Part shown: piece after piece, positions 1-64,000 of the stretch
How positions within the stretch are numbered: position 1 is the first letter of the stretch
Layout of the letters: every line of letters starts with the position of its first letter
Origin: Agriterribacter humi
GTDB taxonomy: Bacteria; Bacteroidota; Bacteroidia; Chitinophagales; Chitinophagaceae
DNA length: 64,000 nucleotides
NCBI RefSeq assembly: GCF_009192765.1
Contig: NZ_VOHQ01000012.1
Coordinates: 94,501-158,500, forward strand
Direction of reading: 5' to 3'
Position numbers and translations under genes: made by a program
Notes under the pieces: generated by a model
Databases searched by the model: none
What the model was told of the DNA's origin: nothing
What the model saw: the letters and a program-made list of their open reading frames with translations, nothing else

Positions 1-228
1 ACATTTTCTTCAACCGTAAAAGCAGTTAACCAGTACGAATTACACCGGCGCCTGTTGAGTTGAATCGGGGCTTTCCCCGGAAAACGCCCGCAAGATATTG
101 ATATTAGGGTAGATTTTAAAAAATGAATAAGCGCAGAAAAGGATGATAACAACTCAATCAGACAGAGTCTGCCGCCTGATAGTCTGAAAAAATTATTATA
201 CTTGCCGCATTAATATAATTCCGCTTTT
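1..228. other. Left-edge stretch without a supported gene
   Basis: No intact gene is visible. One frame stays open from the window edge to a stop near base 58 and a second piece ends with DIDIRVDFKK and a stop near 126. This could be the broken end of a gene lying to the left, but no family can be named. The remaining ~100 bases are AT-rich and would hold the promoter of the peptidase that starts at 229. Confidence 0.3.
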
Positions 229-1881
229 ATGAACCGCTCCTTTTTAATTGTTGTATCCATTGCATTATTACTTGGCTCCTGTAATCCCCAAAAAACAGTT
301 TTTGAGGAAGTGGATGGTCTTGCCGCTTTCAGCGCCGACAGTTTGGGCAAGCATATCGCTGAACTTTCGGATGATGATTTTGAAGGACGAAAACCATTTA
401 CTGAAGGAGAAACAAAAACGATCCAATATTTAAAGGAAAAGTTTATTGCCGCGGGGCTGGAACCCGGCAACGGTGAAAGTTATTTCCAGGAAGTGCCGAT
501 GGTGAACATTACTACTCATGCTGCGCCAGCTATGCAGGTACAATCTGCCAAAGGAAATTTTACTTTAAAAGGACCGGATGATTATGTGATATGGACAGAC
601 AAAACAGATACTGCCGTTTCGCTTGATAATGATGAACTTGTTTTTGCGGGCTATGGCGTGGTAGCCCCGGAGTATAACTGGAATGATTATGAGGGATTAG
701 ATGTAAAAGGGAAAGTGGTAATGGTACTGGTGAACGATCCCGGTTTTAACGCAGGTGATACGTCCTTGTTTAAAGGAAAAACGATGACCTACTATGGCCG
801 GTGGACGTATAAATTTGAAGAAGCCGCCCGGCAGGGCGCCAAAGGCTGCTTAGTTGTTCACAATACCGAAGCAGCCAGCTACCCGTTTACTGTAGTGCAG
901 AACAACTGGAATACCTCCCGCCTGCGTTTAGACCCGCGGGGAAAAGTTGAAAAGATATGCGATGTAATTGGCTGGATATCGGGGCCGGCAGCGCAAAAAT
1001 TATTGACTGCTGCCGGTAAGGACACTGCATTACTTGCCAGTGCCGATATAAGGGACTTTAAAGGCGCGGCTTTAAACCTGAAATTATCAACTTCCATACA
1101 GGTAAAAACCAATTACAATCAATCCAATAATGTAATTGGCAAAATAACAGGCAGCAAGTATCCTGACGAAACCATCATTTACACAGCGCACTGGGATCAC
1201 CTGGGTATTGGAACGCCCGATGAAACCGGCGACTCTGTTTACAATGGTGCATTAGACAATGCAAGCGCCACAGCCGGCTTATTAGAACTGGCGCGGGGAT
1301 TTAAAAGTTTGCCAACAAAACCTGAACGGACTATTGTCTTTTTGTCTGTAACCGCAGAGGAACAGGGCCTTTGGGGTTCGGCCTATTACGCTCAAAACCC
1401 TATTTACCCGGCCAATAAAACCGTAGCCAATATCAATATGGATGGGTTGAACTGGTATGGTAAAACAAAGGATGTGATTATAGTAGGACAGGGACAATCG
1501 GAACTGGAAAATTACCTGCGGCAAGAAGCCGCCAAAGTGAACCGTGTTATTACGCCCGAAGTGCATCCCGAAGCGGGCTATTACTATCGCTCCGACCATT
1601 TCAATTTTGCCAAAGCAGGCATCCCGGCTTTATATGTCGGCAGCGGTATTGATGTTATTGGAAAAGAAAGTGGGTATGGCAAAAAAATGGATGAGGAATA
1701 TACTGAAAAACATTACCATCGCCCCTCCGATGAATATGATACCGCCACCTGGAAATTAGATGGCGCTATTGACGATCTTCAACTGCTGTTTCGCGTTGGG
1801 CGCCGCCTCGCGTATGGACAAAACTGGCCGCAATGGAAAACGGGTTCGGAGTTTAAGACGATCAGGGAGAAAGGGGAATAA
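229..1881 (+). CDS. M28 family secreted metallopeptidase (lipoprotein)
   Basis: Predicted zinc aminopeptidase of family M28, 550 aa. The N terminus MNRSFLIVVSIALLLGSC is a lipoprotein signal with the lipobox Cys at residue 18, so the enzyme should be anchored in the envelope. A PA-type insert spans roughly residues 120-290. The catalytic half carries the metal-binding order of the family: TAHWDHLG near residue 320, NGALDNASA, the glutamate pair in TAEEQGLWGSAY, NINMDG, and the last histidine in YRSDHFNFAKAG. It is a single gene with no operon partner and is unrelated to the restriction island that follows on the other strand. It probably degrades peptides in the periplasm or at the surface. 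Confidence 0.93.
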   Translation: MNRSFLIVVSIALLLGSCNPQKTVFEEVDGLAAFSADSLGKHIAELSDDDFEGRKPFTEGETKTIQYLKEKFIAAGLEPGNGESYFQEVPMVNITTHAAPAMQVQSAKGNFTLKGPDDYVIWTDKTDTAVSLDNDELVFAGYGVVAPEYNWNDYEGLDVKGKVVMVLVNDPGFNAGDTSLFKGKTMTYYGRWTYKFEEAARQGAKGCLVVHNTEAASYPFTVVQNNWNTSRLRLDPRGKVEKICDVIGWISGPAAQKLLTAAGKDTALLASADIRDFKGAALNLKLSTSIQVKTNYNQSNNVIGKITGSKYPDETIIYTAHWDHLGIGTPDETGDSVYNGALDNASATAGLLELARGFKSLPTKPERTIVFLSVTAEEQGLWGSAYYAQNPIYPANKTVANINMDGLNWYGKTKDVIIVGQGQSELENYLRQEAAKVNRVITPEVHPEAGYYYRSDHFNFAKAGIPALYVGSGIDVIGKESGYGKKMDEEYTEKHYHRPSDEYDTATWKLDGAIDDLQLLFRVGRRLAYGQNWPQWKTGSEFKTIREKGE

Positions 1882-1949
1882 GTTTTAGTTTGTGGTATTA
1901 TAATAACATTAAAAAAAGGAATTGCTTTGGAATGTTAATTAAACCGGCT

Positions 1950-3336
<1,387 letters not shown>

Positions 3337-3337
3337 T

Positions 3338-4696
3338 TTATTTCAATTGATTTATAAGTTTTCCTTCAAACGCCTTTTTTAAAATACTTTGCCTTAATGC
3401 CTCGGCCTGTTGCAGGCTTTCGGTAATGCTTTCTTTCATTTTATCGGCTACGCTGAGGCGGCTTTCGATGGCTTCAACAATTACAGCTTGCTCTTCGAAT
3501 GAACAAACAGGAAGAGTTATTAATATCATTCGAGTTAATCCTAGATCCTGATTGCCGACACCATGAGTATATTTCTGAGATTGCTTATAGCAATGTGTAG
3601 AATTCAAGACATGCTCCAAATAAAATGGATTTACAGATTTTAATGTTTTTAATACTGCAACATGCACCCAAACATTAAATTCAATATCGTAAGTATTTAC
3701 TCTTGCTATACCAGTTGTTCCACCTTTTGTGTAAAGAACATCACCTTTCTCAGGCTTGCATCTTTGTGATAGTGCATTGTGCAGTTCTTCTGATATAAAT
3801 TTTGAACCACTAAAATCAATTCCTGTAGGTCTAATATTGCCGCCAGAAATAAATGGTATTCCTATAGCCTGATATTTTGGACTATAATGTGGCCCATCCT
3901 TAACTGACCATAATAAGTCACCAAGCCTAACCCAAGAAAATTCGCCAGGCAATTTTGGCAATTTCGACAACTCTTCATCTTCAATAGATGGTATTGGTTT
4001 CGACTTTATTTTTTTTAATTTTTGTTGCTTTTCTTTTTCAACGCTTAACTGTTTTACAAATTCCTCTCCCTTTATTGAATTCTGTTTTTCATTTCTCCAT
4101 TGCTCTGTTAGCTTTCCCTCAAACGCCCATTTCAACACCGCCTGGCGGTAAGTTTTTAGTTGTTGCTGCGCGGTTTTTAACTGTTCTATGCCTTTGTCTA
4201 ATTCACTAAAGAGTTCTTCTATTTTGGAAACAATGGCTTGTTGGGTGGGTTTGGGGGGAATCAATAAATCATAATTCCAAAGTATGTTTGGGTCAACATG
4301 GGGAATACCAACACCTTTTGCCCTTGTGTTTATATCAAGATATTTTGATTGTAAGAAATAATAAGCATAGTTATTATGCATGTCCGGAAAATTCAGCTTA
4401 ACTAAAGTGCTACCTAATGCACCTTTTATTGCTTTGCCAACATATCCGGAACGGGAACCATCCCAAACCATTAAGAAATCTCCATCTTCACATAAAGCAC
4501 AGCCAACCCCGTCAGTATATTCATCAATAACTTCTTTCTCAAACGCCTTGATATTCACATATGGAATTGAACATTCTTTTGTCTTTTCCTTTGAGATACG
4601 CTTTGGCTTTTTTCCTTTTACAGAAATTACATATTCACCAACCTTCACCCATTTCCAACCTTTTGGCAATTGCTTTATATTTTGGTCTTGTATCAT
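3338..4696 (-). CDS. hsdS: Type I restriction-modification specificity subunit HsdS
   Basis: A 452-aa specificity subunit with the classical two-TRD layout. TRD1 (about residues 1-150) starts with LPKGWKWVKVGEY and ends in the conserved LLIPPKPTQQAIVSKIEELFSELD. A coiled-coil spacer (150-235) includes the ILKWAFEGKL-type motif AVLKWAFEGKLTEQW. TRD2 begins at LPGEFSWVRLGDL and closes with EEQAVIVEAIESRLSVAD and SILKKAFEGKLI. The two conserved spacer segments set the distance between the half-sites recognised. The gene itself looks intact, but HsdM, which carries HsdS to DNA, survives only as a stub downstream. Confidence 0.93.
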   Translation of the reverse strand: MIQDQNIKQLPKGWKWVKVGEYVISVKGKKPKRISKEKTKECSIPYVNIKAFEKEVIDEYTDGVGCALCEDGDFLMVWDGSRSGYVGKAIKGALGSTLVKLNFPDMHNNYAYYFLQSKYLDINTRAKGVGIPHVDPNILWNYDLLIPPKPTQQAIVSKIEELFSELDKGIEQLKTAQQQLKTYRQAVLKWAFEGKLTEQWRNEKQNSIKGEEFVKQLSVEKEKQQKLKKIKSKPIPSIEDEELSKLPKLPGEFSWVRLGDLLWSVKDGPHYSPKYQAIGIPFISGGNIRPTGIDFSGSKFISEELHNALSQRCKPEKGDVLYTKGGTTGIARVNTYDIEFNVWVHVAVLKTLKSVNPFYLEHVLNSTHCYKQSQKYTHGVGNQDLGLTRMILITLPVCSFEEQAVIVEAIESRLSVADKMKESITESLQQAEALRQSILKKAFEGKLINQLK

Positions 4697-4937
4697 GATT
4701 CCAGCTGCTAGTTTTCTTTAATCCTTCTCTTAAATAAGTGACAAATAATTGATTACTAATAGTTTAAAAATAGGTTCTGTTTTTGTAAACAAGGAGAGTT
4801 TTTGCTTCGCTTCATTATGTTCCTGCACCTTTGTTTTGGTTTATAGTTGTGATTTGCTTTTAAATTATCCTATATTTGTATTAAGTCTGCTCTGCATGAA
4901 CGTCGGCTCCACGCCGTTTCCTTCACAAAGTGAAGGA
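4697..4937. other. Intergenic stretch between DUF3800 gene and hsdS with two hairpins
   Basis: This gap holds a promoter-like, CRISPR-repeat-like element at 4846-4878, listed separately. Two short strong hairpins follow at about 4903-4937: a 4-bp CGGC/GCCG stem, and an 8-bp stem TCCTTCAC/GTGAAGGA with an AAA loop. On the minus strand the hairpins lie just after the DUF3800 stop codon and could end or stabilise its message. On the plus strand they would be the first structure in any transcript from the element. Confidence 0.5.
4846..4878 (+). promoter_or_regulatory. Solitary CRISPR-half-repeat-like sequence with promoter boxes
   Basis: The first 23 bases (4846-4868) match the first 23 bases of the CRISPR repeat in crRNA sense at 22 positions; the single difference is T for C at position 16. 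The same segment starts with TTG and is followed, 21 bases on, by TATATTTG (4871-4878). This fits the Bacteroidota promoter pattern TTG-N19-21-TAnnTTTG. It points right, into the 3' end of the DUF3800 gene in antisense. Both readings, a stray repeat or a promoter, come from sequence alone. Confidence 0.6.
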
Positions 4938-5813
4938 TTAGTGCAATGGTGGGCTTATTTTATTTTCGGCAGTTAAAGGATTCTTAGGCCCATAATAGTT
5001 TTTCCAACCGGCGATTTTTTCTGAATCGTACAAATCAATCACTACAGATATCTTTTCCTTCAAATAATTATAATAGCGAAGTTCCCCTTTTTCAAAAACA
5101 TTTTGAACCGCCCAGCAGAAATAGTCTGACACATTTAAGAGCGGTTCTTGTATTTGTTGTGTTACATTAAAAACAATATTTGAAATAATATCCTTCCGAT
5201 TTATTGGATCATACGATGTACCGTCCTGATCCTCTTTGATACTTTTGAAATTAATACTATTTGCTAATCGTTCTTTTGCTTTTTCCAAAGCCAACTCCAG
5301 GTTTTGATTTTTGGTACTTTTTCCTCTTTCTGCAACATGAAGAATAAGTTTCTCGCCGCCAGTTTTGTTAAGTTTATTTTTCAAAAGATGCGAGAGAAGG
5401 TCTGCATAAAAATATTGTTCTTTTCCTTTATGCACTGTTTCATACCGTTCTATAGATTTCCTGCCAACTACCGCTTCAAAACTACAGTCAAGACTTTTAA
5501 TAAAATCCATAAATAGTTTTCTTACCTCGGGTAAGTCATCTGTGGCGTGAAAGAAATAACCTTTCGATGCTTTCTTCTTCCTCACAGATACAACATCAAA
5601 ATAGGGATTGGTTGCTACTTCATTCTGTAGCGTATGAATGGTATTTCTTATTTCAGTAAGCGGTTGTCTAAATTTTGCCATGCCGATGATAAAAGATTTA
5701 CTTACTCCATCAACTCCTATTATACTTGTTTTTCCTTTACCATAAAAGGCAGTATCTCCGGCTTCGTCTAAAAAGCGATGATTGGGTTTTATATTTTTAT
5801 TCTTTTTTGTCAC
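4938..5813 (-). CDS. DUF3800 domain-containing protein
   Basis: A 291-aa protein whose start RFLDEAGDTAFYG is the DEAGD/DESG signature of the DUF3800 family. Members are thought to have an RNase H-like fold with acidic active-site residues and are common cargo of restriction and phage-defence islands; no biochemical role is established. Here it sits between the GxxExxY gene and hsdS, in the same direction. There are gaps of about 160 bp upstream and 240 bp downstream, so it is probably an accessory gene of the island rather than part of a tight operon. It appears full length. Confidence 0.8.
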   Translation of the reverse strand: MTKKNKNIKPNHRFLDEAGDTAFYGKGKTSIIGVDGVSKSFIIGMAKFRQPLTEIRNTIHTLQNEVATNPYFDVVSVRKKKASKGYFFHATDDLPEVRKLFMDFIKSLDCSFEAVVGRKSIERYETVHKGKEQYFYADLLSHLLKNKLNKTGGEKLILHVAERGKSTKNQNLELALEKAKERLANSINFKSIKEDQDGTSYDPINRKDIISNIVFNVTQQIQEPLLNVSDYFCWAVQNVFEKGELRYYNYLKEKISVVIDLYDSEKIAGWKNYYGPKNPLTAENKISPPLH

Positions 5814-5879
5814 GCAGATAATGCCTGATTTAATTCATTAATAATTTTATCGGTTTTGTCGCCAAATAATTGCCACAAA

Positions 5880-5983
5880 TGTCTGAATCAGAATTTTTAA
5901 AATTTTAGAATAAGCAGAATGTGCAATTACTATGTACTATCAATTCTGCCCATTTTGTAATTCTGTAAATTCTAATTCAGACA
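5880..5983. repeat. 104-bp imperfect palindrome bordering the GxxExxY gene
   Basis: The left end TGTCTGAATCAGAATTT (5880-5896) is repeated in inverted form at 5967-5983 with one mismatch, and similarity continues toward the centre around GCAGAAT. Further same-orientation copies of the right half lie at about 6365-6404 and 6495-6532, so each GxxExxY gene copy is preceded and followed by this sequence. The stop codon of the intact gene is inside the repeat. Confidence 0.7.
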
Positions 5984-6357
5984 TTATATTTTGGATTGAA
6001 AACCAATTTATATTCAAGACTCTTTGCTCCAAAGTTGATTAACAGCCCTTTTGCGAAATCGTAGGCCACTACATAGTTTTTAGCCTGTGCCAAATGAACA
6101 TCTTCCAAAGTAATAACAGCTTTTAATTCTACCACTATTTTCCCTTCTACTATAAAATCTGCTCTTCTTGTTCCTACCTCAGTGCCATTGTAAAAAATTA
6201 CCTGCTCTACCTCCCTTCCAAATGATAACCCTCCATTTGATAGCTCAATCGCAAGACAGCGCTGATAAATTACTTCCTGAAATCCATTTCCTAAAGTATT
6301 ATGAACTTTCATGGCAGCGCCGATTATTCTATATGTCAGTTCATCCCTTACCATCAA
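5977..6357 (-). CDS. GxxExxY family protein
   Basis: A 126-aa protein with the family signature GNGFQEVIY (G-x-x-E-x-x-Y) at residues ~23-31. It continues with FIVEGKIVVELKAV, a pattern resembling the D-x(n)-E-x-K core of PD-(D/E)XK nucleases. Members are very common in Bacteroidota, usually as single genes between unrelated genes, and their role is unknown. The gene is bracketed by copies of an AT-rich terminal sequence, and a shortened duplicate lies immediately upstream. This suggests a small mobile or duplicating unit (inference). Confidence 0.85.
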   Translation of the reverse strand: MMVRDELTYRIIGAAMKVHNTLGNGFQEVIYQRCLAIELSNGGLSFGREVEQVIFYNGTEVGTRRADFIVEGKIVVELKAVITLEDVHLAQAKNYVVAYDFAKGLLINFGAKSLEYKLVFNPKYNV

Positions 6358-6404
6358 CTTTCCATTCTGTTCATTTTATAATTCTATAAATTATGATTCA
6401 GACA

Positions 6405-6494
6405 TTATATTTTGGATTGAAATCCATTTTCTAAAGTATTATGAACTTTCATGGCAGCTCCTATTATTCTATATGTCAGCTCATCCCTTTCCAT
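6405..6494 (-). pseudogene. Internally deleted second copy of the GxxExxY gene
   Basis: This reads MERDELTYRIIGAAMKVHNT then LENGFQSKI and stop: 29 codons. The first 26 codons match the start of the intact copy at 5977-6357, and the last bases match its 3' end. About 290 bp are missing between them. Both break points of the intact gene carry TTTCA, and only one TTTCA remains here, so the deletion arose by slippage or recombination at this 5-bp direct repeat. Confidence 0.85.
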
Positions 6495-6536
6495 TCTGTT
6501 CATTTTATCATTCTGTAAATTCTGATTCAGACAATT

Positions 6537-9338
6537 TTACGCTGCCAGCACCTCATTCAACTCTTCCAATATTTTTTCATAATCCTCCTTAAACAGTTGA
6601 TAAAACCTGCCTAACCCTCCCTGCTTATTAAACGGGTCTAATTCAAAATCGTCTTTCTCCATATGAAAACTATTGGCTACATATTCTTTTATCATTCGCA
6701 GCCATACCATTTGTTCTTCGGTAAATTTGGTGGTGGTGCCTGCTTGTTTTTTAAATACCCATGCCTGAAAGTTTTTGTCTACCGTTTTATCGTAGCCAAT
6801 CAAGTTTTCATCAATACCGCTTATTTTTCTGATAAGGCTTACCAGGGCAATCAGCTCATTTTTGGCGGAGCCATTCGTTTCTTTTAATTGTTCGTATGCC
6901 CTCCATACATGTGCAGGCGCCAGCAGCGGTTGTTCTGTTTTTATTTTTTCGTACAGGTCTTTGATCATGCTGTAGGTGAGTTCCCGCCGCCGGTAAGGCT
7001 GGCTGTAAAAAATCTGCAGGGCGGTAATTTCATCCTTATGCGCTTCAATCCATGCGGTAAAATTGCTGATGGTAAGTTCCGCAGCCGCTTCCTGGTCTTT
7101 TACCCAGCCCAGCTTGGTTACATCGTCAATATTAACCGTATCCATCACCTGGTTGTATTTTTTGCGAACATCCACAATATAATCCCTTAGCTCCGGGTTG
7201 TTGAATGCGGCAACCGCCTGTTCAATGATTTGTGTATGTTGCGCCCTGAATTTTGCATCCAGTTCATTAGGAGATATATCCGGGTTCCCGCCTTCTACCT
7301 TTTTCCTTATGCCTTCTACCGTATCCGGGTCATAGGCATTCAGCAACTGCTTCACCACATGATTGATAGTTTGTCCATTAGCATGTTCGGCAAAATGTAA
7401 TTTTTCTTTTTCGTCAATCTGCTTGTCAAGGCGGATCAGGCGGTTGGCCAATGTTGTCAGGATATCTTCACCTGTATTGCCAATAGCTACATGCTGTAAC
7501 AGGTCTTTCAGGCTCATACCCGGCTTCTTCTCCAGCGGGCGGCTGTCTGTTTTCTGCGATTGCTCAACGCCTATGGCATCAATGATCACAAAATGATCTT
7601 TGGTGAACCTGGCAGATGGCGTTCCGGTGGCTCTCAGTTGTTCAAGCGAACAGGTACGTGTGCCGCGTCCCTTCATCTGCTCGTAATAACTCCGGCTTTT
7701 TACGTCCCGCATAAATACCAGCACTTCCAGGGGACGTATATCCGTGCCGGTGGCAATCATGTCTACTGTTACGGCAATGCGTGGATAATAATCATTCCGG
7801 AACTGGCTGAGCACTGTTTTGGGATCTTCAGTGCTGCGGTAAGTTATCTTTTTACAGAACTTATTTTCTTCGGCAAATTCTTCCCGCACTATCTCAATGA
7901 TGTCTTCGGCATGCGAATCGGTTTTCGCGAATATCAGGGTTTTGGGCACTTCAAATTTCCCATCCTTATCGGTTCTGTCGGGAAAAACAGAAGGCAGGCT
8001 GTCTTTTATAGCACGAACGATTGTACGTATGGTACTAAGGTTCACGATGTCTTTGTCTAACTGCCTGCCGCTATACTCAATGTCTTCATCTACACTCTCC
8101 CAGAATTTTTTCCGGGTGAGGCGTTCCCGTTTGTCTACCTTTTCCCCCATCCGTATTTTGCTTCCTTCTTTGGTGATCTTTGTTTCGATGGTAAAAACGT
8201 TATAGGGAACCAACACGCCATCTATCACCGCCTTTTCGTAACCGTAATCACTAACAATATTCTTATTGAAGTAACCAAAGGTGCGATTGTCTGGCGTTGC
8301 GGTTAACCCTACCTGGAACACATCAAAATAGTCGAACACCTGTTTCCATAAATTATAAATGCTGCGGTGGCATTCATCTATTACGATGAAATCAAAAAAC
8401 TCAACAGGCACTTTTTCGTTGTACACAACCGGCAGCGGTTCTTTGGGTTGAAAACGTTCATTGGGGTTTTGTTCCTCGGCGCCTTCGTCCATCTCTGTGC
8501 CTTTTAAAATAGCGTACATCCGCTGGATGGTAGAAATGTACACCTGGTTATCGGCGGGGATAAAACTGCTTTTCAACCGTGTAACGGCATACAGTTCCGT
8601 AAACTTCCTGTTGTCATCATTGGGAACATAGCTCATGAATTCCTGTTCGGCCTGTTCACCCAAATTTTTTGTATCAACAAGGAATAATATTCTTTTGGCT
8701 TTGGCAAATTTTAGCAAGCGGTATATAAATGTAATGGCCGTAAAAGTTTTGCCCGATCCCGTGGCCATCTGTATTAAAGCCTTGGGATGATTGCTTCTGA
8801 AAGATTTTTCCAGGTTGTTGATTGCAGTAACCTGACAGTGCCGCAAACCCTCCTCCGGCAGTGCCGGTAAATTCAGCAACCTGGCCCGCTGCGATTTTTC
8901 CTGCATCAACCACTCACGAAACGTTTCAGGGCGATGAAAAGTAAACACTGTTCTGGAACGTGGTTTGGGATCACGGTAATCGGTAAAACGCGTTAATTCA
9001 CCGGTACTTTCGTATACAAAAGGCAGTTTCTGATTATCAAGGAACTTTAATTTGGCAGCCGCATAGGCTTCAGACTGTTCTTCATGCATGATAAGGTGTA
9101 CGCCTTCTTCTGCACGTTTTGCCTCTACGATACCAACCGGCTTTTTATCCAAAAACAACACATAGTCGGCAGGACCAATGTCGGTTTGGTATTCTCTTAC
9201 TGCAATTCCACTACCGGCTAAAAGGTTAATGCGGGCTTTATGCTGAATAATCCAGCCGCTTTCCGTTAATGCAGTGTCTATCTTATCTCGGGCTATCTGT
9301 TCGGGATTTTGGTTCAATGGCAGGGGATTAGATTGCAA
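6537..9338 (-). CDS. hsdR: Type I restriction enzyme motor/endonuclease subunit HsdR
   Basis: A 933-aa HsdR. The N-terminal nuclease domain shows D-(x)n-GIVEAKRAEEG near residue 70, the PD-(D/E)XK core. The superfamily-2 translocase follows: ATGSGKTFTA (motif I) near residue 193, DECHRSIYN (DEAD-box-type motif II) near 325, GLTATP (motif III), and QMKGRGTR (motif VI). A C-terminal helical region should bind the methylase core. The gene is complete and heads the island, 166 bp from the tRNA 3' end. HsdR cleaves only when recruited by an HsdM2-HsdS complex. With hsdM lost here it should be inactive unless another locus supplies HsdM. Confidence 0.95.
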   Translation of the reverse strand: MQSNPLPLNQNPEQIARDKIDTALTESGWIIQHKARINLLAGSGIAVREYQTDIGPADYVLFLDKKPVGIVEAKRAEEGVHLIMHEEQSEAYAAAKLKFLDNQKLPFVYESTGELTRFTDYRDPKPRSRTVFTFHRPETFREWLMQEKSQRARLLNLPALPEEGLRHCQVTAINNLEKSFRSNHPKALIQMATGSGKTFTAITFIYRLLKFAKAKRILFLVDTKNLGEQAEQEFMSYVPNDDNRKFTELYAVTRLKSSFIPADNQVYISTIQRMYAILKGTEMDEGAEEQNPNERFQPKEPLPVVYNEKVPVEFFDFIVIDECHRSIYNLWKQVFDYFDVFQVGLTATPDNRTFGYFNKNIVSDYGYEKAVIDGVLVPYNVFTIETKITKEGSKIRMGEKVDKRERLTRKKFWESVDEDIEYSGRQLDKDIVNLSTIRTIVRAIKDSLPSVFPDRTDKDGKFEVPKTLIFAKTDSHAEDIIEIVREEFAEENKFCKKITYRSTEDPKTVLSQFRNDYYPRIAVTVDMIATGTDIRPLEVLVFMRDVKSRSYYEQMKGRGTRTCSLEQLRATGTPSARFTKDHFVIIDAIGVEQSQKTDSRPLEKKPGMSLKDLLQHVAIGNTGEDILTTLANRLIRLDKQIDEKEKLHFAEHANGQTINHVVKQLLNAYDPDTVEGIRKKVEGGNPDISPNELDAKFRAQHTQIIEQAVAAFNNPELRDYIVDVRKKYNQVMDTVNIDDVTKLGWVKDQEAAAELTISNFTAWIEAHKDEITALQIFYSQPYRRRELTYSMIKDLYEKIKTEQPLLAPAHVWRAYEQLKETNGSAKNELIALVSLIRKISGIDENLIGYDKTVDKNFQAWVFKKQAGTTTKFTEEQMVWLRMIKEYVANSFHMEKDDFELDPFNKQGGLGRFYQLFKEDYEKILEELNEVLAA

Positions 9339-9469
9339 TATAAAAATGAAATGAATGAGCCAATTGGCAATACAACTTACAAAAAAGTATTGTTATTACA
9401 ATTGCCTTATACAGTAAGAGGCTGAATTACATGGATGTAGGCGTGCAGCAAGGAGATCTGAAAATACAA

Positions 9470-9490
9470 AAGGTCGCACATCGCGACCTT
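9470..9490 (-). terminator. Rho-independent terminator after the tRNA gene
   Basis: On the minus strand AAGGTCGC and GCGACCTT form a perfect 8-bp stem around GATGT, ending in TTTTG. It lies 14 bases beyond the tRNA 3' end and should end the tRNA transcript. Confidence 0.8.
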
Positions 9491-9503
9491 GTAAATAATT
9501 GAG

Positions 9504-9577
9504 TGGACCCTGCTGGGCTCGAACCAGCGACCCTCTGATTATGAGTCAGATGCTCTAACCGGCTGAGCTAAGGGTCC
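9504..9577 (-). tRNA. tRNA with CAT anticodon (Met or Ile2)
   Basis: A 74-nt cloverleaf. The acceptor stem GGACCCT pairs with AGGGTCC, the D-arm contains TAGCTCAGCCGGTTAGAGCA, the anticodon arm is CTGACTCATAATCAG with loop CTCATAA, and the T-arm contains GGTTCGAGCC. The 3' CCA is not encoded. The anticodon is CAT. The GGACCCTTAGC acceptor/D-arm start resembles the tRNA-Ile whose C34 is modified to lysidine, but an elongator tRNA-Met cannot be excluded. The restriction island starts just beyond its 3' end, a usual location for integrated islands, though no second copy of the tRNA end is visible. Confidence 0.93.
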
Positions 9578-9764
9578 TTTCTCCTCAAAGAAGAAATATT
9601 ATTAATTATTTTAAACTAAGAACTTTATTTTAGCAAACCGCCAGAGCCGATTGTTGCCCCTATCAAAATAAAAACTTTTTGCTCTTCAACCCCGGCTTTT
9701 TTATTTTATGGTGTGCAAAGGTAGAAAAAAACATCATTCGGAATAATTTTTCTTCAGGCAGCAT

Positions 9765-10248
9765 ATTTAAGATTTATCTTATCCTCTCAGATCGAAGCAA
9801 CTTTCGGAAGAGGCTCTATCTGATGTATTTATTAAAATATGGGAGAAAGGCAAATCGCTCCATACCATCACAAACCTGAAATTTTACCTTTTTACCATCA
9901 CCCGCAATACCGCACTCAATTACCTGAAAAAGCAAAAGGGCCGTGAAATTTGCTGCCGGATGATTGCCGGGTTGAATTAAACAGTGTTTTTTTCAACCCT
10001 GAGCAATTAATGATCGCCGCCGAAATGATACGCAAAATTCATGAGGCCGTTCAAAGCCTGCCTGCAAGATGTAGTCTCATTTTTAAGTTGATTAAAGAAG
10101 AAGGACTACAATACAGGGAGGCTGCTGAATTATTGAATCTTTCCCTAAAACCATTGAAAACCAGATGACACTTGCCTTAAAAAAAATCGGGTCGGCTATC
10201 GGGTTCGATATACACAGGTCCGTTTCCTCAGGAGTAAAATCACTTTAA
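9765..10248 (+). pseudogene. Degraded FecI-type ECF sigma factor gene
   Basis: Three reading frames together give a recognisable ECF sigma factor. Region 2 reads LSEEALSDVFIKIWEKG and FYLFTITRNTALNYLKKQKG. After a frame change near 9945 comes FNPEQLMIAAEMIRKIHEAV and LPARCSLIFKLIKEEGLQYREAAELLNLS. After another near 10143 come IENQMTLALKKIGSA and a stop. The N terminus is also eroded. At least two indels make it non-functional. No anti-sigma (FecR) or TonB receptor gene lies next to it, so its partners have gone too. Confidence 0.85.
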
Positions 10249-10542
10249 AACTCAATTCTGGATCTATCTTTACATGTCATAACTTCCGAATTGCGCCAAT
10301 ACGGCGCAATTTTGAAGCTGATTCTATGGTTTTTACCATAAATCATGGCATAGTTTTGGCTTAAAGCTATGTCAATCCATTTTGAAGGAGTACTTTTGAT
10401 TTCCACTCCTCCAATACCTCTGATTTAACTTCACGAAACTTTAAGAATTCATTAACCCCCTGTGAATCAACCAATTATTTTGTACCCTCCCTTTTTGGAA
10501 CCATTATTGCAAACCGGGAGAAAACCAAAAAATTGAGTTTAT
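10249..10542. other. Upstream region of the transglycosylase gene
   Basis: There is no gene in this ~290-bp AT-rich stretch. A short inverted pair, ATTGCGCCAATACGGCGCAAT, at about 10292-10312 forms a hairpin of 8-9 bp. The rest is probably promoter and leader for the gene at 10543. Confidence 0.4.
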
Positions 10543-11706
10543 ATGAATATGTTATTAAAAGGTTTTGGTTGTTTTGCACTTGTTTTATGTATCTCCTTAG
10601 CTTCTATAGCTAAAGAAGTACATGGCAATTCTACACCCCAGAAAAATGATACCAGCATCGCCACTACAGAAATAGTTGTGGCAGCGGCAGTTAGCTCTCC
10701 TTCTAAAAACACTGAGGCTGCTGCTATTGCTAAAGAAGAAGTAAAGACGGCGCCTGAAGTAATAGCTGCAGATAAAAGCTTAGTAACCAAGCAAAACGTT
10801 TACAGCAGTTTACATCCCATGTCTGTATCTTTTGTAAGGGCTTATGAAAAAAGGCATGAAGCACGGCTCGAAAAGATCACATCTAAATATGTTCGTCAAC
10901 TGGCGCTCATAGATAAGATAATGATCCGGTATGAACTTCCCACAGATCTGAAATACCTTGCCCTTATTGAATCTGAAATGTTCAATGGTGCAGTATCCCG
11001 CAAGGGAGCTGTAGGACCCTGGCAATTCATGGCCCCCACAGGCAGGCTGATGGGTTTAACCATCAATCGCCACAGGGATGAAAGACGCGATCTCACAAAA
11101 AGCACAAACGCCGCCGCAAAATATCTCAAAATTTTATACAAGCAATTTGACGACTGGCTGCTGGTTATTGCAGCCTATAACGGCGGAGCTTCAAGAGTAG
11201 AAAGCGCCATCAAAAAAAGCCATAGCCGCGATTTCTGGAAATTACAGTACTATTTACCTGCCGAATCAAGAGCGCATGTTAAAAAATTTGTAGCTGCCCG
11301 GTACATTTTAGAAAAACAGGATGAAGAGCGGGTTCCTTTAATGAACATGGAAAAACTCACGGCTGAAAATCTGAATCAATCAACAGTATTATATCTTAAC
11401 GGAAAATTCAATGCAGCTACAGTGGCAAAAAACCTGGGCATGGAAGTAGCTGAATTCAGCATGTACAATCCCGGTTTTGATGACGGAGTAGTGACCAATG
11501 GTTACGACATGAGATTGCCTAAGGATAAAATGGAGAAATTCAACGAAAAACGCGAAGACATCTTAAATGAATGCATTGAAATGATGCTGGCTGGTAACAA
11601 TACTGTTTTCAGTAATGACCGCAGTAACTATCCGGAAGCTATCCACCTTCCTAAAACAAAGGCTATTATGTCTACAGGCACAGATAGAACCATTAAAAAG
11701 AAATAA
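10543..11706 (+). CDS. Lytic transglycosylase, MltD/SLT type
   Basis: A 387-aa secreted protein. A signal peptide (MNMLLKGFGCFALVLCISLA) is followed by a low-complexity Ala/Glu/Ser linker to about residue 85. The SLT domain (about 110-260) has the catalytic Glu in YLALIESEMF, then GAVGPWQFM and the AAYNGG motif, all typical of family 1 lytic transglycosylases that cleave peptidoglycan with formation of 1,6-anhydro-MurNAc. The C-terminal ~90 residues resemble one weak LysM-like segment (LYLNGKFNAATVAKNLGM...MYNPGFD). It is monocistronic and ends at a bidirectional terminator shared with pabB. Confidence 0.9.
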   Translation: MNMLLKGFGCFALVLCISLASIAKEVHGNSTPQKNDTSIATTEIVVAAAVSSPSKNTEAAAIAKEEVKTAPEVIAADKSLVTKQNVYSSLHPMSVSFVRAYEKRHEARLEKITSKYVRQLALIDKIMIRYELPTDLKYLALIESEMFNGAVSRKGAVGPWQFMAPTGRLMGLTINRHRDERRDLTKSTNAAAKYLKILYKQFDDWLLVIAAYNGGASRVESAIKKSHSRDFWKLQYYLPAESRAHVKKFVAARYILEKQDEERVPLMNMEKLTAENLNQSTVLYLNGKFNAATVAKNLGMEVAEFSMYNPGFDDGVVTNGYDMRLPKDKMEKFNEKREDILNECIEMMLAGNNTVFSNDRSNYPEAIHLPKTKAIMSTGTDRTIKKK

Positions 11707-11726
11707 AGGGGATTATCTTAATAAAG

Positions 11727-11763
11727 AAAAGTGCTGAATTTATATATTCAGCACTTTTTTTAT
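11727..11763. terminator. Bidirectional terminator overlapping the pabB stop codon
   Basis: AAGTGCTGAAT and ATTCAGCACTT form an 11-bp stem with a short loop. It has A residues on the left and a T run on the right, so it works for both converging genes. The TAA stop of pabB at 11740-11742 is inside the hairpin, so the last codons of pabB (KKVLNI) are part of its own terminator. Confidence 0.85.
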
Positions 11764-13035
11764 GGCCGCTGCTTTCAGCAAACATTCTTCATACTCAGCC
11801 TCAGCGTTACTGTAATAAGTAATGGCAGAACCGGCTTGAAAAGAGAGATACCGGCTTGATGCGTTATATAATATACTCCTGATCACTACATTAAAGTCCA
11901 TATTCTTTTCTGGCGAAATATAACCCATCGCCCCTGAAAATAGGCCCCGTTTGCTTCTCTCGTATTGCTCAATCAATTGCATCACCCGTTTTTTGGGAGC
12001 GCCTGTCATGCTTCCCATTGGAAAAGTTGCCTTTAATAACTCTGCAACAGGAGTTTTGCTTTCTACTTCACCGCTTATGGTAGAGATCATTTGATACACC
12101 TGCGGAAAAGCATATATACCCATCAATTCATCCACCTTCACACTACCCTCTATGCAAACTTTTGCCAGGTCATTTCTTACCAGGTCAACGATCATTATAT
12201 TCTCTGAACGTTCTTTTGCGCTGTGCTGTAATGCTTCCTTATTTAACATATCCGCCCCTTCATTATTGCTATTTCGTCGTATTGTACCTTTTATAGGCTG
12301 CGACATTACCTTATTCCCACTTTTGCGCAGGTAGCGTTCAGGACTGGCACAAAGCAGGTATTTATCTTCCAGCTTATAGTAACAGGAAAAGGGGTTGGGT
12401 GATTCATTGCTTAGCGACCTGTATACCTGCAGCGGATCAATTACCGCGTTTTCATTATAAAATTCCTGGCAAAAATTAATTTCATAACAATCACCCCGCA
12501 GTATGTGTTGCTGCAGCTTATGAACGGTATCAATATAAGCAGCACGGGTAAATCTTGTTTTTACTTCAATATGCAAAGGGGTGCTGCTAAGAACGGGTTT
12601 AGCATTAAAAACGGCATTGGCTATAGCCTCATGCCCAGAGGCTTTCATCCCTATTCGTAATTCGTTGCCGCGAAGTATTAAAATTATTTCGGGAATAAAA
12701 AAGAAAAGATCATCAAATTTTACCAGGTCTGCATTATTGGAATGCAGTGCCTCGATCCCGTTCTTGAGATCATATCCCAGGTGTCCGAAGCACCAGTCGT
12801 TATTTTGATCAATAAACGTTTGAAGCAGCTCAAACGCATTGTGAGGACCGGTGCGAAGAATGCTTTGCGCATTAACTGCCAGTATACATTCAAAACTATG
12901 TTCCGGCAAATGGTATTGATGATCATCTAAAAAACAACAGATGCTGAACTGGTTGGCCCAACTCAGCATCTGCTCTTTAACTTGTAAAAAATCATGAACA
13001 GGAAAGGAACAAAAAGTTCTTTTCACTCTATGCAA
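11740..13035 (-). CDS. pabB: Aminodeoxychorismate synthase component I
   Basis: A 431-aa chorismate-utilising enzyme that makes 4-amino-4-deoxychorismate for folate synthesis. Diagnostic are PIKGTIRR near residue 248, whose lysine is the nucleophile typical of PabB (anthranilate synthases have PIAGT), KERSENIMIVDLVRNDL, GSMTGAPKKRVM near 345, and GLFSGAMGYI. The amination partner PabA is not adjacent. The start is uncertain: TTG at 13035 directly abuts the TAA of the upstream gene, and a GTG lies three codons later. The gene is co-transcribed with the acidic protein upstream. Confidence 0.9.
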   Translation of the reverse strand: MHRVKRTFCSFPVHDFLQVKEQMLSWANQFSICCFLDDHQYHLPEHSFECILAVNAQSILRTGPHNAFELLQTFIDQNNDWCFGHLGYDLKNGIEALHSNNADLVKFDDLFFFIPEIILILRGNELRIGMKASGHEAIANAVFNAKPVLSSTPLHIEVKTRFTRAAYIDTVHKLQQHILRGDCYEINFCQEFYNENAVIDPLQVYRSLSNESPNPFSCYYKLEDKYLLCASPERYLRKSGNKVMSQPIKGTIRRNSNNEGADMLNKEALQHSAKERSENIMIVDLVRNDLAKVCIEGSVKVDELMGIYAFPQVYQMISTISGEVESKTPVAELLKATFPMGSMTGAPKKRVMQLIEQYERSKRGLFSGAMGYISPEKNMDFNVVIRSILYNASSRYLSFQAGSAITYYSNAEAEYEECLLKAAAIKKVLNI

Positions 13036-13473
13036 TTAAAAGTCATCGTCATCGTCATCAAATCCACGTCCTCCATCATCAAACAACCCCATATCCTTAA
13101 ACTCATCATCAATACCCAGATCATCATCGTCTTCTTTCCCCTTCTTCCCTCCTGCTTTCTTTACTTTTGATTTGGGTATATCAAACTCGTCGAAATCGGG
13201 ATCCCAATTGTCATCTTCATCCACTTTTTCCCAGTCATCTTTTACATCTTCAACATCCTCATCATCTTCTTCATCCTCACCTTTTGAAGATTTAGAGGCA
13301 GACGCAGATTTCCCTTTTACAGAAGGTTTCTCTTCGAATTCCAAATCATCATCCTCATCCTCTTCATCTTCTTTCTTTTTTGATTTGGATGATGTTTTTA
13401 AGGGCTTTGCTTTGCCATTATTAGCAGAAGTTCCCTTACCAGCAGGTTTTTTTTCTCTTTCAGATTTTGCCAT
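13036..13473 (-). CDS. Acidic, lysine-rich low-complexity protein
   Basis: A 145-aa protein made of Lys/Ser-rich and Asp/Glu-rich stretches, ending in GGRGFDDDDDDF. It has no signal peptide, no membrane segment and no recognised fold; it is expected to be disordered and highly charged. It immediately precedes pabB with no gap, so the two are translated from one message. The function is unknown. The start ATG is clear, and the amino-acid bias is too structured for a chance frame. The opposite strand is also open only because of the GAT/TCA-type repeats. Confidence 0.7.
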   Translation of the reverse strand: MAKSEREKKPAGKGTSANNGKAKPLKTSSKSKKKEDEEDEDDDLEFEEKPSVKGKSASASKSSKGEDEEDDEDVEDVKDDWEKVDEDDNWDPDFDEFDIPKSKVKKAGGKKGKEDDDDLGIDDEFKDMGLFDDGGRGFDDDDDDF

Positions 13474-13566
13474 AGCTTGACTAAATTAACAACGTAAAAT
13501 TTCTACGAGATTTTGAGATAGCCAAATAATTTCAAAAATAATTTTTATTGTAATACAATACAACAA

Positions 13567-14832
13567 TTAAAGTACCGGAATTATCTGGTCTCTTCCGGGG
13601 CCATTGGAGATATATTTTATCTCAGCACCCAAATATCCGTTTATATGGCTTATATAATCCTTCATCGCTTCAGGAACGGAATCAAATGAAGATAATTGTG
13701 TAATGTTTGTATCCCATCCCTTAAATGAAGCATAAACCGGGTTTATTGCCAGTTTGGTCATTTGGTAAGGCACCTGTTGCCGGGCTTTACCATCAATTTC
13801 ATATGCTTCGCATACCTTCAGCTCAGTAAAAGCATCTAATACATCTGCCTTGGTCATTACCAGTTGCGTAACACCATTTATCATACAGGCAAATTTTAAA
13901 GCTACGAGGTCAATCCATCCGCAACGGCGCGGACGTCCTGTTGTGGCGCCAAACTCGTTGCCTGTTTTACGTAATTCTTCTCCCACACTGTCGTGCAATT
14001 CGGTAGGGAAAGGCCCGCTGCCCACCCTTGTACAATAAGCCTTGGTTACACCTATTACTTCCTTAATTTTTTGCGGTGGCACCCCAAGGCCCGTACATAC
14101 GCCCGCAGATATGGTATTTGAAGAGGTTACAAAGGGAAATGTTCCAAAATCCACATCCAGCATGCTCCCCTGTGCGCCTTCCGCAAGTACCTTTTTACCC
14201 TCACTTATTCTTTCATTAATAAAATATTCACCATTTATTATTTTAAACTGCCGCATGAATTCAATGCCCTCAAAAAATTCGTCTTCCCATGCAGAAATAT
14301 CTTCATGGAACTGCATACTGTCTAAAAGTTTCTGGTGCTTAAGCCGCAGCCTGATGTATTGCGTTGTAAAATTTTTATCAAGAATATCTCCAACCCGCAA
14401 AGCATTTCGGCCTGTTTTGTCCATATATGCCGGTCCGATACCCTTCAGGGTTGAGCCTATTTTATCATTTCCCTTTAATACTTCAGATGCTTTATCGAGC
14501 GCTCTGTGCGTGGGCAGAATAAGATTGGTTCTTTCAGAAATATAAAGATTTTTAGCATAGTCAACACCAAAAGAAGCCACGGTTTCACACTCTCTTTTAA
14601 GCGTTACCGGGTCTAATACCACTCCGTTTCCGATTAAATTAATGGTATTGTCGTGAAATATTCCCGAAGGGATCTGGTGCAACACTATTTTTTTATCTTT
14701 CACATACAAGGTATGCCCCGCATTAGGGCCACCCTGAAAACGTGCGATCACATCATAGGAAGGCGCGAAATAATCCACAATCTTACCTTTTCCTTCATCG
14801 CCCCACTGGAGGCCTAATAATACATCAACCAT
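13567..14832 (-). CDS. purA: Adenylosuccinate synthetase
   Basis: A 421-aa enzyme that joins IMP and aspartate with GTP in the first committed step of AMP synthesis. The N terminus MVDVLLGLQWGDEGKGKIVD has the GTP-binding loop GDEGKGK with the catalytic Asp. GGPNAGHT carries the catalytic His, and GATTGRPRRCGW is the switch and IMP-binding motif. An upstream in-frame Met would add 45 residues of AT-rich intergenic translation. The start at 14832 is chosen because MVDVLLG is the usual N terminus. Confidence 0.96.
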   Translation of the reverse strand: MVDVLLGLQWGDEGKGKIVDYFAPSYDVIARFQGGPNAGHTLYVKDKKIVLHQIPSGIFHDNTINLIGNGVVLDPVTLKRECETVASFGVDYAKNLYISERTNLILPTHRALDKASEVLKGNDKIGSTLKGIGPAYMDKTGRNALRVGDILDKNFTTQYIRLRLKHQKLLDSMQFHEDISAWEDEFFEGIEFMRQFKIINGEYFINERISEGKKVLAEGAQGSMLDVDFGTFPFVTSSNTISAGVCTGLGVPPQKIKEVIGVTKAYCTRVGSGPFPTELHDSVGEELRKTGNEFGATTGRPRRCGWIDLVALKFACMINGVTQLVMTKADVLDAFTELKVCEAYEIDGKARQQVPYQMTKLAINPVYASFKGWDTNITQLSSFDSVPEAMKDYISHINGYLGAEIKYISNGPGRDQIIPVL

Positions 14833-15136
14833 TGAAATGCAAATTTGGAAGAGCGCAAAAATAGAAGAATGAAGGGAATAAGGGAAATAAAATGTGGAGA
14901 TATGAAAATTTGAAAATTTGGAAATGAGAGCAGGGTTACCGGATGGCAGGACGGTGGCAGGCTTCAAGTTGCAGGTTACAGGGGTGGCGGTCGGTATGTG
15001 CGAAGGAGCGTCAGACCGTCTGCAAATTTAAAAATGAACGCTCACTACTTACCACCTACCATTCCCTTAATGCCTCCCAACAATTTATCAGGCATCAAAA
15101 ATAGCCCCTTATCTTTGAAAAAAATATTACGCGTTA
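14833..15136. other. Intergenic region with dispersed short repeats
   Basis: There is no gene in this divergent spacer between purA and the terC-like gene. It holds a run of ATTTGAAA-like units near 14890-14920, a TTGCAGGTTACAG segment that also occurs inverted near 24710-24740, and the 18-base sequence at 15001-15018 whose exact reverse complement is found at 40577-40594. Confidence 0.6.
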
Positions 15137-16108
15137 ATGACACCTACAGAAATTTCTTACCTCACTTTTGGCATTGTTCTTTTGATTGCTCTGATTTTTG
15201 ACTTTGGTTTGTTCAGTAAAAAAAACTCGCATATAACCATCAGGAGTGCTTTTTACCAAAGCGTTTTCTGGGTAGCTATTTCTCTTGCTTTTTGTGTATT
15301 TCTGTTTTTTGAAGACGGTTCAAAAGTGGCCACTAAATTTTTAACCGCTTACCTGATGGAAAAATCGCTTAGCATTGACAATATCTTTGTATTCATCCTC
15401 ATTTTCAGCTCTTTTAAAATATCGGACTCCGACACGGCAAGGACCTTACTTATCGGCATCCTGCTGGCTATTGTTTTCAGAATTATTTTTATAGCCATTG
15501 GTATTGAACTGATAGAACGGTTTCACTGGATCCTCTATATATTTGGCGCCTTCCTCATTTATACCGGTTATAAGTTGTTTTTTAAAAAAGATGAGGAAGA
15601 ATTTAACCCAAGAGAATCCAAACTGTACAGGTTTATAAGAAAATACCTGCGGTTCACCACCATTGAACCCAGAGGAAAGTATATTATTAACCGTAACGGA
15701 AAGGTATATTTCACTATACTTTCAATAGTTGTGCTCATGCTGGCGGCCATTGATATCGTTTTTGCCCTGGATTCTATTCCTACCGTTGTATCTATCGTTC
15801 GTGAGGGAGCCAATGTTCCTTTTTCTCCCGATGATGTGCTGGTGATCTACTCTTCCAATATCTTTGCTATATTGGGTTTAAGAGCCCTGTTTTTTCTGCT
15901 TAAAGGTGCGGTCAGTAAATTCGATTTCCTGCAACAGGGCATTGCTGTGGTATTGTTATTCATTGGCGTTAAAATGCTGATTGAATTTTTTGACATTCAT
16001 ATTTCTATATATATTTCCCTGGCAGTAATCGTTATATGCCTGGCAGCTTCCATTTTGTATTCTATTTACCACAACCGGAAAATGCCAAAGCAATCAACCG
16101 AACTATAA
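15137..16108 (+). CDS. TerC/Alx family integral membrane protein
   Basis: A 323-aa multi-pass membrane protein with the TerC features. An acidic residue lies in the first helix (LIALIFDFGLF), the pair EKSLSIDNIFVFILIF follows, and a second half carries AAIDIVFALDSIPTV, whose Asp residues are thought to bind or carry metal. Relatives (Alx, MeeY, YceF) export manganese and protect metalated exported proteins. The local name 'tellurium resistance' comes from homology only. It is followed after 15 bp by murF-alr in the same direction, so it may be co-transcribed. Confidence 0.88.
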   Translation: MTPTEISYLTFGIVLLIALIFDFGLFSKKNSHITIRSAFYQSVFWVAISLAFCVFLFFEDGSKVATKFLTAYLMEKSLSIDNIFVFILIFSSFKISDSDTARTLLIGILLAIVFRIIFIAIGIELIERFHWILYIFGAFLIYTGYKLFFKKDEEEFNPRESKLYRFIRKYLRFTTIEPRGKYIINRNGKVYFTILSIVVLMLAAIDIVFALDSIPTVVSIVREGANVPFSPDDVLVIYSSNIFAILGLRALFFLLKGAVSKFDFLQQGIAVVLLFIGVKMLIEFFDIHISIYISLAVIVICLAASILYSIYHNRKMPKQSTEL

Positions 16109-16123
16109 AACCATTATCGTATA

Positions 16124-18676
16124 ATGGGCAGTTATTCTATTGAAAAGATTTCGGCAATCGTGCAGGGAAAGCTACTGGCCCGCAACCAGAATGCTTTAGT
16201 TGATAGCCTGCTAACAGACAGCCGTAAAGTAGTGCATGCAGCCACTTCCTTATTTTTTGCTTTACCCGGACCACGGCGCAGCGGCCATCGTTTTATACAG
16301 GAATTGCATGCAAGGGGGATTAAAAATTTTGTTGTTGATTTTTCTTTTGAAACAAAGGATTACCCTGATGCTAATTTCATCCGGGTAGTTAATGTATTAA
16401 CCGCTTTACAAACACTTGTTGCATTTCATCGCTCACAGTTCAGTATACCGGTGGTGGGCATTACCGGCAGCAATGGAAAAACAATAGTAAAAGAATGGCT
16501 GAACCTGCTGCTCGAAAAAGATTATCAGATTGTTCGCAGCCCCAAAAGTTATAACTCTCAAATTGGAGTGCCATTAAGTGTCTGGCAAATGAACGGCATG
16601 CATACACTTGGTTTATTTGAAGCCGGCATTTCGCAACCCGGGGAAATGCAGGCCTTGCAAAAAATCATTTGGCCCACTATTGGCGTGCTTACACATATGG
16701 GTGATGCCCACAGTGAAAACTTTAAAGATCAGCGGCAAAAAATAAAGGAAAAGCTGCTATTGTTTACCGGTGTAAACCGGATGATCGCCAATGGGGATGA
16801 TCCGCTGGTTGTTGAAACCGTTGAGGCATCCGGTATTCCTTGTTTCTTTTGGGGAAAGCAGGCGCATTGTGCTATCAGAGTAGTTGATATAAAAAAAGAG
16901 GAGGCACATACAACCATCCGCCTCGAAGTGAACGAACAGGAGATGGCAAGCGTCCTTTCTCTAAACACCCTTCACCCTCCACCTTTGACCTTTCACCTCT
17001 CACCTCTCACCTCTCACCCCGCACCTCTCACCATCCACATCCCCTTTATGGACGATGCGGCCATAGAAAACGCCATTACCTGCTGCAGTGTTTTATTGGC
17101 CATGGGTTATAGCAGCGAAGCCATAACAGATCGTGTGCATATGCTGAAGCCGGTGGAAATGCGCCTTGAAATGAAAAGAGGTACTAATAACTGTTCCATT
17201 ATTAATGACAGCTATATTGCAGATATCAGCTCGTTGCGCATCGCCCTTGATTTTTTGGAGCAGCAGCAGCAACATCACAAACGTACAGTGATATTGTCGG
17301 ATTTTGCCGAAACAAAGGATCCTGAAAATTTATACAGTGAGATCGCTTTTGCTTTACAGCAAAAAAAAATCAATCGTTTTATCGGTATAGGCAGTCATCT
17401 TTATCAATATAAAAACAAATTTGAGCAGGTTGTTGCAGAAACTTTATTTTACGATTCAACTGAAGATTTTATAACCCATTTTCTCAGCACGCAATTTCAT
17501 GATGAAGCCATACTCATAAAAGGCTCCAGAAAATTTGCACTCGAACGCATCAGCGCGTTGCTGGAACAAAAAGCGCATCAAACCGTACTGGAGATCAGCC
17601 TTACCGCCATTGTGCACAATCTTAAGCAATACCAGCAATTTTTGCAGCCCTCCACCAAAATAATGGCCATGGTGAAAGCCTTTTCGTATGGCAGCGGCAG
17701 TTATGAAATAGCCAATATCCTGCAATTTCATAAAGTAGATTACCTGGCAGTTGCTTATGCCGATGAAGGGGTGGAATTGCGCAAAGCCGGTATCGGGCTT
17801 CCCATTATGGTGATGAATCCCGAGGAAAGCAGTTATCATGCCATAACTGAAAACAATCTTGAGCCGGAAATCTTTTCTTTTCCTGTTTTAGCTTCTTTCC
17901 GTCAATTTTTACAGGAGCAGGGTTTGCAGAACTACCCGGTACATATAAAGATAGATACGGGCATGCACCGCCTGGGATTTGAGCTCAAAGAGATTAAAGC
18001 ACTTGCCGGAGCGCTTACCAATAATTCCTTTTTTACCGTGCAATCTGTATTTACACACTTAGCCGGCAGTGAAGATCCGGGCTTAGATATATTTACGGAA
18101 TGGCAGGCAGAGCAATATTTACTTGCCTGCACGCAATTGCAGGAGCTGCTGCCTTATGCTTTTATCCGCCATATCGCCAATACTGCGGCGATAGTGCGGC
18201 ACCCGCAACTGCATTTTGATATGGTGAGGCTGGGCATCGGGCTGTATGGCACAGACAGTACGGCGATGCATGCGCTTGAGCTTAAAGAAGCAGCCACATT
18301 AAAAACAACCATTGCCCAGATTAAAAAAATAAAAGCCGGTGAAACGGTTGGATATGCCCGAAAGGGCATACTGCAAAGAGACAGCATTATTGCCACTATA
18401 CGAATCGGTTATGCAGACGGCTACCGCCGGAATTTAAGCAATGGCGCCGGCGGTGTACTGGTAAACGGGAACCTGGCGCCCGTTGCTGGCAATATTGCTA
18501 TGGACATGACCATGATTGATATAACAGATATTCCGGGTGTGCGGGAAGGAGATGATGTTATTGTTTTTGGGAAAGGGCTTTCTATTGCTCAGTTAGCGCA
18601 ATGGGCACAAACCATTCCTTACGAAATAATGACCGGTATTTCGCAAAGAGTGCAAAGGGTGTATTATGAAGAGTAG
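16124..18676 (+). CDS. Bifunctional MurF ligase / alanine racemase
   Basis: An 850-aa fusion typical of Bacteroidota. The N-terminal half is UDP-MurNAc-tripeptide:D-Ala-D-Ala ligase, with ATP loop GITGSNGKT near residue 115 and NDSYIADISSLR near 365. The C-terminal half (from ~485) is a PLP-dependent alanine racemase: the Schiff-base lysine is in MAMVKAFSYGSG, the opposite-face motif is MVRLGIGLYG, and the catalytic Tyr region is GYARKG. It therefore couples D-Ala supply to its use in peptidoglycan. Between the ligase subdomains, residues ~283-304 are a PLTxHxx repeat encoded by about eight ACCTCTC heptamers, foreign-looking within the fold. Confidence 0.93.
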   Translation: MGSYSIEKISAIVQGKLLARNQNALVDSLLTDSRKVVHAATSLFFALPGPRRSGHRFIQELHARGIKNFVVDFSFETKDYPDANFIRVVNVLTALQTLVAFHRSQFSIPVVGITGSNGKTIVKEWLNLLLEKDYQIVRSPKSYNSQIGVPLSVWQMNGMHTLGLFEAGISQPGEMQALQKIIWPTIGVLTHMGDAHSENFKDQRQKIKEKLLLFTGVNRMIANGDDPLVVETVEASGIPCFFWGKQAHCAIRVVDIKKEEAHTTIRLEVNEQEMASVLSLNTLHPPPLTFHLSPLTSHPAPLTIHIPFMDDAAIENAITCCSVLLAMGYSSEAITDRVHMLKPVEMRLEMKRGTNNCSIINDSYIADISSLRIALDFLEQQQQHHKRTVILSDFAETKDPENLYSEIAFALQQKKINRFIGIGSHLYQYKNKFEQVVAETLFYDSTEDFITHFLSTQFHDEAILIKGSRKFALERISALLEQKAHQTVLEISLTAIVHNLKQYQQFLQPSTKIMAMVKAFSYGSGSYEIANILQFHKVDYLAVAYADEGVELRKAGIGLPIMVMNPEESSYHAITENNLEPEIFSFPVLASFRQFLQEQGLQNYPVHIKIDTGMHRLGFELKEIKALAGALTNNSFFTVQSVFTHLAGSEDPGLDIFTEWQAEQYLLACTQLQELLPYAFIRHIANTAAIVRHPQLHFDMVRLGIGLYGTDSTAMHALELKEAATLKTTIAQIKKIKAGETVGYARKGILQRDSIIATIRIGYADGYRRNLSNGAGGVLVNGNLAPVAGNIAMDMTMIDITDIPGVREGDDVIVFGKGLSIAQLAQWAQTIPYEIMTGISQRVQRVYYEE
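16969..17036 (+). repeat. Heptanucleotide tandem tract inside murF-alr
   Basis: About eight units of ACCTCTC and variants (ACCCTCC, ACCTTTG, ACCTTTC, ACCCCGC) run in tandem. Because three units are 21 bases, the protein shows a 7-residue repeat PLTxHxx. The same kind of tract occurs between genes at about 33123-33152. Each gain or loss of one unit would shift the frame. Confidence 0.85.
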
Positions 18677-18975
18677 ACATTTCTTTGGCAACAGCTATCA
18701 GCAGACAGCTATGAGAAACATTTGTCTCTGTTACACTTTCACTTCTAACTTTTCGCCTGTACACTTGCTCTAATCTGCACTTATCCTGCTTCCATTTTCG
18801 CCGTTGTTGGTAAACCTAAAGCACTCATCTGCGCTAAAATACCAACATGCTAAATATCTCATGACGCTGTAATCCTGTAATACCGGGGTTAACCGAAGGG
18901 ATACCATTAATGTTAGTCCGGATTTTGTTAGAAAAAACATTAACTTACAAACACCATTTTTGACAATCTTTTCTT
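18677..18975. other. Intergenic region without a recognised gene
   Basis: This 299-bp stretch is bounded by two plus-strand genes. I see no open frame of interest and no clear terminator. The T/A-rich last 80 bases before 18976 probably hold the promoter of the following secreted-protein gene. Confidence 0.5.
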
Positions 18976-19392
18976 ATGCTTCAAAGTATATTAAAAAATA
19001 AATTGTTAATTGCGTTGTTGTTACCGCTTTACGCGTTTAGTCAACCCTCTGAAAAGTCTATCCCAACAGGATCTGTTGATTCCTTGTTATGCCATACATG
19101 GATAATTACCTCTGAACTTTTCCACAAAGTTGAAGGAGTCAGATTGGTTCATGGCGTAGAATCACCGTCCACTATTGCATTCAATTCAGATGGTACATTT
19201 ATTATACAAACAATGAAGGATGTTAAAGGGCACTGGAATTATACCAGAGGATCACAGTTGCTCACTTTGGCATATAACCAACAAGAGGAAATGTATCAAA
19301 TCCTTCAAATTTCTCCCAAAGAGCTGATCATAAAGAAAGAGGAAAGGAAGCAACGATCAGCTAAAGAGGAGCGCCTGGTTCGTCTTGAATGA
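18976..19392 (+). CDS. Small secreted hypothetical protein
   Basis: A 138-aa protein with a signal peptide (KLLIALLLPLYAFSQP). The mature part has the pattern LLCHTWIITSE...STIAFNSDGTFII...GHWNYTRGSQLLTL, which resembles the small lipocalin-like domains of Bacteroidota (C/L-x-W near the start, then FNxDGT and GxWxY). No function can be given. Its last 32 bases overlap the 3' end of the converging thioredoxin gene, and no terminator lies between them. Confidence 0.65.
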   Translation: MLQSILKNKLLIALLLPLYAFSQPSEKSIPTGSVDSLLCHTWIITSELFHKVEGVRLVHGVESPSTIAFNSDGTFIIQTMKDVKGHWNYTRGSQLLTLAYNQQEEMYQILQISPKELIIKKEERKQRSAKEERLVRLE

Positions 19393-20518
19393 ATTCGTCT
19401 AACTCTTTCCCATAAATATTTCTTTTTATGATCTTTCCTGATGAGTCAACTATAATATTACTTGGTATTGCTGTTATTTCCAGGAACTTAACGATAGGAG
19501 ATCCCGTTGCTTTTAAATCGCTTAGTTGCGGCCAGCCTGTATTGTCTTTAGCGACTGCGCGTTTCCATGGCTCTGGATACATATCCAGGGAAAATCCAAG
19601 CAGTTCTATGTTTGATTTTTTTAATTCATCCCTTCGTTGCCTTAACTCCTGGTTTACTGTTCGGCAGGGTCCACACCAACTTGCCCAAAATTCAATTAAA
19701 GTATATTTATTTTTTTTAAAAAAATCTTTATCTATTGTTACCTTGTTTGCTACAGTATCTATACCTGTAATCGAAGGAATATCAACAACCTGTTTGATTC
19801 CCTCCGTGGATTTTGTTGCCTGAAAGGCCAGCAAGCGGTTATGAAAATTCTTCCCGTAAAAGGTATTTTTGATACTGCCCGGAAGCGAGTTGTATATGTC
19901 TATATATCCGTCATACGAAAAATCAGGTGCAGCCGGAACAATGTAGGCCGTGGCATAGCTATTTCGATTGTCAGCAGCCAGTTGTTTATAGCTTTGGGCA
20001 ATTTCGTCATCGAGCGACTTGATATTTGATTTATAATATAAAATGCTGTCAGTATCTTTGGTGTTTTCCGCCTGGCCTGTAAAGACTGCTTTTTTTTCAA
20101 ATAACTTTGTTTTATTTTCCTGGAAGTTTTTCCAGGTCATAAAGAATGGCGAATTGGTTTTTATTTCAGACTCATACTGCCGTTGCGCCCCTTCCAGTTT
20201 AATTAGTCTAAGATGATAATCATAGGCACTACTATCAAGTAATATTAAAGACCCACCGTATCTATATTCTAACATGGCTATTGAAGGATATGGCACTTCT
20301 CCTCTTATAACAAAAGCATCGTTATTAATTAAAGCAGTATCGGAGCGTTGTAAGTTATAAAACCTTAAAATCATTTTATCACCCGAAGCTATCCTTTTAG
20401 ACGAATGTTCATCTCTATTGTCAATATGCCCCTTAATGGTAAATTTATATTGCCCTACGGAGCAGAATGGGATAACTGTAAAAGCAAAAAGTAAGATGTA
20501 ATTTAATTGAAGCTTCAT
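19361..20518 (-). CDS. TlpA-type thiol-disulfide oxidoreductase with N-terminal DUF4369-like domain
   Basis: A 385-aa secreted protein. It starts at MKLQLNYILLFAFTVIPFCS (signal peptide), so an upstream in-frame extension of 24 codons is not used. An N-terminal DUF4369-like beta domain (FTIKGHIDNR...ILRFYNL...) is followed by a helical linker and, from about residue 250, a thioredoxin fold. Its redox centre FWASWCGPC is near residue 283 and it has a cis-Pro loop ITAIPSNII. It probably works in the periplasm in cytochrome maturation or general thiol reduction. A second small secreted-protein gene lies just upstream (end 20598) in the same direction. Confidence 0.88.
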   Translation of the reverse strand: MKLQLNYILLFAFTVIPFCSVGQYKFTIKGHIDNRDEHSSKRIASGDKMILRFYNLQRSDTALINNDAFVIRGEVPYPSIAMLEYRYGGSLILLDSSAYDYHLRLIKLEGAQRQYESEIKTNSPFFMTWKNFQENKTKLFEKKAVFTGQAENTKDTDSILYYKSNIKSLDDEIAQSYKQLAADNRNSYATAYIVPAAPDFSYDGYIDIYNSLPGSIKNTFYGKNFHNRLLAFQATKSTEGIKQVVDIPSITGIDTVANKVTIDKDFFKKNKYTLIEFWASWCGPCRTVNQELRQRRDELKKSNIELLGFSLDMYPEPWKRAVAKDNTGWPQLSDLKATGSPIVKFLEITAIPSNIIVDSSGKIIKRNIYGKELDEFIQDEPGAPL

Positions 20519-20597
20519 ACACGATTTGTAATATTTACGAAAGAAGGAGTATTCATTACCACAACCGTAGCTTAAAAAGTAGCTCAACATCTCATGT

Positions 20598-21053
20598 CTA
20601 TCTCAATTCATCTACAAACTTTTTCAACCATATTCCTAAAGTTATCAGTTCATCCGAAAATGAATGCTCAGCCCATATGCCCTTTTGATCAAAAATTTTA
20701 TTAGAAATATTATAAAAGTTCTTTTCTTTAAAATCTATTCTCAGTAATACACCCCGATTGTAAAGAAAGGACTTGTTCAAAGCTGAATCTTCTTTATAAT
20801 AAAGGCTTATCTTCTGGAAAGCGTCTGATTCGGGCCTGCAAAAAACGTATGCAGTATAGGCGCAGTAATTCTTGTCTATTCCCTCAAGCCTGGAAAAGAA
20901 AAATTTAGGATTGTATGATGCATTGATCAGGCTGGCAACAGAGTCAGTTTTAGTCTTTTCAATTAAAAACACTTCGCTTGCCGGTTGCCCCAACAGACCT
21001 AAGTGCAATATACCGGAAAGCAAACTTCCTAAAAGCATAATTTTAGTTCGCAT
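20598..21053 (-). CDS. Secreted hypothetical protein
   Basis: A 151-aa protein with a signal peptide (MLLGSLLSGILHLGLLGQP). The mature part is mixed alpha/beta (YNPKFFFSRLEGIDKNYCAYTAYVFCRPESD) with no family I recognise. The gene is about 80 bp upstream of the thioredoxin gene on the same strand and may share its message. Nothing indicates its role beyond export. Confidence 0.55.
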   Translation of the reverse strand: MRTKIMLLGSLLSGILHLGLLGQPASEVFLIEKTKTDSVASLINASYNPKFFFSRLEGIDKNYCAYTAYVFCRPESDAFQKISLYYKEDSALNKSFLYNRGVLLRIDFKEKNFYNISNKIFDQKGIWAEHSFSDELITLGIWLKKFVDELR

Positions 21054-21086
21054 AAAGGTTCAATTATACGGGGGCCCGGTTAGAAT

Positions 21087-21139
21087 AAACCTGCAAGGTC
21101 TGCTCGGCCCCGTAGCAACCCGGCAGACCTTACAGGTTT
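21087..21139. repeat. REP-like palindrome at the 3' end of the M1 peptidase gene
   Basis: Arms AAACCTGCAAGGTCTGC (21087-21103) and GCAGACCTTACAGGTTT (21123-21139) pair at 16 of 17 positions around a 19-nt loop. The stop codon of the peptidase gene (21130-21132) is part of the right arm. It belongs to the same family as the palindromes at 40624, 61978 and 62456. Confidence 0.85.
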
Positions 21140-23445
21140 TTGCCCTGCTTCTGCATTGCATTTCCCCCGCTGCTGGCGCCTCTTGCCGGACCCTGCGCAG
21201 CTTTAAACAATTGAAATTTGCTTGGCAATTCTTTTACAGGCCACATATTATTGCCTTCCTCAATATCGGCTGTTTCCCTGTAGGGATCAACTTTTATTGC
21301 GGTCACTTCTTTATCCTTAATAAATACTTTGGTGAATTTTTCCTCATTCAAACGCCAGACGGTTACCGGAACACGATCGGTTTCTTTGGTGCCATCCTTA
21401 AACGTCCATTCAATAACCACAGGCATTACCATGCCTCCTTTATTAGAAAAGCTAAGCTCATAAAAATTCTTACCAGCCCACTTCTTACTATTCACCTCAT
21501 CTTTAACGAGCAGTGCGTCCTGTTTTTCCTGTTTCATTTTTTCATCAGCACCCTGATTATAATAATAAAAATCGCGGAGTGTAGTGTCGGAGTCGGTATA
21601 AAATTGAATGCTTTTATCTTCTTTATTTCTTTGCTGCCCGATATGCGTGAAAGATCTTTTTGACAATGTCTGCGCATTCTGAGGATCATCAGACTTGTAC
21701 CATTTTACACTGTCAAGCGCAATATCCACAGGTTCAGTGCCAAACCACCATCCTCGCCAAAACCAATCTAAATCTACTCCGCTGGCATCTTCCATCGTTC
21801 TGAACAAATCGGCGGGTGTTGGATGTTTAAAAGCCCAGCGCCGGGCATACTGCTTAAATGCATAATCAAACAATTCCCTGCCCATAATGGTTTCGCGTAA
21901 AATATTTAATCCTGTAGCCGCTTTGGCATAAGCATTCCATCCCACACTCAGCACATTATCACCCATTGTCATAATAGGTTCAAGACTGTTCTTGGGCTGC
22001 TTCATATAATCGGCGATAAGATACGCAGGACCGCGGCGCGAAGGGTAATTGTTATCAAACTCCTGCTCAGTAAGGAACTGGCAAAACGTATTCAGTCCTT
22101 CATCCATCCACCACCATTGTCTTTCATCGCTGTTTACAATCATGGGAAAGAAATTATGCCCCACTTCATGAATGACCACGCTGATCATTCCATATTTAAT
22201 GGCTTCACTGTAAGTGCCATCGGCTTCAGTGCGCCCGTAGTTAAAACAGATCATCGGGTATTCCATGCCGCTGGAAGCTTCTACCGAAATGGCCACCGGG
22301 TAAGGATAAGGTATAGTATGTTTGGAATACGTTTTAATAGTATGCGCAACTACCTTGGTAGAATATTTACTGTACAAATTGTACGCTTCCTTAGGATAAT
22401 AGCTCATCGCCATCACCTTTTTTCCTTCCACTGTCACGGGCATAGCATCCCAAATAAATTTACGCGAAGCCGTCCATGCAAAATCCCTCACATTTTCCGC
22501 CTCGTATACCCATGTTTTCTTTTCCGTACTTTTATCTTTTTCATTATTTACGGCTTCATCTAATGTGGCAATCTCCAAAGGCTGTTCAGCGGTTTGAGCT
22601 CGCTGCCATTTTTTTAATTGTGCGGGGTTCAATACCTGGTTATAGTTGCGGCATTGCCCGGTAGCCGCCACCATATGATCAGCAGGCACCGTCATTTTTA
22701 CTTTAAAATTGCCAAAGGTTAATGCAAATTCGGCCCCGCCTGCAAACTGCAGGTTCTGCCATCCCTGGAAATCAGAATATACTGCCATGCGCGGATACCA
22801 TTGGCTCATGGTAAATACATAGTTACCATCACCCGGAAAGAATTCATAGCCCCCACGTCCCATTTGATAGGTCCGGTCGGGAATTCTATAATTCCAGTCT
22901 AACTTAAAAACAAATTTTTGTCCGGGTTGTAAAGCAGCAGCCAGGTCAATACGCATCATGGTTTGATTGATGGTATAGGCCAATGCCCTGCCAGATGATT
23001 CAACACGCGTGATCTTTATTCCATAGCCATCCATTTTGCGCCAGGGCTCCAGGTCGGTCAAATCCCTGTCGTTCATTTGCGGCTGCATAGCAGAACGGTT
23101 CCCACGATTATTATCACTGTTGGTATCGTGAATGTTTTCATCCAATTGCAACCACAAATAGCTTAAAGGATCCGGCGAATTATTATAATAGGTTATGGTT
23201 TCTGTGCCGGTGAGACTAAGGTTGTTTTCATCTAATTCGCAACTGATATCATAATCGGCGCGTTGTTGCCAGTATTTTGAGCCCGGCGCGCCACTTGCCG
23301 TGCGGTATTCATTGGGCGTAGGCAGCAAATAGCTCAATTGTTCAAAACGGTTGCCATGATCGGAACCGGGGTTACTGAGATGTTGCGCATGAGCAGCACA
23401 GCATATTACCAGCAGCACACAACCAAACAAAATTTTATTCATCAA
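21130..23445 (-). CDS. M1 family (aminopeptidase N-like) metallopeptidase
   Basis: A 771-aa secreted protein with a signal peptide (ILFGCVLLVICCAAHA). Zinc ligands and catalytic residues lie in VIHEVGHNFFP (HExxH) near residue 427 and WWMDEGLNTF (third ligand Glu) about 20 residues later. YPMICFNYG stands in place of the classical GxMEN exopeptidase motif (SSGMEYPMICFNYG keeps the GMEYP form). Most likely a periplasmic peptidase. In Bacteroidota it is often found beside the HupE/UreJ-type and small secreted genes seen here just upstream. The 3' end runs into a REP-like palindrome. Confidence 0.92.
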   Translation of the reverse strand: MMNKILFGCVLLVICCAAHAQHLSNPGSDHGNRFEQLSYLLPTPNEYRTASGAPGSKYWQQRADYDISCELDENNLSLTGTETITYYNNSPDPLSYLWLQLDENIHDTNSDNNRGNRSAMQPQMNDRDLTDLEPWRKMDGYGIKITRVESSGRALAYTINQTMMRIDLAAALQPGQKFVFKLDWNYRIPDRTYQMGRGGYEFFPGDGNYVFTMSQWYPRMAVYSDFQGWQNLQFAGGAEFALTFGNFKVKMTVPADHMVAATGQCRNYNQVLNPAQLKKWQRAQTAEQPLEIATLDEAVNNEKDKSTEKKTWVYEAENVRDFAWTASRKFIWDAMPVTVEGKKVMAMSYYPKEAYNLYSKYSTKVVAHTIKTYSKHTIPYPYPVAISVEASSGMEYPMICFNYGRTEADGTYSEAIKYGMISVVIHEVGHNFFPMIVNSDERQWWWMDEGLNTFCQFLTEQEFDNNYPSRRGPAYLIADYMKQPKNSLEPIMTMGDNVLSVGWNAYAKAATGLNILRETIMGRELFDYAFKQYARRWAFKHPTPADLFRTMEDASGVDLDWFWRGWWFGTEPVDIALDSVKWYKSDDPQNAQTLSKRSFTHIGQQRNKEDKSIQFYTDSDTTLRDFYYYNQGADEKMKQEKQDALLVKDEVNSKKWAGKNFYELSFSNKGGMVMPVVIEWTFKDGTKETDRVPVTVWRLNEEKFTKVFIKDKEVTAIKVDPYRETADIEEGNNMWPVKELPSKFQLFKAAQGPARGASSGGNAMQKQGKNL

Positions 23446-23488
23446 TATGTATTTTTTATTTTCTTAAAGAGAAATATTAATATCCTGG

Positions 23489-24070
23489 TTACAATATAGC
23501 CGCTCTTTCAATAGCCAGCAATAAAGCAATAGCGAAAATGCCTCCTGAAATAAACAGCAGCCATTCACGTCGCGGCGCTTGTAAAATGTTTACAAATATA
23601 AATGCCACAAGCATAACAACCAGCACAATGAGCAACTGGCCGATCTCAAGTCCTATATTAAAAGCCAGCAATTGTGCAAAAATACTTTCATCTTTCCCCA
23701 TCATGCTGCGCAGGTAATTGGAGAAGCCCATGCCATGTATCAATCCAAAGATCAGCGCCGAAGCATAACGCATATTAATCTTATTGAAATTGAATTGCTT
23801 TACCGCTGTATTTTCTACAGCAGTAATTACTATGGTAACCGGAATTAAAAACTCTATCCACGAACTGGGTACCAGTATTTTATTGTATATGCTTAATGCC
23901 AGTGTAGCGGAATGCCCTATGGTAAACGCGGTGATCAGCATCAATACTTTACGCCAGTCTTTCAGCAGGTAGGGCAAACAAAGCGCCGCAACAAATAAAA
24001 TATGATCATATCCCCTGATATCCGTTATATGGTAAATGCCTTCCCTGAAATAAAATAAAAAATCATTCAT
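23489..24070 (-). CDS. HupE/UreJ family membrane protein
   Basis: A 193-aa protein starting at MNDFLFYFREGIYHITDI; a longer in-frame extension is not family-like. It carries GYDHILFVAAL and AFTIGHSATLAL, the conserved His/Asp helix motifs of HupE/UreJ-type transporters (nickel/cobalt uptake in the founding members), and about six membrane helices. In Bacteroidota this short version usually neighbours a small secreted DUF6702 protein and an M1 peptidase, as here. The substrate is not established. It is divergent from the gene at 24147. Confidence 0.88.
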   Translation of the reverse strand: MNDFLFYFREGIYHITDIRGYDHILFVAALCLPYLLKDWRKVLMLITAFTIGHSATLALSIYNKILVPSSWIEFLIPVTIVITAVENTAVKQFNFNKINMRYASALIFGLIHGMGFSNYLRSMMGKDESIFAQLLAFNIGLEIGQLLIVLVVMLVAFIFVNILQAPRREWLLFISGGIFAIALLLAIERAAIL

Positions 24071-24146
24071 ACCGGCAAATCTCTGCGATACCAAAGAAAT
24101 AGTAAAATAAATCAGACTTTTGTATCCACAAAAAATACGATGCCTG

Positions 24147-24671
24147 ATGGTTATATCTTTATACAAGTGGCTATTGCTTCTTCCCCTTTTTACAGCAGGA
24201 AACTTATTTTCAGACATTGCACACCAGAAGCTTCACCCATATTACGTGAGTGTAACAGAAATTGAGTACAGCCATCCCGACAAAGAAATACAGGTAGCCT
24301 GTAAAATATTTACGGATGATTTTGAACAGGCATTAAAAGCGATGTATCATACGAAAATTGATTTATACCATCCTCAGGACAAGGCATTACTGAACAAACA
24401 AATTACGGGGTATATTCAAAAACACCTCCATTTAAAAGCCGATAATAAAACTGTGACGCTCAATTATATAGGATATGAAATTGAAGGAGAAGCCGCCTGG
24501 TGCTTTTTTTCGGCAGGCAATATTTTGGCAGTAAAGAATATTGAGGTTTTCAATGATCTTTTGTATGAATACAAAAAAGAGCAGGTAAATATGATGCACA
24601 CCAGGGTTAATGGCGACCGGAAAAGCGCAAGGCTCTCTTATCCGGATACCAGTATGCAATTTTCATTTTAG
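24147..24671 (+). CDS. DUF6702-like secreted protein
   Basis: A 174-aa protein from the Met that begins MVISLYKWLLLLPLFTAGNLF (signal peptide); an ATG nine codons upstream is possible. The mature part starts HPYYVSVTEIEYSHPDKEIQVACKIFTDDFEQAL, the hallmark of DUF6702 proteins found with HupE/UreJ-type proteins. Function is unknown; the linkage suggests that it assists the membrane protein or metal handling (inference). It shares a ~76-bp divergent promoter region with the HupE-type gene. Confidence 0.78.
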   Translation: MVISLYKWLLLLPLFTAGNLFSDIAHQKLHPYYVSVTEIEYSHPDKEIQVACKIFTDDFEQALKAMYHTKIDLYHPQDKALLNKQITGYIQKHLHLKADNKTVTLNYIGYEIEGEAAWCFFSAGNILAVKNIEVFNDLLYEYKKEQVNMMHTRVNGDRKSARLSYPDTSMQFSF

Positions 24672-24948
24672 CTAAAATGTGAAAGGCGAAAGAACTTTAT
24701 TTATGCCCCCTGTAACTTGCAACCTGCAACCTGCAAACCCTGCAACCCTTCTTCCACCCAACCCTTCAGCCTCATCCAACCGTATATTCTAATGTAAATA
24801 TCGCATGTTTAAATAGTGTTATAATCGTTTAAAAACAGGTCAATGTTCATGGTATAAAGAAATAATGTTTTTATCTTACCCATTGAAACAAAGGATGCCT
24901 TAAAAGCCGGGCATGATTGTGGCAGGAATTAAACAATCAACAAAATAA
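24672..24948. other. Intergenic region with CCTGCAA repeats
   Basis: There is no gene here. The stretch 24708-24745 is made of CCTGCAA/CTTGCAA heptamer-like units, an intergenic microrepeat also seen in inverted form near 14965. The remainder is AT-rich and should contain the promoter of the sigma factor gene. Confidence 0.5.
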
Positions 24949-25494
24949 TTGAATAGTACCGCTGCAGATATTGACCTTATTAACGGGTGCATAGATAATG
25001 ACCGCAAGGCACAGGAAAGTTTATATAAACAGTTCTACGTGTCTATGATGTCTGTTTGTATACGTTACACGCATATTGAAGATGATGCGATAGAAGTATT
25101 GCATAATGGTTTTTTGAAAGTGTATAAAAATATGCACAGGTTCGATCCGCTTAAAGCCAGCTTATATACCTGGATAAGAAGCATTATGATTCACAGCGCT
25201 ATAGATTTTATACGACAAAATACCAGACACAGCAGGCAACTTGAACTAGGCCAGGCCGCGGAGCCATATATTGACAGTGAAGCTATTGATAAATTAAATG
25301 CGCAGGAATTGCTTCATTTGGTAAGAAAACTGCCGCCTGCCACCCAAACCGTTTTTAATCTGTATATAATAGAAGGTTTTACACATAAGGAGATAGGCAT
25401 AATGATGGGGATCAGTGAGGGCACCAGTAAATGGCACCTGAGTGAAGCAAGGCGCCTGATGCAGAAATTCTTAAAAACCCTGCATGTAGTATAA
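24949..25494 (+). CDS. RNA polymerase ECF-type sigma factor
   Basis: A 181-aa sigma-70 family protein. Region 2 is at ~20-90 (AQESLYKQFYVSMMSVCIRY...VLHNGFLKVYKNMHRFD), and region 4 at ~125-175 (LPPATQTVFNLYIIEGFTHKEIGIMMGISEGTSKWHLSEARRLM), with a clear helix-turn-helix. The start is a TTG at 24949 with no ATG nearby that would keep region 2 complete. The stop overlaps the start of the next gene (TAATG), so the two are translationally coupled. The downstream membrane protein probably regulates it or is its target. Confidence 0.9.
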   Translation: MNSTAADIDLINGCIDNDRKAQESLYKQFYVSMMSVCIRYTHIEDDAIEVLHNGFLKVYKNMHRFDPLKASLYTWIRSIMIHSAIDFIRQNTRHSRQLELGQAAEPYIDSEAIDKLNAQELLHLVRKLPPATQTVFNLYIIEGFTHKEIGIMMGISEGTSKWHLSEARRLMQKFLKTLHVV

Positions 25495-27110
25495 TGAACC
25501 GGAGACTACCATACGAAAAAATAATTGCGGAAAAGATGCAGCATTTGCAGTTGCCCGGCAGAGAAATACTGTGGCAGCAAATGAAAGCAAAACTTGACCG
25601 GGAAATGCCCTTGCCTGAAAAAGGCGAAAGGGGAGGTGGCGGTAAATGGTGGTGGTTGGGCAGCATCATTATTATAATTTCGGCTGGAATATGGATGGTT
25701 ACGAATACGATGGATCAAAGTGTGGCGTCTGGCAATATGGAAAACACTGAACTTACTTCGCCGGAACCTGCAAATACTATTGATTATAATTCCACTTCAC
25801 AGCGGACGGTTAATACTACAGATAAAAATAACATTCACGAAACACCCGGAGATAATAAAAACATAACACCATCTGATATAAAAGAAAAAACTGCAGGAGC
25901 AGTATCAAATAACGATAAAACAGTTCTCAATACCAACCAAAAAAGATCAGTCGTTTTAAATAAAAACGACCATCCGTTTGCTGCAGCTTCACACAAACAC
26001 ACGCTTAAAAACAAAGCAGGGATTGATGCAGGTTCAAAACAAGATAGTGGGTTAGGCAGGATAGCACAGCTTAACACGCTTTCTGCTGTCAAAAGCAATC
26101 CGCAAAAAATATCAGCAGTTGGTGATCATAAAATTGAAGCAGGCAACGGATCCGCTGAGGTTATCCTTAATAATAATGAAACCAATATTGCTGAAGGATT
26201 ATCGGCAGGAACGGGATATGCTTCAGTTAATACAGAAAATTCGGGTTACAGCAGCCACAAAAATATTACTGAATCTGCAGGCAGTAACAAAACAGGTACA
26301 TTAATTGTTCCTGCCTATGTTTCGACCTTACCCGATGTGAGCACTCAAAGAAAGGCTCTGCTGCGTGAAATGAAACGGCGGGAAAGAAAAGAAGAAAAAG
26401 AATTGGTCAAATCTTACAGAACCTATCATTCCTTTTGGGGCGAAACCACTGATCGCTGGTTTGCTGCGGGCATAGCACCTTACCAGAATATTGCTATTGC
26501 TTCTCAACAAACGTATAATTACAATTCGGCCGCGGGCAAAAATATCATCACGGATTATATTCCCTCACCTTACCTGCAGTTGCATGTAACCAACAGGATA
26601 TACCTGCTGGGCGAATTCCAGTTTAATACGCCACAGGCCACTCCTTCACTGTTATTATCGCATAAAGCATTCACTGTTCCTTCGGGTAATGCAGGCTATA
26701 CTGAAAATATTTACCTGCGCAAATTGTATTATTTTAATATGCCTGTAAGCTTTTATTATAGCCCGGTTAGGAACTTTTATATAGGCAGCGGATTGCAGTT
26801 CTCGTCATTCAACAGCGGCTTGGCTGACATTGAACAACGCTCATCCAATAACAATACCCTGCTGCGTTCAGAAACCATCAAATTAAAAGATGATTCTTTA
26901 TCTTCAAAAATCAACGGATCCGAATGGCGTTATCTCTTTGATGCCAATTATTATTACGACCGCTTTATGTTCGGCTTCCGTTACAACCAGGCTTTAAACA
27001 ATTTCGTTGACCTGCGCATCAATAACATCTTACCTCCCACACAGGCGCGCAACCAGGCTTTCCAGTTTTACATCAGGTATAATCTTGTGGTAAGCGACAG
27101 GAAAAAATAA
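25494..27110 (+). CDS. Membrane-anchored protein with C-terminal beta-barrel-like domain, sigma factor partner
   Basis: A 538-aa protein. A short cytoplasmic segment (1-~45) precedes one membrane helix (WWWLGSIIIIISAGIWMV), then about 220 residues of low-complexity Asn/Ser/Thr/Lys sequence. A C-terminal ~200-residue domain with alternating aromatic beta-strands follows (YLQLHVTNRIYLLGEFQF...FYYSPVRNFYIGSGLQF...FYIRYNLVV), like outer-membrane beta-barrel domains. Such proteins follow ECF-like sigma genes in Bacteroidota in place of a classical anti-sigma. The one-base overlap with the sigma gene supports a joint role, perhaps sensing the outer membrane (inference). Confidence 0.7.
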   Translation: MNRRLPYEKIIAEKMQHLQLPGREILWQQMKAKLDREMPLPEKGERGGGGKWWWLGSIIIIISAGIWMVTNTMDQSVASGNMENTELTSPEPANTIDYNSTSQRTVNTTDKNNIHETPGDNKNITPSDIKEKTAGAVSNNDKTVLNTNQKRSVVLNKNDHPFAAASHKHTLKNKAGIDAGSKQDSGLGRIAQLNTLSAVKSNPQKISAVGDHKIEAGNGSAEVILNNNETNIAEGLSAGTGYASVNTENSGYSSHKNITESAGSNKTGTLIVPAYVSTLPDVSTQRKALLREMKRRERKEEKELVKSYRTYHSFWGETTDRWFAAGIAPYQNIAIASQQTYNYNSAAGKNIITDYIPSPYLQLHVTNRIYLLGEFQFNTPQATPSLLLSHKAFTVPSGNAGYTENIYLRKLYYFNMPVSFYYSPVRNFYIGSGLQFSSFNSGLADIEQRSSNNNTLLRSETIKLKDDSLSSKINGSEWRYLFDANYYYDRFMFGFRYNQALNNFVDLRINNILPPTQARNQAFQFYIRYNLVVSDRKK

Positions 27111-27147
27111 GCATTATTTCTTACTTTCATAATATCAATCGCATATT

Positions 27148-30100
27148 ATGAGAAAGACCATGCTGATCACATCATGCCTGTTTATTGTTTGTCATTTTCT
27201 ATACGCACAGGAAGCCCGGCTTCTGCGTTTCCCTGCCGTAAATGGAAACCAGGTAGTATTTTCTTATGCCGGGGATCTGTATACTGTTGACCGTAGCGGC
27301 GGCGTAGCAAGAAAGATTACCAGCCACCCCGGGTATGAGACCTTTCCGCGTTTCAGTCATGACGGCAAACAAATTGCTTTTACCGGTCAGTATGATGGCA
27401 ATACCGAAGTGTTTGTTATTCCCGCTACAGGCGGCGAACCTAAGCGCATTACCTATACCGCTACACTTAACCGTGATGACATTGCCGACCGCATGGGACC
27501 TAACAATATTGTAATGGCCTGGACCCCCGATGATAAAGCAGTCATTTACCGCAGCCGCGCTACTTCCTTCAACCCGTTTAAAGGCAAACTATACAAAGCG
27601 CCCCTGTCGGGCGATTTGAGTGAAGCGCTCCCCTTTTCCGTGGCTGGCTGGTGCTCTTATAATGAAGATGGCAGTAAACTTGCCATGAACAGGGTATTCC
27701 GTGAATTCAGAACCTGGAAATATTATAAAGGTGGAATGGCAGATGATATTTGGATATATGATACCAAAACTGCTGCAACCGAAAATATAACCAACAATCC
27801 CGCCCAGGATATTTTTCCAATGTATCGCAAAAACAGGATCTACTTTTTCAGTGACCGCGACCGTACGATGAACCTGTTTGAATACGATACCCAATCCAAA
27901 CAAACTAAAAAAATCACCAGCTTCACCGAATACGACTGCAAGTTCCCTTCGCTGGGCAATGACGCGATCGCATTTGAAAACGGTGGATATATTTATCTAC
28001 ACGATCTGAACAACGGCAAAACGGAAAAGCTGAATATTACACTGGCGGAAGACCTGTCGTGGAGCCGTAACAAACAGGCAGATGCTTCAAAATTCATGAA
28101 CAGCTATAGTTTATCACCTGATGGTAAAAGGGCCGTATTCAGCGGCAGGGGCGATGTATTTACCGTGCCGGAAAAAAATGGCGTTACCCGCAACCTTACC
28201 CATAGCAGCGGAGCGAACGACAGGAACGTTGACTGGAGTCCCGATGGTAAATGGATAAGCTTTATAAGCGACAAAACAGGAGAAGATGAACTGTACATTC
28301 AAAAACAGGACGGAACGGATAGCGCCCGCCAGCTAACCAAAGGTGGGAGCAGCTATAAATTCTACCCGGTTTGGAGCCCTGATAGTAAACTGCTATTGCT
28401 TGCCGACCGTAGCCAGGATCTATATTATATTGATATAACTAACGGTGCCAAAACAATAATCACGCATTCACACAACAGGGAGATAAGCGAGTATACCTGG
28501 GCGCCCGGTAGTAAATGGATAGCTTATACCGAACCGGGGAAAGCACGCAGGTTTGATGTGATCAAACTCTATAATATCGAAAGCAAAAAAAGCATTGCCG
28601 TTACCGATGACTGGTATAATAGCGGCAGGGCTGCTTTCAGCCCCGATGGGAAACTCTTGTATTTTGTATCGGAACGCGATTTTAACCCGGTATACAGCAA
28701 CACCGAATGGAACCACGCTTACGTAGACATGAGCAAACCCTATATGGTTAGATTGTCAGCAGGAACTACATCACCTTTCCAGGTTGAAAATGATGAGGTA
28801 ACCATAAAGGAAGACACTTCCCGCACGGGAAAAGATATTTCCAAAAAAGATAAGGACAAGACACCGAAGAAAACGGAGGAGCAAACGAACACCGTCCCGG
28901 AAGTAAAAATAGAGGAGGCGGGGTTAACAGACCGCATTGAAACCCTGCCGGTAACACCAGGCAATTATTACAATCTTACTGCCACCAATGAGGGGTTGTA
29001 TTATGTTGCTTCTTCATTCCGTTCGCCCGGATCATTTAAATTTTTTGATCTTGAAGATAAAAAGGAAACTGAAATCGGGAATATAAATGGTTATTCCATT
29101 AGCAATGATCAGAAGAAAATTATTTTCAAAAAGGGGGACGATTATTTTATAGAAGATTTAAACAAGATCAAAATAGATGCAAAAAACAAACTGAATCTTA
29201 CAGCGCTGAAAATAAATACCGATCTGCACGCAGAGTGGAAACAGATATTTGATGAAAGCTGGCGTCAAATGCGGGACTACTTTTATGACCCTCATATGCA
29301 TGGTCTGAACTGGAAAGCGATGCACGATAAGTATGCAGTGCTGCTTCCTTACGTGAATCACCGCAATGACCTTACCTATATTATTGGTGAAATGATCGGC
29401 GAGCTGAGCATCGGGCATGCTTATGTAAACAGTGGCGACAGACCGGATGTGGAGCGTATAAAAATGGGACTCCTGGGTGCAACCTTCAGTCGCGATAAAA
29501 GCGGATACTATTCAATAGACTCCATACTATCCGGCGAAAGTTGGGACAAAACCCTGGTATCGCCCCTGCGCCAACCGGGAGTAAACGTAAATAAAGGTGA
29601 CTACATTATTTCTATAAACGGAAAGGATGTGAGCAGGCTCAGCAATATTTACCAGGCCCTTATTGGGAAAGCAAACCAAACGATTGAAATGCTGGTAAAC
29701 AGCAAAGCTTCGGCTACTGGTAGCCGTAAGATATTTGTAAAACCCATTGACGATGAATCGAACCTTTATTATCATGAATGGGTACAGCAAAATATCGCCA
29801 AAGTAACCAAAGCTTCAGACGGTAAAATAGGTTACCTGCATATACCGGATATGGGGCCGGAAGGGCTGAACCAGTTTGCCCGCTATTTTTATCCGCAGTT
29901 AGACAAAGAAGCGTTGATCATTGACGACCGGGGCAATGGCGGAGGCAATGTATCGCCCATGATCATTGAACGGCTGCGGCGGATACCGGGATTGGGCACG
30001 ATGATGCGAAACAATAAAATAGCCGGTATAAAGCCCGATGCCCAGGTGGGTCCAAAAATTTGTTTGATTGACCAGTATTCGGCGTCCGATGGCGATTTGT

Positions 30101-30438
30101 TTCCTTATCAGTTTCAATTTTATAAAATAGGCCCCCTGCTGGGGCAACGTACATGGGGTGGCGTTGTGGGGATAAGAGGATCGCTACCCTTTATTGATGG
30201 CGCCGACATGCGTAAGCCCGAATTCGCGCACTTCGCGGCGGATGGCTCCAAATTCATTATTGAAGGAGAAGGGGTTCATCCTGATATAGAAGTTATCAAC
30301 GACCCGCACCAGGAATGGCTTGGCAATGATGCGCAGCTTCAAAGAGCGATTGAAGAACTACAGAAAAAACTGCAGGAGCCGGGGCCGAAAGGCGTGCCGC
30401 CTATACCGGCATTCCCTGATAAATCGGGGGGAAAGTAG
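27148..30438 (+). CDS. Tricorn-like S41 family protease
   Basis: A 1,096-aa secreted protein (signal peptide to ~residue 20). The N-terminal ~600 residues form TolB/WD-like beta-propeller blades with repeats of the type FSxDGKxIAFTG and WSPDGKWISFISD. A charged linker (SKKDKDKTPKKTEEQ) comes next, then the S41 core with histidine in SIGHAYVNSG near residue 757, a PDZ domain (~790-870), and the nucleophile serine in YSASDGDLF near 977. This order matches archaeal tricorn protease and its bacterial homologues, which trim peptides. A periplasmic location is expected. Monocistronic. Confidence 0.93.
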   Translation: MRKTMLITSCLFIVCHFLYAQEARLLRFPAVNGNQVVFSYAGDLYTVDRSGGVARKITSHPGYETFPRFSHDGKQIAFTGQYDGNTEVFVIPATGGEPKRITYTATLNRDDIADRMGPNNIVMAWTPDDKAVIYRSRATSFNPFKGKLYKAPLSGDLSEALPFSVAGWCSYNEDGSKLAMNRVFREFRTWKYYKGGMADDIWIYDTKTAATENITNNPAQDIFPMYRKNRIYFFSDRDRTMNLFEYDTQSKQTKKITSFTEYDCKFPSLGNDAIAFENGGYIYLHDLNNGKTEKLNITLAEDLSWSRNKQADASKFMNSYSLSPDGKRAVFSGRGDVFTVPEKNGVTRNLTHSSGANDRNVDWSPDGKWISFISDKTGEDELYIQKQDGTDSARQLTKGGSSYKFYPVWSPDSKLLLLADRSQDLYYIDITNGAKTIITHSHNREISEYTWAPGSKWIAYTEPGKARRFDVIKLYNIESKKSIAVTDDWYNSGRAAFSPDGKLLYFVSERDFNPVYSNTEWNHAYVDMSKPYMVRLSAGTTSPFQVENDEVTIKEDTSRTGKDISKKDKDKTPKKTEEQTNTVPEVKIEEAGLTDRIETLPVTPGNYYNLTATNEGLYYVASSFRSPGSFKFFDLEDKKETEIGNINGYSISNDQKKIIFKKGDDYFIEDLNKIKIDAKNKLNLTALKINTDLHAEWKQIFDESWRQMRDYFYDPHMHGLNWKAMHDKYAVLLPYVNHRNDLTYIIGEMIGELSIGHAYVNSGDRPDVERIKMGLLGATFSRDKSGYYSIDSILSGESWDKTLVSPLRQPGVNVNKGDYIISINGKDVSRLSNIYQALIGKANQTIEMLVNSKASATGSRKIFVKPIDDESNLYYHEWVQQNIAKVTKASDGKIGYLHIPDMGPEGLNQFARYFYPQLDKEALIIDDRGNGGGNVSPMIIERLRRIPGLGTMMRNNKIAGIKPDAQVGPKICLIDQYSASDGDLFPYQFQFYKIGPLLGQRTWGGVVGIRGSLPFIDGADMRKPEFAHFAADGSKFIIEGEGVHPDIEVINDPHQEWLGNDAQLQRAIEELQKKLQEPGPKGVPPIPAFPDKSGGK

Positions 30439-30570
30439 GCACACCCATTCCAAAAGAAATAGAAGCCAAGACTGGCAAAAAAGTTATAACACCACTTAAT
30501 GCAAAAACAGCATTAAAAGTCAAAGACGAACTCAAACAAATAGAAAATAAAAAGGACGAAAAGCAATAGG
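30439..30570 (+). pseudogene. Short C-terminal gene fragment, origin uncertain
   Basis: An open frame of 44 codons without a start reads VGTPIPKEIEAKTGKKVITP then LNAKTALKVKDELKQIENKK and ends DEKQ, stop at 30568-30570. The composition is clearly protein-like. Its ending (EIExKTGKKVIT...NAK) resembles tails of BRO/DinD-type phage antirepressor proteins, but the match is from memory and weak. It abuts the protease stop codon, as if left by a deletion or an excised element. Confidence 0.45.
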
Positions 30571-30719
30571 ATGAAATACCCAACCTGTATATAACGACTA
30601 AGCTAATGCTTTCTCAACTTACAGTACTCGGCACTTAAACAAACCTGCCAACCAATCATCATTGATGATAAGCGAATTATATCAATGGCATTATCTTCCG
30701 TACTTCAAATACTTAAAAC

Positions 30720-31661
30720 TTAAAGTATCGCTTTCATTCTTTCTGTATTTCTATTATCCGTAAACCGTATTTTTATCATCACTGTTTTTCTCGGCGCCAC
30801 TTTTTCATTGGAAAAATGCGTGTGAAATACATAGCAATAATCACCTGCTTTATCCCTTACAATATCACCATGACCTGAGCCATTGGCGCCCGTAACTTTT
30901 TTACTGATGATGGGGTTTCCCTCATATTTTTTCCAGGGACCATAAGGATTATCGGCTATCGCATATCCCACCGCATAATCAGGATTGCGGAAATCGTTCG
31001 CCGAATAGAGCATATAATAAAGGTGTCCCCGTTTTATAACCGTTGGGCCTTCGGTAACCGTCCATTTCAACTGCTGTGTGTTTTCCCATGGCTGCGGGTT
31101 GTTTACAGCGCTTATACATTCCCGCAAGGTATTGGGAAGGATTTCTGAAAGATCACTTTTTAATTCAGCCACAAATATCCGGTTGCCGTTTTTTAACCGC
31201 ACATGATAGAGATAAAGCTTCCCGTCATCGTCCTTAAACACAAAAGGATCAATCTGCTTTACATCCGCGTCTATTGCCTTTATCCGGGTTTGCTTAAAGG
31301 GACCGGCAGGGTTATCGCTACAAGCTATCGCTATATGTTCGTTGGCTGTGTATGCCATATAATACCGGCTGTGATAACGAAATACCTGCGGCGCCCAAAA
31401 ACCCTTTGTTCCAAAAGATGCACCCTTAGTAAGCACCCGCTGATTACCGGTTAAAGCCTTGCTCCAATGCTGCATATCTTCCGACATATACGCATTAAAT
31501 CCTGAATCGGCGTTAAAGCCATCGGTACCATAGAGATAATATTTTCCGTCTTCCTGGAAAATAGTGGGATCGGCGAGATATATTTGTTCTGTTGCGGGCC
31601 TGATCTCTTCTTTAGCGGAACACAACAGCAATACCAATACATAATAAATGATCGGATACAT
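30720..31661 (-). CDS. Glycoside hydrolase family 43 enzyme
   Basis: A ~313-aa secreted GH43 five-bladed propeller. The catalytic base is in YLADPTIFQEDGKYYLYG, the pKa-modulating Asp in QIDPFVFKDDDGKLYLYH, and the acid Glu in VTEGPTVIKRGHLYYMLYSAN. These enzymes are mostly arabinofuranosidases, arabinanases or xylosidases; the exact bond cannot be read from sequence. The start is set at the ATG (31661) rather than the TTG two codons earlier. It is the last gene of the minus-strand carbohydrate cluster. Confidence 0.9.
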   Translation of the reverse strand: MYPIIYYVLVLLLCSAKEEIRPATEQIYLADPTIFQEDGKYYLYGTDGFNADSGFNAYMSEDMQHWSKALTGNQRVLTKGASFGTKGFWAPQVFRYHSRYYMAYTANEHIAIACSDNPAGPFKQTRIKAIDADVKQIDPFVFKDDDGKLYLYHVRLKNGNRIFVAELKSDLSEILPNTLRECISAVNNPQPWENTQQLKWTVTEGPTVIKRGHLYYMLYSANDFRNPDYAVGYAIADNPYGPWKKYEGNPIISKKVTGANGSGHGDIVRDKAGDYCYVFHTHFSNEKVAPRKTVMIKIRFTDNRNTERMKAIL

Positions 31662-31756
31662 CAGCAATATATTTTAATCATCGCCCGGATAGCTGCAGTG
31701 TTGTACAATACTTTTGCATCAGATGAATTTTACTGCATTGCTGTATATAACACTTA

Positions 31757-32911
31757 TTACAACTTGCCGGTCAGTTTTTTGATCAGGTCCGTTTCTGCTT
31801 TTCTGTATGGTGTTCCATCTTTTCTGAATATATCATGGAACCAAACTTCCGGCTCCCCTTTGTATGCTTTCTTCCAGCTATCCCAGGGATAAATGGTTTG
31901 CGATTTGCCATCTACCAATCCCCAGTTGTATGCTGCCACATTGTACTTTTTTGCAATGGGCAATGAGCCTTCAAAAGTACTGTTGTTGCCACGGGCCATA
32001 TACTCCGTGCAAAGAATGGGGCGGCCATAGCGTTGCAGTTCCAGAATATTTTTTTCAAAGGAAGCCGCACTATCATAATTGTGAAAGGATATTACATCCG
32101 ATTCTTCCACCATAAGCGTTTCAATAGGCTTCAGTTTTTCCGGAGCCGACCAGTCGCCCGACCATAAGCCCGCAGTAAGTGGTTGCTGTGGATTAACAGA
32201 ACGTGCCCATTCAAAAGCCTCTTTCAGTAATATCAATACAATATCCGCTTTGTTTGGTGGCTCCATTTTACGGTAATATTCGTTGTTCATATTCTCCGGC
32301 TCATTCCATACATCCCAGCCCAGCACGCGATCGTCTGATGCAAATTTTCCTACTACAGCTTTTACATAGGTTTCAAGTCGTGGGTATTGGGTGCTGTCTA
32401 ATAAAGCTTCTTTACCCGGATTTTGCACCCAGCCCGAATTGTGAACGCCGGGCTTAGGTTCCCGCTGTGTGCCCAGTTTGGGGAAGGGATCCCAAACGGA
32501 ATCAAACAACACAAAAAGCGGTTTAATATGGTGCCGGGACGCGATCTGTAAAAACGCATCCATGCGTTGCAAAAAACCTTCAGCGTCCTGCTGGTACAGC
32601 AAATCATGCAGGTATACTCTCACGGTATTCATGCCCAGTGAAGCTGCCCATCCTAACTCACGGTTAATGGTAGCCGTATCAAATGTGGCTGCCTGCCACA
32701 TTTCCAACTGGTTGATGGCAGTGCTGGGAACAAAATCGCAACCCACCAGCCATCCCTGTTTCGCATACCAGTCATTGGCCTGCTCCTTTGTCCAGGTACC
32801 TCTTACATCAGCTACTTCTTCATTATCTGCTTTTTTCTCTTCTTTGGGCTTGCATTGCTGAAAACCCATGCTGATTAATAAAGTGCTTAATACGATCAGT
32901 CTAAATTTCAT
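31757..32911 (-). CDS. GH5-like (clan A) glycoside hydrolase lipoprotein
   Basis: A 384-aa lipoprotein (signal ILSTLLISMGFQQC-type with Cys near residue 20). It has a TIM-barrel of clan GH-A. The acid/base is in RVLGWDVWNEPENMN and the nucleophile in RPILCTEYMARGN, with the N-E pair on strand 4 and E on strand 7. Related Bacteroidota proteins are annotated as cellulase-family or 1,4-beta-xylanase enzymes. The substrate is unknown, probably a glycan backbone or side chain released by this locus. Exported to the periplasm or cell surface. Confidence 0.88.
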   Translation of the reverse strand: MKFRLIVLSTLLISMGFQQCKPKEEKKADNEEVADVRGTWTKEQANDWYAKQGWLVGCDFVPSTAINQLEMWQAATFDTATINRELGWAASLGMNTVRVYLHDLLYQQDAEGFLQRMDAFLQIASRHHIKPLFVLFDSVWDPFPKLGTQREPKPGVHNSGWVQNPGKEALLDSTQYPRLETYVKAVVGKFASDDRVLGWDVWNEPENMNNEYYRKMEPPNKADIVLILLKEAFEWARSVNPQQPLTAGLWSGDWSAPEKLKPIETLMVEESDVISFHNYDSAASFEKNILELQRYGRPILCTEYMARGNNSTFEGSLPIAKKYNVAAYNWGLVDGKSQTIYPWDSWKKAYKGEPEVWFHDIFRKDGTPYRKAETDLIKKLTGKL

Positions 32912-33140
32912 TACAATTATTTTTGAATATTAAGATAAAGCTGATATCAGGATTCACAAGCCGATTCTCTTTCGGATTTTTAGTTTATAGTTTGTGGTTT
33001 ATAGTTGCACATTCGTTTCGGATGTAGGATTTCAGGCTTCGGATTTGAATTTTACCTGTCTTGATAAGAGACGAACCATCTGTATTTATTTGGTTCTTGC
33101 TTTTTGTGATTTGGTTCTTTCACTATTCACCTTTCACCTC
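32912..33140. other. Intergenic region between the GH5-like gene and galM
   Basis: No gene is present. It carries repeated GTTTATAGTT units near 32983-33006 and a CACCTTTC/CACCTCTC heptamer tract at 33123-33152 directly after the epimerase stop codon, the same repeat type that sits inside murF-alr. Confidence 0.5.
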
Positions 33141-34337
33141 TCACTTCCCCCCTTTCACCGAAAACGCATACACAGTAGACGTTTTATATTCCTTGCCCGG
33201 TTCCAGTATAATTGACGGAAAGTTCTTTTGATTGGGCGCGTCGGGAAAATGTTGTGTTTCCAAACAAAATGCGGTTCTGAAATCATCCTTAGCCCCGCTC
33301 TTAAAAGTGTTTTTTCCCTGCATAAAATTACCGCCGTAAAACTGGAGCCCTGGCTCGGTTGTATACACTTTCATTACAATGCCCGATTTATCGCCTGTTG
33401 CTTCTGCAGCCTCATGCAGAGCGGCCGGATCATTTTCGTTGAGCACAAAATTATGATCATAGCCACTACCATTTTTTAATTGCTGGCTACTTACCGTATC
33501 TATTCTTTTCCCGATAGCCGTTGGCTGGCGAAAATCAAATGGGGTTCCTTCTACAGCTTCCAGTTTTCCTGTGGGTATTAATGTAGCGTCAACGGGCGTG
33601 TATTTATCCGCATTGATCTGCAGCACATGATCATTAATGGTTCCGCTGCCTTCACCATTCAGATTAAAAAAAGCATGATTGGTAAGGTTCACAACCGTTT
33701 TTTGATCGGTGGTGGCATTGTAATCAATTTTCAGTGCATTATTTACCGCAAGGGTATACAATACCGTTATATTCAAATTTCCCGGAAAGCCTTCCTCACC
33801 ATCTTTGGATAAATATTTCAATTGCAATGTGGAATCATTGGGCTGACTTGCATCCCATACCACATCCTGGTAACCCTTTTTCCCTCCATGCAATGTATTG
33901 GGTCCATTGTTGGTAAACAACGTATAGGTTTTTCCATCTAAGCTAAACTTCCCTTTTGCAATGCGATTGCCTACACGGCCTATCGTAGCGCCAAAATAAG
34001 GTTCGGTGGAACTTACATAATCCTGCACATTTTTAAAACCAACCACTACATCAACAGGCTTCCCGTCCTTATCAGGCACTACCAGGCTTACCAGTCTGCC
34101 CCCGTAATTTGTAATGGCAGCGCAGGCCCCGGCTTTGTTTTTTAGTATATACAAGCCGGTAGATTTACCATCTATCGTATCTTCAAAGTTTTTATGCTCC
34201 AATGAAGGCACACATGCATTTACGGCAGCAGTATCTGCCCCGCTTTTTTGTTCCGCATCCTGCTCTTTGGCCCCCTGGTTACAGGCCGCTACCGCCATAA
34301 GGCAGGTAATTATTGCAAAGGTTTTTATTTTTATCAT
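33141..34337 (-). CDS. galM: Aldose 1-epimerase (mutarotase), exported
   Basis: A 398-aa enzyme that interconverts the alpha and beta anomers of galactose/glucose. Family motifs are ITNYGGRLVSLVVPDKDG, NRIAKGKF, NTLHGGKKGYQDVVWD, NLTNHAFFNL (catalytic His), and GLQFYGGN with FCLETQHFPDAPN (catalytic Glu). The N terminus IITCLMAVAACNQG is a lipoprotein signal, so unlike E. coli GalM this one should work in the periplasm. It is downstream of galK and upstream of the glycosidases, consistent with processing freed galactose. Confidence 0.93.
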   Translation of the reverse strand: MIKIKTFAIITCLMAVAACNQGAKEQDAEQKSGADTAAVNACVPSLEHKNFEDTIDGKSTGLYILKNKAGACAAITNYGGRLVSLVVPDKDGKPVDVVVGFKNVQDYVSSTEPYFGATIGRVGNRIAKGKFSLDGKTYTLFTNNGPNTLHGGKKGYQDVVWDASQPNDSTLQLKYLSKDGEEGFPGNLNITVLYTLAVNNALKIDYNATTDQKTVVNLTNHAFFNLNGEGSGTINDHVLQINADKYTPVDATLIPTGKLEAVEGTPFDFRQPTAIGKRIDTVSSQQLKNGSGYDHNFVLNENDPAALHEAAEATGDKSGIVMKVYTTEPGLQFYGGNFMQGKNTFKSGAKDDFRTAFCLETQHFPDAPNQKNFPSIILEPGKEYKTSTVYAFSVKGGK

Positions 34338-34474
34338 AACAATCGTTTGGTTTTTTGGTTTTATGTTATGTCATTACGGTTCATCCCGGCATTATTACTG
34401 TGCGGGACAGAGTCCCGGAAGAACATATGGAGTGAAAAGTCAGAGACTTCGCACAGCGGCGTCATACAGCATAC

Positions 34475-35662
34475 TCATACAGCATACTTTTCTCCGGGCT
34501 GTACTATTTCTTCCGTGCCGTTAGCTATCTGCACCGCATAGGCGCTGAGTGTTAAGCCGGTAGCCTGCGTGTATTGTGCACTCACTTTTTCAACCAGGGC
34601 ATCTACTGCATTTTCTTTTACAAGGTTAATGCTGCATCCACCAAAGCCGCCGCCCATCATCCTGGCGCCCAGCACATCTTTTTCATTGCGCACATTTTGA
34701 ACCAGCCAGTCGAGCTCAGTGCAGCTCACTTCATATTCCTTGCTTAAGCCTTCGTGTGTACGAAACATTTTTTGCCCCAATGCTGCTATATCACCTTTTT
34801 TAAGATCATCACATGCGGCGAGTAAGCGAAGATTTTCTTCCAGCACATATTTGCAACGCTTATATATTAATGTGTCTTTTGGCAACACGTGTTCCTGAAG
34901 CATTTCAAGCGACACGTCACGCAGCGATTGCACTTCCGGCATATACTTCTTTATCCAGGCTACACCCTGCTCGCATTGTTGCCTGCGGGTATTGTATTCG
35001 GAAGATGCCAGCGAATGTGATACATTGGAATTAAAAAGTACGATCTTAATCCCTTCCATATGTAAAGGCACATACTGGTATTCAAGGCTCCGGCAATCTA
35101 ACTGTATAGCATGGGCTGCTTTACCAAACACAGAAGCAAACTGATCCATGATTCCGCATTTTACCCCGGCAAATTCATGCTCAGCGGCCTGAGCCATTTT
35201 TACCATTTGTATTTTAGAGAGTCCCAATGCAAACAATTCGTTCAATGCATACAAAACACTGCATTCCACAGCGGCAGAAGATGATAAGCCCGCTCCTATT
35301 GTAATATCCCCATCCAATGCCAGGTTAAATCCGCCGATAGCAATGCCGTGTTTCGATAACTGGTCCACTACGCCCAGCACATAATCCGTCCAGCTTTTTA
35401 ACGGGCGCACTTCTGCAATCTTACAGGTGTATGTTTCGTTAAATGCAAGTGAAACGAGTTGTATGTTGTCGTCATTTCTTTTGCTAATGGCAACGTAGGC
35501 GGCTTTATCTATAGCCGCGGGAAGCACAAATCCTTCATTATAATCGGTATGCTCGCCAATGATATTTATTCTTCCGGGAGAACGGAACAGCATGGGCGCT
35601 GCATGAAAGCGTTCCCTGAAATTTTCCTTTAATGGCTCTGCATCATATTTTCCGGGTATCAT
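34475..35662 (-). CDS. galK: Galactokinase
   Basis: A 395-aa GHMP kinase that phosphorylates galactose at C1 (Leloir pathway). The N-terminal signature is RSPGRINIIGEHTDYNEGFVLPAAID, the ATP loop GAGLSSSAAVECSVLYAL, the catalytic Asp region KCGIMDQFASVFG, and the C-terminal motif GARMMGGGFGGCSI. It starts four bases after the lacI stop, so the two are one transcript. Beyond the stop codon the last 13 bases, including the stop, are tandemly repeated once. Confidence 0.95.
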   Translation of the reverse strand: MIPGKYDAEPLKENFRERFHAAPMLFRSPGRINIIGEHTDYNEGFVLPAAIDKAAYVAISKRNDDNIQLVSLAFNETYTCKIAEVRPLKSWTDYVLGVVDQLSKHGIAIGGFNLALDGDITIGAGLSSSAAVECSVLYALNELFALGLSKIQMVKMAQAAEHEFAGVKCGIMDQFASVFGKAAHAIQLDCRSLEYQYVPLHMEGIKIVLFNSNVSHSLASSEYNTRRQQCEQGVAWIKKYMPEVQSLRDVSLEMLQEHVLPKDTLIYKRCKYVLEENLRLLAACDDLKKGDIAALGQKMFRTHEGLSKEYEVSCTELDWLVQNVRNEKDVLGARMMGGGFGGCSINLVKENAVDALVEKVSAQYTQATGLTLSAYAVQIANGTEEIVQPGEKYAV

Positions 35663-35666
35663 CTTA

Positions 35667-36692
35667 CTATTTATGTTTTTTTCTGATGCTCGATTGCCGG
35701 CATATCAGTTCCGGCTGAAGCACCAGTTTCGGCGACGGTATTTTTGACCACTCTTTATTGTTCCTGGTTTCAAAAAACAATTTTGCTGCCTCTTCTCCCA
35801 TATGAACGGTTTGCTGGTTTACGGTTGATAAGGAGGGTGTAATATACTCACCAAACGCCTCATTGGCAAAACCAACAATGGCAATATCGCCTGGAATTTT
35901 TTTATTAGCTGCTTTAATGGACTGTATTGCTCCCAGTGCAGTAAAATCTTCAACTGCAAAAACGGCGTCAATATTTTGCGAAAGCAACTGGGTCATACAC
36001 TCCCTTCCTGATTCTATGCTCACCTTTCCATACACGATCAGGTTATCGTCTACCGGTATATTATGCACGTTCAAAGCATCAATATATCCTCTTAAGCGCT
36101 GATTAAAGATAGCAACATGCTGCTGTCCGCCTATATGCGCAATACGCACACAGCCCTGCTCAATTAAATGACGGGTGGCATTAAAGGCGCCCTGGTAATC
36201 ATCTACCACAACCGAAGGCACGCCAAGCGAATCATTGGCCCGGTCAAAAAGAATAAGTGGCACATTGCGCTTCTTTAATGCGGCATAATGATCCAGGTTA
36301 ATGGTGTTCTTCGAAATAGAAGCGAGTACGCCTTCAACCTGCGAACGCAAAAATGTTTCCACTCCCTTTTTTTCAAATTCGTATAATTCGTTAGACTGGT
36401 ATATGAGCACATTGTACCCGTTTTCGCTCATCACTTTTTCTATACCATGAATAACCGATCCAAAAAAATTGATCTCAGCGCTTGGAATGATCACTCCAAC
36501 AATCTTTGAACGTCCTAACCGCAGCGAAGTGGCTATTTTATTGGGATGATAATTCAACTTTTTAGCCATTTGCTGTACTGCCTTCCTGGTCGTATCTTTT
36601 ACAGCCGGATGGTCATTGAGCGCCCGTGAAACTGTAGCCACTGCTATATTCAGTTCTCTTGCTATGTCAAGAATAGTGGCCGGTTGACTCAT
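35667..36692 (-). CDS. LacI family transcriptional regulator
   Basis: A 341-aa regulator. The N-terminal helix-turn-helix TILDIARELNIAVATVSRALND and hinge NKIATSLRLGRSKIVGVIIP are followed by a periplasmic-binding-protein-like sugar-sensing domain. It heads the galK operon in the middle of the carbohydrate cluster. The perfect palindrome with TGGAAACGTTTCCA at its core in the susC promoter region is the kind of operator LacI proteins bind and is the best candidate target (inference). It probably responds to a galactose-related sugar. Confidence 0.93.
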   Translation of the reverse strand: MSQPATILDIARELNIAVATVSRALNDHPAVKDTTRKAVQQMAKKLNYHPNKIATSLRLGRSKIVGVIIPSAEINFFGSVIHGIEKVMSENGYNVLIYQSNELYEFEKKGVETFLRSQVEGVLASISKNTINLDHYAALKKRNVPLILFDRANDSLGVPSVVVDDYQGAFNATRHLIEQGCVRIAHIGGQQHVAIFNQRLRGYIDALNVHNIPVDDNLIVYGKVSIESGRECMTQLLSQNIDAVFAVEDFTALGAIQSIKAANKKIPGDIAIVGFANEAFGEYITPSLSTVNQQTVHMGEEAAKLFFETRNNKEWSKIPSPKLVLQPELICRQSSIRKKHK

Positions 36693-36772
36693 GGGGTATT
36701 ACAATATATTTATATTTACTGTTGCATGCCTGGTATTTAAACATCATTTCACTACCGGAAAAGCTGTGATCC

Positions 36773-39235
36773 TCACTTTTTGAATTTATCTGCAAGCAAT
36801 TTTATAAAATAGCCTCCAACTACACTTCTTGCCTGAAAGCCTACTTTCTTTCCATTGGTCGTTTCGTGCCAGTCGCTGAGTGGCACCCGGTCTGGCGTTT
36901 CATTAACATAATCATATACAGGTTTCACCAGCGCTGTAAAATCCTCAGCATTATCTGTAAGCGTAGCCGTCCATAGAATCCAGTCCGACTTGGTATAGGT
37001 TTTCCGGCTGTCTAGCGGCAAGCCATACCTGTTCTGTTTGGTGAGATAATATTTTATCTCTTTGTCATATACCGCTTCAGGAAATAATTTCAATTCCAGT
37101 ATCTTATCCCAAACCAAATTATATTTCTGGCTCCATGTTCCGGGATTTTCGAAAGTAAGCGAATAATGATCTCCGTCATTAGCCAGCTTCATCCACTTTT
37201 CCACCATCTTAGCAGTACTGTCCTTATACTGCTTTGCGGTAGTTTTTTCTCCCAGTTGGTCTGCAAGCATCGCATAACAACCTAAAGCCACAATGGCTTT
37301 TACCGATAAGTTAGCGTTGCGCGCAATATGTCCGGCAAAATCGTCCGTACACAATTGATTCACGGGGTCAAAACCTTCTTTGAGCAGGTAGCCCGCCCAG
37401 GTGCTTAATGTTTTCCAGTGCTTTTTTGCATAATTAGTATTCCCCTCCGCTTTGGCAATCGCGGCTGTAAGAATGATCATATTACCTGCTTCTTCAACGG
37501 GCATATCTTCTCCGTAGGTTTGACCGTTTGCCAACGGGAAAGTGCCCAGGTCGTGCGCGGCAAATGGCTTTGTCCATTTTCCACTCTCGCTGTAATAGAA
37601 GATGCCATTCAGCATTCCCTTCAACAGGTCTGGGTTATACATAAGATAAAGCGGCGCTGAAGGATAGGTTACATCCACTGTATTAATAGAACCATTGCTG
37701 AAATTTTCTTTCGACAAAAACAGCATTTCTCCCTGCGGACTTTTAACCAGTTTATGTGCAGCTATACTTTGGCGGTAGGCAAGGGCGCACAATTGCGCAT
37801 ATTCTTCTCCTCCTGTTTTCAGCGCATCATTATACATACTTGTGTTAAACGCTTTACATTGCCTTATAATGGTATTATAATCCGAATACGCTTTTGCCAA
37901 TTCCTTTTCAATACTCGTATTCTTTCCATCTTTCCACCAGGCAGGCAGGTTTTGACCGAAGTATTGCACAGCGTACACATCATCATACCCGAGCATTATT
38001 ACTTTACTAATGGTATCAATGCCTGTTTTACCCAGCGGCAATACCGTGTTCAGCATGAGTTGCCTTCCTTCTGTTGAGGGTGTATTGGACCGGTAAGTTC
38101 CCGACAGGAATGCATTGAACGCATTTTTTGCAGGCGTAATGTATTGCACCGACCTGTCTTTTTCGGGTACGGCTACATACATATAGCCCCAGTCTATTCT
38201 CAGGTCATCACCCTTTTTTTGTAATACCGGTTGCTCTTTGGTTCCTGCCTTTAATATATTCAAATTACCGGATTTATATCCGCTGGCAACCACTGTTTCC
38301 GATCCGGTATTCACTGCCAGGGCAGTTGAGGCGCCAAAATAAAGTTCCACATCATGTTTGGCCCCATCATTGGAAACAACAGCAGCAGAGAGGTAAGAAA
38401 CAGGCCGGGATAATACATTAAGGTCGTTGAGTAACAGCGGCGAAGTGAAACTAAGGGTTAGGTTTACCGGGCCGCAGCTAAATTCATATATGGTTTGCGT
38501 GGCGTTTAGCGTTACTTTCTTTTGTTCAGCCAGCATTATAATTTTGCCGGCAGGTGGTTTTACTTCTCTAACAATACCCACATCAAGCGAAGCGCCGCCG
38601 GCGGTATTGGCAACATGAACAGCCAGCATATTTTTACCTTTTACTAATTTTTTTACAGCAGATTCAGGCAATGGAATATAATGATACTTGCTGAGCCATC
38701 CTGTATGACTGTAAATTTTTTCGCCATTGAGATATACTTCTGCGTTGTCATCGTGAAGGAGCTTAAGAAAGAGTGCATTCACATCTCCGCCGTTCCATAT
38801 AAAACTGCGGCGCATCCATATATCGTGTGATTTCCATAAGGTCTTTGCAGTGGATTCATTATCGCCAAATGGCGCCATTCCTTTTTTCCAGGCGGCATCA
38901 TTAAAGCCGGTATTCGTCCACCCACCGGCGGGTTGCGTTTCAGTATATACCGCTTCGAATGGCTTTTCATCCCCGGAAGAAATAATGCTGTTGTATTCTT
39001 TCCCCAGGTCACCCAAAAACCGGTATGTTTTTCCATCTACTTTTATCAAACCCAGTAAAGACTGATCCTTGCCTGTCCAATGTTTGGTGGGTGCAGCATT
39101 CAACTGATCCGTGAAAGACCATATGCTGAAATAAGGATCATGTGTTATTAATGGATAAGCGGGAGCACGAAGATCCTGGGCTATCAATAATCCAATAGAA
39201 AAATAAACGGCGAACAGAGCACAAACTTTTTTCAT
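36773..39235 (-). CDS. DUF4965/DUF5127-type glutaminase-like family protein
   Basis: An 820-aa secreted protein. The start APAYPLITHDPYFSIWSF is characteristic of the DUF4964-DUF5127-DUF4965-DUF1793 set, often named 'glutaminase family' after a fungal homologue. Between ~110 and 230 it has an inserted galactose-binding-like (jelly-roll) module (WTNTGFNDAAWKKGMAPFG...LFLKLLHDDNAEVYLNG). The C-terminal part is an alpha/alpha-barrel (YPSAPLYLMYNPDLLKGML...). Placement in a polysaccharide locus points to glycan hydrolysis rather than glutamine use; the activity is unproven. It follows the GH43 gene by 31 bp. Confidence 0.85.
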   Translation of the reverse strand: MKKVCALFAVYFSIGLLIAQDLRAPAYPLITHDPYFSIWSFTDQLNAAPTKHWTGKDQSLLGLIKVDGKTYRFLGDLGKEYNSIISSGDEKPFEAVYTETQPAGGWTNTGFNDAAWKKGMAPFGDNESTAKTLWKSHDIWMRRSFIWNGGDVNALFLKLLHDDNAEVYLNGEKIYSHTGWLSKYHYIPLPESAVKKLVKGKNMLAVHVANTAGGASLDVGIVREVKPPAGKIIMLAEQKKVTLNATQTIYEFSCGPVNLTLSFTSPLLLNDLNVLSRPVSYLSAAVVSNDGAKHDVELYFGASTALAVNTGSETVVASGYKSGNLNILKAGTKEQPVLQKKGDDLRIDWGYMYVAVPEKDRSVQYITPAKNAFNAFLSGTYRSNTPSTEGRQLMLNTVLPLGKTGIDTISKVIMLGYDDVYAVQYFGQNLPAWWKDGKNTSIEKELAKAYSDYNTIIRQCKAFNTSMYNDALKTGGEEYAQLCALAYRQSIAAHKLVKSPQGEMLFLSKENFSNGSINTVDVTYPSAPLYLMYNPDLLKGMLNGIFYYSESGKWTKPFAAHDLGTFPLANGQTYGEDMPVEEAGNMIILTAAIAKAEGNTNYAKKHWKTLSTWAGYLLKEGFDPVNQLCTDDFAGHIARNANLSVKAIVALGCYAMLADQLGEKTTAKQYKDSTAKMVEKWMKLANDGDHYSLTFENPGTWSQKYNLVWDKILELKLFPEAVYDKEIKYYLTKQNRYGLPLDSRKTYTKSDWILWTATLTDNAEDFTALVKPVYDYVNETPDRVPLSDWHETTNGKKVGFQARSVVGGYFIKLLADKFKK

Positions 39236-39266
39236 TTTCCTGGTCTTGTTTTGTTCAATAATATTG

Positions 39267-40316
39267 CTATCTCCCCGAAGGAACGGGCAGCATCGTTTCC
39301 GTTTTTACAGGTGAGCCAAACCGGGGTGTACCATCACTGTTCCAGGTAAATGGCTGTGCCCTGGGTGAACGATGCCCGCCACAACCCTGTCCGGGCAAGG
39401 CATTGGCATGGTATAAAATCCAGTCTTCCTTCCCATCCGGTGATTTAAAAAATGAATTATGCCCCGGCGCATATACGCCATTTTCTTTGGATTGCTTAAA
39501 CACAGGCAGCGGCGCTTTTTTCCATGCAGCAGTGTCCATCAAATTATCTGAACCCGCAAACTTCAATAAACCCAATGCGTAATAGTCGGTCCAGCAGCCG
39601 CTTGCTGAGAATACAATAAACAGCTTGTCGCCATTGAACAGAGCCTGTGGTCCTTCGTTTACGCTTACATGTGGCGGATTATCCGCATCATTCAAGTCAC
39701 CATGTGTTTCCCATTCCAGTTCGGGTTTTGAAATACATACCCTGCTGCCATCAATCGTCCATGGATTTTTCATTTTGGCGATATAAATATTCTGTTGTCC
39801 GTTCACATCTCCTTCCCAGCCCGACCAGATCATATACAATTGCTTCCGGTAAAAGAAAACGTTTCCATCAATGGCCCATTTATCAGCCGGATCGGCAACT
39901 TTTCCCTTAAACTTCCATTCACCGGTCATAGGATCTGCTGATTCATTTTCCAGTACATACATCCGGTGATTGTTGTTGTTTCCATCATCGGCCGCAAAGT
40001 ATACATACCACTTGTTTTGAATAAAATGAATTTCGGGGGCCCAGAGTTGTTTTGAATAGAGGGTGCCGGCAGGTGGTATAAAAATATCTTTCCGTTGTGC
40101 ACTTTTCAGATCAGCCAGGTTTTTGGTTTTCCATATGGCGATCCGGTTTCCCAAAGTATGCGTATAATAATAATAGCCATCCTTATAAAACGAAAAGGGA
40201 TCCGCGCCGGAGGGCAGCAGCGGATTGCTGAACATATGCTTCTCTTTATCCTGCGATTGGGTTTTGCAGGAAAAGAGGAGTAATGGAATAAGAAATATAG
40301 TTATACAGTTCCTCAT
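39267..40316 (-). CDS. Glycoside hydrolase family 43 lipoprotein
   Basis: A 349-aa protein with a lipoprotein signal (IFLIPLLLFSC). The GH43 propeller core has LLPSGADPFSFYKDGYYYYTHT (base Asp), AIDGNVFFYRKQLYMIWSG (modulating Asp), and SVNEGPQALF (acid Glu), then WTDYYALGLL and APGHNSFF. The subfamily resembles alpha-L-arabinofuranosidases. It lies in one transcription unit with the DUF4965 gene. With the second GH43 at 30720 it suggests arabinose side chains in the substrate. Confidence 0.9.
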   Translation of the reverse strand: MRNCITIFLIPLLLFSCKTQSQDKEKHMFSNPLLPSGADPFSFYKDGYYYYTHTLGNRIAIWKTKNLADLKSAQRKDIFIPPAGTLYSKQLWAPEIHFIQNKWYVYFAADDGNNNNHRMYVLENESADPMTGEWKFKGKVADPADKWAIDGNVFFYRKQLYMIWSGWEGDVNGQQNIYIAKMKNPWTIDGSRVCISKPELEWETHGDLNDADNPPHVSVNEGPQALFNGDKLFIVFSASGCWTDYYALGLLKFAGSDNLMDTAAWKKAPLPVFKQSKENGVYAPGHNSFFKSPDGKEDWILYHANALPGQGCGGHRSPRAQPFTWNSDGTPRFGSPVKTETMLPVPSGR

Positions 40317-40675
40317 TTTTAAATAGGCAGTCTATTATTTAATGTTTCATTGGCTTATGATTGATTGCTTCCTCCTTTCCTCTATCCCCTCCTGTTCGCT
40401 ATAGGTCACTTTTAGCTTTGCCTTTTGTACGCTTCCGATTTCTTTTTCAGCCTCACCTCCTTCTCCTCTCCGCATGGAGAGGAGCGGCACTTTAGAATAA
40501 TGCCAAACACTCTATTCTTCCACTTCAACTAAAAAATATAACCAATACAGTTCGAATTACAAACCAATTTGTATTCGGTCTGACGCTCCTTCGTCGCGCA
40601 CCGATCGCGGCATTTCCTGTAAACCTGTTAGGTCTGCTGCGCTGCTTCGCCGTTCGGCAGACCTAACAGGTAGGC
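40317..40675. other. Intergenic region with hairpin, dispersed 18-mer and REP-like palindrome
   Basis: No gene lies in this 359-bp stretch. A hairpin TCCTCTCC/GGAGAGGA is at ~40465-40485. The 18-base sequence at 40577-40594 is the exact reverse complement of 15001-15018. A REP-like palindrome fills 40624-40672 next to the GH2 stop codon. Confidence 0.6.
40624..40672. repeat. REP-like palindrome after the GH2 gene
   Basis: Perfect 15-bp arms ACCTGTTAGGTCTGC and GCAGACCTAACAGGT enclose a 19-nt loop, three bases beyond the GH2 stop codon. It has the same family and geometry as the palindromes at 21087, 61978 and 62456. Confidence 0.88.
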
Positions 40676-42529
40676 CTACTTCATCTTCACCAGTCCCTTA
40701 TTGTACAACTGCTGATGCAGTTGCTTTAGCTTTTCCAGAGGCATCTTCATAATCTTTCTGTCGTAGGTCATCAACCCGTTTACTTCCACTTCCACATCTG
40801 TTGTTTGTGTGTATATGGCTGCGGAGAGCCCCAAAGGAATGAGGGGTGTAAGATCGTTGATGAGGGTGGTATAGCGGTTAAGCAGCTCATCATTATTTTT
40901 AAAACTCTGGTATCCCCAGTTATTTTTCTCCTGCCAGGTATGGCCTTCAACCGGCAGGCCCAATCCGCCAAATTCACCCAGTACCAATATTTGCTTATCA
41001 CCAAATACTTTCGGCGCCGGCATTTGCGGATCGGGATAATTATGAATATCAAGAATATGACCCGCAGTAAAAAAGTTTCCCCCACTGGCTTCATTTACCA
41101 GTCGCGAGGGGTCGAGTTGCATTGTCCATCCCGTAATTTCTTTCGTTTTAAACTGTCCCCATGCTTCATTGAAAGGCACCCATACTACGATCGAAGGAAA
41201 ATTATGCAATGCTTTCATGATGGCTTTCCATTCCGTACGATAAATAGCTTCCGATTCTGTACTGCGTTCCTTATCTAAGTTTTTGCCTGATATCTGTCCT
41301 ACCCGCATATCCCATTTATTTCCACCCATATCGCCGCTGGGCATATCCTGCCACACCAGCATACCCAGTTTATCGCAATGATAGTACCAGCGGGCGGGTT
41401 CCACCTTCACGTGTTTGCGGATCATATTAAAGCCCATCGCCTTGGTTTGCTCCACATCATATTTAAGCGCTTCATCGGTTGGTGCAGTATACAAACCGTC
41501 TGGCCACCATCCCTGGTCGAGCGGGCCGTATTGAAATACGAACTCATTGTTCAGCAACATTCTTTTTATGCCATTGTTATCAGGCGCTTCCGAAATTTTG
41601 CGCATAGCGAAATAGCTACCCACCTCATCTATCAATTTCCCCTTGCGGGTAACCGTATATTTAAGATCATACAGGAAAGGATGGGCAGGAGACCAAAGCT
41701 TTGGATTGCTTATGATTAAGGCAACTTCCGCTTCACCCTTCAATGTTTGCTCAGCCACCTGTTGCTGACCATCGTATGCAACAACTTTTATTGCATCGCC
41801 CGGCTGCAGGTTTTCGATATCTACTTTTACGGAAAGCGATTGCTTGTCTATATCGGGCGTTTGTACAGTAGCAGCAATATAGGTAGAAGGCACATTCTCT
41901 AACCATACAGTTTGCCAGATACCTGTTACCGGCGTGTACCATATACCGTGAGGATTCTTAATTTGTTTGCCGCGCGGCTGCGGTCCGTCATCACTGGGAT
42001 CCCAAACCTTTATGGCAATTTCCTGTTGCTTTCCTTTTTTAAGGGCGGTGCTTATATCGAATGAAAAAGGATCATATCCACCCTGGTGCGTACCCACCTT
42101 ATTACCGTTCACATATACATCGCACTGCCAGTCAACCGCACCAAAATGGAGCAATACTTTCCCTTTTTTATATGCGGATGACAGTTCGATTGTACGTTTG
42201 TACCAAAGCACACTGTCTTTTCCTACCGTTTTACCTACCCCTGAAAGGGCAGATTCCACCGCATAAGGAACAAGGATTTTGCCATCAAAAGCGGTGGGTT
42301 CGGTTTCGCCTGTTGTTTTGGGAACGATGGCATATTGCCACAGCCCGTTCAGGTTCATCCAGTTTTTGCGGGTGAGCTGCGGACGGGGGTATTCGGGTAA
42401 AGGCTGTTCGGCTTTTATATCGGCAGCCCATTGCGTAATAATTTTACCAGAAACGGGCTTCCATGCTTCCTGCGCATATAATCCCATACTGATCATTATA
42501 AATAAAACCAAAGAAAAAAATTGCTTCAT
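40676..42529 (-). CDS. Glycoside hydrolase family 2 enzyme
   Basis: A 617-aa secreted GH2 protein (signal peptide to ~residue 19). Order: sugar-binding jelly-roll (~60-210, GLWQYAIVPKTTGETEP... VDWQCDVYVNGNKVGTHQGGY), immunoglobulin-like domain (~215-320), TIM barrel (~325-617). The acid/base is in IVVWVPFNEAWGQ and the nucleophile in ILVLGEFGGLG. Members are beta-galactosidases, beta-glucuronidases or alpha-L-arabinopyranosidases; the neighbourhood with galK and galM favours galactose release (inference). Confidence 0.92.
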   Translation of the reverse strand: MKQFFSLVLFIMISMGLYAQEAWKPVSGKIITQWAADIKAEQPLPEYPRPQLTRKNWMNLNGLWQYAIVPKTTGETEPTAFDGKILVPYAVESALSGVGKTVGKDSVLWYKRTIELSSAYKKGKVLLHFGAVDWQCDVYVNGNKVGTHQGGYDPFSFDISTALKKGKQQEIAIKVWDPSDDGPQPRGKQIKNPHGIWYTPVTGIWQTVWLENVPSTYIAATVQTPDIDKQSLSVKVDIENLQPGDAIKVVAYDGQQQVAEQTLKGEAEVALIISNPKLWSPAHPFLYDLKYTVTRKGKLIDEVGSYFAMRKISEAPDNNGIKRMLLNNEFVFQYGPLDQGWWPDGLYTAPTDEALKYDVEQTKAMGFNMIRKHVKVEPARWYYHCDKLGMLVWQDMPSGDMGGNKWDMRVGQISGKNLDKERSTESEAIYRTEWKAIMKALHNFPSIVVWVPFNEAWGQFKTKEITGWTMQLDPSRLVNEASGGNFFTAGHILDIHNYPDPQMPAPKVFGDKQILVLGEFGGLGLPVEGHTWQEKNNWGYQSFKNNDELLNRYTTLINDLTPLIPLGLSAAIYTQTTDVEVEVNGLMTYDRKIMKMPLEKLKQLHQQLYNKGLVKMK

Positions 42530-42647
42530 GATGATTGCTTTGAATGATAAACTTTACACAATATTCTGCAATAATAATAATAACCCGGCGTACAAACACA
42601 AGAGATCCTGCCTTTATACTTCATTCATCTTACATAATACGCTATTA

Positions 42648-43349
42648 TTAAAAACTAAGCTTTTGTACCGGTGTAAAGATCATATCTTCCACTCCGGCTA
42701 TCTTTAGCCCGATGCGCGCAAACACATAGTTTTGAGCAGGAACAATGTCAGGTATTGTGCCTTCTATCGTTATACTACCTATATCTGTTATGGAAGAACC
42801 GGAAACATCCGTAAAAGCAATATTGTTAGCGCCCGAAACAAACTGTGTTTTATTGATATACAGGCTCACTCTTTCTATATCTTTTGCATCGGTTCCCGTA
42901 ATAATTTGCTCCGCTGCAAAAGAGGCGGAAACCTTGCCCGATCCGGCCGTAAGCTGCGCATTTCTCAGCATATAGTAAGGCGTTACTTCAATATCCAGTT
43001 CCTGGTTGCCTTTAAGATTGATGGACAAACTGTCTGGCTCACCCGAAGGCATTTTCTTCCATATAAATGGTCCCTGGTCATTGGGAATAACAAACTTATA
43101 GTCGCCGTTAAAGAGCAGCATGGAATAACTGCCATCGGGCGCGAATGTACCGCCTATAGCGCCTGTTTTACCAAAACCATATTGATACAACTGAAAAGGT
43201 ACTCGATCGTACTCCACCTGTATAGCTTCACCCTGGTATACCAATTTACCGCTGAGCTTTGTTTTTGGCGGATCGTAATTGTCTTTTTTACAAGACATAA
43301 AAGTAGCAGCAGTTACCAGTATGATGAAATAATGAAATGTAATTTTCAT
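42648..43349 (-). CDS. DUF3823 family lipoprotein of the SusC/D operon
   Basis: A 233-aa lipoprotein (signal LVTAATFMSC). It has the DUF3823 layout: LSGKLVYQGEAIQVEYDRVPFQLYQYG (carboxypeptidase-like beta sandwich), GTFAPDGSYSMLLFNGDYKF, then a second beta domain. It follows susD by 20 bp and is expected to be a surface glycan-binding protein helping SusC/SusD capture substrate. The binding specificity is not readable. Confidence 0.88.
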   Translation of the reverse strand: MKITFHYFIILVTAATFMSCKKDNYDPPKTKLSGKLVYQGEAIQVEYDRVPFQLYQYGFGKTGAIGGTFAPDGSYSMLLFNGDYKFVIPNDQGPFIWKKMPSGEPDSLSINLKGNQELDIEVTPYYMLRNAQLTAGSGKVSASFAAEQIITGTDAKDIERVSLYINKTQFVSGANNIAFTDVSGSSITDIGSITIEGTIPDIVPAQNYVFARIGLKIAGVEDMIFTPVQKLSF

Positions 43350-43368
43350 AATTAAAGTTTTTAAATAC

Positions 43369-45270
43369 TTATTGATTGGGTTGCCTTACGATTTTGGGAT
43401 TATTGGAACGCACATTATCATCAATAAAAGAATAGTAGTTGCCGAGCTGAAAATTATTGGCTCCCGTAACCAATGTAGGCAATACGATCTTATAAATCCA
43501 TTTGCCATTATTTGGGCTGGACGGATTGTGATATTTATACGGCCACAATGCATAAGGCTGGGTATTTCTTTTGGTAGCCTTGCCGATATTGGAAAGCAGG
43601 TCGGCTTCTGTCATCTTGTTGCCATCCCATACTTTGGTGGCCAACCGCCAGCGTTTCATATCGTACAAAATATGCCCTTCAAATGCCAGCTCCACCCTAC
43701 GCTCATGCACGATCCTGTCGAAAGTAATATCGCCGGCTGTTAATTCAATAATCAACCCGGCTCTTGCCCTTACCTGGTTCATATATCCGGCTGCTACGTC
43801 CGGCTGGCCCAGTTCAAAAGCAGCTTCAGCCGCATTCAACAACACTTCGCCAAAACGATAACGCTGAAAAGGCACTTCGCTGCTGGTACCACGGGAGCCG
43901 CCTCCTGGTGCAGGATCGAGATACTTACGGATATAAAACCCACTTTGTGCGGTAAATTCCTTTGCATTGATGGGACCATCAAACCCTACTACCTGCACAG
44001 GATTGGTTCCGCCCGGAAGTACTTTCTGGGCGCCCCTGTCGTCACCGGTAAGTATGCTGCCATCAGCCAACTGGTATCCAGCCCATATATCCACATTTCT
44101 TCCTTTAAAAGCAGTGCCCGGTAAAATAACGGTTCCGGATAACCGCGCATCGCGTCCTTCAAAAATATCTGCCTGGTTGGTGTAATAAATGGGATTGCCT
44201 GAACCATCCTCAACCGGTAGCGGCGCATAGGTATTGTCTAATTTTTCAAAGGATTCCACCAGGTTCAATGAAGGATTGATCCGTCCGCCTTCTTCTTCTT
44301 CGGCGCCATAGCGTGGCTGATTCCAGCCGGTGAAATAATGTACTTTTCCGCTTTTTAACTTGAAATCTTCAATGAAGATTGATTCGGGGTTATTGTTCTT
44401 ATCTAAGAAAATGCTGGCAAAATTTTCGGCAAGATCTGGTTTGCTGTTGTACAATGCATACCCGCCTGCGCTGCCATCAATGATCTCCTTTGCTGCGTTC
44501 AACGCTTTTGTATAATAATCGTTTGCCATGCCCGCAGGAATGCCCACTTCGCCACCGGGCAAAGCAACCTGTGGTGTAGTTGCGCCATATTTAGCAATTG
44601 AACCCGCATACAAAGCCGCTCTTGATTCCATGGCCAGTGCAGCGCCCTTTGACGCCCGGCTTTTTACATTGACGTCTGCAGGCAGATCATTTTTAATGGC
44701 TTCCGCTTCACTTATCACAAAATCATACATCTCCGATTCCTTGGCCCTTGGATGCTGCAGGTAGCTGGGGTCTCCTTTAAAATCATACAATAGCGGTTCG
44801 GTGATCAAAGGAACACCGCCCAGGCGTTTGGTGATTTCAAAATAAAAATTGGCGCGTAAAAAACGGGCTTCCGCAAGGAAACGTTTTTTATCGCCATCCG
44901 ATAAATTGGGAGCAGCCTCACAACGCTGCAAAAACAGATTCAGCTCGCGGATATACGCATACGAATCGAACCAGTTGATGCCCCATTCGCCATAGCCCCA
45001 TCCCGTTCTTTGTACAATATAGGCACGGCCGTTTTCTGAAGGAAAGCTTTCGCTGAAATCGGCAAAGGTTGACCAATCGTCAAATGTAGAGAAATCCAGT
45101 TGCCGGTTATACAAGTCAGCCAAAATGGATAATACCTGCGCGGGGTCGGAAAAAGCCGATTCATTATCCAAAATGGATATGGGCTTGATATCAAGGAAGT
45201 CTTTGTCTTTCTTACAACTCCCTGCACCCATCACGGCGGTGAACAATATGAATTGAAATATCTTTTTCAT
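43369..45270 (-). CDS. SusD/RagB family nutrient-binding lipoprotein
   Basis: A 633-aa lipoprotein (signal to Cys ~19, ...VMGAGSCKKDKDFLDIKPIS). The N-terminal SusD-like TPR region contains FLDIKPISILDNESAF and RFLAEARFLRANFYFEITKRLGGVPLI. The C-terminal RagB/SusD domain contains FGEVLLNAAEAAFELG, VNQVRARAG-type (MNQVRARAGL) and IVHERRVELAFEGHILYDMKRW. It forms the lid on the SusC transporter and binds oligosaccharides at the cell surface. It lies 99 bp after susC, in one operon with it. Confidence 0.96.
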   Translation of the reverse strand: MKKIFQFILFTAVMGAGSCKKDKDFLDIKPISILDNESAFSDPAQVLSILADLYNRQLDFSTFDDWSTFADFSESFPSENGRAYIVQRTGWGYGEWGINWFDSYAYIRELNLFLQRCEAAPNLSDGDKKRFLAEARFLRANFYFEITKRLGGVPLITEPLLYDFKGDPSYLQHPRAKESEMYDFVISEAEAIKNDLPADVNVKSRASKGAALAMESRAALYAGSIAKYGATTPQVALPGGEVGIPAGMANDYYTKALNAAKEIIDGSAGGYALYNSKPDLAENFASIFLDKNNNPESIFIEDFKLKSGKVHYFTGWNQPRYGAEEEEGGRINPSLNLVESFEKLDNTYAPLPVEDGSGNPIYYTNQADIFEGRDARLSGTVILPGTAFKGRNVDIWAGYQLADGSILTGDDRGAQKVLPGGTNPVQVVGFDGPINAKEFTAQSGFYIRKYLDPAPGGGSRGTSSEVPFQRYRFGEVLLNAAEAAFELGQPDVAAGYMNQVRARAGLIIELTAGDITFDRIVHERRVELAFEGHILYDMKRWRLATKVWDGNKMTEADLLSNIGKATKRNTQPYALWPYKYHNPSSPNNGKWIYKIVLPTLVTGANNFQLGNYYSFIDDNVRSNNPKIVRQPNQ

Positions 45271-45369
45271 GTGCTAATTTTTATTTTTTATTTGCCACAC
45301 GGAATTCGCCCATATCATCTTCTTTTCTACATAGTATCTCCATGGCTCATTTCATGTGATAATTTTTAT

Positions 45370-48300
45370 TTAGAAGGAAAGATTTACGCCAAAATTGAAA
45401 ACCCTGCTTTGCGGAAACTGCAGCCCGTTTTCCTCATTTACTTCCGGATCCACGCCAAAATCTTTAAGGTTATCAATAGCGAAAAGGTTATACGCGTTTA
45501 CATAAATGCGGGCCTGCTGCATTTTAATGCGGCTGATCAATGCTACCGGCAAAGAATAACCGAGCTCAACGGTCCTGGCCCTGATGTATTTTACATTGTG
45601 CGCCCAAAATGTGGAGCTGTTGTTATAGTTCCTATGCCCGCCGTCATTAAAGCGGTTAGCGGGATATTTACCGGGGATCCATTCGCTGCCCATATCCTTA
45701 ACATCGGCACGATGCCACCGGTCTTCAAAAATGGTATTGAAATTTCCATCGTTCTGAAATGCCCATTTCATTTCCCAGTTCTGGTACCAGGTATAGCCTG
45801 CACCTCCCGAAAAATCGGCATGAAAATCAAAATCATGATAAGCCAGTGCGATATTAAATCCGAAGTTGATATTGGGCTGCGTACCAACGCCATAGCCTAT
45901 AGGACGCTCATCGTACCCGTCAATCTTCCCGTCCTTATTAAAGTCTTTGTAGATAAGGTCTCCCGGCAGCATCGTTCTGTTGCCCTGTCCGTCAATATTA
46001 ACCGGGTAGTTATTGATCTCTTCCACAGAAGCAAATTGGCCGATCACTTCATAGCCCCAGTTGGTTTTCGTATATCGCCCTTCCTGCGACCAGCGATACT
46101 GATCCCAGGAATTGAAGAAAAGTGGGTTGTAGGACGACAGGAATTTGGAGCGGGAGTAAGATATATTTGCCCCTGCAGAAACGGTTATGTCTCTTACTCT
46201 TCCATTATAATTGAGGGAAAACTCCTGTCCAAACTGTGCATCGCTGTTCAGGTTTTCACGGGGCAGGGTATAGCCGATTTCTATAGGCGTAAGTACATCG
46301 TTTTTAACCGCTATCAGTCCGGAGCGTTTCCGGTAAAAATAGTCGAATGTGCCCGTAAGCTTTCCATTGAACAATGCAAAATCGAACCCTATATCGGTGA
46401 TCCTGCTTTCCAGCCATGAAATGTTGGTAGTGGCAACCCCCCTGTCTCTTGAGCCAACAATGGGTCTGCCATCTAAAATAGCAATGCCCTGGTTATAGTT
46501 GTATCCTTCTATATACTGAAAAGGACTGAGCCCCAGTGAAGAGCCATCATCACCCAGAATACCATAGGACGCCCTGAGTTTCAGATCGTTCAGTATATTC
46601 TTATCACCCAGCAATCTTTGCATAAAAGATTCTTCGGTAATTCTCCATCCTATTGATGCGGAAGGGAAATAACCGATCCTGTTGTCCGGCGGAAAAATAT
46701 AGGACGCATCGCGCCTGCCCGCCAGTTCCAGGAAATACCTGTCATTATAAGCATAGTTAACCCTGCCCACATAACCTACCCTCGCTTCTTTATCATCACT
46801 GTCATCGTACCTGTCGGCCGTACTAAAATAAATGAGTGGCAGCGCATTGGTACTGGGAACAGAATGGATCCAGTTGCGTAAGCGGTTGTTGAGTATCCGT
46901 TCATTAACAATGGTGGCAGATATATTATGCAGGCCAAAAGACCGGTTATAGTTGATCTGCAACTGCGTGGTTTTGTTGATCTGTTTGATCTGTTCACGCT
47001 CCCGCCACGGATTGGTGCTGCCTCCAGTGGCTTTATAGGAATCCTCAGTAGCATCATAGGTATAGGTATTGTACGTGTATTCGTGATTGTTTAACAGGTA
47101 GTCGGCTATATAATAAGAATACACACCGTTTACAGAAAGTCCTTTGATCCAGGGTATCTGGTATTCGGCGGTAAAATTGCCCTGCAGCACCCGCCAGTCG
47201 TTCCGGTATTTACCCGCGTTCTTATAATTGAGGTAAGCCCAGTTGGTTTCGTTGTGTTTTATATCGTTCAGGTATTCGGGATTATCGTTGGCGTAAGGCC
47301 TTTCCAAAGGGGTGTTCCTTAAAATGGCAAACCTGGCCAACCAGTAATCATCCCCACCGGGAACACCGGGGTTTTCACGACTTTCAATCCTGCCGTTAAT
47401 ACTCATACCTACTTTTAATCCATTGGCTACTTTGGCTGTAACATTTGACTGGATATTGGTACGCATGAATTTATATTCCCTGCCTAAAGGGGAGTTCTGG
47501 TATAAGTTGGTGGCGGATAAATAATAATTCAATTTATCCGTGCCGCCTGTAACATTCAGGTTAAGCGAATTGAGCGGGGCGTTAGGCTTCAAAATAAAAT
47601 CCTTCCAGTTAAAGCTTTTATATCCCGGCTCTGTTCCCGCTTTGTATTTTTGCAATTCTTCATCGGTGATCGTAGTACTGCCATACCTGTTGATCTCTGC
47701 CTCTGCCCTGTAGCGCATATAGTCGTATGAATTGTTGAGTACGTCAGGAAAACGGGTCCAGTTCTGGAAACCCAGGTAAGAATCAATATTGATGCGGTTG
47801 GCCGTATTCAATCTTCCCTTTTTAGTAGTTACTACCACTACCCCATTGGCGGCACGTATACCATAAATAGCAGCAGAAGCATCTTTTAGCACAGTGATGC
47901 TTTCAATATCATTGGGTGCAAGGTTATTGAATTGGCCCGCATCCTGCTGTATACCGTCAATAACAAAAAGCGCATCGCCCATGTTCCTGATCTGTATATT
48001 GGCACTTGCGCCCGGCCTGCCATCCGCCATTCGAAAGGATACACCGGGCAATTTACCTGCCAGCGTAGCGCTAACCGTGGAAGCGCCATGTACCCTTCCA
48101 ATATCATCGGCGGTAACGGTAGAAATAGCGCCTGTTAAGGATTGCTTCTTGCGGGTACCATAACCAATAACTACTACTTCTTCCATGCTGGCATTCGCTG
48201 CCTGCAGTGTGATCATGAAATTGGTTTTGTTTCCGGCTATTACTTCGAGGGGCTGGTAACCTACGGAACTGAATACAAGAACCGACCCTGATGAACTGAT

Positions 48301-48555
48301 GTTCATCGTGAAGTTGCCTTCCACATCGGTGAGCGTTGAATTTTGGGTACGCTTTTCAGTAACCGTTACATTAACCAACCCTGCGCCGAGGCTGTCGGTA
48401 ACCTTGCCCGAAACAGCAATGGATTGTGAAAAAACGGGAGAAAGCAATGTAAAAAAGATGCATGCGGTAACCAGCATTTTTTTGGAGTGCGACAGAAGGA
48501 TTTCAATTGCTGAAATGCGCTGCCGCGAAGTTCTGGCAATAACTTGTACATTCAT
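45370..48555 (-). CDS. SusC/RagA family TonB-dependent transporter
   Basis: A ~1,061-aa outer-membrane transporter starting at MNVQVIARTSRQRISAIEIL (the ATG at 48555). A signal segment ends near FSQ, followed by a carboxypeptidase-D-like domain (VSGKVTDSLGAGLVNVTVTEK...VGYQPLEV), the TonB box EEVVVIGYGT, the plug (ALFVIDGIQQD, SITVLKDASAAIYGIRAANGV), and a 22-strand barrel ending in FNFGVNLSF. It imports oligosaccharides released at the surface together with SusD. A perfect palindromic operator lies 30 bp upstream of the start codon. Confidence 0.96.
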   Translation of the reverse strand: MNVQVIARTSRQRISAIEILLSHSKKMLVTACIFFTLLSPVFSQSIAVSGKVTDSLGAGLVNVTVTEKRTQNSTLTDVEGNFTMNISSSGSVLVFSSVGYQPLEVIAGNKTNFMITLQAANASMEEVVVIGYGTRKKQSLTGAISTVTADDIGRVHGASTVSATLAGKLPGVSFRMADGRPGASANIQIRNMGDALFVIDGIQQDAGQFNNLAPNDIESITVLKDASAAIYGIRAANGVVVVTTKKGRLNTANRINIDSYLGFQNWTRFPDVLNNSYDYMRYRAEAEINRYGSTTITDEELQKYKAGTEPGYKSFNWKDFILKPNAPLNSLNLNVTGGTDKLNYYLSATNLYQNSPLGREYKFMRTNIQSNVTAKVANGLKVGMSINGRIESRENPGVPGGDDYWLARFAILRNTPLERPYANDNPEYLNDIKHNETNWAYLNYKNAGKYRNDWRVLQGNFTAEYQIPWIKGLSVNGVYSYYIADYLLNNHEYTYNTYTYDATEDSYKATGGSTNPWREREQIKQINKTTQLQINYNRSFGLHNISATIVNERILNNRLRNWIHSVPSTNALPLIYFSTADRYDDSDDKEARVGYVGRVNYAYNDRYFLELAGRRDASYIFPPDNRIGYFPSASIGWRITEESFMQRLLGDKNILNDLKLRASYGILGDDGSSLGLSPFQYIEGYNYNQGIAILDGRPIVGSRDRGVATTNISWLESRITDIGFDFALFNGKLTGTFDYFYRKRSGLIAVKNDVLTPIEIGYTLPRENLNSDAQFGQEFSLNYNGRVRDITVSAGANISYSRSKFLSSYNPLFFNSWDQYRWSQEGRYTKTNWGYEVIGQFASVEEINNYPVNIDGQGNRTMLPGDLIYKDFNKDGKIDGYDERPIGYGVGTQPNINFGFNIALAYHDFDFHADFSGGAGYTWYQNWEMKWAFQNDGNFNTIFEDRWHRADVKDMGSEWIPGKYPANRFNDGGHRNYNNSSTFWAHNVKYIRARTVELGYSLPVALISRIKMQQARIYVNAYNLFAIDNLKDFGVDPEVNEENGLQFPQSRVFNFGVNLSF

Positions 48556-48584
48556 ATGGCAGTTAATTATTATTGACAATCTTT

Positions 48585-48608
48585 AAAAATGGAAACGTTT
48601 CCATTTTT
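48585..48608. promoter_or_regulatory. Perfect 24-bp LacI-type operator palindrome
   Basis: The 12-base half AAAAATGGAAAC is followed directly by its exact reverse complement. The core TGGAAACGTTTCCA with a central CG is the classic shape of LacI/CcpA-family operators. It lies 30 bp before the susC start and 116 bp before the kinase start, so it can control both divergent promoters. The only LacI gene in the window is at 35667-36692. Confidence 0.85.
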
Positions 48609-48723
48609 TGGCACTGTGAAGGACGAAAGAATATTTTTAATTGATTCGCTCAGGCGTCTCAATGTTTCTTCAAATTGTATCAAATCTCAAATAATTATAC
48701 CTTCGTTTACAACCATTACTACT

Positions 48724-51700
48724 GTGAAAAAGAAAGTATTACTACTGGTAACGATTGCATTTGCTTACTGCTTCGGTTATGCGCAGGGTTATTACTTCAG
48801 GCATTACCAGGTGGAGAACGGGCTTTCTCACAACACCGTTTTTTGTACCCTGCAGGACAGCAGGGGCTTTATGTGGTTTGGCACAAAAGACGGGCTGAAC
48901 CGGTTTGACGGCACCAGCTTTAAAATATTCAGGAAAGACGACCAGGATACCGGCAGCATTGGCAACAATTTTATATACAGTTTACGGGAGGACGATGCCG
49001 GCCATATGTGGGTTGGAACAGGGAAAGGGCTTTACGCATACAATGCAGAAAAAGAAAATTTCAGGCGGGTACCCACACTTGAGCTTTCCGATGTGAATGA
49101 AATACAAACAGACAACAAGGGTAATATCTGGTTCTTAATGGGCGCAAAACTTTACCAGTATAACCCCGTTACCTGCAACGTTGCCCAGATTGCCGAACTC
49201 CGGGATGAATGGATAACCTCCATTTGGGTTACCGATGCCGGCATAGTATGGTTTACCACCTTCGGTACCTTAAAAAAATATGATCCTGAAACAGGGATCT
49301 ACGCGTCATATGACGTATTCAGCCATTCACCCCATACGCCTACCAAATGGATAGAGAAAATGTTTTATGCCGGCAACGGAAAAATACTTTTAGGAACTAC
49401 GGGGCAGGGTCTCAAAATCTTTGATACCAAAGATGGTTCATATACCGATGTTCTTACTTATAATCCCGACAAAACAAACATATTTGTGCGCGACTTCGTT
49501 CATATCACAAACAATGAATACTGGATAGCCAGCGAATCAGGCATTTTTATTTATGATACGGAGAAAGGTACCATTGCTAACCTCCACAAACAATACAACG
49601 ATCCTTATTCCCTGTCAGATAACGCTATTTATTCGCTTTGTAGGGATAAGGAAGGCGGTATCTGGGCGGGCACTTATTTTGGAGGCGTCAATTATTTTCC
49701 GAAACAATACCTCGCTTTTCAAAAGTATTTTCCCGATAACAGCCCGCAAAGCATCAGTGGTAATGCAGTAAGAGAAATATGCCAGGACCGGTACGGGAAC
49801 CTCTGGATCGGCACTGAAGACAGGGGTTTGAACAAGCTCAATCCCAAAACGGGCCATATCACACAGTATATGCCAACAGGAAAACCCGGCAGCATTTCCT
49901 ATCCCAATATTCACGGACTGTTGGCAACAGGCAACCAGTTGTGGATCGGAACGTTTGAGCACGGGCTGGATGTGATGGACATCAGAACCGGTAAAGTAAT
50001 ACAGCATTACAACTCCGCTACTCCCGGACTGCGCAGCAATTTTCCACTTTCTTTATATAAAACACGAAGCGGTGAACTGCTTACTGGTACTTCGATTAGC
50101 CTTACCCGCTATGATTCCATATCGCAGAGCTTTATAAAAGTGGAACAGGTTCCGGGCGATCATTTTATATACCATATTATGGAGGATCGCGATGGCACGG
50201 TATGGGTAAGCACTATTGGAGACGGCTTATATTTTTATAATGAAAAAACGGGCAGACGGGGCAATTTCCGTTACAATCCGCAACACCGGGAAAGCCTGGG
50301 CAGCGATATGGTGAACAGTAGCTTTGAGGACAGCAATGGCAACCTGTGGGTAGCTACGGAAGGAGGCGGACTATGCAAGCTCAACAAAGAAAACAAAACC
50401 TTTACCCGTTATACCAGCAAAAATGGCATGCCCAGCGACTATATTTTTAAAATTCTGGAAGATGGCAGGAAAAACCTTTGGATAGCTACTTCCCGCGGGC
50501 TGGTATGCCTTAACCTTACCACAGGAAAAATGCTTGTGTATACCAGGGCCAATGGATTATTAAATGACCAGTTCAACTATAATTCGGGATATAAAAACAA
50601 AGAAGGGAAAATGTATTTCGGGAGCGTAAAAGGAATGATCAGTTTTAACCCCGATACCTTCTCAGCAAGCAATTTTGTCGCTCCCGTTTATATTACAGGG
50701 CTACAGGTAAACAACAAAGAAGTGCAGGTTAAGGACGAAGATTCACCACTTACAAAGTCTGTTCTCCTCACCCGGAAAATAACGCTGCCTTATGATCAGT
50801 CTTCCTTTAGCATTGACTTTGCGGCTTTAAGCTATACCGCCCCAGAAATGACCGCCTACGCCTATATCATGCACGGCGCGGATAAGGAGTGGACACCCAT
50901 AAAAACCAACCGCAAAGTTTATTTTACCAACCTGTTGCCGGGCACCTATGTTTTTAATGTTAAGGCAGCAGGCAGCAACGGCGGGTGGAGCCGGCAACCC
51001 GCACAGTTAACCATACAAATCCTTCCACCCTGGTGGGCAAGCTCCTGGGCCTATGCATTGTATACCCTGGCCGCAATGGCGCTTGCATTTTATTTGGTAA
51101 GACGATACCACAATCATATTGAGGAAAAGAACAGGAGGAAGATTGAATACCTGCACCACGAAAAAGAAAAAGAATTGTATGAAGCAAAAATTGATTTCTT
51201 TACCAATGTAGCGCACGAAATAAAAACGCCGCTCACCCTCATAAAAGGCCCACTGGAAAAAATAATCAACCAGGCCCATAACCGGCCTGAAATACAAAAG
51301 CACCTGTCTACAATGGAAAGGAATACCAACCGGCTCATTGACCTCACCAGCCAGTTGCTCGACTTCCGGCAAACGGAAGCGAAAGGATTCAGGCTCAATT
51401 TATCAAAAATGAATGTTTCGGCATTGCTCAGGGAAACTTTTTCTAATTTCAAATCACTGGCGGAACAAAAGAATCTTGCCTATTCCCTTTCCCTCCCCGA
51501 AAGCGATTTGTATGCCCGGGTGGATGATGATGCTTTGAATAAAATATACTGCAACCTTTTCAGTAACGCGGTAAAGTATGCGCAACAGGAGGTAAAAATT
51601 AAAATGGAAGCCGGTCCACAGGGCCATTTTACAACGGAGATCATAAGCGACGGGTATGTAATACCTGAAAATAAAAGAGAAAAGATATTCGAACCTTTTT

Positions 51701-51891
51701 ATCGGCTCAAAGGAACGGAAAAGCAGAAAGGTACCGGCATAGGCCTTGCACTCTCGCGATCGCTGGCTGCACTGCACAAGGGCACACTCTATCTTAAACA
51801 AACGAATACGCCCGGCTATAATATTTTCGTGTTGAGTTTACCCTTATCTTCCAAAGCTGTAATGGAAAGTGCGGATAATGAATCAAAATAA
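48724..51891 (+). CDS. HTCS-type sensor histidine kinase (without fused regulator)
   Basis: A 1,055-aa sensor from a GTG start (VKKKVLLLVTIAFAYCFGYA is the signal peptide); an in-frame ATG at 48589 would start inside the operator. The periplasmic part has two Reg_prop propellers (repeats such as GFMWFGTKDGLNRFDG and GNLWIGTEDRGLNKL) and a Y_Y_Y domain ending near residue 770. One membrane helix follows. HisKA has the phospho-His in NVAHEIKTPLTL near residue 830, and HATPase carries NLFSNAVKYA and GTGIGLALSR. Hybrid two-component systems of this kind normally continue with receiver and AraC domains; here they are a separate gene five bases on. Confidence 0.93.
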   Translation: MKKKVLLLVTIAFAYCFGYAQGYYFRHYQVENGLSHNTVFCTLQDSRGFMWFGTKDGLNRFDGTSFKIFRKDDQDTGSIGNNFIYSLREDDAGHMWVGTGKGLYAYNAEKENFRRVPTLELSDVNEIQTDNKGNIWFLMGAKLYQYNPVTCNVAQIAELRDEWITSIWVTDAGIVWFTTFGTLKKYDPETGIYASYDVFSHSPHTPTKWIEKMFYAGNGKILLGTTGQGLKIFDTKDGSYTDVLTYNPDKTNIFVRDFVHITNNEYWIASESGIFIYDTEKGTIANLHKQYNDPYSLSDNAIYSLCRDKEGGIWAGTYFGGVNYFPKQYLAFQKYFPDNSPQSISGNAVREICQDRYGNLWIGTEDRGLNKLNPKTGHITQYMPTGKPGSISYPNIHGLLATGNQLWIGTFEHGLDVMDIRTGKVIQHYNSATPGLRSNFPLSLYKTRSGELLTGTSISLTRYDSISQSFIKVEQVPGDHFIYHIMEDRDGTVWVSTIGDGLYFYNEKTGRRGNFRYNPQHRESLGSDMVNSSFEDSNGNLWVATEGGGLCKLNKENKTFTRYTSKNGMPSDYIFKILEDGRKNLWIATSRGLVCLNLTTGKMLVYTRANGLLNDQFNYNSGYKNKEGKMYFGSVKGMISFNPDTFSASNFVAPVYITGLQVNNKEVQVKDEDSPLTKSVLLTRKITLPYDQSSFSIDFAALSYTAPEMTAYAYIMHGADKEWTPIKTNRKVYFTNLLPGTYVFNVKAAGSNGGWSRQPAQLTIQILPPWWASSWAYALYTLAAMALAFYLVRRYHNHIEEKNRRKIEYLHHEKEKELYEAKIDFFTNVAHEIKTPLTLIKGPLEKIINQAHNRPEIQKHLSTMERNTNRLIDLTSQLLDFRQTEAKGFRLNLSKMNVSALLRETFSNFKSLAEQKNLAYSLSLPESDLYARVDDDALNKIYCNLFSNAVKYAQQEVKIKMEAGPQGHFTTEIISDGYVIPENKREKIFEPFYRLKGTEKQKGTGIGLALSRSLAALHKGTLYLKQTNTPGYNIFVLSLPLSSKAVMESADNESK

Positions 51892-51896
51892 AGTTG

Positions 51897-52670
51897 ATGA
51901 TGACACCTGCTGTTTTATTAATAGACGACAATGAAGATATTCTTGAGTTTCTGACAGATGAACTGCAGGAAAAATATACCCTGTTCACCGCTACCAATAG
52001 TGAAGATGCGCTTGCACTGCTGCTGCAGGAATCCATACAACTCATTGTAAGCGATGTAATGATGCCCGGAATGGACGGCTTTGAATTGTGCCGCACAATT
52101 AAAACTGATTTCGATTACAGCCATATACCCGTTATATTGCTAACGGCAAAGAACACCCTCCAATCAAAAATTGAAGGTCTGGAGATTGGCGCCGATGCCT
52201 ATATTGAGAAACCTTTTTCGCCGGCGCACCTGCAGGTGCAGATCGCCAATTTGCTTAACAACCGCAGCAAGCTCAGGGAATATTTTGCCAGTTCGCCGCT
52301 GGTGCATATTAAAAGCATGGCGCATTCTAAATCGGATGAACATTTTTTGGAAACGCTCCATGAAGCCATTTACCGGAATATGGATAATACGGAATTGGAT
52401 GTAGAGCACCTGTCGCGCATTATGAATATGAGCCGGCCCACTTTGTACCGTAAAATAAAAGGCATCTCCCACTTAACGCCGCATGAGCTCATCAATATTA
52501 CCCGTCTTAAAAAAGCCGCCGGACTATTAGCCGAAGGCCAATATAAAATATTTGAAATAGCCGCTATGACAGGTTTTCAATCGCAGAACAATTTCGGCAG
52601 AAGCTTTTTGAAACAGTTTGGTATGACGCCAACAGAATATGCGAGGGTGAAGAAGGAGGAGAACTTGTAA
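51897..52670 (+). CDS. Response regulator with AraC-type DNA-binding domain
   Basis: A ~257-aa protein. The receiver domain has acidic pair DDN, phospho-Asp in IVSDVMMPGMDGFELC near residue 53, and Lys in YIEKPFSPAHL. An AraC/XylS helix-turn-helix pair follows (LSRIMNMSRPTLYRKIKGISHLTP; FEIAAMTGFQSQNNFGRSFLKQFG). ATG at 51897 or 51900 is preferred over the TTG at 51894. It directly follows the kinase and corresponds to the C-terminal part of a one-piece HTCS. It should activate the susC operon on binding of oligosaccharide by the sensor. Confidence 0.93.
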   Translation: MMTPAVLLIDDNEDILEFLTDELQEKYTLFTATNSEDALALLLQESIQLIVSDVMMPGMDGFELCRTIKTDFDYSHIPVILLTAKNTLQSKIEGLEIGADAYIEKPFSPAHLQVQIANLLNNRSKLREYFASSPLVHIKSMAHSKSDEHFLETLHEAIYRNMDNTELDVEHLSRIMNMSRPTLYRKIKGISHLTPHELINITRLKKAAGLLAEGQYKIFEIAAMTGFQSQNNFGRSFLKQFGMTPTEYARVKKEENL

Positions 52671-52734
52671 TATCTGCCTGGCAGAATCTGCAGCACAGCG
52701 AACATGGCAGGTTTTGGTTCGGACTTAGCTCATT

Positions 52735-54813
52735 TTACCTCAACCAAACCGTTTGTGTAAACGCACCGTTAGCGGCTGCATCCCAGGCTTCTATGCGCAC
52801 CCATTTTCTACCCGGCAAATTTAATGAAACCCTGAATTTTTGTTTATCAAAAGGAAGCGTAGCATCCAGGTTCATCTTATGCCTGTATACCTGGTTTCCG
52901 TCACCCGATATGATCTCCACAAAGTTTAAGGGGAAGGTCCACTGCAGGTTAAAAGCAATAGCTGCTTTCCCGTTTTCCGCAAGCTCAGCCGTATCGCCAG
53001 CCTGCTTTTTGTTCACCGTAAATGATGGGATCAATACTTCGCCGGTGGTTGAAAAAAAACGCCCTTTTTGTAAAACATCCAGAATGCTTTGCCAGCCTTT
53101 GTTGTAAGTAGGCAAGTTGTTTAACTGCAAATAGTTTACATTCAAATGCGCATACATTTCGTTCTCCGGCTCAATTGTAAATACATCAGCTTCTGCCAGC
53201 ACTTTCTTTTGAACGCCCCAGTTGTTCATATCATCCATCAGGTCTAACACTCTTTTTCCCAGCCGGGGCTGCGAAAGATCAGCAGGCATCGCTTTCCAGG
53301 CTGCACCCAAAAAACGATCCGATTTAAAGAATGCTGATGTCTTATATTTATCAGGATAATCTACCGAGCCTTTGGTTCTCGGGTGCGCTGTCCATGCCAG
53401 CCCTTTTTCTTCCTTTAATAAATCCAACATTTCTGTTGCATTGGCAACGCGGTAAACCGCTCCATACACCGGGTGTACCGTCTTATAAGGAACACTGTCG
53501 CTGCGCGACATGATCCAGTAAACAGGCTTTGGAAAAAGTTGCAGCCAATGCCCGCCAAAAAATTCATTGGGCTCCTCCCCGGGTAATAATAAAAAATTCT
53601 CAGTTGAAAGTCTTCTGCATTGTTCAAACAAAGCATGCAATTCTTTCAAACGTTGTTCATCAGGACCCTTAGGATGCGCAGTGTAATGAAACTCAGCAAG
53701 ATGAACAATATCAATTCCTGTTTGTTTAAATACATTGATAAAACTGGGTGTATCGGGCACCGGCTTGCCAGCCAGTACCACATTCATCACAAACTCATTG
53801 TGAAAATGGCTTGCCATTGTTTTATATCCCGGAAGTGAAACATACCGATCACCGTTCGTAAATTTTTTCACATCATTCAGTAATGCCTCCGGACCAGTTG
53901 TACCCAGTAAACAAAAAAAGTTTAATCGCTGTTCTGTTCCGGGAGGTGCATTAAACCAGGGTACAAAGCGGTTATCACCCGTTAATTCCTGCCGTATACC
54001 CAGGCCATAGCCATCTGTGATTTTACGGTAATGGTTGCCATGCCATGTAAAGCGCAGGTTAAATGCTTCATCGAGCGGATAGAAATATTGGTGAGGCGCC
54101 GGAAAAACAGCGATGCCGCCTGTTTTTGTGTTACCAATGATGGTACGATATTTTACCATCTCATTTTTACTGCTGTCGGTAAATTGTGGTTGAACAGCCT
54201 GCATTTCATCGTTCACATCGGCCCATGAAATGCTGTTCCATTTCATCTCTTTGCTTATCAGTCCGGCATCATATACAATAGCGGTAGAATCTTTACTGGT
54301 GGATACAACAGCCGCTATGTTCATCAACGGGCTGCCATTATACAGGGTAATTTCAATGGTTCCGCTAAAGCCGGGTGTTGTAATTTCATGTATGGTAATG
54401 ATCGTTCTTGATCCGGAACTGCTTACCGATGCCGATTTTTTATTGATCTCTGCAAGATGTAACTGGTAAGGCTTGAGATGCACTTTGTCGAAAAAAATAT
54501 TCCATCCGTTTTGCGATACCAGGTCGCGTTTGCCAACCGTAAGCAAAAACACGGGATCAACATCTTCCACAATATTTTTTACCGTGGCGCCCTCCAGTAC
54601 GTTAATGCTTTTAAACAGGGGTTCATTCCTGTTTACACTCAATACTACCTGTGCACGTTGCTTTTTACCAGAGGGCCATGAAACAGAAAACGTGTTTTGG
54701 GCAACCTGCACCTGCGCCCCATTTTTATCGCTAAAACCTTTCAGGTTAACCGGCATCTGGGCATGCAGAACCGAAAAGCCCATTAGTAAAACAATAATGA
54801 ATGCGTACCGCAT
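52735..54813 (-). CDS. Secreted protein with PHP-like central region
   Basis: A 692-aa protein with a signal peptide (MRYAFIIVLLMGFSVLHA). The first ~350 residues are beta-rich. The middle (~365-560) resembles a PHP-type metal-dependent phosphoesterase barrel by its spaced histidines and acids (SHFHNEF, HLAEFHYTAHPKG, LLPGEEPNEFFGGHW, LAWTAHPRTKGS), and the end is a beta domain. The canonical PHP HxH start is not exact, so the enzyme class is uncertain. It lies next to the regulatory genes of the polysaccharide locus and could process a modified sugar (inference). Confidence 0.6.
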   Translation of the reverse strand: MRYAFIIVLLMGFSVLHAQMPVNLKGFSDKNGAQVQVAQNTFSVSWPSGKKQRAQVVLSVNRNEPLFKSINVLEGATVKNIVEDVDPVFLLTVGKRDLVSQNGWNIFFDKVHLKPYQLHLAEINKKSASVSSSGSRTIITIHEITTPGFSGTIEITLYNGSPLMNIAAVVSTSKDSTAIVYDAGLISKEMKWNSISWADVNDEMQAVQPQFTDSSKNEMVKYRTIIGNTKTGGIAVFPAPHQYFYPLDEAFNLRFTWHGNHYRKITDGYGLGIRQELTGDNRFVPWFNAPPGTEQRLNFFCLLGTTGPEALLNDVKKFTNGDRYVSLPGYKTMASHFHNEFVMNVVLAGKPVPDTPSFINVFKQTGIDIVHLAEFHYTAHPKGPDEQRLKELHALFEQCRRLSTENFLLLPGEEPNEFFGGHWLQLFPKPVYWIMSRSDSVPYKTVHPVYGAVYRVANATEMLDLLKEEKGLAWTAHPRTKGSVDYPDKYKTSAFFKSDRFLGAAWKAMPADLSQPRLGKRVLDLMDDMNNWGVQKKVLAEADVFTIEPENEMYAHLNVNYLQLNNLPTYNKGWQSILDVLQKGRFFSTTGEVLIPSFTVNKKQAGDTAELAENGKAAIAFNLQWTFPLNFVEIISGDGNQVYRHKMNLDATLPFDKQKFRVSLNLPGRKWVRIEAWDAAANGAFTQTVWLR

Positions 54814-54956
54814 GATCAATCGATGGTTTAATTTCCTGTAAGATAAAGAGGGCAGGGCAATTTTTTTTATTATTGAATTCAAAAAAAATGTACCTTAAAG
54901 GCTGTGATTGCTGCTATTGGTATAGTACCCCAACGATAACCTAAACCCATTGTTCC

Positions 54957-54978
54957 ACTCTACATAATAATTTAGCAA
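54957..54978 (+). repeat. CRISPR-repeat-like fragment beyond the tracrRNA terminator
   Basis: CTACATAATAATTT followed by AGCAA matches the plus-strand CRISPR repeat (GCTACATAATAATTT, then GAAAGCAA) except for three missing bases. It is located about 35 bases downstream of the tracrRNA 3' end. It may be a relic of an old repeat. Confidence 0.5.
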
Positions 54979-55012
54979 TAGATAGAAGGAAGATTTTAGG
55001 AAGTAAGGGCAT

Positions 55013-55100
55013 AAAAAAGCGATCCCAACCTAAGTCGGAACCGCTTTAAATGTTTTCACAACGATAAAATCTTATTGTGATTTGCTTCAAATTAATAAGC
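55013..55100 (-). ncRNA. tracrRNA
   Basis: The anti-repeat (minus strand AATTTGAAGCAAATCACAAT) is complementary to the first ~24 bases of the CRISPR repeat in crRNA sense, with one bulged base (TTC against TTTC). Next comes a hairpin TCACAA/TTGTGA around an AT-rich loop. A terminator stem AAGCGGTTCCGAC / GTTGGGATCGCTT follows, with TTAG loop, 13 pairs counting three wobbles, and a T tract. This anti-repeat, hairpin and terminator order is that of type II-C tracrRNAs. It is transcribed away from cas9, its 5' end only ~20 bases from the cas9 start codon. Confidence 0.88.
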
Positions 55101-55108
55101 CAAATATA
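55101..55108 (-). promoter_or_regulatory. -7 box of the tracrRNA promoter
   Basis: On the minus strand this reads TATATTTG, a perfect match to the Bacteroidota -7 consensus TAnnTTTG, placed a few bases before the anti-repeat. The corresponding -33 region falls on the T-rich start of the cas9 coding sequence, so tracrRNA and cas9 initiation signals overlap. Confidence 0.65.
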
Positions 55109-55121
55109 AATAAAAATAGAC

Positions 55122-58100
55122 ATGATAAATAAAAAAATTTTAGGGATAGATATTGGAACCACCTCAATCGGCTGGGCAATAGTTGAAGCAAAAACAGAAA
55201 AACCCGTAAAATACAATGAGTATTTTGAGGATGATTTGCCTGAAACAAGAACTGACACAAATAATGATAGAACTGGAATTCACATAGGCAAAAATGGCTT
55301 GCCCGCAGTGGGTGTAAGAATTATCTCACAAGAGGGTAAAATGTTAAGCCGTTTCAATGAAGGGAAAAAATTGAATGAAAAAACTAATGAAACTCCAACT
55401 GCTCAAAGGCGAAGAATACGTGCTGGTAGAAAACTGAAAAGCCGTTATAAATTGAGAAGAGATAAGCTTTGCGCCGTACTGGAAATATTGGGAATGCTGC
55501 CTGACGCTTCTTATAGAAAAGTGAAAAATAAAAATGGGAAGGAGATGTGGAAAGCGATAGAAGCAAAAGATATAGATGGCAATAACGGAAAATGGTACAC
55601 TAAAAAAAGAGAGTATGAAGTTGATGAAATCGGTAAAAAGAAGAAGAAAAGAAAAAACGAGGAGGGCATTATTACCGGAATAGGCGAAGACTTATATAAA
55701 CTACGAAACAATGCTGCGATTGATCCTTTAGAAGATAGAAGAGATTGGGGTAGAATTTTGTTGCACTTAAATCAATGGAGGGGATATAGTAGCGATAGAT
55801 ACAGCAGCAATGAAGACGATGAACAGACTGATGATGGTTTTTATACCTCGCTTGTAGTAGATGATGTTGTTGACATAAAAAAAATATATAAGGACAAGCT
55901 CAATAAAAAGCTTGATAAAATTCAATATCAAATAAAATTTGAAAATGGAGATATTGGGATAGATGTTGTGAAAGTTGGTGAAAGTTCCTTTTACTCAAAA
56001 TTTAAAAAAGGCGAGGTTGCCACCTATAAAAAAGTAGAGGATGAAAATGATAAAAGTATAATTTATATTACGTGGCAAAATCTAAAAAAGGAGGCTTGGG
56101 CATACCGTAAGTGGCTAATCAACGATAGTATAGAAAAGTATATCCAAAGTAAAAGAGGTACGGTCGGTTCCTATTTTTATAATAACTTTTTTAATCAGGA
56201 ATATATTAAAACTATTCCTGAAGAAAATCGTTTAAAACGCATTCGCCATAATGTGGTAAACAGAAATTGGTATGAAGATGAATTTGAAACTATCTGGAAA
56301 ATTCAGTTTGAAAAACATAAAGCAAATTTCACAAAGGAGTTAGTTAATAAATGTATAGATGCTTCATTTACAAAAGATGAATCGGTAAAAAAAGAGTTGC
56401 GAAAAATTGGCAACCCTGAATTACAACTTAAAGCATTAATCAGGGATAAAATAATTTATTACCAGCGTCCCTGGCAACAAGCCAAAAACAAAGGAGAATG
56501 CAGATTTGAAAAGATACCGGATATTAAAAAGGATGAGGATGGTAAAATAATTCCACATAGGGACGGTAAAATCCATTATAAAGGAAGAACCGTTATTCCC
56601 CGCAGCCATCCTTTACATCAGGAATATAAAATATGGCAACAAATAAATAATGTCAGGATATGGTTTCATCCGAAGGATGAAAAGCAAATTGATTTGTTTG
56701 AAAATTCAGAGGTTTGCTCAAAGCTTTTAGGTAAAACCCCTATTGAAATTAAAGAGCTTCTTTATGAACGATTGCAAGACAGAAAAGAGCAATCATGGAG
56801 AACGTTTGTAAATGAAATATTTAACATTGAAGTAAAATTAAAAAAGGAGGGAGAAAAAAAGAAACCAACTGAAACGGAATATTATTCTATTAACTACATT
56901 AAAATATCAAAAAAAGGGGAGGAACAAGACAACCTATTAAAAGGCAATAAAACAAAGAAACAAATTGATGATGTTTTAAATATTAATGATAAAAGTTGGT
57001 ATTTAGAAACAGCGAAAAAAGGTAAAGACAGGCATAAGCCAGATAGAACAAACAAAGATGGAAAAACAATCTCATCGTTAAATTACAAAACCAGAGAATA
57101 TACTGTTTCAAACCTGCAATTACTTTGGGAATGTATTTATGATCTTACGGGATATAAAGCGGGCAATGATAGCGCAAATATTGAAATGATTAAAAATAGA
57201 ATTCGTAACCATTTCAGTGCTGATATCATTTCTGCTCCTCAATGCTTATCTCTTGCTAAAATTAAATTTGACGATGCTGGAATGGGGCAACTTTCGGCAA
57301 AAGCTATTCGCAATCTATTGCCATTAATGGCAGTTGGAAAATATGCAGAACAATATCCTATGACTGAAAAGGCTGATAAAAAAATAAAGAGTTTAATTGA
57401 GCTTAATCAGCAGGAACAAAATGAAACCAATGATGATTTGAAACTTTATTCCTTAAAAGAATTTATTACTGATAAAAGTGCAAGGATAAAGCTTTCTTCA
57501 AAAATGTCGGAAGAGGAATTTAAAGGTTTGAATTATTGGGAAGCAGCAGCCGTAGTTTATGGAAACCACTCTAAAGCTGGTATTACTAATATACCATCCG
57601 AAGAAATTGCGAACAGAATAAAAAACCTACAGCCTGTTCCGTTCGGAAAAATGAATAATCCGATAGTAGAAAAAATAGTCAACGAAACCTTAAAGCTGGT
57701 TCAATTAATTTATCTGACTTATGGAGGATTTGACGAAGTAAGAATTGAATTAAGCCGTGAATTAAAAAATTCAATAGATGACAGAGAGGCGATTTGGGAT
57801 GCAATGAAAAAGAATAACGAACGTAATGATTGGGCTAAAAAAATGTTGCGTGAAATGTTCAATGAAGAGGAATCGGAAAAGGTAGATGTTTCTTTAAGCA
57901 ATGGCAATATTGATAAGATAAAAATAATTGAAGAAGTAGTTGCTAACCGAAAAGGAAAAGAACATGAAGAAAAAAGGAAAAAAGTAATTACTGAGCCTAC
58001 TAAAGCCGATATTTTAAAATACCGTTTATGGTTGCAGCAAGAATTCAGATGCCCATACACAGATGAACCTATTCCTTTTTCTGATGTTTTTTCAAAGCAG

Positions 58101-58931
58101 TTGAGAGTACAGATAGAACATATTATACCCAGAAAACGCTATCCTGACAATTCATTTTCTAACAAAGTACTGACATGGACGGAAGTAAATAGCGCTAAAG
58201 CAGAAAATGGCAATAGAACAGCCTATGAATTTATTATAAGTAAAAGGGATGATAATGATAGTATCCAAATTCCTAACAGAGAACAACCTGTAAGATTAAT
58301 CCCCGCAAAACAATGGGAAGAAAAAGTAAAAGAAATGTTCAAAGGCAGAAAAGCCAAAAATCTGTTAAGACGAAGTATTCCTGAAGATCCAATTAACCGG
58401 GAGTTAAAAGATACTCAATACATCAATAAAAAAATAAGAGAAAAAATCGGGGAAGCTATTGGTATGGACAAAGTTTGGACTACAACAGGACAAATTACTG
58501 ATATGTTGCGTAATGCCTGGCATTTGAATGATAAAGTGATGAAAGAACTGATAAGAGAACGTTATGAGAAGTTTCAAGTAAATTTTGGAAGTGGTTCAAC
58601 GCCTTTAGAAGCTAATACAATTTTTGATAATACAGTTTGGAATAAAGAAACACAGAAGGCCGAAATCAGAAAAGAATTTCCAAGTTTTTCAAAACGGCTT
58701 GATCATAGACATCACGCTTTGGATGCAATTATTATAGCCTGTACCAAACAGCAGCATATACAACTACTGAATACACTAAACGCTCAATTTGAATTAACCG
58801 AACTTGAGCATGAAGATGAAAAAGAAATAGCTCAAAAAAAGAAATACAAAGCTCTTCAAAGTCTGCTTTATGAATACGTTAAAGACGAAACCGGTAAACC
58901 AAGAAAAAAATACTTTACACCATGGAAATGA
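55122..58931 (+). CDS. cas9: Cas9 (type II-C), N-terminal part ended by a frameshift
   Basis: A 1,269-aa product with the Cas9 nuclease core. RuvC-I ILGIDIGTTSIGWAI has D10, the Arg-rich bridge helix is RRRIRAGRKLKSRYKLRRDKL, and RuvC-II VRIELSRELK has E876. HNH has LRVQIEHIIPRKRYPD with H1000, and RuvC-III RHHALDAIIIA has D1201. It then reads YFTPWK and TGA. Homology continues without a gap in the next frame (NEDEFIPQVKDALSKIIV), so one extra A at 58926-58928 breaks the gene and removes the WED and PAM-interacting domains. Catalytic residues are all intact, which argues for recent damage, a read error, slippage, or a working split protein. Much more AT-rich than cas1/cas2. Confidence 0.93.
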   Translation: MINKKILGIDIGTTSIGWAIVEAKTEKPVKYNEYFEDDLPETRTDTNNDRTGIHIGKNGLPAVGVRIISQEGKMLSRFNEGKKLNEKTNETPTAQRRRIRAGRKLKSRYKLRRDKLCAVLEILGMLPDASYRKVKNKNGKEMWKAIEAKDIDGNNGKWYTKKREYEVDEIGKKKKKRKNEEGIITGIGEDLYKLRNNAAIDPLEDRRDWGRILLHLNQWRGYSSDRYSSNEDDEQTDDGFYTSLVVDDVVDIKKIYKDKLNKKLDKIQYQIKFENGDIGIDVVKVGESSFYSKFKKGEVATYKKVEDENDKSIIYITWQNLKKEAWAYRKWLINDSIEKYIQSKRGTVGSYFYNNFFNQEYIKTIPEENRLKRIRHNVVNRNWYEDEFETIWKIQFEKHKANFTKELVNKCIDASFTKDESVKKELRKIGNPELQLKALIRDKIIYYQRPWQQAKNKGECRFEKIPDIKKDEDGKIIPHRDGKIHYKGRTVIPRSHPLHQEYKIWQQINNVRIWFHPKDEKQIDLFENSEVCSKLLGKTPIEIKELLYERLQDRKEQSWRTFVNEIFNIEVKLKKEGEKKKPTETEYYSINYIKISKKGEEQDNLLKGNKTKKQIDDVLNINDKSWYLETAKKGKDRHKPDRTNKDGKTISSLNYKTREYTVSNLQLLWECIYDLTGYKAGNDSANIEMIKNRIRNHFSADIISAPQCLSLAKIKFDDAGMGQLSAKAIRNLLPLMAVGKYAEQYPMTEKADKKIKSLIELNQQEQNETNDDLKLYSLKEFITDKSARIKLSSKMSEEEFKGLNYWEAAAVVYGNHSKAGITNIPSEEIANRIKNLQPVPFGKMNNPIVEKIVNETLKLVQLIYLTYGGFDEVRIELSRELKNSIDDREAIWDAMKKNNERNDWAKKMLREMFNEEESEKVDVSLSNGNIDKIKIIEEVVANRKGKEHEEKRKKVITEPTKADILKYRLWLQQEFRCPYTDEPIPFSDVFSKQLRVQIEHIIPRKRYPDNSFSNKVLTWTEVNSAKAENGNRTAYEFIISKRDDNDSIQIPNREQPVRLIPAKQWEEKVKEMFKGRKAKNLLRRSIPEDPINRELKDTQYINKKIREKIGEAIGMDKVWTTTGQITDMLRNAWHLNDKVMKELIRERYEKFQVNFGSGSTPLEANTIFDNTVWNKETQKAEIRKEFPSFSKRLDHRHHALDAIIIACTKQQHIQLLNTLNAQFELTELEHEDEKEIAQKKKYKALQSLLYEYVKDETGKPRKKYFTPWK

Positions 58932-60792
58932 AGATGAATTTATTCCACAGGTAAAAGACGCTTTGAGTAAAATAATTGTAGCTCACAAAAATTCAAATGT
59001 GCTTACAAGCCCAAGTAGAAACAAACAACTTGATAAATACAATTACACATCAATTTCTATCAGGCAAGGATTGCACAAGGAAACCTTAATCGGTAAGCGT
59101 AAATTGTATAATTCAACACTTGTCCCGATTGCTGAAATAATTGAAAGAATATTTTCTGAAAAGCGAAATTCCAAAAAACGTTTTGATGAAATAATTATTG
59201 ATATTGTATTTAAAGAAAAGTTTCAAAAACAGCTGACTTTATTATTTGAAAAATTCGCATCACTAATTGAAACGGATGAATTAAAATCAAAACTTCTTGA
59301 TGAAATAAATAACAACAAATCGACCTATTTTGAGGCAGCAACAACTTTTGACTCTATACCTATTAAGCGGGGCACCGAAAGCATCAATAAAGTCAATGTA
59401 GATAAGGTTATTGACAAAAGGATACAAAGGTATATAATTTACAAAAACGAATTGGTTGACATCCTTAGTAAAGAATTAAATAGCAAGCCTAATGACGAAA
59501 GAAAAAAAGAATTGGAGAAGAAGAAGAAGCAATATCTCGAAACTCCCATTTACTACAATGCTTTATATGACATTAGAATGAAGGATGGTTTTGTAATCAA
59601 TGATGAAGAAAGAAGGTGGCTCCCTTTATTTGAATTTAATAAGTCAATGATTGAGCATATTGAATATGTTAAAAACAAAAAGGGTAAAAAAGTAATAAAC
59701 CATGCCCGGACAGAACAAGTAAAGCAATTTATCACCGGATATGAGCATGAATTTACTCCTGAAAATGTATTGATTAAATATCCAATAATAATAGGTGAAA
59801 AAAAGATTGAAATTAAGAAAGCTACTGTAAGAAATACTGCAGGAGTTAATCAATCAAAGAAAAATACAGACAATACAGAAGAAAAGGAGGTCTTGGTTGA
59901 AATTCGTCCCAAGACCTTTGTTGTTTTGGAAAGTAAATTCAGAGCCATTATTACTCAAGAAAAAGAGGGTAATGAACGAAAAGTTAATTTCATCGAATTT
60001 AAAGAAGCATTAGATTATCAAAAACTAACATCAGATTTCATTCAGGCAGAAATAAGAATTCCTAATAAAATAATTCCGCCAAGTCATAAGTTATTATTCA
60101 CACTTAGCAAAAATGATTTGGTTGCACTGCCGGATAAGACAGACGATGTAATAGATTGGAATAACATTTCCTCCCTTTCAAATAAATTGTATCGTGTTTT
60201 AGATTTTGATAGTACTGGTGTTATCCGTTTTGTAAAACATACAATTGCTTCCCCCATTGAATTGAAAGATACGATGAATGCGACAGGATTAAGCAATGAA
60301 TTAGATTTAATGAGTAAAAAACTAAAAGATGAAGAAGAAAACTATAATATTGAAAAAGAAAGAGTAGAAAATCTCAGCAATAACCATTCTATTTGGAAAA
60401 AGAATTTAAGCAAAAATGATTTGAAATTTCATAAGACAACTATTAAAGAAAAAGAAGCTGAGATAAAAAGAGATAAAAAATTACTTAAAGAGCATTTCGA
60501 TGAAAGTGAAAATCTGGAAAAGGCAATAAAAAATTTAGCAGATAAAATTACATTTAATTCAAAAACAGATAAAAAAGGTAAAATTAAAGAAGCTGAACCA
60601 ATACAAGAACCGTTTGAAAGAAAAACTAAAGATGATATTCAAAAAATAATTAAAGTATTCACAGACAAGTTAGGTAAGGAAATTGTTCCTTACTGGGAGT
60701 TCCCGAATGGGTGTTGGAATAGAGAAAGAGCTGAAGAACTATGTCTTTGTTCACCAAAGACAGATAAAATTGAAACACATACTGATAGTTAG
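58870..60792 (+). CDS. cas9: Cas9 C-terminal part (WED/PAM-interacting region) in shifted frame
   Basis: A 640-codon frame that overlaps the end of the first cas9 frame by 62 bases and has its own ATG. After ~20 residues of out-of-frame sequence it carries typical post-RuvC-III Cas9 features: SIRQGLHKETLIGKRKLYN (WED start), TPIYYNALYDIRM, VLESKFRAIITQEKEG, KLLFTLSKNDLVALPD, and LSNKLYRVLDF with FVKHTIASPIELKD. A strongly charged coiled-coil (about residues 480-590) follows before the conserved-looking end YWEFPNGCWNRERAEELC. A separate polypeptide from ATG 58870 is possible but unproven; no ribosome-binding site can be judged in this phylum. Confidence 0.88.
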   Translation: MNTLKTKPVNQEKNTLHHGNEDEFIPQVKDALSKIIVAHKNSNVLTSPSRNKQLDKYNYTSISIRQGLHKETLIGKRKLYNSTLVPIAEIIERIFSEKRNSKKRFDEIIIDIVFKEKFQKQLTLLFEKFASLIETDELKSKLLDEINNNKSTYFEAATTFDSIPIKRGTESINKVNVDKVIDKRIQRYIIYKNELVDILSKELNSKPNDERKKELEKKKKQYLETPIYYNALYDIRMKDGFVINDEERRWLPLFEFNKSMIEHIEYVKNKKGKKVINHARTEQVKQFITGYEHEFTPENVLIKYPIIIGEKKIEIKKATVRNTAGVNQSKKNTDNTEEKEVLVEIRPKTFVVLESKFRAIITQEKEGNERKVNFIEFKEALDYQKLTSDFIQAEIRIPNKIIPPSHKLLFTLSKNDLVALPDKTDDVIDWNNISSLSNKLYRVLDFDSTGVIRFVKHTIASPIELKDTMNATGLSNELDLMSKKLKDEEENYNIEKERVENLSNNHSIWKKNLSKNDLKFHKTTIKEKEAEIKRDKKLLKEHFDESENLEKAIKNLADKITFNSKTDKKGKIKEAEPIQEPFERKTKDDIQKIIKVFTDKLGKEIVPYWEFPNGCWNRERAEELCLCSPKTDKIETHTDS

Positions 60793-61082
60793 CTTTATCG
60801 CTAGCTCAGGATCGAAGAAGATGAGAAATAAAAAATTGTAAGGAGACGAAATTGTTATTCTTCATTTCGTTTTTTTTAGCGAAGCGAAAGTATGTTTAGC
60901 TTTTGTTTTGACAACTGGGCAGGGCAATAATATTATAGTCATTAAATTACGGCAGAAGAGTGAAAGCAGTATTAATGAGCAAAGGGAGATGTGTTTGTAA
61001 AAAACAACAACTATCGTTTTTATGCCAATCTTGCACATACTAAATAAAACCATTATGCGTTCATCATGGAAACCCTTTATCC
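60793..61082. other. Gap between cas9 and cas1
   Basis: No gene lies in these 290 bases. Base composition changes here from AT-rich (cas9) to more balanced (cas1). A separate promoter for cas1-cas2 is likely within the AT-rich last 80 bases. Confidence 0.5.
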
Positions 61083-61977
61083 ATGATAAAGCGAACCCTT
61101 TATTTCGGCAACCCCGCTTATCTTAAAACCAATAACGAACAGCTTGTTGTTGAAATGCATGGTACCGGCGAAACCAAATCAACGCCCATAGAGGATATCG
61201 GGCTACTGATATTAGACAACCAGCAGATCACGATCACGCAGGCCCTGCTGTCCAAATTACTCGCCAACAATACCGCGGTCATCAGTTGCGATGATACGCA
61301 CCACCCCAGCGGCATGCTGTTTAATTTAGATGGCAACAGTCTTCAAAGCCAGAAATTCAAGGCCCAGGTAGAAGCATCGGTTCCCCTGAAAAAACAATTG
61401 TGGCAGCAAACCGTAATGTGCAAAATAGAGAACCAGGCGGCCCTGCTGCAGCACGAAAGGGAAGAATACAAACTATTGCTCACCTATGCCAAAGATGTAA
61501 AAAGCGGAGACAGTGAAAATCATGAAGCAAGGGCAGCGGCTTATTACTGGAAAAGGATCTTCCCCGATTTTCTGCAGTTCAGGCGGGAGCGCTACGGTCC
61601 GCCACCCAATAACCTGCTCAACTACGGTTATGCCATACTGAGAGCGCTGGTAGCAAGAAGTTTAACTTCCAGCGGTTTATTGCCTACGCTGGGCATTCAT
61701 CACCGCAATCAATACAATGCATACTGCCTGGCGGATGATATTATGGAACCTTACCGGCCTTTTGTTGATAAAGTGGTGTGCCAGATTATAAGAGGCAATG
61801 GAAAGTTTTTGGAGATGACACCCAATATGAAAAAAGCCTTGCTGGAAATTCCGGCTATGGATGTGCAGGCAGACGGCCAAAAGAGCCCGCTGATGAATGC
61901 AGTACAGCGTACAACCGCAAGTTTGGCCAAATGCTTTGAAGGAAAGAGCAGGAAGATATTATACCCGGAGCTGAGCT

Positions 61978-61979
<2 letters not shown>
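61083..61979 (+). CDS. cas1: CRISPR integrase Cas1 (type II)
   Basis: A 298-aa Cas1. The N-terminal beta domain is IKRTLYFGNPAYLKTNNEQL...IEDIGLLILDNQQITITQALL. The C-terminal helical domain has metal-binding residues in NHEARAAAYYWKRIFP (Glu), LGIHHRNQYNAYCLADDIMEPYRPFVD (His and Asp/Glu). With Cas2 it inserts new spacers at the leader end of the array. Complete and undamaged. The stop codon is part of a REP-like palindrome that separates it from cas2. Confidence 0.96.
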
Positions 61980-62405
<426 letters not shown>

Positions 62406-62417
62406 GGGCAGGGCGGC

Positions 62418-62508
62418 AGACCTATAAGATTTGCAGGTCTGGGAGCAGCAGGGCAAGACCTATAAGATTTGCAGCCCAGGAAAGCCGCGCGGCAAATCTT
62501 ATAGGTCT
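62418..62508. repeat. REP-like palindrome plus an extra half-site between cas2 and the RAYT gene
   Basis: AGACCTATAAGATTTGC occurs at 62418-62434 and again at 62456-62472. Its exact reverse complement is at 62492-62508, giving a perfect 17-bp stem with a 19-nt loop (62456-62508). The RAYT stop codon (62499-62501) lies in the right arm. Pairs of such palindromes next to a RAYT gene are typical REP/REPIN arrangements. Confidence 0.88.
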
Positions 62509-63101
62509 AAGCCAGGGCCGCTATGATAATCTTCAAACCCTTTTATTCCCCCAAACCAGTCCAGCACCTCAGGTCGCAATAACCAGGCTGGCTCATTTGA
62601 GCGCATAACAGAATAGGAAGACCATTTCCATTTACTCAAATCGATGCAATAGCCATGATGAACGGGGTTGTTATGAATATAATATACGGTAGCCCGAAAC
62701 TGCTCATCACTTTCAATCTGTTTTCGCCGTAAATAATCAATAAACAGAGCGCCCTTCCGGTTATACATTTTATTATAAGCTTTGGCATAGCTGTTGAGCA
62801 GATTAGAGAATCTTTCCATCACAAATTCAGGAAGCAATTCGGGCGAAAATTGTTTATTGTATTTTACTTCATGAAAGTGACGCTCCAATTGCGCTTCCTC
62901 CTTTATTTTAACGATACAATGAAAATGATTGGGAAGCAGGCAATAGCAATACGTGTCCGCAACCGGTGAAATATGTTTGATATAACGGGCGAGAAAAAAT
63001 GCATAATTACCCCCGTTCCGGAACAACTTTTCATTTCCGACAGCTCTGCTGAGCACATGGTATTTTTCGCCGGGTAGTAGCGGCAGGTGGTAATCAGGCA
63101 T
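62499..63101 (-). CDS. REP-associated tyrosine transposase (RAYT)
   Basis: A 200-aa Y1 transposase of the IS200-like RAYT group. The N terminus has LPGEKYHVLSRAVGNEKLF, the HUH motif is in CLLPNHFHCIVKI near residue 60, and the catalytic Tyr region is LLNSYAKAYNKMYNRKG near 115, followed by LFIDYLRRKQI and the conserved YIHNNPVHHGY. Single-copy RAYTs are thought to spread REP palindromes rather than themselves. The adjacent palindromes with matching sequence support this. It sits between cas2 and the CRISPR leader, an uncommon place. Confidence 0.92.
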   Translation of the reverse strand: MPDYHLPLLPGEKYHVLSRAVGNEKLFRNGGNYAFFLARYIKHISPVADTYCYCLLPNHFHCIVKIKEEAQLERHFHEVKYNKQFSPELLPEFVMERFSNLLNSYAKAYNKMYNRKGALFIDYLRRKQIESDEQFRATVYYIHNNPVHHGYCIDLSKWKWSSYSVMRSNEPAWLLRPEVLDWFGGIKGFEDYHSGPGLDL

Positions 63102-63259
63102 ACAGCAAAATACAAAATGGTCTGCGAAAATTACCCGAAACCCGCAAAGTCCCGGACCGCTTTTAGCAGAACAGGAATAAAAAAATGGAGCCGGAGCCCC
63201 ATTTTTTCATTGTAAAACTTAGTCCAAATACATTAAAATCAATCGCTTAGGCAATTCGT
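63102..63259. promoter_or_regulatory. Presumed CRISPR leader region
   Basis: 158 bases between the RAYT start and the first repeat, AT-rich near the array. It is taken as the leader because repeats 1 and 2 beside it are identical while the most distant repeat is degenerate, so new spacers enter here. In crRNA sense (minus strand) it lies downstream of the array. Confidence 0.6.
63179..63208. terminator. Terminator hairpin beside the CRISPR array
   Basis: AAAAATGG...CCATTTTTT forms a stem with an inner GC/GC pair and has A/T runs on both sides. On the minus strand it lies 50 bases after repeat 1 and would end a pre-crRNA transcribed from right to left. Confidence 0.7.
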
Positions 63260-63446
63260 GTTGTATAAGAGCTAAGCTACATAATAATTTGAAAGCAAAT
63301 CACAACATTTGATGATTACAGGCGCCCCCGGTCGGTGTTGTATAAGAGCTAAGCTACATAATAATTTGAAAGCAAATCACAACATACATGGTATTGTTAT
63401 TTTTGGTGGACAGTGTTGTATAAGAGCTAAGCTACATAATAATTTG

Positions 63447-63581
63447 CCGCGTAGTGTTTGATTTTTTTATTGTCGCGGCGAACTTTGGTTGCCGCGTAGG
63501 TTTTTATTCTTTTATTGTCGCGGCGAACTCCGGTTGCCGCGTAGTGTTTGATTTTTTTATTGTCGCGGCGAGCTTCGGTTG
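63447..63581. repeat. Three tandem 45-bp hairpin units inside CRISPR repeat 3
   Basis: Units at 63447-63491, 63492-63536 and 63537-63581, each exactly 45 bases. Each starts CCGCGTAG, has a T-rich middle ending TTTTATTGTCGCGGCGA, and closes GGTTG. GCCGCG and CGCGGC form an inverted pair in every unit. Unit 2 differs from 1 and 3 mainly in the T-rich middle. Removing the 135 bases restores a 47-bp repeat with one substitution. Confidence 0.9.
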
Positions 63582-63659
63582 AAAGCAAATCACAAACAAG
63601 CAGATGTCACTACGGCAACTCCTGCAAGTTGTAAAAGAAATAAGCTACTTAATAATTTG

Positions 63660-63793
63660 CCGCGTAGGTTTTTATTCTTTTATTGTCGCGGCGAACTCCG
63701 GTTGCCGCGTAGGTTTTTATTCTTTTATTGTCGCGGCGAACTCGGGCTGCCGCGCAGTTTTTTGATTTTTTATTATTGAGCGCGCTTCGATTG
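63660..63793. repeat. Three tandem 45-bp hairpin units inside degenerate repeat 4
   Basis: Units at 63660-63704, 63705-63749 and 63750-63793 (the last 44 bases and diverged). The first is identical to the middle unit of the block in repeat 3. The insertion point in the CRISPR repeat is the same nucleotide as in repeat 3. Confidence 0.88.
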
Positions 63794-63813
63794 ATTCACA
63801 CCTATCTGCCGGG

Positions 63814-64000
63814 TCATTCAGCATTTTCTTCTTTTGCAATATTGCCTGTACTGAGGTTATTGCCACAGCTCCAGCAAAATTTTACATTGTCTTTATCCGA
63901 CCTGGCCCCACAGCCGGGACAGATAAATCCAGCTTTGTCCAACCGGCTTTCTTTTACCATAGACGCAGATAATATACCCGTAGGCACCGCAATAATCGCA
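63814..64000 (-). CDS. C-terminal end of a zinc-ribbon protein (partial)
   Basis: 61 codons to a TGA at 63814-63816; the gene continues beyond the window edge. The end holds a zinc ribbon with two CxxC pairs (FICPGCGARS and VKFCWSCGNNL) after a hydrophobic stretch AIIAVPTGILSASMV. The arrangement recalls SPFH or potassium-channel-type membrane proteins with a C-terminal zinc ribbon, where a membrane or filter region precedes the ribbon. This is a guess from the tail only. Confidence 0.7.
   Translation of the reverse strand, partial: AIIAVPTGILSASMVKESRLDKAGFICPGCGARSDKDNVKFCWSCGNNLSTGNIAKEENAE

Follow-up and report, generated by a model that had tools for sequence, protein, structure and literature searches.

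In type II-C CRISPR-Cas systems, new spacers enter at the repeat that is transcribed last, as set out in the parts of PMC12080349 and PMC8092290 drawn on here. How such arrays keep the repeat that lacks its own spacer silent is not yet settled. The sections of Feussner et al. (2025, PMC12080349) considered here report point mutations, upstream terminators and hairpins on the guide for this extra repeat, with 71 of 260 systems unassigned, and a mutation analysis from which repeats differing in length by 2 nt or more were removed. An insert within the repeat would be dropped by such a length filter, so that existing data can be searched again for a class of in-repeat hairpins removed before analysis. 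In Cas13 and type II-A systems, leader-repeat hairpins are described as blocking extraneous crRNA (Migur et al. 2026, PMC13187072, in the part considered), and in the II-C system of Flavobacterium columnare the repeats contain a TTG element, transcription runs towards the leader, and each repeat is considered to have its own active promoter (Hoikkala et al. 2021, PMC8092290, likewise in part). These studies form the nearest literature, and PMC9067536 was drawn on in part; judged by title and the start of the abstract, searches of the open-licence PubMed Central literature listed no description of a hairpin inside a terminal CRISPR repeat.

The array described here lies in a 64,000-nucleotide stretch of DNA (the window) and ends in repeats that are split by hairpin-forming units. 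As with the extra repeat features in the consulted sections of PMC12080349, the repeat concerned is the oldest and first transcribed, and would be expected to be non-productive; unlike the cases in those sections, its letters are largely intact and are split by a hairpin block. The leader-repeat hairpins of the cited part of PMC13187072 likewise involve the first transcribed repeat, however their partner is the leader outside the repeat, whereas here the hairpin lies inside the repeat and opposite the presumed acquisition end. A TTG in the repeat is shared with F. columnare, as far as the portion of PMC8092290 used here goes, with the normal repeats of the present arrays adding a TAnnTTWG box; in contrast to the promoter thought active in each F. 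columnare repeat, the one proposed here is split by the insert in terminal repeats. Read from these comparisons, the hairpin repeat may be a new way of making the oldest II-C repeat non-productive, or a relic with that effect.

The locus and its split repeats

The window holds cas9, a type II cas1 (61083–61979, plus strand; TIGR03639) and cas2 (62070–62405, plus strand; TIGR01573) together, as expected of type II-C, with neither csn2 nor cas4 seen in the list of open reading frames covering 54–64 kb. A tracrRNA with an antirepeat to the array's repeat is also predicted, here and in several relatives; that of the window (55013–55099, minus strand, upstream of cas9) comprises the antirepeat, a nexus and a terminator-like hairpin, with its ends set by eye and a TATATTTG box just upstream. 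The N-terminal and catalytic part of cas9 (55122–58931, plus strand) matches positions 2–775 of the 1070 of TIGR01865, and is followed by an ORF in a different frame (58870–60792, plus strand) that matches no family and is assigned by eye only to the rest of cas9. Within an A-rich run at 58.87–58.94 kb the reading frame of cas9 seems to be interrupted, which would reflect either a decaying locus or a sequencing error. Amongst the relatives, cas9 is a single long ORF with the HHxxDA motif in seven (1216–1694 aa, stop to stop) and an ORF of only 660 aa in an eighth (L083). A search of Rfam with positions 54800–64000 returned no match.

As the tracrRNA antirepeat lies on the minus strand, the crRNA strand of the array is taken to be minus, which makes the split repeats the first to be transcribed and places a terminator-like inverted repeat with a T run (63176–63211, minus strand; by eye) at the crRNA-strand 3' (downstream) end of the array. 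Compared by eye, the cas-proximal flank is alike in the window genome, G011, G009 and G008, with a second version common to G004, G005, G007, G010 and G002, and the distal flanks are not alike. Based on the first-transcribed end, the II-C acquisition rule and this likeness of the cas-proximal flanks, the cas-proximal end is presumed to be the acquisition end and the split repeats to be the oldest, leader-distal ones. Distal repeats are often decayed by eye.

The array comprises two intact 47-bp repeats followed by two repeats that are each split by three units of ~45 bp. Repeat 1, the closest to the cas genes (63260–63306), and repeat 2 (63337–63383), both on the minus strand, are normal and free of units, as a preliminary description of this DNA had held. 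Repeat 3 consists of its crRNA-strand 3' half (63415–63446, minus strand), which carries a promoter-like TAnnTTWG box, the hairpin units at 63447–63491, 63492–63536 and 63537–63581, and its other half, on the tracrRNA-pairing side (63582–63596, minus strand). A spacer of 31 bp (63597–63627), the length originally given, separates it from repeat 4, which consists of a degenerate half (63628–63659, minus strand; four mismatches to the consensus half), units at 63660–63704, 63705–63749 and 63750–63793, and a degenerate remainder (63794–63802, minus strand; by eye). The last of these units is 44 bp long and the most divergent, with 10–14 differences from the other units, and the second unit of repeat 3 is identical to the first unit of repeat 4 (45/45). 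TRF scores of the two unit blocks are 227 and 192.

These coordinates agree with the earlier claim that both repeats are broken at the same point by three ~45-bp units. The accompanying claim, that removal of the units restores 47-bp repeats, holds well only for repeat 3, which without its 135-bp block differs from the normal repeat by one mismatch; repeat 4 is visibly decayed, its four mismatches lying in one half and the other half being a remnant. The hairpin-split repeats 3 and 4 are real, with the recurrence of the split-repeat architecture in other genomes excluding chance. Three units per repeat were seen in the window genome (G000) only, among the genomes examined.

Distribution and position of hairpin repeats

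The array region was matched in nine of the 12 genomes of the window genus (g1), five of which (the window genome, G010, G008, G004 and G005) carry a hairpin-bearing repeat at the distal end. That of G010 has one unit, with arms of CCACG/CGTGG in place of CCGCG/CGCGG, and that of G008 (L048) is the only repeat of its array. A second, decayed copy lies farther out in three of these genomes, at a distance of ~1.04 kb in G010, ~450 bp in G008 (by eye) and 31 bp in the window. The DNA before or between hairpin repeats differs by species: a DUF5053 gene (Pfam) lies in the ~1.04 kb of G010 (L041, 14562–15599), ~450 bp separate the two copies of G008 (L048, 8340–8803), and ~160–185 bp before the hairpin repeat of G004 (L042, 14121–14276) are open in one frame. 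A PHROGs search of the DNA between hairpin copies gave nothing convincing that would indicate a phage origin.

In genus g83, hairpin repeats number five in G393, the first and second of which flank a single normal repeat, and two in each of G299 and G222. The two copies in G284 (genus g21) possess a short, near-perfect stem whose likeness to the g1 and g83 inserts was judged by eye, and a decayed partial repeat lies beyond them. In G316 (genus g23; L134), seven repeats interspersed among normal ones carry an unrelated palindrome at the same site. The search for the unit that the preliminary description had proposed located it, across the 34 contigs of the window genome, in the array only, and single-unit inserts at the same place of the repeat in four further g1 genomes and two further genera. 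The alternative that the unit is a normal trailer feature is thus largely borne out for a single unit, which recurs in trailer-end repeats; the amplification to three was seen in the window genome only.

Of 394 genomes of the family, 120 have a cas1 match. The 74 loci examined come from 68 of these 120 and a few other genomes, with ~52 of the 120 outside the sample; 59 of the 68 contributed 60 regions, and the other nine complete the number. Arrays are present at 65 of the 74 loci, with the distal end resolved in 51 and 14 of the 65 running off the contig. Five short-consensus arrays of the 65 (L091, L095, L121, L127 and L141) were omitted from the distal-end scan, four of them being read by eye (a reading slightly incomplete near L107), and the hairpin repeats of L044 and L081 were recognised by eye rather than by script. 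Hairpin repeats of any kind occur in nine of the 51 resolved arrays, and in G008, which has a single repeat and falls outside the 51. The absence of such a repeat from the other 42 (including L128, which is undecided) indicates that it is not required. Two loci were not counted, L094 having a chain of decayed normal repeats and L128 a replacement (+5).

In the last repeat at L128 (G207, 11070), TTCTGAAAG is replaced by a GC-rich stretch resembling a palindrome, with a net change of +5 bp, perhaps another independent case at the same site. At L139 (G149, 5097–5969), two normal repeats within the array are ~870 bp apart, and the DNA between them includes gene-like sequence.

Searches for relatives used a model of the repeat with one unit. 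Taking the best 10 candidates per genome across the family, matches were listed for 10 genomes, of which G000, G004, G222, G299 and G393 have hairpin repeats and the other five matched through normal repeats; G010, G005 and G008 are absent from the matches listed, so that absence there carries little weight. An order-level search with model R1, again on the best 10 candidates per genome, matched three of 396 genomes, none of them outside the family. A pattern match at L147 (labelled Oscillospiraceae) was not in an array by eye and was discarded as chance.

Hairpin repeats are the distal-most full repeats in seven arrays, with a product of chances of 2.3e-14; these arrays were picked for having hairpin repeats, G393 and G316 (interleaved) and G008 (no normal repeat) were excluded, the second copy of G010, 1 kb farther out, was not counted, and the decayed partial repeat of G284 lies beyond. 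At the opposite end, tested in all but six of the 65 arrays, the two most cas-proximal repeats are without the hairpin form in 58 of 59, the 59th (L086) having one masked repeat. Three normal repeats stand at the acquisition end in 57 of the 59, the exceptions being the array with the masked stretch and the window genome, where the third repeat from this end is already repeat 3. The hairpin thus lies where an element countering ecrRNA is expected, on the first-transcribed, oldest repeat, and also on further repeats in G393 and G316.

The seven G316 repeats (L134, cas1-oriented 4128–5214) carry an identical TCCCGATTGTTCGGGA palindrome and different spacers and alternate almost strictly with normal repeats, with an order from the distal end of L N L N L L N L N L N L (L, hairpin; N, normal). 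This order cannot come from copying of the acquisition-end repeat alone.

Anatomy and spread of the insert

The insert lies at approximately nt 18|19 of the crRNA-strand repeat, cut after base 27–32 of the plus-strand repeat, and is bounded by a TTG direct repeat, with microhomology of 1–4 nt at the cut except in G005 (0) and the special case of G316. When the block is removed and the remainder compared with the normal repeat of the same genome, eight of 12 copies show 0–1 mismatches, with none in G010, G393 L2, G222 and both G284 copies, and one in G000, G393 L1 and G393 L3. There are three mismatches in G004, 12 in the decayed repeat of G005, and four in G316, where the palindrome is a replacement rather than an insertion. 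The remaining copy, in G299 (L081), has 10 mismatches to its own normal repeat and three to that of G222, and may be a remnant of an earlier repeat sequence preserved at the trailer. The comparison left out the second copies of G010 and G008, window repeat 4, G393 L4–L5, G299 L2, G222 L2 and the first copy of G008.

In the stem, which was placed by hand, pairs have changed on both sides in 3/9 cases among six sequences and 4/8 among 16, in each set more than in slid versions (0–2 for the 16); the number of pair types is not above that of shuffles, 453 and 429 of 500 of which reach it, and kinship makes such counts generous. Across 124 cells, 94 pair on the opposite strand and 78 (62.9%) on the crRNA strand, where 22 more are G.A. 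RNAalifold returned no consensus pair for an alignment of 16 sequences, which is partly misaligned. Relative to shuffled inserts, RNA folding is clear only for the three-unit repeat of G000 (z = -3.4), with G010 at -1.9 and the others between -1.3 and +1.0.

The inner hairpin repeats of G393 are separated by three unrelated 31-bp spacers. Its two outermost intervals (L080, cas1-oriented 11076–11253; 35 and 42 bp) are alike, with a local score of 20 against a best of 14 in 2000 shuffles, and unlike true spacers, such that at least part of this series looks to have arisen at the old end by tandem duplication of a repeat together with its interval. No normal spacer separates the two hairpin repeats of G299. 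The preliminary description had also proposed that unit-bearing repeats were copied or that the block passed between repeats; the G393 series and the unit identical in window repeats 3 and 4 lend this partial support, the latter supporting in part an exchange of whole units between these two repeats. Between G393 L3 and L4 the insert differs at 8 of 56 positions and the flank at 11 of 47; in comparisons of insert and flank divergence only one of six pairs reached p = 0.03, and these were not used.

A TTACT/AGTGA-type stem is common to the inserts of g1, g83 and, by eye, g21, and judging from the sequences, descent from a single ancestral hairpin repeat, rather than repeated targeting, is the best explanation of the fixed position. 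The unrelated palindrome of G316 indicates that the site can also take another palindrome. In most arrays, repeats with and without the hairpin share lineage-specific letters, which implies either exchange within the array or regrowth of the array from a hairpin repeat.

Proposed promoter splitting and the rival explanations

The Bacteroidota promoter consists of TTG and TAnnTTTG. In 47 of 55 distinct consensus repeats, TAnnTTWG lies at nt 25–32 of the crRNA strand (220 of 11000 letter shuffles, a contrast overstated by the relatedness of the family's repeats), and in 46 of the 55 a TTG lies 14–25 nt upstream of it. The box is kept in 11 of 12 hairpin repeats, being lost in G005, and the TTG pair at normal spacing in none of the 12, with the insert shifting the distance from 14–24 nt to at least 41 nt, or to 28 nt in the unrelated G316 case. 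We consider the hairpin repeat to be an inherited, promoter-dead terminal repeat of a II-C array, with a probability of about one half. The insert would kill the promoter embedded in the repeat, leaving the terminal repeat unable to start transcription of the oldest spacer, with the hairpin-free form providing the working repeats. Slippage at the microhomology would remove the hairpin, an event that may be selected or simply frequent, and the terminal repeat, which is not duplicated by normal acquisition, could retain it. In the window genome, the unit would then have expanded to three, probably by slippage between the TTG direct repeats, and units would have been exchanged between repeats 3 and 4. 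The normal repeat between hairpin repeats in G393 and the alternation in G316 speak against silencing limited to the terminal repeat, and the data appear to fit both selected silencing and a tolerated relic. If the promoter reading is true, these arrays offer a natural gain/loss pair at one site, which would open the repeat-embedded promoter of Bacteroidota arrays to direct testing. Hairpin repeats would also serve as markers of an array's fixed end and as a record of its collapse and regrowth.

A possible but less probable explanation is that of a neutral relic, in which the insert was copied along with a few spacers or tandem-duplicated at the old end, is absent or lost at the acquisition end, and decays without a role. 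This is consistent with the decay seen by eye in the distal copies of G393 (fourth and fifth), G222, G299, G000 and G010, with the roughly equal divergence of insert and flank between G393 L3 and L4, with the folding of g83 inserts being no better than that of shuffled ones, and with the alike outer intervals of G393, as after tandem duplication, beside three inner intervals that are unrelated 31-bp spacers. However, copying at the acquisition end would require several lineages to have passed through a state not seen now (58 of 59 arrays), and the stem changes on both sides across species do not favour a relic. Rather unlikely, in our view, is a silent seed, in which the hairpin form is a permanent anchor of the array, made inert by its split promoter, from which a collapsed array regrows. 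Acquisition of a spacer would duplicate the anchor, and the duplicate would be switched on once its hairpin had been lost precisely at the TTG/TT microhomology. Arrays are indeed reduced in G008, to one repeat of the hairpin form, and in the window genome, with two normal repeats left; such a seed, if real, would account both for the match in letters between normal and hairpin repeats within most such arrays and for the persistence of the hairpin at the old end, as a one-way switch between archive and working copies.

Blocking at the RNA level, with the hairpin stem pairing the repeat's own GCUUU and so keeping the tracrRNA off the first repeat, appears improbable. The insert does sit on the extra repeat named in the part of PMC12080349 used here, folding of G000 and G010 predicts a GCUUU/GAAGC-type stem, which can also be made out by eye in most of the g1 and g83 copies, and predicted tracrRNA binding falls below that of the insert-free repeat in 7/7 comparisons and in 10 of 11 rows of a second set. 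These rows include the same G000 repeat twice and a G008 row using the G010 tracrRNA, with tracrRNA ends set by eye; against dinucleotide-shuffled inserts they show no added weakening (mean z = 0.06, 11 rows), and binding in G005 is much stronger than that of its shuffled controls. The insert also lies just outside the tracrRNA-pairing stretch, and its stem favours neither strand clearly. With predicted binding weaker than for the empty repeat but no weaker than for shuffled inserts, occlusion of the tracrRNA was dropped as the main mechanism. Still less probable is a mobile, REP-like palindrome inserting specifically into the CRISPR repeat, perhaps moved by the product of the RAYT-like gene between cas2 and the array (62499–63101; 53.8 bits, no Pfam match), although this gene has palindromes beside it, the TTG direct repeat bounds the insert, and the different palindrome occupying this site in G316 has 11 imperfect matches (one or two mismatches) in the rest of its genome. 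The exact G316 palindrome occurs in its array only, within that genome, and the match of the RAYT-like gene falls below the curated cut-off of 80 bits. REP/RAYT systems consist of palindromic units with a RAYT gene, and have many dispersed copies in a genome. The present units resemble them in being palindromic and adjoined by a RAYT-like gene, however no dispersed copies were found, the palindromes beside this gene look different by eye, the inserts were seen in CRISPR repeats only, and their likeness across genera fits descent. The idea, raised earlier, of an element targeting this site meets with no copies outside the array in the window genome, where five of seven hits of a hairpin pattern lie in the array and two chance-like ones elsewhere (four for a reversed control pattern). 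In 11 genomes the g83 insert matched arrays and otherwise gave three short, weak matches, which excludes near copies only, the search being blind to diverged hairpin repeats and missing those of G222 and g1. An assembly artefact at the split repeats is hardly credible: tandem units are a challenge for assembly and the window genome comprises 34 contigs, but the units carry distinct variants and the same architecture is found in other assemblies, including the one-contig G316 and the three-contig G222. Least secure is the unit count of three in each split repeat.

Several g1 genomes (the window at 62400–63101; also L042, L043, L044, L047, L048 and L049) have a RAYT-like gene, or what looks by eye like the beginning of a similar one, either between cas2 and the array or adjacent to it, with palindromic repeats of the AGACCTATAAGATTTGC or AAACCTATAAGGTTTGC type nearby in some. 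By eye, the 45-bp unit and some REPs have TTTGCCGCG in common.
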